Under the pieces are notes generated by a model. The model made no database searches. It had not been told where the DNA came from and worked only from the letters and a program-made list of their open reading frames with translations. The position numbers were made by a program, and so were the translations under genes. Shown piece by piece: positions 1-10,213 of a DNA stretch of 10,213 nt. This stretch comes from an uncultured Eubacteriales bacterium. GTDB taxonomy: Bacteria > Bacillota > Clostridia > Peptostreptococcales > Anaerovoracaceae. The stretch is from the NCBI GenBank assembly GCA_902803185.1, contig CADCOV010000025.1, forward strand, positions 1 through 10,213, in the 5' to 3' direction. The stretch's first letter is position 1. Each line of letters starts with the position of its first letter.

Positions 1-132
1 CTCGCCGGTGACCTCGAAGAGTTCTTCGACGGTCATCGGCAGGACGCAGCTGCCGCCGAGATATACCTTGTTCTTTTCGCTGTCGCAGGCCGGGTTCAAC
101 CAGTTTTCCAGTTCAAAATCGTCGATTCTCAT
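1..132 (-). CDS. PLP-dependent class I/II aminotransferase, N-terminal fragment cut by window edge
   Basis: Only the first 44 codons are present; the gene continues past the left edge. The N-terminus is recognisable because it aligns with the complete aminotransferase at the right end of this window. Both begin with a short variable stretch, then share WLNP, an SCV segment, T-x-(E/D)-ELF and VTG, with about two residues of gap. No catalytic residue lies in the visible part, so the fold assignment rests on that paralogy. The start is well supported by an AGGAG ribosome binding site about 7 nt upstream on the minus strand. The gene diverges from the T-box-controlled 2-oxoacid:ferredoxin oxidoreductase operon, so it may supply or use the same 2-oxoacid, but its substrate is unknown. 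Confidence 0.82.
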   Translation of the reverse strand, partial: MRIDDFELENWLNPACDSEKNKVYLGGSCVLPMTVEELFEVTGE

Positions 133-207
133 GGTTCGTCTCCTTTGGTGTTCTGTCTCAGCGGGAGGGTCGCTTCCGCGGCCGTTCCTCCGTTCTTTTC
201 TGCCCTC

Positions 208-236
208 ATTATACTCCTTCCCCGAACCATCATCCA
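208..236 (-). promoter_or_regulatory. Candidate promoter of the left-edge aminotransferase
   Basis: The minus strand has a perfect TATAAT at 213-208. At 17 bp spacing the -35 position (236-231) reads TGGATG, a poor match to TTGACA, so the call rests mainly on the -10 box. Transcription would start near 201 and give a leader of about 70 nt, too short for a T-box. It would therefore be controlled separately from the divergent operon. Confidence 0.4.
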
Positions 237-297
237 CAAGGAATTGCAATATTCAAACACAGCCGAACGACCCACTGGATATATTTTCCTACGCCCC

Positions 298-326
298 TTG
301 ACATTTGTTGTCTCATCACATATAAT
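298..326 (+). promoter_or_regulatory. Consensus sigma-A promoter of the T-box/oxidoreductase operon
   Basis: TTGACA at 298-303 and TATAAT at 321-326 are both perfect matches, separated by the ideal 17 bp. Transcription should start near 333. Such a promoter should be strong and constitutive, which fits an operon regulated afterwards by attenuation in the leader. Confidence 0.9.
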
Positions 327-365
327 CTTCAATAGTTTCGTTTAGAAACACACAATTTCACATCC

Positions 366-610
366 CAAAGACTTTGATGGAGACAGTAAGTTCTGGTGGG
401 CGATCCCAGCGAGCCGGTGATGGTGAGAGACCGGCATCATAGAAGCCAGATCCGAATATCACTCCGGAGTTGCGGCCCGAACGGTCATCCCAGTAGGCGC
501 CGACGGTGTTCCCCGTTATCGGAAGCGTATATGTTGGTATACTAGACTGGGTGGTACAGCGAGAGTGCATTTTGAGCTTTCGTCCCGTTCTGGGCGAAAG
601 CTTTTTGTTT
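366..610 (+). promoter_or_regulatory. T-box riboswitch, probable isoleucine (AUC) specifier
   Basis: Most canonical T-box elements are present in order. Stem I has an AGTA (385-388) opposite GAA (454-456), forming the specifier loop. GGAG (379-382) pairs with CTCC (462-465) below the loop, and TCTGG pairs with CCAGA above it. The apical part shows the CAGCGAG bulge (408-414) and a GCCGGT/ACCGGC hairpin whose loop contains GATGGTG. A stem IIA/B-like region follows: AGTAGG, then ACGG pairing with CCGT. Stem III is GTATA/TATAC (527-531 with 538-542). The T-box motif GGGTGGTACAGCG (549-561) has the TGGT bulge at 552-555, complementary to an ACCA tRNA end. The specifier is read as ATC (458-460) followed by the expected purine A461. 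ATC is the C-ending codon in the right place; TAT one base earlier is less likely. Uncharged tRNA would stabilise the antiterminator and switch on the genes downstream. Confidence 0.93.
575..610 (+). terminator. T-box attenuator (intrinsic terminator)
   Basis: AGCTTTCG-T-CCC (575-586) pairs with GGGCGAAAGCT (592-602) around a short loop, followed by a run of T interrupted by one G. The CGTCCC of the 5' arm can instead pair with GGG of the T-box motif upstream to form the antiterminator, the standard mutually exclusive arrangement. It lies 22-30 nt before the first start codon. Confidence 0.9.
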
Positions 611-631
611 ACCGAAGGGAGTTTTGACCGA

Positions 632-1210
632 ATGAGCAAAGACATCATCGAGATCCGCTGGCACGGCAGAGGCGGGCAGGGCGCCAAGACGGCGAGCCTG
701 CTCCTGGCCGACGCGGCCTTCATGGGCGGCAAATACGTCCAGTCCTTCCCGGAGTACGGGCCGGAGCGCTCCGGCGCGCCGATCACCGCCTACAACCGCA
801 TCTCCGACAAACGGTGCTCGATCCATTCCAACATCTACGAACCGGATTACGTGGTGGTGGTGGACGAGACCCTGCTGGAGAGCGTGGACGTGACCGCCGG
901 GCTGAGCCCGGAGGGCGCCGTCGTGATCAACTCCGCCAAACCGGCCTCCGCGCTCAGGCCTTTGCTCAGGGGCTACGCCGGCCGGGTCTTCACCATCGAC
1001 GCCGCCGCGATCTCCAGGCATTACCTGGGCGCCTACTTCCCGAACACCCCGATGCTGGCCGCCATCGTCGCCGTCAGCCGCTGCGTGGCGCCGGACCAGT
1101 TCCTGCGGGACATGGAGGTCTCCTACCGCCACAAATTCGCGACCAAACCGCAGGTGGTCCAGGGCAATCTGGACTGCCTCGCCGCCGCCATGAGAGAGGT
1201 GAAAGAGTGA
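632..1210 (+). CDS. porG: 2-oxoacid:ferredoxin oxidoreductase, gamma subunit
   Basis: A 192-residue cytoplasmic subunit, the usual length for a separate gamma chain of pyruvate or branched-chain 2-oxoacid:ferredoxin oxidoreductases. The N-terminal WHGRGGQGAKTAS glycine-rich segment (about residues 9-21) and the FPEYGPERSGAP segment (about 39-50) are family hallmarks; in characterised enzymes this domain contributes to CoA binding. The start at 632 is chosen because it follows an AAGGGAG site with 10 nt spacing and lies just after the attenuator. An in-frame ATG at 506 lies inside the T-box structure and would add 42 residues unlike the family. The gene is first in a gamma-delta-alpha-beta operon, and its stop overlaps the next start (TGATG). 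The symbol denotes the subunit family; pyruvate versus branched-chain substrate cannot be decided from sequence. Confidence 0.95.
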   Translation: MSKDIIEIRWHGRGGQGAKTASLLLADAAFMGGKYVQSFPEYGPERSGAPITAYNRISDKRCSIHSNIYEPDYVVVVDETLLESVDVTAGLSPEGAVVINSAKPASALRPLLRGYAGRVFTIDAAAISRHYLGAYFPNTPMLAAIVAVSRCVAPDQFLRDMEVSYRHKFATKPQVVQGNLDCLAAAMREVKE

Positions 1211-1512
1211 TGAACAAAAAAGCAGCTGATATCCACGAGACCTCGACCTGGCAGGAGCTGACCACGGGTCTCGAGATCTACGAGGGCGGCACCTCCGTCC
1301 TCACCATGACCGGCGAGTGGCGCTCCCGCATCCCTTACTGGGATCCGGCCAAATGCAAACAGTGCCTGCTCTGCACCCCGTTCTGCCCGGACTCCTCGAT
1401 CCCTGTGACCCAAGGCCGCCGGGGCGAGTTCGACTACGACCACTGCAAGGGCTGCGGCATCTGCTACAAGGTGTGCCCGTTCGGCGCCATCGATTGGAAG
1501 GAGGTGGAATGA
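1210..1512 (+). CDS. porD: 2-oxoacid:ferredoxin oxidoreductase, delta subunit (2[4Fe-4S] ferredoxin-like)
   Basis: A 100-residue iron-sulfur subunit. Two perfect CxxCxxCxxxCP motifs are visible: Cys49, 52, 55, 59 and Cys79, 82, 85, 89, each followed by proline. They should bind two [4Fe-4S] clusters that carry electrons from the thiamine diphosphate site of the beta subunit to external ferredoxin. The roughly 48 residues before the first motif, including TGEWRS, match the N-terminal extension that distinguishes delta subunits from free ferredoxins. The ATG overlaps the gamma stop by one base and is preceded by a GAGAGGTGAAAG purine-rich site. The stop in turn overlaps the alpha start, so translation is probably coupled throughout. 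Confidence 0.95.
   Translation: MNKKAADIHETSTWQELTTGLEIYEGGTSVLTMTGEWRSRIPYWDPAKCKQCLLCTPFCPDSSIPVTQGRRGEFDYDHCKGCGICYKVCPFGAIDWKEVE
1498..1506 (+). promoter_or_regulatory. Ribosome binding site deciding the alpha-subunit start
   Basis: AAGGAGGTG lies inside the end of the delta gene. Two adjacent in-frame ATGs follow, at 1509 and 1512. The first would leave only 2 nt of spacing, the second 5 nt, so 1512 is preferred. Confidence 0.7.
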
Positions 1513-2711
1513 TGAGCATCCGTGACAGACTTTCCGGCAACGAGGCCATCGCCAACGCGATGCGCCAGATCAATCCGGACGTGTTCGCCATGTTCCCGAT
1601 CACCCCGTCCACCGAGATCCCGCAGTATTTCGCCCAGTATGTGGCGGACGGCAAAGTGGACACCGAGTTCGTCTGCGTGGAGTCCGAGCACTCCTCCATG
1701 TCCGCCTGCATCGGCGCGGAGGCGGCGGGCTGCCGGGCCATCACGGCGACCTCCTCCGCCGGCCTTTCCTTCATGACCGAGATGCTCTTTGTCGCCGCGT
1801 CCGCCAGGCTTCCGATCGTGCTGGCGGTGGCGAACCGGGCGCTCACAGGGCCGATCAACATCAACCACGACTACTCCGACTCCATGGCGGAGCGTGACTC
1901 CGGCTTCATCCAGATCTACGCGGAAAACAACCAGGAGGCCTACGACAACTACCTCCAGGCCCACCGCATCGGCGAGACCCCGGACGTGCGCCTGCCGGTG
2001 ATGATCTGCGAGGACGGCTTCATCACCTCCCACGCCCTGGAGAACATCGAGCTGCAGAGCGACGAGGACGTGAAGGCCTTCGTCGGCGAATACCACCCGG
2101 AGAACTACCTCCTCAAGCACGAGAACCCTCTGGCCGTCGGCCCTTACGGCACCTCCCCTTACTACATGGAGGCCCGGGTCGCCCAGGCGGAAGCCATGAA
2201 GAACGCCAAGCGGGCGATCCTGGACGTGGCCGCCGACTTTGAGCGGACCTTCGGCAGACACTACGGCCTCTTCGAGGCCTACCGGATGGAGGACGCGGAG
2301 ACCGCCGTGGTCCTGATGGGCTCCTCCGCCGGCACCGCCAAAGCCGCCTGCGACGAGCTCAGAGAGCAGGGGCAGAAGGTGGGCGTCATCAAAATCCGGG
2401 TCTTCCGCCCGTTCCCGGGCGAGGAGCTGGCCGCGGCCCTCGCCCACTGCAAGGCCGTCGCCGTCCTGGACAAGAGCGAGGGGTTCAGCGCCTGCGGCGG
2501 GCCTTTGTTCGCGGAGACCGCAGCCGCCTGCGTGAACCTGGACCAGAGGCCGAAGATGGTGGATATCGTCTACGGTCTGGGCGGCCGGGACTTCACCGTC
2601 GCCCAGGCGAAGCGGGTCTTCGCCCGCCTGGAGAAGATCAAAGAGACCGGCGAGACCGGGCCGGTCTACAGCCACATGGGACAGCGTGACGACAGAGAGG
2701 AGGTGCAGTAG
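1512..2711 (+). CDS. porA: 2-oxoacid:ferredoxin oxidoreductase, alpha subunit
   Basis: A 399-residue subunit, the typical alpha length. The N-terminal pyrimidine-binding domain shows FPITPSTEIPQYF (residues 28-40), the VESEHSSM segment (57-63), ATSSAGLSFM (79-88) and the highly conserved SMAERDSGFIQIYAENNQEAYD region (124-145). The C-terminal transketolase-like domain has VVLMGSSAGTAK (266-277) and GVIKIRVFRPFP (291-302). Together with beta it forms the thiamine diphosphate active site that converts a 2-oxoacid plus CoA to acyl-CoA, CO2 and reduced ferredoxin, reversibly. Third codon positions are almost all G or C, suggesting high expression or long residence in this genome. The gene stops 1 bp before the beta start codon, and the beta ribosome binding site lies inside its last codons. 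Substrate (pyruvate or branched chain) is not resolved. Confidence 0.96.
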   Translation: MSIRDRLSGNEAIANAMRQINPDVFAMFPITPSTEIPQYFAQYVADGKVDTEFVCVESEHSSMSACIGAEAAGCRAITATSSAGLSFMTEMLFVAASARLPIVLAVANRALTGPININHDYSDSMAERDSGFIQIYAENNQEAYDNYLQAHRIGETPDVRLPVMICEDGFITSHALENIELQSDEDVKAFVGEYHPENYLLKHENPLAVGPYGTSPYYMEARVAQAEAMKNAKRAILDVAADFERTFGRHYGLFEAYRMEDAETAVVLMGSSAGTAKAACDELREQGQKVGVIKIRVFRPFPGEELAAALAHCKAVAVLDKSEGFSACGGPLFAETAAACVNLDQRPKMVDIVYGLGGRDFTVAQAKRVFARLEKIKETGETGPVYSHMGQRDDREEVQ

Positions 2712-2712
2712 C

Positions 2713-3642
2713 ATGGCATATGTGCTGAGAGAAGAGATGAGCAAGCCGGAGCGGTTCGCGCCGGGCCACAGGCTCTGCGCCGGCTGCGGCGCCGGGATCA
2801 CCTGCCGGGCCATGATGCGCGCCCTGGATCCGGAGGACAAGGCGGTCATCTGCAACGCCACCTCCTGCCTGGAGGTCTCCTCCTTCCAGTACCCGTACAC
2901 CGCCTGGGAGGATTCCTACATCCACAGCGCCTTCGAAAACACGGCGGCCACCGCCGCGGGCGTGGAATCCGCTTACCGGCTGAAGAAGAAGAAGGGCCTG
3001 ATCAAAGACAACTATAAGATCCTCGCCATCGGCGGCGACGGCGGCACCTACGACATCGGGTTCCAGTCCATCTCCGGCGCCTTCGAGCGGGGCCACGACT
3101 TCACCTACTTCTGCTACGACAACGAGGCCTACATGAACACCGGCACCCAGCGCTCCAGCGCCACCCCGGTGTTCGCCAGCGCCACCACCACCCCTGCCGG
3201 TCTGGAGAGCGTGGGCAAGAAGCAGGTCCAGAAGGACCTCACCCGGATCATCGTCGCCCACGGCTCCCCGTACGTGGCCCAGACCACCTTCCTGGGGAAC
3301 TTCAAGGACTTCCACCAGAAGGCCCACCGGGCGATCTACACGGAGGGCCCGACCTTCGTGAACGTCCTCTGCCCTTGCCCGAGGGGCTGGGGCTACGACG
3401 CGGAGCTCCTGCCGGAGATCTGCAAGCTGGCGGTGGAGACCTGCTTCTGGCCGCTGTATGAAGTCGTGAACGGCGTCTACTACCTGAACTACGAGCCGAA
3501 AAAGAAACTCCCGATCGAGGAGTTCCTGCGGCCGCAGAACCGGTTCCGCCACATGTTCAAGCCGGGCAACGAGTGGACCATCGAGGCCGCCCAGAAGTAC
3601 GTGGACGACCGCTGGGAAGCGCTCCTGGCCCAATGTGAATGA
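2713..3642 (+). CDS. porB: 2-oxoacid:ferredoxin oxidoreductase, beta subunit (thiamine diphosphate-binding)
   Basis: A 309-residue subunit of normal family length. GHRLCAGCGAGIT (residues 18-30) provides Cys22 and Cys25. With Cys52 (NATSCLEVSS) and Cys222 (CPCPRGW) these match the four ligands of the proximal [4Fe-4S] cluster. The thiamine diphosphate/Mg motif is GGDGGTYDIG (107-116), followed by YDNEAYMNTGTQRS (135-148). YPYTAWEDSYIHSAFEN (60-76), LAVET-FWPLYEV (239-251) and YVDDRWEALL near the end are also typical of pyruvate and 2-oxoisovalerate enzymes. The start is preceded by AGGAGGTG at 7 nt spacing, located within the alpha gene. It is the last gene of the operon, with a strong hairpin 11 bp after its stop. 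No key residue appears to be missing. Confidence 0.96.
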   Translation: MAYVLREEMSKPERFAPGHRLCAGCGAGITCRAMMRALDPEDKAVICNATSCLEVSSFQYPYTAWEDSYIHSAFENTAATAAGVESAYRLKKKKGLIKDNYKILAIGGDGGTYDIGFQSISGAFERGHDFTYFCYDNEAYMNTGTQRSSATPVFASATTTPAGLESVGKKQVQKDLTRIIVAHGSPYVAQTTFLGNFKDFHQKAHRAIYTEGPTFVNVLCPCPRGWGYDAELLPEICKLAVETCFWPLYEVVNGVYYLNYEPKKKLPIEEFLRPQNRFRHMFKPGNEWTIEAAQKYVDDRWEALLAQCE

Positions 3643-3653
3643 TGCACCATGCG

Positions 3654-3686
3654 AAGAGGGCAGCCCGCGGGCTGCCCTCTTATTCA
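3654..3686 (+). terminator. Hairpin terminator after the oxidoreductase operon
   Basis: A perfect 28-bp palindrome (3654-3681; each arm reads AAGAGGGCAGCCCG or its complement) lies 11 bp after the beta stop codon. The T-tract that follows is short and broken (TTATT), so termination may be incomplete, or the hairpin may act mainly to stabilise the mRNA 3' end. Confidence 0.8.
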
Positions 3687-3703
3687 TAACCGCGGAACAA
3701 GTG

Positions 3704-4003
3704 TTACCATTGGTAACGACGTCATTCTTACTCAAAATATACCGCGATCCGGCGCCTGGGCCGGCCCGGGCGGTGAAAAACGCTCCTCTGAACAGGCCTT
3801 ACCATTGGTAACGACGTCATTTTTACTCAAAACATGCCGTGACCCGGCGCCTGGGCCGGCCCGAACGGCGAAAACCGCTCCTCTGAACAGGCCTTACCAT
3901 TGGTAACGACGTCATTTTTACTCAAAATATGCTCGTGACCCGGCATCTGGGCCGGCCCGGACGGCGAAAACCACTCCACAGAACAGGCCTTACCATTGGT
4001 AAC
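3704..4003. repeat. Tandem array of about 95-bp units with palindromic core and conserved hairpin
   Basis: Three complete units start at 3704, 3799 and 3894 (95, 95 and 96 bp), and a truncated fourth starts at 3990. Each begins with TTACCATTGGTAA, an inverted repeat around a central T, followed by CGACGTCATT, an ACTCAAAA segment, a GC-rich block containing GGGCCGGCCC, and an end reading GAACAGGCC. The GC-rich block can fold as a hairpin: a 5-bp outer stem, an internal loop, a CCGGC/GCCGG inner stem and a 6-base loop. The stems are kept in all three copies despite base changes. No convincing gene or ribosome binding site lies in the array. It sits between two converging operons, so it holds no obvious promoter role. 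Confidence 0.9.
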
Positions 4004-4051
4004 GCAGCCACCACACACTGAAATAAAGCGCAATGATCACGCCGAGGCACG

Positions 4052-4093
4052 AAAAAGAGCTGTCCAGAACTGTTGGTTTGGGGCAGCTCTTTT
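4052..4093 (-). terminator. Intrinsic terminator of the MATE gene
   Basis: Read on the minus strand, AAAAGAGCTG (4093-4084) pairs with CAGCTCTTTT (4062-4053), with three further pairs toward a 15-nt loop if one G-U pair is allowed. The 3' arm runs into five T (4056-4052). It begins 10 bp after the MATE stop codon. The A-run on the other side makes it potentially bidirectional. Confidence 0.85.
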
Positions 4094-4103
4094 GATATCT
4101 TTG

Positions 4104-5456
4104 TTATTCTCCCTTCGGGAGCCTCCTGAAGTACCAGAGCAGGAACGGGATGGAGGTCGCCGCCGTCAGCACGTCCGCCACCGGCTGGGCGATCTCGATG
4201 CCCGGAAGGCCGATGGTCCGACTCAGGATCAGCACCAGCGGGATGAAGTAGATCCCGGAGCGCATCATGGAAAGCACCGACGCCGGCAGCGCCTTGCCGG
4301 AACTCTGCAGGGTCATGTTGGTGAGGACGGACAGAGGCTGTGTGACCAGCGCGATGCTGGCGTACCGCATGGCCCTCGTCCCGATCGCGATGACGTCCGG
4401 ATCGTCCCGGAACAGCTGCACGATCTGCGGCGCCATGATAAACACCACCGTTCCCGCCACGATCATCAGCCCCATGGCCATCTTCATGGCCGTCTTATAG
4501 GCGGTACGCACCCGGTCATACTTCTCCGCGCCGTAGTTGAAGCTGCAGATCGGCTGATAGCCCTGCCCCAGGCCCAGGCCGAAGGAGAACAGGAACATGG
4601 CCACCCGGTTGGTGATCGCCATGGCGGAGATCGCCACGTCGCCCCACACGCCGGCGCAGTTGTTCAGCACGATGGTCGCCAGGCTCCCCAGGGACTGCCT
4701 CAGCAGGCTCGGCGCTCCCACGGTCATGATCTCCCAGACATCCCGGATATCGCGGGTGTAATACCGGATCGAGATGCGGCTCTGGGTGATCCTCCGGAGG
4801 AACATGGAGAGCAAAATGGAAAAGCTCACCATCTGGGACAGCGCCGTCGCGAGCCCGGCTCCCGCCGTCCCCATGCCGAACCCGAAGATCAAAACCGGGT
4901 CCAGCACGATGTTCAGCACCGCGCCGCTGACCAGGCCCCGCATGGCCTTGGCGGCCAGGCCCTCATAGCGCAGGATGTTGTTCATCACGTAGCCGCCCAT
5001 GATGAAGGGCGCGCCGAGGATGATGAACCGGCAGTACTGCTTGGCGTGGGGCAGGATCGTCTCCGTACTCCCAAGGAGCCGCAGCATCGGTTCCAGCAGC
5101 AGCAGGCTCACCACCGCGATCACGAGGCTGACCCCAAGGGCCGTGAAAAAGGCCGTGGACGCATAGCGGCTCGCGTCCTTCGCCCGTTTCTTTCCCAGGA
5201 GCCGGGCGATGATGCTGCCGGACCCCTGTCCGAACATGAAGGCGACGGACTGCAGGATCGCCATGTAGCCGAAAACGATGCCGATGGCTCCGGAAGCCGC
5301 GTTCCCCAGCTGCCCGACAAAGGCCGCGTCCGCCATGTTGTAGATGCTGGTGACCAGCATGCTGATGGTCGTCGGGATCGCAAGCCGGATGAGCAGCGGC
5401 GCCACCGGCGTCTCCGTCATCCTCGTATACTGGTCCATGTTCTTCCCGTTCTGCAT
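4104..5456 (-). CDS. MATE-family multidrug/metabolite efflux protein
   Basis: A 450-residue polytopic membrane protein of the usual MATE length, with about 12 hydrophobic segments in two halves. Recognisable features are PLLIRLAIPTTISMLVTSIYNMADAAFVGQLG (start of the first half, split here as residues 20-51), GQGSGSIIARLLGKKR (77-92), NIVLDPVLIFGFGMGTAGAG (182-201, with the conserved Asn, Asp and Pro) and GLGQGYQPICSFNYGAEKYD (295-314), the second-half hallmark of MepA/DinF-type clostridial members. These transporters export cationic drugs or metabolites using a sodium or proton gradient; the substrate here is unknown. Two starts are plausible: ATG 5456, or ATG 5438 (MDQYTRM), which has GGGAAG 5 nt upstream. 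The gene has its own candidate promoter and terminator, so it is probably monocistronic, 90 bp after the ABC pair. Confidence 0.93.
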   Translation of the reverse strand: MQNGKNMDQYTRMTETPVAPLLIRLAIPTTISMLVTSIYNMADAAFVGQLGNAASGAIGIVFGYMAILQSVAFMFGQGSGSIIARLLGKKRAKDASRYASTAFFTALGVSLVIAVVSLLLLEPMLRLLGSTETILPHAKQYCRFIILGAPFIMGGYVMNNILRYEGLAAKAMRGLVSGAVLNIVLDPVLIFGFGMGTAGAGLATALSQMVSFSILLSMFLRRITQSRISIRYYTRDIRDVWEIMTVGAPSLLRQSLGSLATIVLNNCAGVWGDVAISAMAITNRVAMFLFSFGLGLGQGYQPICSFNYGAEKYDRVRTAYKTAMKMAMGLMIVAGTVVFIMAPQIVQLFRDDPDVIAIGTRAMRYASIALVTQPLSVLTNMTLQSSGKALPASVLSMMRSGIYFIPLVLILSRTIGLPGIEIAQPVADVLTAATSIPFLLWYFRRLPKGE

Positions 5457-5495
5457 CTGTGTTCCCGCTTTCTGTCAAATACTGTATCTCAGTCC

Positions 5496-5524
5496 ATTAT
5501 ACACTTGCGGGCCGGGGGAGTCTA
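5496..5524 (-). promoter_or_regulatory. Candidate promoter of the MATE gene
   Basis: On the minus strand TATAAT is at 5501-5496. TAGACT at 5524-5519 is a 4-of-6 match to the -35 consensus at exactly 17 bp spacing. It lies in the 90-bp gap between the ABC stop and the MATE start. A weak imperfect hairpin (GAAT-CC/GG-ATTC, about 5527-5545) just upstream could partly terminate the ABC transcript. Confidence 0.55.
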
Positions 5525-5546
5525 ATAGAATCCTGGATCGGTATTC

Positions 5547-7283
5547 TCATTTCTCCTGCTGCTTTTCCCACATCGCAGCATAGATGCCTTTCTTTTGCAA
5601 CAGTTCTGTATGTGTTCCTTCCTCTGCGATCCTACCATTGTCCAATACGATGATCCGATCAAAGTGTTCCGCCAAAACAAGGCGATGGGTGACCATCAGG
5701 ACGGTCTTCTCCTCTGGCAGTTGATCCAGGGTCTGCCTGATCACGGCCTCCGACTCCTTGTCTAAGGCAGAGGTCGGTTCGTCTAAAAGAAGGATAGGCG
5801 CATCCCGATAGAGTGCTCTCGCAAGGTTGATCCGCTGGATCTCCCCACCTGAGAAGCCTTTATTTCCTTCCGGTGGGATCGCAGAAAGCCCGCCCGCCCT
5901 CTCGATGCAGGATAACACGTTCGCTGACATTGCCGCTTTTTCCACCTTCTTCAGATCAGGTGCGCTGTCCATGGCGATATTCCCAGCGATAGAACGATGG
6001 AACAGGCCGCTGTTCTGAGGCATATACGCAAACATCGCAAGCCATTTCCCGGATGATGTCCGCTGCTGCGTCATGCCCCCTGCGCAGATCGCCCCTTCGT
6101 CAGGGTGATACAGGCCAAGGATGAGCCGCAGCAATGTCGTCTTGCCGCTCCCGGATCCGCCAACGACGGCAACCTTCTCTCCCGGATGGATCGTTAGGGA
6201 AATGTGATGCAGAACAGGGTGATCCCCGTAGGCAAACCCGATATCCGTCAACTGCAGGGCCGGAAGCCCGAACATTGCGGGCTCTGCTTTTGTATCATCC
6301 GCCTCCGGCATCTGCGGGATCTCCGTGATCTCCCGGATCCGCCTTACATTCGGGGCGAATTGGCGGATCAAAACGCTGCGGTTCGGAAATGCCGCCATCA
6401 TCTGCCCGATCTGGTCTGCAAGCGGCAGCGCAAGCATGACATCGGAAAAGGCGATGCTGCCTTTGTCGGCAAGCCAGGCACCGAGAAGCAGCAGGGAGAG
6501 CACAGTGAACCCGTCCGCAAAGAATACCATAAGGCCCCTTCTCAGACCCAGGAAAGCATCCGTTTTCGCGATCGCAGAGGAAGGCGCTTTGCTCTTTGCC
6601 TCCAGGCGCGCATGAAAAACGTCCTGGAGATGAAAGGTCCTGATCTCCACCGCTCCGTTGATGCATTCCTGAAGGAAAGCCAAAACACTGCTTTTCCCTT
6701 CTGCGATCCTGAGATTGAGTCCCTGAAGTTTTCTGGCTCCCACACGCATCAGCAGCATATTGATCCCGGAACAGGCGACACAGAGCAGCGCGATCCGCCA
6801 ATCCACCCACACCAGCCAAAGACAGGAAAGCACGCCGGAAAGGATCGGCTGCCAGATCCACCCGCTCATATAGTAACCGATGAGATTGACCGCCTGCGGC
6901 AGGTCGACATTACAGCGGGCCAGCACCTCTTCCCCTGTGAATCCGGAAGCAGCTGTCTCTTCTCCCCTGATCCAGGCAGTCAGCATTTCGCCGCGAATAT
7001 CGAGCTGCACTCTTTGCTCGATACTGCAAAACCCCACCGCAGCGAATCCGGACAAAGCTGCCAGGATCAATACCAGGACAATGTATAGAAGCGGTGCTTT
7101 CCCCGTAAACGCATTGTCTCCTGTGGCCAACGCAAGGATCTGCGTCAGGAGGACACCGACTGCGGAGAACAATACAAACAAGGCAATGCCGTTCAGGAAA
7201 GTGCAGGTCCAAAACCGTCCTCTGAGGCCGCTGCTCTTTTCCTTCAGCCACCTATAGTCCGCATAATCCTGTTTCGCATCCAT
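5547..7283 (-). CDS. ABC exporter half-transporter (membrane domain plus ATPase), second of a pair
   Basis: A 578-residue half-transporter. An N-terminal six-helix exporter domain covers about residues 25-310 and the ATPase about 340-578. All nucleotide-binding motifs are visible: A-loop Tyr352, Walker A GGSGSGKT (375-382, Lys381), Q-loop Gln423, signature FSGGE (477-481), Walker B LLLDE (498-502, Asp501, catalytic Glu502), the SALD D-loop, and switch His533. The signature carries Glu instead of the usual Gln, a known tolerated variant. The start codon overlaps the upstream ABC stop by one base (TGATG), so the two are translated together and probably form a heterodimer. Exported substrate is unknown; family relatives move drugs, lipids or peptides. 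Codon use is less GC-biased than in the oxidoreductase genes. Confidence 0.93.
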   Translation of the reverse strand: MDAKQDYADYRWLKEKSSGLRGRFWTCTFLNGIALFVLFSAVGVLLTQILALATGDNAFTGKAPLLYIVLVLILAALSGFAAVGFCSIEQRVQLDIRGEMLTAWIRGEETAASGFTGEEVLARCNVDLPQAVNLIGYYMSGWIWQPILSGVLSCLWLVWVDWRIALLCVACSGINMLLMRVGARKLQGLNLRIAEGKSSVLAFLQECINGAVEIRTFHLQDVFHARLEAKSKAPSSAIAKTDAFLGLRRGLMVFFADGFTVLSLLLLGAWLADKGSIAFSDVMLALPLADQIGQMMAAFPNRSVLIRQFAPNVRRIREITEIPQMPEADDTKAEPAMFGLPALQLTDIGFAYGDHPVLHHISLTIHPGEKVAVVGGSGSGKTTLLRLILGLYHPDEGAICAGGMTQQRTSSGKWLAMFAYMPQNSGLFHRSIAGNIAMDSAPDLKKVEKAAMSANVLSCIERAGGLSAIPPEGNKGFSGGEIQRINLARALYRDAPILLLDEPTSALDKESEAVIRQTLDQLPEEKTVLMVTHRLVLAEHFDRIIVLDNGRIAEEGTHTELLQKKGIYAAMWEKQQEK

Positions 7284-8890
7284 CAGGCTTCCCCCCTTCC
7301 TGTGAGCCGGCCGTCCTCGAAAGTGTACACCTCATCAAAGAGAGGGAGGAACTCGCGCTGGTGGATCACCATGACGATCGTACGTCCATCCCGCTCCTCA
7401 AGGATGCATTTCAGCACCTGTTCTGCCGTGACAGCATCCAAAGCAGACAGGGATTCGTCAAAGAGCAATACATCCGCACCACTTAGCAATGCCCTGGCCA
7501 CCGCCAACCGCTGCTTTTGACCTCCGCTCATCGTTCCTGCATCGCTTGACAATATGGTCTCCAGCCCGTCCGGCAGCATGTCAAGATAATCCCGCAGGCT
7601 CACTTCCTCACAGACCTTCCGGATCTCTGTCTCCGGCACTGCCTCTCCGCCTCTGCCCCAAGTAAGGTTCTCTCGGATACTGCCGGTAAAAATGAACGGC
7701 GTTTGTTTTGTCAAAACAGTGGGTGCCGCTGACACACTCCCCTTCTGCGGCGCTAAAAGGCCTGCGATCAGCTGGAGCGCTGTCGATTTCCCGCAGCCGC
7801 TTTCTCCCGCAAAGGCAACGCAGCTTCCCTTCTTTATGGAGAGACTCAGATCCTCTATCGCCGGATGAGCCTCGCCCGGGTAGCTGTAGGTAACATGGGC
7901 CAGGCAGATCGCATCTTCCTTGCCGGTCCTTTCACCAGCTGAAGGTTCCTGCAATTCAAGGCTTCCATCCTTCCATAACCCTTTCAGCCTGGTCATTGCC
8001 GGCCAGCTCTTTGACAGGGCCACAACATCATCCACATAATGCAGCTGTTCTGAGACCACTGATTGACAGAGATAGTATGCGGTCAGAAATGTGCTGACCG
8101 GAAGCATTCCCCTGGCAATCATATGGAATCCCGCCAAACAAACACTGAATATCGGGATCATCCCCAGTGCGATCCCCGAAGCCCTGAGCGGCATCGTCAC
8201 ACAGGCTTGCCTGATTCGGGCTGAGACCAATGCCTCTCCATCTGCATTGACACCCTCCATAGCGAAATCGACCGCATTCCCGGTCTTGACCAGAAGCCTG
8301 TTCCCCACCACGTCTGCAAGATCAGTATTCAGGGCGACTTCCTGTTCCTTTGCAGCCTCCACTGCGGTCCTCGTGATCCTGCTGATCAGGATCTGCAGCA
8401 GCACAGAAGCGCATACTGCCGCCAGATAGATCCCCGTCACTGCCGGGGCGATCCAAAAGAGAAACGCGATCACCAGGATCAACCGCACTGATTTGACGAT
8501 CACCCCGGGCAGCGTCTCCTTCAATACCGTCAGCACTTCCTCTGTATCGGCGGACGCCCTGTTGATCAGATCTCCCTTGTGCCGCAGCAGAATGTGATCG
8601 ACGGGGATCGTCATGATCGCATGCAAAGAGGACCGGGACATCGCAGTGAAGGCATACCCTCCAGCCAGACCGCAAAGAATCAGGAACAGCGCCTCTGCAG
8701 CTGCCGAAGCGCCATACAGGGAAACGGCATCAGCTGCAAGTCTTCCGCTCCCTGCCAGTCCGTGACCGGCAAGGTAGTCTGTCAATGTGCCCATCGCCTC
8801 TGCGCAAAGGATCGATATACAGGTCATCATTGCAGCGATGATGACCCATGCTAATAGATAAAGCGGATACCTTGGCAGGTATCTTTTCAT
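7283..8890 (-). CDS. ABC exporter half-transporter (membrane domain plus ATPase), first of a pair
   Basis: A 535-residue half-transporter, somewhat short for the family. The membrane domain spans about residues 8-285, with ILLRHKGDLINRASADTEEV (100-119) as the coupling-region motif typical of ABC exporters. The ATPase domain has A-loop Tyr335 or Tyr337, Walker A GESGCGKST (362-370, Lys368), Q-loop Gln396, signature MSGGQKQR (454-461), Walker B LLFDE (475-479, catalytic Glu479), the SALD D-loop and switch His510. The start has a G-rich GGGGGTGG site about 4-5 nt upstream and an extended -10 promoter before it. It overlaps the following ABC gene by one base, which supports a two-protein exporter. 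No adjacent peptide precursor or immunity gene is visible, so the cargo cannot be inferred. Confidence 0.93.
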   Translation of the reverse strand: MKRYLPRYPLYLLAWVIIAAMMTCISILCAEAMGTLTDYLAGHGLAGSGRLAADAVSLYGASAAAEALFLILCGLAGGYAFTAMSRSSLHAIMTIPVDHILLRHKGDLINRASADTEEVLTVLKETLPGVIVKSVRLILVIAFLFWIAPAVTGIYLAAVCASVLLQILISRITRTAVEAAKEQEVALNTDLADVVGNRLLVKTGNAVDFAMEGVNADGEALVSARIRQACVTMPLRASGIALGMIPIFSVCLAGFHMIARGMLPVSTFLTAYYLCQSVVSEQLHYVDDVVALSKSWPAMTRLKGLWKDGSLELQEPSAGERTGKEDAICLAHVTYSYPGEAHPAIEDLSLSIKKGSCVAFAGESGCGKSTALQLIAGLLAPQKGSVSAAPTVLTKQTPFIFTGSIRENLTWGRGGEAVPETEIRKVCEEVSLRDYLDMLPDGLETILSSDAGTMSGGQKQRLAVARALLSGADVLLFDESLSALDAVTAEQVLKCILEERDGRTIVMVIHQREFLPLFDEVYTFEDGRLTGRGEA

Positions 8891-8930
8891 CTCACCACCC
8901 CCGTTCTTGTTTATATAACTATTTTTTTAT

Positions 8931-8959
8931 ATTATATCACATTTATCTTTTTATGCTAG
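8931..8959 (-). promoter_or_regulatory. Candidate promoter of the ABC exporter operon
   Basis: The minus strand reads TGATATAAT (8939-8931), a perfect extended -10 (TG-N-TATAAT), in a strongly AT-rich block. The -35 at 17 bp (CTAGCA) is poor, as is common with extended -10 promoters. Transcription would begin near 8924, about 34 nt before the ABC start codon. Confidence 0.65.
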
Positions 8960-9010
8960 TCCATCCATGCAATTCGTCTATTGGCTGCTCACGTACACTT
9001 AAGCGCAAGC

Positions 9011-9038
9011 GAAAAGCGGGGGCCATCAGGCCCCCGCT
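9011..9038 (-). terminator. Intrinsic terminator of the right-hand aminotransferase
   Basis: On the minus strand AGCGGGGGCC (9038-9029) pairs with GGCCCCCGCT (9024-9015) around a TGAT loop, and the 3' arm ends in TTTT. It lies about 27 bp after the aminotransferase stop and separates that gene from the ABC promoter. Confidence 0.88.
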
Positions 9039-9064
9039 CGCGCATTGCGGTTGGTTTTGCTCTT

Positions 9065-10207
9065 CTATTTCTCCAGCGTCTTCAGGTATGCGGAGAGGTG
9101 CTCCAGGCCTTCCTCCAGCCAGTTGCGGTCGGTGAATGCACCGTAGCCCAGGCGGAAGGTGTTCTCCATGTCGAAGCAGGCGCCGTGGGTGACCAGGATG
9201 CGGTCCTTCTCCATCATGTCGATGGCCATGGAGGTGGAATCCATGTCGTAGTCGTAGCTCACCAGGCAGGTGGTGCCCATGGCGTCGCCGTGGATGGCGA
9301 CGTGCGGTTCCGCCGCAGCCCAGTCGTAGACCATCTTCTTGTTCGGCAGCAGGATGGAACGGGAGCGCTCCCAGACCTTCTTGTAGTTTTCCATCGCGAT
9401 GGAGGCCACGACCTCATCAAAGATACCGCAGCAGATCGTGTTGTAGGAGCGGCGGTTCACCATCTCGAAGTACATATCAGGATCCTTGCAGATGACCCAG
9501 CCGATACGGGTACCGGCCATGGAGAACATCTTGGAGACGCTGCTGAGGCTGATGGCTTTGTCGTAACCGAAGTCCACGATGGAGGTCAGCAGGTTCTCAT
9601 CCAGGCCTCTGTAGACCTCGTCGCAGAGGATCCAGGCGTCGAACTCCTTCGCGATGTCGACCACCTTCTGGAGCTGCTCCTTGTTCAGGGTCGCGCCCGT
9701 CGGGTTGTTCGGGTTGGTCAGGATGATCATCTTGGTATCGGCGTCGCACTGGGCTCTCAGATCCTCCGGGTTCAGCATGTACTCGTCCTCCGCCTTCAGC
9801 TGGACGATGCGGGTCTCGATGCCCATGCCCTTCGGGATGTCATAGTGCTGCTGGTAGGACGGCTTGACGACGACGCAGTTGTCCCCTTTCTCGAGGATCG
9901 TCATGATGACCATGTCGTTGGCGCCGGTGCCGCCGATGGTCATGATGACCTGGTCCGGCGTGACGTTGCCGTTCGGATAAAGCCCGCAGACCGCTTCCTT
10001 GACTCTCGGGGAACCGGTGGAGTCACCGTGGTGATAGTGAAGGCTCATGGTCTCCACGAACTTCAGGAACTCCTTCTCGTCCTGTCCGGTCACGCGGAAC
10101 AGCTCGTCCATGGTCAAAGCCTTGACGCAGCTGGAACCGAAATTATACTTCGCCTTGGAATCCATAGGATTCAGCCAATGCTCCACTCCAAAATACGCTA
10201 ATTTCAT
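9065..10207 (-). CDS. PLP-dependent class I/II aminotransferase (fold type I)
   Basis: A complete 380-residue enzyme of the aspartate aminotransferase superfamily. Visible cofactor and substrate elements are GGTGAND (residues 92-98, phosphate-binding loop), NPNNPTG (165-171), CDEVYRG (195-201, with Asp196 and Tyr199 contacting PLP), SSVSKMFSMAGTRIGW (222-237, Schiff-base Lys226) and FRLGYG near the end (Arg352, the expected substrate carboxylate contact). It would transfer an amino group between an amino acid and a 2-oxoacid in the cytoplasm; substrate specificity cannot be read from sequence. Its N-terminus is clearly paralogous to the fragment at the opposite end of this window. The window ends 6 nt before the start codon, so the promoter and ribosome binding site are not visible. 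A strong terminator follows. Confidence 0.93.
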   Translation of the reverse strand: MKLAYFGVEHWLNPMDSKAKYNFGSSCVKALTMDELFRVTGQDEKEFLKFVETMSLHYHHGDSTGSPRVKEAVCGLYPNGNVTPDQVIMTIGGTGANDMVIMTILEKGDNCVVVKPSYQQHYDIPKGMGIETRIVQLKAEDEYMLNPEDLRAQCDADTKMIILTNPNNPTGATLNKEQLQKVVDIAKEFDAWILCDEVYRGLDENLLTSIVDFGYDKAISLSSVSKMFSMAGTRIGWVICKDPDMYFEMVNRRSYNTICCGIFDEVVASIAMENYKKVWERSRSILLPNKKMVYDWAAAEPHVAIHGDAMGTTCLVSYDYDMDSTSMAIDMMEKDRILVTHGACFDMENTFRLGYGAFTDRNWLEEGLEHLSAYLKTLEK

Positions 10208-10213
10208 CTTCTC

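Follow-up and report, generated by a model that had tools for sequence, protein, structure and literature searches.

The excerpted text of one T-box survey (PMC2494555) places 62% of T-boxes before tRNA ligase genes, 18% before biosynthesis genes and 12% before transport genes, and describes the use of T-box codons to guide the naming of transporters. The closest described systems to the leader reported here are the RF00230 T-boxes of isoleucyl-tRNA synthetase (ileS) genes, which have the same architecture, AUC specifier, UGGU bulge and transcription terminator; the leader reported here differs from them in preceding a 2-oxoacid:ferredoxin oxidoreductase (por) operon. T-boxes of branched-chain amino acid biosynthesis follow the same logic, with a leucine codon (CUC) before leuA in the genome studied here and an isoleucine codon (AUC) before a CimA-like gene in another genome (G388), whereas the por enzyme is of a different type, with ferredoxin-dependent carboxylation as its predicted reaction.

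Four-subunit pyruvate synthases PorGDAB, represented by archaeal and Thermotoga type models, share subunits, domain make-up and best model scores with the operon described here, but the operon stays below their equivalog cut-offs. Ferredoxin-dependent carboxylation of propionate to 2-ketobutyrate occurs in several anaerobes according to excerpts of PMC7476758 (2020; citing Buchanan 1969 and others), which suggest pyruvate formate-lyase as the responsible enzyme in at least some organisms. An anaerobic route that carboxylates 2-methylbutyrate toward isoleucine is described in excerpts of PMC2812497 (citing Robinson and Allison 1969). The 2-ketobutyrate:ferredoxin oxidoreductase of Buchanan 1969, as cited in the excerpts of PMC7476758, is an enzyme activity, whereas por is known here as a gene cluster with matching regulation that would make the same product, 2-oxobutyrate, from propionyl-CoA and CO2. 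No T-box before a por or vor operon was found in the open PMC T-box literature covered (excerpts of PMC2700814, PMC7778990, PMC5171806, PMC7583486, PMC12452182, PMC5640608, PMC3840689 and PMC2494555), a scope outside which two main comparative papers lie and which does not imply absence from print. The word 'oxidoreductase' is absent from the main text, supplements excluded, of those T-box papers that were searched for it.

Results

A T-box leader precedes a porGDAB operon

The window analyzed is the whole of contig C25 (10,213 bases) from a 79% complete MAG of 1.73 Mb in 304 contigs. Its promoter, leader and operon are listed below. The AGTA, GGTG and GAA motifs and the T-box sequence were read from the sequence, and helices were taken from the Rfam alignment and mapped pairs, with covariation in addition for Stem I.

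298..326, + strand: sigma-A promoter TTGACA-17-TATAAT, consensus bases matched 12/12
365..590, + strand: T-box leader, full length (RF00230), 90.6 bits, E 3.1e-19, model positions 1-219 of 219
371..470, + strand: Stem I with specifier loop and apical motifs
385-388, + strand: AGTA motif
422-425, + strand: GGTG apical motif
454-456, + strand: GAA motif
458..460, + strand: specifier codon AUC (Ile)
473..515, + strand: helices between Stem I and Stem III
504-515, + strand: CGG/CCG helix, among the Rfam pairs
528..543, + strand: Stem III
548..587, + strand: antiterminator
549-561, + strand: T-box sequence GGGTGGTACAGCG
552-555, + strand: UGGU bulge in the antiterminator, complementary to a tRNA ending in ACCA
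574..603, + strand: intrinsic terminator hairpin of 12 pairs followed by a T run, overlapping the antiterminator
632..1210, + strand: porG, gamma subunit, ATG start; TIGR02175 201 bits (cut-off 81), PF01558 127.5 bits
1210..1512, + strand: porD, delta (ferredoxin-like) subunit; TIGR02179 85.8 bits (cut-off 60)
1512..2711, + strand: porA, alpha subunit; PF01855 233.7 bits, PF17147 100.7 bits
2713..3642, + strand: porB, beta (TPP-binding) subunit; PF02775 63.6 bits

The RF00230 match lies 2.4 bits below the Rfam gathering cut-off of 93 bits, which is a database cut-off and not a biological trait. An earlier note on this DNA had proposed a covariance-model score below threshold as grounds for rejecting the element. 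By that rule the score would refute the T-box, but the E-value, 37 conserved relatives and covariation outweigh the shortfall. R1, a covariance model whose 34 rows are the window and 33 relative leaders, matches the window, itself a training row, at 367-601 with 214 bits. In the 34-row alignment Stem III is the second weakest of ten helices, with 70.5% of cells paired, and GGTGGT is invariant; the bulge of the window T-box ends in ACA where ACC is usual. A SCARNA20 match at 1912-2075 on the - strand (E 0.71) was taken as chance. Promoter-like sites of any quality in positions 200-700 number 1, against a mean of 0.6 in shuffles.

The antiterminator and terminator have positions 574-587 in common and are therefore mutually exclusive. 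The antiterminator region 541-587 forms when folded alone, at -12.0 kcal/mol and z = -0.66, no better than shuffles; the terminator region 565-610 reaches -19.4 kcal/mol with z = -4.47 against shuffles. A terminator that is stable beside an antiterminator that alone is not fits an element that needs tRNA. The description in the earlier note of a perfect sigma-A promoter and a complete T-box directly before a 2-oxoacid:ferredoxin oxidoreductase operon holds, with the AGTA and GAA motifs, CGG/CCG helix, Stem III and terminator all located and porG beginning at 632 in the order G-D-A-B. That the T-box is real is practically beyond doubt, and from its sequence features it very likely acts as a transcription attenuator.

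The specifier codon is isoleucine AUC

The specifier loop of the por T-box reads GAAU-AUC-A. The AUC triplet is invariant in 38/38 por T-box copies (the window and 37 relatives), and the base preceding it varies (A in 15, T in 14, G in 6, C in 3). Three further T-boxes in the window genome, before ileS, a trpB-like gene and leuA, gave an internal check of the register. The ileS T-box has a specifier loop identical to that of por, GAAUAUCAC, and the same register gives UGG in the trpB-like T-box and CUC (Leu) in the leuA T-box. This within-genome check identifies the por codon as isoleucine AUC. Against RF00230 these three T-boxes score 79.2 (ileS), 74.5 (trpB-like) and 62.4 bits (leuA), all below 93.

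The UGGU bulge fits a tRNA with A as the discriminator base; tRNA-Ile was not found among the 17 tRNAs of the 79%-complete MAG. The T-box is almost certainly specific for isoleucine, and the tRNA-Ile assignment of the earlier note is borne out by the invariant codon and by the shared loop of the genome's own ileS T-box.

The leader is conserved and covaries

Relatives were collected by a PorA scan of named genomes, and the best 80 of 581 confirmed relatives were analyzed. Eight of the 80 have no porG or no 300 bases upstream of it in the contig, leaving 72 evaluable loci. Within this set R1 places a T-box directly before porG in 37 of the 72 evaluable loci (154-239 bits) and none in the other 35. 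R1 training did not include four of the matched loci (L056, L057, L059 and L076). By the placement in their records, T-box-por loci occur in Oscillospiraceae, Butyricicoccaceae, Syntrophomonadaceae, Desulfitobacteriaceae, Peptococcaceae, Desulfallaceae and two Lachnospiraceae.

Scanned with RF00230 at gathering, 2 of 12 T-box loci reach 93 bits (L078, L079). Seven of the other ten were scanned by E-value and all seven match, at 58.5-92.6 bits with E <= 3.7e-10. Conserved por T-boxes may thus be missed in routine annotation, with 10 of the 12 scanned below the gathering score. None of 19 loci without an R1 match before porG has a gathering-level T-box, a weak test since true T-boxes mostly score below 93. 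The T-box form in the relatives' upstream DNA is GGTGGTAYARCG. A strict T-box pattern search had suggested that the T-box is nearly absent in relatives, a result overturned by their upstream DNA, looser searches and the covariance model.

Covariation was counted on the Rfam pairs in the 34-row alignment. Both sides change in 25/46 pairs, and both-side changes fill 153 cells; shuffles average 64, and slid partners give no more than 41. Helix 6 has both-side changes in 4/6 pairs and helix 7 is invariant. An RNAalifold structure on alignment A1 that pairs the specifier region with the T-box bulge was disbelieved, and the Rfam pairs were counted in its place. A terminator hairpin is present in 38/38 copies (taken in each as the best one near the CGTCC motif), with energies of -13.3 to -29.3 kcal/mol and a T run of at least 4; a fixed-column count gives the terminator no more covariation than shuffles do. 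A nonfunctional element, whether a decayed T-box or a chance resemblance, would agree with the score under the Rfam cut-off and with the 35 evaluable relatives that lack the element, but it is contradicted by the E-value of 3e-19, the both-side changes and the codon and hairpin kept in every copy, and its probability is negligible.

The por T-box belongs to the ileS type

A PorA tree was made by a quick method with 80 rows, the window and 79 loci (L052 was left out as partial, and 7 rows are unlabelled). The T-box label changes 6 times on this tree, compared with 24.6 times with shuffled labels. A large clade made up chiefly of Lachnospiraceae lacks the T-box, as do five other rows (L051, L066, L067, L068, L084), and the window clusters with four T-box loci (L007, L008, L009, L018; SH-aLRT 93). 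Among 12 other genomes of the window's genus, PorA identity is 62% in G002, 41% in G004 and only 28-35% in the remaining ten. The por T-box probably entered the window's genome together with por.

R1 has matches in 344 of 391 genomes of the class, mostly to other T-boxes. Besides the window, the 29 best matches across these 391 genomes (120-187 bits) have no por in adjoining DNA. Twenty-three of them have an isoleucyl-tRNA synthetase gene downstream on the same strand, with products 69-100% identical to that of L134; 22 start within about 205 bases of the T-box and one (L136) at 903. The remaining genes include leuS (one match, L140), a CimA-like citramalate synthase (one, L122 in G388; best model NF042433, 655-679 bits, cut-off 950), a helix-turn-helix/cupin regulator with an acyl-CoA synthetase after it (one, L135 and L179; best model of the synthetase MbcS, 394 bits, cut-off 850) and a methyltransferase-like gene (three, L127, L129 and L133, with only L129 scanned). 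AUC is likewise the codon of the T-boxes that precede the citramalate synthase, acyl-CoA synthetase and methyltransferase-like gene. These downstream genes indicate that the relatives of the switch serve isoleucine supply, one of them as another source of 2-oxobutyrate. The por T-box is therefore assigned to the ileS type. It is not simply a copy of the genome's own ileS T-box, whose end is the ordinary ACCGCG and whose R1 score is 27.6 bits.

PorGDAB scores closest to pyruvate synthases

The operon has the order G-D-A-B, with stop and start codons overlapping by one base at G/D and D/A. All four Pfam domain types (POR, Fer4, POR_N/PFOR_II and TPP) are over their gathering scores, and by sequence PorGDAB is a 2-oxoacid:ferredoxin oxidoreductase of the pyruvate/2-ketoisovalerate family. 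The gamma and delta subunits reach TIGR subfamily cut-offs, and alpha and beta reach no NCBIfam cut-off. The best NCBIfam model for PorA is PorA_Arch (478.7, cut-off 550) and for PorB is PRK11865 (347, cut-off 405), with TIGR02177 at 41 (cut-off 262). No pyruvate synthase equivalog cut-off is reached, PorC (174/270) and PorD (80/120) falling short along with PorA and PorB, so the operon is not filed as pyruvate synthase. Pyruvate-named models still score higher than 2-ketoisovalerate models, at 479 and 407 compared with 342 for PorA and 347 compared with 273 for PorB. Asn118 of PorA corresponds to Trp in 9bt4 and Phe in 1b0p, a pocket comparison that serves as a lead only; the residues adjoining Asn118 are presumably the substrate pocket.

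Gene context does not name the substrate, since no neighbor of por recurs in more than 5 of the 80 loci (best 80 of 581) save one CbiT-like gene. This clustering is rough, with a crude ORF caller, antisense frames kept and small clusters unannotated.

Most T-box-por genomes carry other routes to pyruvate and 2-oxobutyrate

The window genome encodes a separate full-length NifJ pyruvate:ferredoxin oxidoreductase and ilvA, and has no cimA over cut-off. NifJ is over cut-off in 27/38 T-box-por genomes and present as long pieces (670-882 bits) in three more, so por in most of them is not the sole pyruvate enzyme. The other eight, six of them in a Syntrophomonas clade, have no NifJ beyond contig-end pieces, and there por might also serve pyruvate. 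The ilvC gene, whose product acts after 2-oxobutyrate, is over cut-off in 32/38.

For the formation of 2-oxobutyrate, ilvA is over cut-off in 25/38 genomes and cimA in 10/38, together 35/38; one genome that counts toward cimA, G029, has in addition a split ilvA match below cut-off. The three with neither (G016, G027, G048) all have ilvC over cut-off. They may be incomplete, or may carry a CimA type that scores low with TIGR00977 (cut-off 450), the one model used for cimA, against which the CimA-like gene of L122 scores 168. Por as a replacement of IlvA or CimA is unsupported, 35/38 genomes having one or the other. It would not be needed for 2-oxobutyrate and would be an extra input, useful with propionate available. 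The ilvA and cimA searches also covered the genomes of 28 of the 35 evaluable T-box-less loci (out: L032, L038, L039, L040, L041, L047 and L067). Ten genomes of the window's genus without this por (G001, G003, G005-G012) have ilvA over cut-off in 5 and ilvC in 6, and show no clean anticorrelation; one of them, G008, reaches the cut-off for ilvC and misses it for both ilvA and cimA.

Discussion

The canonical T-box mechanism predicts how this leader would operate. Uncharged tRNA-Ile(GAU) would pair with AUC in the specifier loop and, through its ACCA end, with UGGU in the bulge. The bound tRNA would stabilize the antiterminator and let RNA polymerase read through, which charged tRNA-Ile would not do, and isoleucine shortage would switch porGDAB on. 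From this switch logic the enzyme would run in the anabolic direction, a ferredoxin-dependent carboxylation that yields an isoleucine precursor. The likeliest reaction would be propionyl-CoA + CO2 + 2 reduced ferredoxin to 2-oxobutyrate, giving an additional input, exclusive to isoleucine, alongside threonine deaminase or citramalate synthase. We favor this reading as a whole, a tRNA-Ile-sensing attenuator on an anabolic enzyme that feeds isoleucine, with reasonable rather than strong confidence. Its parts differ in strength. Induction at isoleucine shortage together with a separate NifJ in most T-box-por genomes leads us to read por as anabolic, and the isoleucine-supply genes behind related T-boxes raise our confidence a little further, so that the enzyme probably makes an isoleucine precursor. 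Propionyl-CoA as the substrate is a more tentative choice. It is favored on these grounds: 2-oxobutyrate supplies isoleucine and not valine or leucine, pyruvate models give PorA and PorB higher scores than 2-ketoisovalerate models do, ilvC is kept in 32/38 genomes, and a close relative of the T-box precedes a citramalate synthase, another 2-oxobutyrate source.

The same switch might instead control an enzyme that carboxylates 2-methylbutyryl-CoA, and perhaps other branched acyl-CoAs, to 3-methyl-2-oxopentanoate, thereby salvaging branched fatty acids into isoleucine. MbcS activates 2-methylbutyrate, and the acyl-CoA synthetase under a related isoleucine T-box, which fits a CoA-activated acid of either kind, leans toward this route by its best model score. 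Asn118 in place of the Trp and Phe of the two structures also points this way, as do the rumen or gut samples named, uncounted, in the records of many relatives among the best 80 of 581. Excerpts of PMC2812497 (citing Robinson and Allison 1969) call the 2-methylbutyrate route probable in Methanobrevibacter ruminantium and trace it to rumen bacteria. The preference of PorA and PorB for pyruvate models speaks against it, control by valine or leucine as well would be expected of a branched-chain enzyme, and ilvC, which isoleucine would not need by this route although valine would, is kept in 32 genomes. We consider this alternative unlikely. Somewhat more unlikely still is an anabolic pyruvate synthase (acetyl-CoA to pyruvate) under isoleucine control. 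Pyruvate models score highest, isoleucine made by the citramalate route uses two pyruvates, and six of the eight genomes without NifJ beyond contig-end pieces have cimA; but control of this kind would silence a main pyruvate synthase under isoleucine sufficiency, most of the 38 genomes have NifJ, and the window genome combines NifJ and ilvA with no cimA over cut-off.

2-Oxoacid:ferredoxin oxidoreductases are reversible and often fermentative, and the earlier note had taken this one for a catabolic-type enzyme through which charging of one tRNA ties central redox metabolism to one amino acid. A catabolic enzyme induced at isoleucine shortage would burn a scarce precursor, whereas that timing fits an enzyme that makes isoleucine, and a separate full-length NifJ is at hand in the window genome as in most of the others. 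We regard a catabolic role as very improbable, and the claimed tie to central redox metabolism is unsupported on the same evidence. The target had also been called unexpected. Unusual it is, but isoleucine-making carboxylations are known, so it probably still falls within an expected class, amino acid biosynthesis. The T-box is ordinary by mechanism; its target is unusual and conserved.

Under the favored reading, an anabolic enzyme feeding isoleucine, the codon of the por T-box tells the purpose of a generic 2-oxoacid:ferredoxin oxidoreductase. An isoleucine T-box before the por operon, here and in many relatives, points to an enzyme that contributes to building isoleucine out of small acids and CO2 and not to one that burns fuel. 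The porGDAB operon is a concrete gene candidate for the ferredoxin-dependent route from propionate to isoleucine, and makes the pyruvate formate-lyase question raised in the excerpts of PMC7476758 testable with one operon. It is possible, though we hold this with more reserve than the substrate itself, that this family of operons encodes a dedicated 2-oxobutyrate synthase, by which ferredoxin-driven fixation of CO2 onto propionyl-CoA would lead into isoleucine, induced at isoleucine starvation by a T-box that several Bacillota families have kept. If so, it would provide a gene for an activity cited from 1969.

A CbiT-like protein accompanies por

A protein of about 300 residues adjoins the porGDAB operon (por) in 52 of the 80 loci assembled from the best 80 of 581 PorA relatives, as judged by rough ORF clustering. 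All of these neighbours lie outside the window.

L050, 1818-2717, CbiT-like por neighbour
L058, 6157-7095, CbiT-like por neighbour
50 further loci, CbiT-like por neighbour

The C-terminal part is CbiT-like, matching TIGR02469 at 39.5-45.2 bits (best two of three scanned, and locus L026; cut-off 78.3). The predicted structure (mean pLDDT 83.8) resembles CbiT structures (3e05), and the glycine-rich SAM motif appears degenerate by eye. Matches above 330 bits are present in 31/38 genomes with a T-box before por and in all seven tested genomes that have por without a T-box. No match at this level was found in ten same-genus genomes lacking this por, or in the window's own genome. The link of the CbiT-like protein is to por, not to the T-box.

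PorA and the surroundings of por in the window

PorA residues 114-123 (window 1851-1880) read PININHDYSD versus PINIWNDHQD in 9bt4. Asn118 is invariant in 79/79 relatives among the matches listed and may have a role in forming the substrate pocket.

1-132 (-), aminotransferase cut by the contig end; best model PRK07324, 18 bits, E 0.001
3690-4004, 29-base unit present four times downstream of porB
within 4104-8890 (-), MATE-family exporter; TIGR00797 above cut-off
within 4104-8890 (-), two tandem ABC exporter genes; best models MsbA and CydC, both below cut-off
9065-10207 (-), aminotransferase; best model PRK07324, 384 bits, cut-off 476

The 29-base units contain the palindrome TTACCATTGGTAAC, are spaced at 95-96 bases and sit inside three 95-base direct repeats. 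With up to three mismatches allowed, a 23-base motif has only two more copies genome-wide, 95 bases apart on a single other contig (C256). The two aminotransferase genes are related; the fragment is divergent from por and the second gene lies 5 kb downstream.

T-boxes before other genes

The window's genome has three other T-box loci (L002, L003, L004), each scoring below the Rfam gathering threshold.

Ile T-box, before ileS
Trp T-box, before a TrpB-like gene
Leu T-box, before leuA

Isoleucine (AUC) T-boxes also precede other genes elsewhere. Methyltransferase-like genes begin about 115-119 bases 3' of such elements in L127, L129 (1838-2680) and L133; the L129 gene matches Pfam Methyltransf_25, those of L127 and L133 are similar by eye, and a connection of the three to isoleucine is not apparent. 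In genome G388 (L122/L180, 3433-4956), a CimA-like citramalate synthase gene lies about 50 bases 3' of a T-box scoring 89 bits with the Rfam model and 187 bits with R1, the covariance model built from the window and 33 related por leaders. In genome G161 (L179, 13467-15813, with L135), such a T-box is followed by genes for a helix-turn-helix/cupin regulator and for an acyl-CoA synthetase. The best model for the synthetase is MbcS (394 bits versus a cut-off of 850), and the locus is possibly another T-box-controlled step of isoleucine salvage.
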